From Candidatus Lithacetigena glycinireducens (GTDB taxonomy: Bacteria > Coprothermobacterota > HKB111): DNA of 10,525 nucleotides. The stretch covers positions 1 through 10,525 of the forward strand of contig QLUP01000027.1 in NCBI GenBank assembly GCA_018725485.1. The letters run 5' to 3'. Of the stretch, positions 1 to 10,525 are shown in pieces. Within the stretch, counting starts at the first letter, position 1; each line of letters begins with the position of its first letter. The notes under the pieces were generated by a model. The model was not told the DNA's origin, made no database searches, and was given only the letters and a program-made list of their open reading frames with translations. The translations under genes were made by a program, and so were the position numbers.

Positions 1-1860
1 GAAGCTTCCCAGATTTTTGATTCCGAAGGGAAGTTAATCGCCATTATTCACCTTGGAGAAAGGCGTTTTTACACCCAGCTTAAAGATATTTCTCCTTTTC
101 TGGTTAAAGCGATTGTATCTACCGAAGATGTTCGTTTTTATAACCATTATGGTATAGATTTAAGAGGTATTTTTAGAGCTTTATGGGTGAATGTAAGAAC
201 AGGTAGGCTTATTGAAGGTGGATCAACGATAACTCAGCAATTAGCTCGAGATTTGTTTAACCTTACCCTGGAAAAAACCTGGGAAAGGAAAATCAAGGAA
301 ATTATTATAGCCCTTCAACTGGAGAGAGAATACTCTAAAGATGAAATTCTGGAAATGTATTTAAACATTTGCTTCCTGGGCGAAGGTAACTATGGTGTGG
401 AGGCGGCCTCTCGTTATTATTTCGGAAAGTCATCCAAAGATTTAACTTTAGCTGAGTCAGCTATGATAGCAGGTATCTTTACTGCCCCTTCAAAATTAAA
501 CCCCAAAGCTAACTATGAAGGAGCAAAAAGTAGAATGATGGTTGTGCTTAATAGAATGCTTAAAAATAAGGCAATATCTGACGAAGAATATAAGCAAGCC
601 GTTGAAAATCCTCCCTCGGTCAAGTCCCTGGAGGAAACATTTACTTCCTCTGTTCAATATTTCACTGACTATGTAAAAGAATACCTGCAAAAATTACTAC
701 CCCGAGATGTTTTATTTGGTGGAGGATTGAAGATTTACACTACTCTAAACCACGAAGTTCAGGTAAATTTAGAAAAAGCGTTAAACAGTCAGTTAGAAAA
801 TCTGGTTAAAGAAAAAACCCTAAAAGAATATAAGGATGAAAAAGATGTACGACAGCCCCAGGGAGCTTTAATAGCTATAAACCCGCAAACGGGAGAAATA
901 TTAGGAATGGTTGGAGGGAGGAATTATAAAGAAACACCTTTAAATCGTGTTTTTTCTTTAAGACAACCCGGGTCAACTTTTAAGGCTTTTGTATATGCCG
1001 CAGCGATAGAATCAAAACTGGTTACACCTCTAACCATCCTCGATTCAGAGCCAATAACCCTGGAAACACCAGCAGGTACCTGGACACCTACGGAGTATGT
1101 ACGAATTGAAGGAAAGAATTTTTATGGTCCTATGGATATCAGGGATGCATTAGTCCGTTCATCTAACATCGTAGCTATAAAAGTAGCTTTAGCCAGAGGA
1201 TTAGCAGATATAATCTCTTATGCCCAAAGAATGGGGATTAACTCAAAATTAGAAGAGGTATACTCTCTTCCTATAGGTAGCAATGATGTTACTCTATTCG
1301 AATTATCTTTTGCTTATTCCTCGTTAGCAAATGGTGGTTATAAAGTTGAGCCATTACCTGTTAAAATGGTCACAACTGCAAAAGGGGTTATAGTTAAGGA
1401 ATTCACCACGGTTAAATCCAAAGTATTAAGTGAAGAAGCAGCTTATATTCTTACTGATATTTTTAAAGATGTGGCAAAAAAAGAATTACGGGGTGGGCTG
1501 AAGGTAAATTTCCCTTCAGCTGGAAAGACAGGAACCAGCGATAAACATAGAGATGCCTGGTTTATTGGATACTCACCTAATTTGTTAGTAGGCGTGTGGA
1601 CTGGTATGGACAATGAGATAACTGGAGCTAATATGGTCTACAATTCCGGATTGTTTGCTCAAAAGATATGGCAACATGCTGTAGTACCTTACTTATCGGG
1701 TAGGGAAGTGTTAGATTTTACCAAACCACCAGGGGTGGAAGAATTATTTATCTGCAACATATCAAAGATGCTTGCTACTCCCTCCTGTCCTGCAAACCAT
1801 ATTAGAAGAGAAGTATTTTTTCCTTCATCCTCGCCAAAACAATATTGTAATAAGCACTGA
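1..1860 (+). CDS. Class A penicillin-binding protein (PBP1A-type peptidoglycan glycosyltransferase/transpeptidase), 5' partial
   Basis: Bifunctional cell-wall synthase that polymerises lipid II into glycan strands and cross-links the peptides outside the cytoplasmic membrane. The frame is open from base 1, so the start and the expected N-terminal membrane anchor lie outside the window; the GTG at 187 is internal because conserved sequence precedes it. Counting from base 1 (619 residues visible), the GT51 domain shows EDVRFYNH with catalytic Glu42, GGSTITQQL (73-81), RKIKE (96-100) and KDEILEMYLN (113-122). The transpeptidase domain shows the three active-site motifs in order: STFK with nucleophile Ser325, SSN (387-389) and KTGTS (509-513). 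The C-terminus carries three cysteines (585, 596, 616) in a pattern found at the end of many PBP1A-like proteins (C..S..LATP.CP). All catalytic motifs are intact. It is the only plus-strand gene and converges on mutS2. The family is certain; the exact paralogue name is not. Confidence 0.96.
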   Translation, partial: EASQIFDSEGKLIAIIHLGERRFYTQLKDISPFLVKAIVSTEDVRFYNHYGIDLRGIFRALWVNVRTGRLIEGGSTITQQLARDLFNLTLEKTWERKIKEIIIALQLEREYSKDEILEMYLNICFLGEGNYGVEAASRYYFGKSSKDLTLAESAMIAGIFTAPSKLNPKANYEGAKSRMMVVLNRMLKNKAISDEEYKQAVENPPSVKSLEETFTSSVQYFTDYVKEYLQKLLPRDVLFGGGLKIYTTLNHEVQVNLEKALNSQLENLVKEKTLKEYKDEKDVRQPQGALIAINPQTGEILGMVGGRNYKETPLNRVFSLRQPGSTFKAFVYAAAIESKLVTPLTILDSEPITLETPAGTWTPTEYVRIEGKNFYGPMDIRDALVRSSNIVAIKVALARGLADIISYAQRMGINSKLEEVYSLPIGSNDVTLFELSFAYSSLANGGYKVEPLPVKMVTTAKGVIVKEFTTVKSKVLSEEAAYILTDIFKDVAKKELRGGLKVNFPSAGKTGTSDKHRDAWFIGYSPNLLVGVWTGMDNEITGANMVYNSGLFAQKIWQHAVVPYLSGREVLDFTKPPGVEELFICNISKMLATPSCPANHIRREVFFPSSSPKQYCNKH

Positions 1861-1862
1861 TT

Positions 1863-4211
1863 TTAACGATTGAAAGAAACCAGGGTAACCCCATCCCCTT
1901 CATCAGGGTCAGCTAAGTAGTGTGAAATATAAGGATGTTTTTTCAGGTAGTCCCTGACTAACCTTTTTAATATACCTTTACCAATTCCATGAATTATTCT
2001 TACTTGCTTATAATTTGAAAGGTAGGATTGCTCAATATACTGGTCAAGTAAAATAAGGGCTTCTTCCCCTCTCATACCGTGCAGATCTATTATTGGGGGG
2101 ATGTTTTGGTAAGTAACCATGGATGTGTAACTCTTATCTTCTAATCTTTCTTTGTTCTTTGAGGGATTGGTTCTTACTTTAATTAATTTGACAGGAATTT
2201 CTGTGTTAAGTGACCCAATTTGTATCAGAGCGGTTTTTTTTGGTGAAAATATTTTTAAAACTGTCCCAAATTTTCCCAGTGTTTCTACAAAAACCTCATC
2301 TCCAGGAGATAATTCTTCAGGAGTTTTTAAATCCTGAGGTTTAACTGCCTCCTGTTCTCTGGATTGGAGAGTATTTAAAAAAGATTCAGCTCGTTCTTTT
2401 TGTTCCTGGTATATTTTTTGAGCAACTTTTAAAGATATTTTCTGATCACTTAAACTCTTAAGAGCCTCTTTCATCGAGGTTAATGCTTTTTCTATCTCTT
2501 CTTTGCCTTCTAATCTGATTTCTGAAAGAATCTTTTGTTTTTTTGATTTTAGCTCTTTTGTCAGGTTATTATAATAGGCTATAGTTTCCTCTGATTTAGA
2601 TGACAAGAGGTCATATTCTTTTCGCTTTGCTTCGTAAGATAACCTGGCTTTTTCAAGGCTTTTGACCAACTCAGAAAACTCTTTCTGACTTTCTGGTAAA
2701 TATGAATTTGCCTGAGCTATTATAGTCTCAGGGATTCCCAGGTTAGAGGCAATAAAAAGTGCATAACTTCTACCAGGAACACCTATTATTAACCTGTAGG
2801 TTGGTTTTAATGATTCCAGATTAAACTCCATAGAACCATTAGCAGCAAGAGGAAAGCTATAGGGGAATGTTTTCAGGTTTCCATGGTGTGTAGAAATAAT
2901 TAAAAGAGGCTTTAAAGAATGAATATAGGTTGTTATGGAATAGGCTAAAGATGAACCTTCTTGTGGATCAGTTCCAGCACCTAATTCATCAAGTATTACC
3001 AGTGAAGTGTCGTCAATATCTTTGATAAAAGAGCTAATATTTCCTATGTGGGAAGAAAAAGTGCTCATATTTTGAGTGATTGATTGCTCATCGCCTATAT
3101 CAGCAAATATTTTAGGAAATACCCCAAAAGTTGCTTTAAAAACCGGGATGGGAAACCCACTTTGAACGAGAAGTGTAAAAAGCCCTACCATTTTTAAAGT
3201 GACTGTTTTACCTCCGGTGTTAGGTCCAGTAATAATCAAGGTGCGATAAGAAGTACCTATCTCAATATCAACAGGCACTACCTCCACATTTAAAAGAGGG
3301 TGCTTCCCTCCGATTATTTCAATCTTTTTATCTTTTACCAGTTCTGGTATAACTCCCCTGAACGATGCTCCAAAAAGGGCGCGAGCAAATAAGGATTCCA
3401 GGTATATAGTGGTCTGAAGCAGGTTTTCCAGGTCAGGTAAATGAGATTTCAATTTCTCTGAAAAATCTTTTAATATACGCTTTATCTCTTCTATTTCTTT
3501 TTTTTCTAAAGTTACAATTTCATTACTAAGTGGTATAGTAGCTAAGGGTTCCATGAATACGGTTGACCCGCTTGAAGAGACATCATGAACAATTCCCGGA
3601 AAACTATTTTTAAAATCGCTTTTAACAGGAACTACCCAGCGACCGTTTCTCTCAGTTATGTAGGAATCCTGGAGTAAAGCTTTGTAATTGGAGCTATTTA
3701 CTATTCCTTCAATTGCTGATCTTAACCTTTCCTTGAGTATAAGTATTCTCTTCCTTATGGTTTTTAGTTCAGCAGAGGCGTTATCCAGCACAGTTCCATC
3801 TTCAGCAATAGAATCCATGATGTTTCTGGTTAAATCTGGAAAATCTGCAATTGATCTGATAATTTTATTCAAGTAAGGATAACTTACACGATTTTTCATG
3901 ATTTGTTGGAAATTGCTAATTATTTGCAGGTTGTTAGCAATATTCCATATTTCTATCGGGGATAAAATCCCGCTATGCACAAGCATCTTTAAAGGTTCTT
4001 TAATGCTTTTCAGTCCTCTTAGAGGATGACTGTTATTGTTAAGGAAACTCATAGCGTCACCTGTTTCCAGGAGAAGCTTTTCGACATCTGCGAAATCTGT
4101 GTAAGGTTTGATGTTTAGAATAAAATTCTTACCTTCTTCGGTGAGGGAGTATTCCTTAACTTTCTCTAAAATAGAATAATATTCAAAGGTTTTAAGCGTA
4201 TGTTGATTCAT
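1863..4211 (-). CDS. mutS2: Endonuclease MutS2 (ribosome-collision/recombination ATPase with Smr domain)
   Basis: MutS2 family, 782 residues, the usual length. There is no mismatch-recognition domain: the N-terminal part (about 1-310) is the core/clamp region, followed by the ABC-type ATPase with Walker A GPNTGGKT (329-336), the STFSSHIGN segment (383-391), Walker B LVILDE (404-409) and STHHG (440-444). A charged coiled-coil stretch covers about 505-620, a small KOW-like/beta region about 635-680, and a C-terminal Smr nuclease domain about 705-782 with DLHG (709-712) and HGIGKG (741-746). The family was first linked to suppression of homologous recombination; B. subtilis MutS2 is reported to split or cleave at collided ribosomes, which fits this operon of translation genes. 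ATG start at 4209-4211, preceded by a weak AAGG at 4221-4224, inside the 3' end of polX (20-bp overlap), implying translational coupling. It is the last gene of the operon. The Smr loop has Lys where Thr or a similar residue is commoner (HGxGTG). Confidence 0.97.
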   Translation of the reverse strand: MNQHTLKTFEYYSILEKVKEYSLTEEGKNFILNIKPYTDFADVEKLLLETGDAMSFLNNNSHPLRGLKSIKEPLKMLVHSGILSPIEIWNIANNLQIISNFQQIMKNRVSYPYLNKIIRSIADFPDLTRNIMDSIAEDGTVLDNASAELKTIRKRILILKERLRSAIEGIVNSSNYKALLQDSYITERNGRWVVPVKSDFKNSFPGIVHDVSSSGSTVFMEPLATIPLSNEIVTLEKKEIEEIKRILKDFSEKLKSHLPDLENLLQTTIYLESLFARALFGASFRGVIPELVKDKKIEIIGGKHPLLNVEVVPVDIEIGTSYRTLIITGPNTGGKTVTLKMVGLFTLLVQSGFPIPVFKATFGVFPKIFADIGDEQSITQNMSTFSSHIGNISSFIKDIDDTSLVILDELGAGTDPQEGSSLAYSITTYIHSLKPLLIISTHHGNLKTFPYSFPLAANGSMEFNLESLKPTYRLIIGVPGRSYALFIASNLGIPETIIAQANSYLPESQKEFSELVKSLEKARLSYEAKRKEYDLLSSKSEETIAYYNNLTKELKSKKQKILSEIRLEGKEEIEKALTSMKEALKSLSDQKISLKVAQKIYQEQKERAESFLNTLQSREQEAVKPQDLKTPEELSPGDEVFVETLGKFGTVLKIFSPKKTALIQIGSLNTEIPVKLIKVRTNPSKNKERLEDKSYTSMVTYQNIPPIIDLHGMRGEEALILLDQYIEQSYLSNYKQVRIIHGIGKGILKRLVRDYLKKHPYISHYLADPDEGDGVTLVSFNR

Positions 4212-5832
4212 GGATGATGGCCTTAAGTTCTTTTAAATTATAAGTGTTCAGAATATTATGCTTTGGCATACAGGACCTTTTAAGCATGGCAACCCCGTAT
4301 TTAAGGTAGTTAAGTTCTACAGGGTTATGAGCATCAGTTCCCAGAAACACTTTACCTCCTACAGCTTTAACTTTACGGATGTTATCCACATCCAGGTCTA
4401 AGCGAAAAGGTTGAGAGTTAACTTCCAGGTACTTATTGTGCTTAGCAGCTTCTTTAATTATGTAATCTATATCCAGCTGGTAGGGCAATCTTTCTTTTAA
4501 AATTCTTCCAGTAGGGTGGGCAATACCTTTAATATTGGGGTTTCTAATTGCTTTGACGATTCTTTCTGTCATTTTATCCTTATCCAGGGAAAAGTTAGAG
4601 TGAATTGCACCTATTGGCCAATCCATATGTTTCAATAGATTTTCTTCTATATCGAGGTTTCCATCCTTAAGAATATCTATTTCGCCACCCCATAGCAGGT
4701 AAGTTCCCTGATTTTTAGTGTTTATAGAATCAATTTCTTTTCTTAGTTCTAAATATTCATTTTCGTCTAAGCCACCAGCGATCTTTAAGGATTTACTATG
4801 GTCAGTTATAGCAATATACTCATATCCAAGAGCTGAGGCTATTTTGTGAATTTCTTCTAAAGACTGAGCACCATCACTCCAGGTAGAATGAGTTTGAAAA
4901 TCCCCCTTAATGTCGTTTAAATCAATTAATAAATCTTTTTGGTACTCATTTCTCCAGCTCACATCTCTCAATTCTGGTGGATAGTAGCTTGTTTCTGCCA
5001 GGTTGTATAATTCCTCTTCTGATTCTAATGAAAATTTTTTTCCCGATGCCGAATACAAACTATTTTCAGTAAGATTAAATCCTTTTGATGATAATTTTTC
5101 TTTTATCCTGAGAAACTCTTCTTTGGGACCTGTATGAAAAAAGAGAGATGGAATAAATGATGATGTCAGGACAACCTTTAATGGTATTGGAGTGTTGATC
5201 TCTAAGTATTTAGCTTCAGCATAACTTAAATCTTCAATTATTACGATAGCAGAATTACTTATCAAATCTCCACGACGGAAATCTCCAGCTATTTCATATC
5301 TAATAGTATCCAGGTTCATTTTATGAAGGTAATTATAAACAGCATTTTCAATATCTAATGGCAGAAGTAAGTGTTCACTGTTTAACACAAGTTCAATCCC
5401 GGATAATAATTTTTTCCTGAGATTCTCAGAAATACCAGGAAGGGGTTCAGAAAAGGTTAAAAGTATGTGTTTGAGATTTTTCAGGTCATAACAATAAAGG
5501 TTTTTGTATAAATTATAGGCTGTTCGAGGACCAACCCCGGGAATTTTTAAAAAAGATAATATACCAGGGTTTATTTCTTCTTCTAATTTCTCAAGCAATT
5601 GAGATTTGCCTGTTTGGATTATTTCAGTTATTAAGAGATATATTTTTTCGCCGATACCAGCAATAGATTTGATTTGGTTGAGCAGCTCATAGTTTTGGTA
5701 ATTTGAGTAATTATTAACAATTTCACTGGCAGCTTTCTGATATGCTCTTATTTTAAAGGGGTTTTCTCCCTTCATTTCCAGATAAAGGGCTATTTTCTCT
5801 AAAATTCGAGAAACTTCAAAACCCGTTGTCAA
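4192..5832 (-). CDS. polX: PolX-family protein: degenerate polymerase domain plus intact PHP phosphoesterase/nuclease domain
   Basis: Bacterial PolX family, 546 residues (usual about 570-580). An N-terminal 8-kDa-like helical region with KGENPFKIRAYQKAA (21-35) is followed by helix-hairpin-helix segments (AGIGEK 58-63; IPGVGPRTA 97-105), a palm remnant with AGDFRRGD (182-189), and a PHP domain from about 308. In active PolX the palm reads GSxRRG....GDxD with a third Asp in a VDLR-like strand. Here the aligned positions are Ser194, Ile196 and Pro217, and about 25 residues between strands are missing, so polymerase activity is unlikely. PHP metal ligands appear present: His315, Asp320, His345, Glu384, His411, His439, Asp500, His502. 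Gln313 replaces the first His of HxH, which I recall also in Thermus PolX. Expected remaining activities are Mn-dependent 3'-5' exonuclease and AP-site processing. Start is TTG (5830-5832) overlapping the pheT stop (TTGA), with AGAGGA at 5838-5843. No frameshift or stop interrupts it. Confidence 0.92.
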   Translation of the reverse strand: MTTGFEVSRILEKIALYLEMKGENPFKIRAYQKAASEIVNNYSNYQNYELLNQIKSIAGIGEKIYLLITEIIQTGKSQLLEKLEEEINPGILSFLKIPGVGPRTAYNLYKNLYCYDLKNLKHILLTFSEPLPGISENLRKKLLSGIELVLNSEHLLLPLDIENAVYNYLHKMNLDTIRYEIAGDFRRGDLISNSAIVIIEDLSYAEAKYLEINTPIPLKVVLTSSFIPSLFFHTGPKEEFLRIKEKLSSKGFNLTENSLYSASGKKFSLESEEELYNLAETSYYPPELRDVSWRNEYQKDLLIDLNDIKGDFQTHSTWSDGAQSLEEIHKIASALGYEYIAITDHSKSLKIAGGLDENEYLELRKEIDSINTKNQGTYLLWGGEIDILKDGNLDIEENLLKHMDWPIGAIHSNFSLDKDKMTERIVKAIRNPNIKGIAHPTGRILKERLPYQLDIDYIIKEAAKHNKYLEVNSQPFRLDLDVDNIRKVKAVGGKVFLGTDAHNPVELNYLKYGVAMLKRSCMPKHNILNTYNLKELKAIIHESTYA

Positions 5833-8216
5833 ATATTTCCTCTGAGTTCTCCGCCAATTGATTTACAATAATTAATAATTTTGTCTATCTCTTCTTTTAC
5901 CTGAGTATCGGTTAAAGTACTATTTATACTTCTAAAAGTAAAGGAAAAGGTATAAGAGGTTTTATTTCCATCATTAAAGTTAGTGAATAAATCAATAAGA
6001 TTGAAGTTCTCCAGGTGTTTTATGTTTATGGATTCAATTTTTTCCCGAATACTTCTATAGTTTACTTCTGGAGGAAAGGTAAGTGAAAGATGCCATTCCA
6101 CAGAAGGATAACGAGAAGGCTCATAATAAGAGGTAAAAATATTTTTTTCTGGCTGACATGAAAAATCTATGAACATTTCAGCTAAAAATAATTTTTCTAC
6201 CTGAGGTTTAAGTTCAACTATAAAGAGGGGATTAATTTCTCCTAAATAGCCGATTTGTTTTCCATCTTTTATAATGAGTGCTCTACGGAAAGGGTGAAAA
6301 AAATCATAAGATTTCATATTAATTTGGTCAGGTGTTTTATCGTCTATCTGTATTTTTAGGTCGAACTCCTCTGAAATACGGTTTATAACCCCACTCAGGT
6401 AATAAAAATCGGGTTTAATATTCGCCTTCAACCAGTTTGCAGAAAAAAGCTCTCCGGTAAATAAAAACGCTAAAGAACTTTTTTCAGTTTCGCGATAAAC
6501 ATGACCGATTTCAAAAATGGTTATATTTTTAGTCCCATATCTAATGTTATTTATGGCAGTTTTGAGAATTCCAGGGAGTAGAGAAGACCTGAAAAGAGAC
6601 ATATCTTTACTAAGAGGGTTGATCAGTTTCAAAGGTTGTTCAAATAGGGATATATCTTCATCAGAAACCAAAGAAGAGTTCATAACCTCGGTAAATCCTA
6701 AATGTACTAATAAAGACCTTAGGTTATCTTCTAAGGATTTTTTATAGGAGAAAGATACACTGGTAATAGGAGGTAACACTCCGGGAATTTTATTATAACC
6801 CGTAATCCTACCAACCTCCTCATAAATGTCTTGAGAGATTTCGAGGTCTCTTCGGTAAGCTGGGGACTTAATAATAAAAGTGTCATTTGATAACTCATAA
6901 TTTATATTTCTGAGGGAACCCTCTATCTCAGGGATAGTAAGTTCAGTACCCAGAAAATTGTTCACTTCGGTAGCAGAAAAGGTGATAATCTTTTCTGTCT
7001 GAAGTGGCTTTTTGAATAAAGTGGTAGTGCCAGATATAACACCGTAACATAATCCTTGAATTAATTCAATGGCTCTGCTCCTGGCTAATTCTGCAAGGTA
7101 GGGGTCGAGGTCTCTTTCAAACCTGTAAGAAGCATCAGTTGAAATACTGAGTTTTCTTCTTCCACTCCTGATTATCTCTGGAGAAAAATGGGCTGATTCT
7201 AAAAGTATTTTAGAGGTATTTTCCTGTATTCCGCTACCGAGGCCACCGATGATGCCTGCAATCCCAATAGCTTCATGGGCGGTAGCGATTACTAAAATAC
7301 CATCATCAAGAAGTTTCATTGAATTATCCAGACTCATAAGGTTTTCACCCCAGGATTTACCCCTTCTTACCTGGATAGTATCTTCCTGTATACTTCTGTA
7401 GTCAAAAGCATGAAGAGGCTGTCCCAATTCTAACATGACATAATTGGTAATATCTACGAGATTATTTATTGGCCTGAAACCTGATTTAAGCAGTTTTACC
7501 TGAATGGAAGAGGGTGAATCTGTAACCTGTAACTCTTCAATTACAGTTGCTGAATAAAATGAGCAATCATTATAGTTTTCTATTTCTAATTTAACCGGTC
7601 CTTTAAGTTCAGACGGTTCAGTGTAATTAAAGCATTTTGATAGGGGAATGTTTAAAATTGTAGATAGTTCCCTTGCCATACCGTATATGCTTAATAAATC
7701 ACTCCTATTGGGAAATACTTTTATCTCCAGGATCACATCGGGTAATGATAGTATGTTTACTATACTATCTTGTTCTGAAACACCCTTGAGAATGAGTATG
7801 CCCTCGTGAGACTTAGGGAAATATTCTTCAGGAAAACCCAGTTCTTTTAAAGAAAGAAGCATCCCTTCAGATAAAACTCCAGCGATCTCTTTTGTCTCCA
7901 ATTCTGCATGGTTGATAATAGAACCAGGTAAAGCCACGGGAATCTTATCACCCTTTTTTATGTTGTGAGCTCCACATACTATCTGTTTGGGGGGAGAATC
8001 AGCACCTAAAATTCGTACAGAGGTCAGTAATAGGTTCTGCTTTTTGGGGTGAGGAACGATATCAAGAATTTCACCGATTACAACATTTTTAAACGATAGT
8101 TCGAGTTTTATTTCATTTTCAATTTCCAACCCACAAAGTTCAAGGGTTTCTTTTGTTTTATCATTATAGTTAAAGTCAGGTACGAACTCTTTTAGCCAGT
8201 TTAAGGAAAATTTCAT
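5829..8216 (-). CDS. pheT: Phenylalanine--tRNA ligase beta subunit
   Basis: Beta subunit of the cytoplasmic (alpha-beta)2 phenylalanyl-tRNA synthetase: binds tRNA and edits Tyr-tRNA(Phe). At 795 residues it is full length. Visible domains in order: the N-terminal module MKFSLNWLKEF; the OB-fold tRNA-binding domain (about 43-150) with QIVCGAHNIKKGD (78-90) and VLSEGMLLSLKELG (114-127); the B3/B4 editing region with NNLVDITNYVMLELGQPLHA (251-270) and GIAGIIGG (318-325); a B5 domain around SPAYRRDLEISQDIYEEVGR (451-470); the catalytic-like core; and the C-terminal anticodon-binding FDX-ACB domain (about 697-792) beginning SRYPSVEWHL. Two positions usually charged in FDX-ACB differ (VEWHL for VERDL; SINSTLTD for SxDRTLTD), which is mild divergence. 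ATG at 8214-8216, one base after the pheS stop, with AGAGGA at 8222-8227 inside pheS. Its stop overlaps the polX start by 4 bp. Confidence 0.98.
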   Translation of the reverse strand: MKFSLNWLKEFVPDFNYNDKTKETLELCGLEIENEIKLELSFKNVVIGEILDIVPHPKKQNLLLTSVRILGADSPPKQIVCGAHNIKKGDKIPVALPGSIINHAELETKEIAGVLSEGMLLSLKELGFPEEYFPKSHEGILILKGVSEQDSIVNILSLPDVILEIKVFPNRSDLLSIYGMARELSTILNIPLSKCFNYTEPSELKGPVKLEIENYNDCSFYSATVIEELQVTDSPSSIQVKLLKSGFRPINNLVDITNYVMLELGQPLHAFDYRSIQEDTIQVRRGKSWGENLMSLDNSMKLLDDGILVIATAHEAIGIAGIIGGLGSGIQENTSKILLESAHFSPEIIRSGRRKLSISTDASYRFERDLDPYLAELARSRAIELIQGLCYGVISGTTTLFKKPLQTEKIITFSATEVNNFLGTELTIPEIEGSLRNINYELSNDTFIIKSPAYRRDLEISQDIYEEVGRITGYNKIPGVLPPITSVSFSYKKSLEDNLRSLLVHLGFTEVMNSSLVSDEDISLFEQPLKLINPLSKDMSLFRSSLLPGILKTAINNIRYGTKNITIFEIGHVYRETEKSSLAFLFTGELFSANWLKANIKPDFYYLSGVINRISEEFDLKIQIDDKTPDQINMKSYDFFHPFRRALIIKDGKQIGYLGEINPLFIVELKPQVEKLFLAEMFIDFSCQPEKNIFTSYYEPSRYPSVEWHLSLTFPPEVNYRSIREKIESINIKHLENFNLIDLFTNFNDGNKTSYTFSFTFRSINSTLTDTQVKEEIDKIINYCKSIGGELRGNI

Positions 8217-8217
8217 A

Positions 8218-9240
8218 TTAATCCTCTAAATGAAATTTAAATTGATTTAAGAATCTTAAATCGTTATCTAAAAAGTGACGAATGTGATTAATACCATACA
8301 TTAACATGCCTATTCGTTCAGGTCCCATTCCAAAAGCAAAGCCTGAATATATTTTGGAATTTATATTTTGCCTTTCTAATACTTCTGGATGAACCATTCC
8401 TGCGCCAAGTATTTCCAACCAACCGGTCTGTTTGCAGGTAATACAACCCCTACCTTTACATATTACGCATTTTACAGCTACTTCTGCACCTGGCTCCACA
8501 AAAGGGAAGTAAGAAAGAACAAATTTTACCTCTTGATCTCTCCCAAACATAGAACGAGCAAAATACTCCAGGGTTCCTTTTAAATGTGCGAAATTAACTC
8601 CTTTGTCTATATATAAAACTTCAATCTGGTAGAAAACGGGAGAATGCGAAGCATCAGGGTTGTCTTTTCTAAAACACCTTCCTGGAGCGATTATTTTAAT
8701 AGGTGGTCTGTTTGATTCCATAGTTCTAATTTGTACAGGAGAGGTGTGAGTTCTAAGAAGTTTACCATTATTAAGGTAAAAAGTGTCCCACAGGTCTCTG
8801 GCTGGGTGGTGGGCGGGCATATTTAAAGCTTCAAAGTTGTAGTACTCTGTTTCAACCTCGGGCCCCTCTACTGTCTCGTATCCTAAACGCTCAAATATAT
8901 GTACTATTTTGTTAATTATCCGATTGATAATATGCATTCTACCGATATTAATTGGGAATGGAGGAAGGTAAGGGTCGATGGATTCTTTTTTTAATCTTTC
9001 TAAGAGGAATGAGGAAGTAATAGCTTCTATTTTCTTATTTACAACAGATTCTAACTCTTCTTTAAGAAGGTTAAGTTCTTCACCTCTTTTTTTTCTTTCT
9101 CCTAATGGGAGGTTTTTTAACTCTTTAAGATAACTATTTAAAACACCCTGACGACCCAGGAGATTAATTCGCAATGCTTCCAGTTCGTCCAGGGTGCTTG
9201 TTTGTTCAACTTGTTTTTTTATCTTATCAATATCTATCAA
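8218..9240 (-). CDS. pheS: Phenylalanine--tRNA ligase alpha subunit
   Basis: Catalytic alpha subunit of phenylalanyl-tRNA synthetase, 340 residues (usual about 330-350). Residues 1 to about 88 form the N-terminal tRNA-binding coiled coil. The class II catalytic domain follows, with motif 1 near 101-150 (MHIINRIINKIVHIF, EGPEVE), RTHTSPVQ (163-170), motif 2 GRCFRKDNPDASHSP (187-201) and motif 3 GFAFGMGPERIGML (300-313). Four cysteines (258, 261, 266, 269) in a C..C....C..C arrangement just before TGWLEILG are a knuckle found in many bacterial PheS proteins. The start is read as TTG at 9238-9240: no ATG is suitably placed, the following codons match the PheS N-terminus in length, and AAGG at 9249-9252 lies 8 nt upstream. 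It sits 3 bp after the rplT stop, so it is probably coupled to ribosomal protein synthesis. I see no T-box leader in front of it. Confidence 0.97.
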   Translation of the reverse strand: MIDIDKIKKQVEQTSTLDELEALRINLLGRQGVLNSYLKELKNLPLGERKKRGEELNLLKEELESVVNKKIEAITSSFLLERLKKESIDPYLPPFPINIGRMHIINRIINKIVHIFERLGYETVEGPEVETEYYNFEALNMPAHHPARDLWDTFYLNNGKLLRTHTSPVQIRTMESNRPPIKIIAPGRCFRKDNPDASHSPVFYQIEVLYIDKGVNFAHLKGTLEYFARSMFGRDQEVKFVLSYFPFVEPGAEVAVKCVICKGRGCITCKQTGWLEILGAGMVHPEVLERQNINSKIYSGFAFGMGPERIGMLMYGINHIRHFLDNDLRFLNQFKFHLED

Positions 9241-9243
9241 AGC

Positions 9244-9606
9244 TCAAACCTTAATGCCAAGTGCCTCTTTAGATTTTTCAATTAACAATTGGAAAGAGTC
9301 TTTATCGTTTAAAGCAATATCTGATAACACCTTTCTATTAATATCAATTTCACATTTCTTCAGTCCTGCTATGAACTGACTGTAAGATATTCCATATTCT
9401 CTTACTGCAGCATTAATTCTGGTGATCCAGAGTGAACGAAAATCACCCTTTCTATCTTTTCTGTGAACATAAGCATAAGTAAGTGCTTTAAGTAATGCTT
9501 CTTTTGCCAACCTGAATCTTTTGTGTAATCCATGCTGATAACCTTTTGCTAATTTCAATACTTTCTTATGACGACGGCGGGTAGTAAAACCACCTTTAAC
9601 TCTCAT
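9244..9606 (-). CDS. rplT: 50S ribosomal protein L20
   Basis: L20 (bL20), 120 residues, full length; binds 23S rRNA early in 50S assembly and, in E. coli and B. subtilis, represses its own operon by binding the mRNA. The sequence shows the basic N-terminal extension (RVKGGFTTRRRHKKVLKLAK) and the globular RNA-binding part with FRSLWITRINAAVREYG, ISYSQFIAGLK, and RKVLSDIALND. The segment after the first helix (GYQHGLHKRF) replaces the commoner GYxGxRSxLFR form. It starts MRVKGG without the usual Ala after Met. ATG at 9604-9606 has an excellent GGAGGTG site at 9612-9618 with 7-nt spacing, in the 33-bp gap after rpmI. Confidence 0.98.
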   Translation of the reverse strand: MRVKGGFTTRRRHKKVLKLAKGYQHGLHKRFRLAKEALLKALTYAYVHRKDRKGDFRSLWITRINAAVREYGISYSQFIAGLKKCEIDINRKVLSDIALNDKDSFQLLIEKSKEALGIKV

Positions 9607-9639
9607 ATTAACACCTCCAGTATTAACAAAGAATAAATC

Positions 9640-9834
9640 TTAAATATTAGGTAAGAGCTTCTCGATATGCTCCTTATAGGTTTCATCCACAACAGTTTTG
9701 GATGATAACCTGGCTTTTTGATCTTTTGATTTTTTTCTTAAAAGGTGTGCACCACCCTGGCGTTTTCTAAGCAATTTGCCTGTACCGGTTACTTTGAACC
9801 TTTTAAGGGCGCTTTTTCTTGTTTTAATTTTCAT
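9640..9834 (-). CDS. rpmI: 50S ribosomal protein L35
   Basis: L35 (bL35), 64 residues, a small highly basic large-subunit protein. The motif MKIKTRKSALKRFKVTGTGK at the N-terminus, GGAHLLRKKS in the middle and the KLLPNI end are diagnostic. ATG at 9832-9834 is preceded by AAAGGAG at 9843-9849 (8-nt spacing), which overlaps the region of the infC stop codon; the gap to infC is 4 bp. The order infC-rpmI-rplT is the standard bacterial arrangement and allows L20 control of all three genes. Confidence 0.98.
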   Translation of the reverse strand: MKIKTRKSALKRFKVTGTGKLLRKRQGGAHLLRKKSKDQKARLSSKTVVDETYKEHIEKLLPNI

Positions 9835-9838
9835 AATT

Positions 9839-10360
9839 TTAACTCCTTTGACTTTTGGGGCTTAGCACCATGACTAATCTTTTACCATCCAATTGGGGTG
9901 ATCTTTCTACCACACATTTATCCTGTAATTGGTTGGTTATGTTACTTAAAAGAGCAATACCCAAATCTGAATGTGCTATGGCTCTTCCTCTCAGCATAAG
10001 AGAAATCTTCACTTTATCTCCATCTGATAAAAAACCCTCAATATGTCTTAGCTTAACTTCCAGGTCATGGTTATTGATGTTGAAATTTCCAAACCTGATT
10101 TCTTTAACTTCAATAACCTTCTGTTTTTTCTTTGCTTCTTTTTCTTTCTTATGGAGTTCGTATCTATACCGTCCATAATCCAGAATTTTACATACAGGGG
10201 GATCGCTGTTTGGAGACACTTCAACCAGGTCTAAGCCTTTTTGCCTGGCTATCTCAATAGCTTCGCGAGTGGGTACAATTCCTACTTGCTGGCCATTCTC
10301 ATCGATCAGTCTGACTGCCTGTGCTTTAATGCTTTCATTTAAACCTATGCCTTTTGCGAT
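9839..10360 (-). CDS. infC: Translation initiation factor IF-3, predicted AUC start
   Basis: IF3 binds the 30S subunit, blocks premature 50S joining and rejects non-canonical start codons and non-initiator tRNA. From the chosen start the protein has 173 residues, the normal length. The N-domain (about 1-70) contains LNESIKAQAVRLI, GIVPTREAIEIA, LDLVEVSP and PPVCKILDYGRYRYE; a lysine-rich linker (about 71-82) follows; the C-domain has EVKEIRFG, HDLEVKL, FLSDGDKVKI and LRGRAIAH. Start choice: GGAGGTG at 10367-10373 stands 7-8 nt upstream of ATC at 10358-10360, giving M(I)AKGIGLNE, which matches IF3 N-termini. The in-frame ATG at 10397-10399 has no ribosome binding site and would translate through the Shine-Dalgarno sequence as non-homologous MLIFPILYLEV. 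AUU or AUC starts are known for infC in other bacteria and provide autoregulation. First gene of the operon. Confidence 0.95.
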   Translation of the reverse strand: MAKGIGLNESIKAQAVRLIDENGQQVGIVPTREAIEIARQKGLDLVEVSPNSDPPVCKILDYGRYRYELHKKEKEAKKKQKVIEVKEIRFGNFNINNHDLEVKLRHIEGFLSDGDKVKISLMLRGRAIAHSDLGIALLSNITNQLQDKCVVERSPQLDGKRLVMVLSPKSQRS

Positions 10361-10486
10361 AAATCTCACCTCCAAATATAAAATGGGAAATATAAGCATA
10401 GATACTGCTTTTGCTACCCTTTCAGCATGATACTTCGGGGTGAGAAGCTGTTAGCAGTTTTATATTAAGCCTCTACTTTCCCTTAG
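10361..10486 (-). promoter_or_regulatory. infC 5' leader, candidate autoregulatory RNA (possible L20-type leader)
   Basis: A leader of about 125 nt with no credible ORF. Pairings visible on the transcript: TCTCACC (10439-10445) is perfectly complementary to GGTGAGA (10364-10370), which includes part of the infC Shine-Dalgarno sequence; AGAGGCT (10468-10474) pairs with AGCTTCT (10443-10449) with one G-U, overlapping the first element by 3 nt so the two compete; ATGCTG (10423-10428) can pair with CAGTAT (10402-10407); GGGAAA (10477-10482) matches TTTCCC (10385-10390), which is followed by a U-rich stretch. In B. subtilis the infC-rpmI-rplT leader is controlled by L20, so a similar role is a reasonable inference. 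I could not verify the L20-binding fold by eye. Confidence 0.5.
10367..10373 (-). promoter_or_regulatory. infC Shine-Dalgarno site that fixes the AUC start
   Basis: The minus strand reads GGAGGTG. GGAGG is separated by 8 nt (TGAGATTT) from ATC at 10358-10360, ideal spacing. No ATG, GTG or TTG in frame lies at a suitable distance downstream; the in-frame GTG at 10367-10369 is part of the site itself. This decides in favour of the AUC start. Confidence 0.85.
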
Positions 10487-10492
10487 GGTATG

Positions 10493-10521
10493 ATTTTATC
10501 ATCATTTTATTAGTAAGTCAA
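10493..10521 (-). promoter_or_regulatory. Predicted sigma70/sigmaA promoter of the infC operon
   Basis: Reading the minus strand, TTGACT (10516-10521) matches the -35 consensus at five of six bases, and TAAAAT (10493-10498) the -10 consensus at five of six, with an optimal 17-bp spacer. Transcription would start near 10486, leaving an untranslated leader of about 125 nt before the infC start. This is the only strong promoter-like pair I found in front of the seven-gene operon. An additional upstream promoter beyond the window edge cannot be excluded. Confidence 0.75.
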
Positions 10522-10525
10522 TGCT

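Follow-up and report, generated by a model that had tools for sequence, protein, structure and literature searches.

The polX gene of Candidatus Lithacetigena glycinireducens very probably encodes a noncanonical PolX, a PolX-derived nuclease that would process DNA ends or abasic sites and no longer makes DNA. The gene is located on contig QLUP01000027.1, within a stretch of 10,525 nucleotides referred to below as the window. The first-pass annotation, made from sequence alone, had described a polymerase-dead palm combined with an intact PHP nuclease domain. The lost catalytic triad, the short palm, the kept PHP ligands, the same state of the gene in a genus-mate and the action of purifying selection all support this description. 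The protein was also presented there as an oddity, which it is not, since such proteins form an already published class (PMC9226535; PMC12926913).

Locus and domain architecture

The reading frame, its strand and its coordinates were given correctly in the first-pass annotation, and the frame is clean (Table 1). mutS2 and polX are likely to be co-transcribed. An ordinary infC-rpmI-rplT operon is located at 9244-10399 of the window, with the L35 gene at 9640-9834 on the minus strand. An Rfam search of the window gave no matches.

Table 1. Features of the polX locus (window coordinates)
Feature	Position	Strand	Description
polX	4192..5832	minus	546 aa, TTG start; noncanonical PolX (8-kDa HhH, fingers HhH, degraded palm, thumb, PHP)
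8-kDa / HhH domain	5605..5814	minus	residues 7-76; retained; Pfam HHH_8, E 5e-15
Second HhH	5494..5553	minus	residues 94-113; retained; Pfam HHH_5, E 7e-4 (weak, under curated cut-off); aligned with other PolX
Degraded palm core	5149..5286	minus	residues 183-228; 46 aa vs ~68; from alignment; no Pfam palm match
Asp184, Pol beta Ser180 position (GS to GD)	5281..5283	minus	from alignment
Ser194, catalytic Asp position 1	5251..5253	minus	from alignment
Ile196, catalytic Asp position 2	5245..5247	minus	from alignment
Pro217, catalytic Asp position 3	5182..5184	minus	from alignment
Thumb	4966..5139	minus	residues 232-289, full length; Pfam DNA_pol_B_thumb; dNTP-site motif degraded to FHTGPKEEF
PHP nuclease domain	4195..4911	minus	residues 308-546; 9/9 ligand positions filled (QHHEHHEDH)
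mutS2	1863..4211	minus	20-base overlap with polX 3' end
pheT	5829..8216	minus	upstream; 4-base overlap with polX start

The protein has the layout of bacterial PHP-PolX (PolX1), with an 8-kDa HhH domain, palm/thumb and a C-terminal PHP domain in one chain. Pfam matches above cut-off were obtained for the 8-kDa HhH, the thumb and the PHP domain; the palm has no match in the same search. The HhH motifs noticed earlier are there, the second one as a weak HHH_5 match. The best NCBIfam model is PolX NF006375, with a score of 388.6 bits that lies under its cut-off of 426. The solved structures closest by sequence are those of Thermus thermophilus and Deinococcus radiodurans PolX.

The AF2 model of the protein has a mean pLDDT of 89.8. 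Over the entire chain its fold agrees with that of T. thermophilus PolX (3au6; Z 42.5, with an rmsd of 5.1 across 531 residues) and with that of D. radiodurans PolX. The PHP domain resembles YcdX (Z 28.3, with an rmsd of 1.9 across 222 residues).

Degraded polymerase site

When the protein is aligned with as many as 150 PolX sequences, the columns of the canonical D/D/D triad are occupied by S194, I196 and P217, the residues already named in the first-pass annotation. The blocks AGDFRRG and IPLKVV...FFHTG on which that reading relied align as it stated. Polymerase-active family X enzymes require three carboxylates, and the window palm lacks them: no three acidic residues occupy the site in the sequence, and the predicted strands (178-183, 195-200, and 216-221) keep the register of the alignment. 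A deletion of 22 residues lies between the second and third triad positions. Their spacing, counted on the alignments, is 20 residues compared to 42 in T. thermophilus PolX, close to the figures of about 20 and, for typical PolX, about 45 that were put forward earlier. The palm core (residues 183-228) is thus shortened to 46 aa, while 66-70 aa is found in 99 of the 102 canonical proteins; the remaining three constitute the L004 group described below and have a core of 50 aa. The stretch that stands in place of the deleted palm helix and strands is poorly predicted, with a pLDDT of 59-66 for palm residues 201-220, so structural detail is unreliable there.

The dNTP site is degraded as well. GSxRR is changed to GDFRR and YFTGSKxHN to FHTGPKEEF, so that the steric gate, the GS turn and the Asn279 equivalent (now Phe) are all altered. 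The Arg pair of GxxRR and Lys237 are kept, and residual nucleotide binding is therefore possible. The fingers are not deleted, as residues 223-305 show no deletion relative to T. thermophilus PolX. Since the three carboxylates and the intervening segment are lost, the palm would be able neither to hold two metal ions nor to position a dNTP, and we infer from these sequence features that it is catalytically inactive.

PHP nuclease site

Each of the nine ligand positions in PHP is filled (Q313, H315, H345, E384, H411, H439, E470, D500, and H502 in the alignment). The earlier statement that the ligands are kept stands in this respect, with the correction that the first of them is Gln and not His. 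The resulting pattern, QHHEHHEDH, is the one reported for T. thermophilus PolX (PMC9226535).

Relation to known PolX proteins

Noncanonical PolXs were defined by Prostova et al. (2022) and made up 27.5% of their prokaryotic PolX set (PMC9226535). They are characterised by substitutions in the triad, deletions in palm and fingers, degraded dNTP sites and an intact PHP domain (PMC9226535). Judged by the defining features that can be tested on its sequence, the window PolX is a member of this class. At least one triad substitution is required and three are present (S194/I196/P217); the dNTP site is substituted; and the PHP site, which should keep 8-9 ligands, reads QHHEHHEDH. Of two frequent features, the palm deletion is present (46 aa core) and the fingers deletion, which is not required, is absent.

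The noncanonical PolXs of D. radiodurans, D. gobiensis, Mesorhizobium and Bacteroidetes share with the window protein the altered triad, the short palm, the degraded dNTP site and the intact PHP and 8-kDa domains (PMC9226535). The window protein differs from them in its S/I/P triad, in its untruncated fingers and thumb and in having no Ku found in its genome. Its PHP pattern starts with Gln, whereas 98% of altered PolXs have HHHEHHEDH (PMC9226535). Compared to canonical PolX1 (T. thermophilus 3au2/3au6, Bacillus subtilis), it has the same domain order and fold, and the PHP ligand pattern of the T. thermophilus enzyme, but lacks the catalytic triad and has a palm core of 46 aa instead of about 68. 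The PolX-like proteins of Actinobacteria likewise keep PHP without a working polymerase; they have no polymerase region at all (PMC12926913), whereas a palm remnant and the thumb persist in the window protein.

Several other PolX loci deserve mention in their own right. A full-length open-frame PolX in genome G185 (L121) has the triad D/N/S and has lost most of its PHP ligands (RSAERPEGQ). Two genomes (L048 in G021, L120 in G252) carry a second PolX with the triad N/N/K beside a canonical one. On a Mesorhizobium huakuii plasmid (L054), a polymerase-dead PolX with the triad A/A/R directly adjoins ligD, a gene for an NHEJ ligase.

Probable function

Two Deinococcus noncanonical PolXs, from D. 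radiodurans and D. gobiensis, are polymerase-inactive Mn-dependent 3'-5' exonucleases (PMC9226535). By analogy, the window protein would have exonuclease or AP-processing activity, and trimming or cleaning of 3' ends appears to be its most likely role. The 8-kDa/HhH and thumb parts would bind gapped, nicked or recessed DNA. The PHP domain would then trim nucleotides off the 3' terminus or clear 3' ends that are blocked, in a reaction dependent on Mn, as Deinococcus and Bacillus PolX suggest, and might also process AP sites on the bound DNA. The gap would presumably be filled by another polymerase; Pol I is present in the genome, and no second, canonical PolX was found in this assembly (83% complete). 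Endonuclease IV is present as well, and a search for exonuclease III came up empty in both genomes of the genus, which may leave room for an additional 3'-end-processing enzyme. Ku was found neither in this genome (83% complete) nor in that of the genus-mate (93% complete). The link of the class to NHEJ is thus unsupported here, and on the basis of these two incomplete assemblies we rejected an NHEJ role for the window PolX.

The main job of the protein could alternatively be structural, e.g., that of a partner of MutS2, or its loader, on branched DNA, with PHP activity being secondary. The 20-base overlap of polX with mutS2, the conservation of this pair in the genus and the retained HhH and thumb parts would suit such a role. 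We consider it improbable, as the PHP ligands are strictly kept, dN between the two species is lower in PHP than in the thumb, palm and 8-kDa parts, and operon neighbours alone do not prove a complex.

It is more doubtful still that the palm polymerises in a rearranged site, using displaced carboxylates (D189, E200, D201) or glutamates. E200-D201 lie beside the old active-site strand, off the triad positions, and are conserved in the genus-mate, which, together with the kept Arg pair and K237, speaks for some such use; moreover, D. radiodurans PolX with its AEE triad was once reported to be active (cited in PMC9226535). However, later work found both the D. radiodurans and D. gobiensis proteins inactive (PMC9226535), and the window palm combines non-acidic residues at all three triad positions with a missing segment and degraded dNTP motifs.

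Retention of the gene in the genus

The genus, named from serpentinite-hosted springs (PMC9751293), includes Ca. Psychracetigena formicireducens, whose PolX shares 82% identity with that of the window (QLTX01000005.1, locus L032; L003/L052 lie on this contig too). Its triad is Ser/Thr/Pro, its palm core is likewise 46 aa long, and the gene order infC-rplT-pheS-pheT-polX-mutS2 is common to both species. This answers the question, raised in the first-pass annotation, of whether relatives share the loss. As the same changes are carried by a separate assembly, chance and an assembly or sequencing error are ruled out.

For this species pair, Nei-Gojobori dN/dS is 0.165 over the whole PolX, 0.12 in PHP and 0.16-0.20 in the palm, with 0.13, 0.16, and 0.14 for the neighbouring mutS2, pheT and pheS; the whole-protein figure resembles those of mutS2 and pheT. 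The gene is under purifying selection and is not decaying, in line with the earlier proposal, which relied on the clean frame, the HhH motifs and the kept PHP ligands. That loss of the palm marks the onset of pseudogenisation in a small genome is a most improbable explanation: the palm does have the highest dN (0.15-0.20) and the lowest identity (64-72%) of the PolX domains, but the low dN/dS extends even to the palm, the PHP ligands are intact, and the frame is open and full-length in two species which share the loss and the gene order, so this reading was rejected.

Origin of the gene and a short-palmed group with an intact triad

Six genomes of phylum-mates contain PolX (five full-length sequences and one partial), and all of these have D/D/D. 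With the palm columns excluded from the trees, the window pair falls elsewhere, and a forced clade with the phylum-mates is rejected (AU p 0.004, 30 taxa). We therefore rejected vertical descent from the canonical PolX of the phylum. Forcing a clade with D. radiodurans and rhizobial noncanonical PolX gives AU p 0.023 with 30 taxa and 0.29 with 63 taxa, and the best tree puts the window PolX outside the main Deinococcus/Bacteroidetes/Alphaproteobacteria cluster. The AU test does not reject a grouping with the altered PolX found in the G046 phylum (p 0.17). The loss probably occurred separately from that in the main published noncanonical cluster. Either horizontal transfer or the differential loss of ancient paralogues could account for the origin of PolX in this lineage.

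The best placement of the window pair is with L004, L086 and L087 (genomes G053, G142, and G141), with SH-aLRT of 95 and 87 in two palm-free trees; we treat this sister grouping as a lead, both branches being long. PolX of the L004 group (1477-3096 in L004, 1501-3120 in L086, and the gene in L087) has an intact D/D/D triad. A shortened palm core and pheT located just upstream are common to this group and the window, with cvpA standing between pheT and polX in the L004 group. The L004 group differs in keeping the triad, in an additional loss of some 17 aa from the thumb strands and in its compact palm, modelled for L004 by AF2 as a strand-helix-strand core (mean pLDDT 91.6). According to Prostova et al., all 55 of the double-truncated PolXs in their set have altered triads (PMC9226535), and the L004 group is an apparent exception to this statement. 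Since its palm is short and its triad intact, it suggests that palm shortening can precede triad loss.

Acidic residue at the Ser180 position of altered palms

Every one of the 102 canonical PolXs has Ser or Gly at the position equivalent to Pol beta Ser180. Of the 48 altered PolXs, 29 have Asp or Glu there, against none of the canonical ones, and the Arg pair that follows is kept in 46 of the 48. On the tree, the informative independent pairs all point in the same direction (median sign-test p 0.125, range 0.031-0.25); these pairs are few, and a single clade supplies 19 of the tree's 46 altered rows. The association therefore stays a lead, as the informative independent pairs are too few. Tentatively, we speculate that a D/D/D palm first became compact through loss of its middle segment, as in the L004 group, and the triad was lost second, and that the recurrent change of Ser180 to Asp/Glu was possibly selected, perhaps through a salt bridge to Arg-Arg that re-purposes the triphosphate pocket; we rate this scenario as rather unlikely.

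Implications

The automated name DNA polymerase X implies gap-filling synthesis, which the window protein almost certainly cannot perform. An acidic residue at the Ser180 position could be used as a simple marker of such dead palms in sequences. The L004 group, with its truncated palm and intact triad, provides a testable intermediate. In a 2026 survey of PolX1, conservation was higher for the PHP site than for the polymerase site (PMC12926913). In the published picture, PHP is the half of bacterial PolX that is more strongly retained. To this the window gene adds what is probably a separate loss, from a candidate phylum that has been sampled little.
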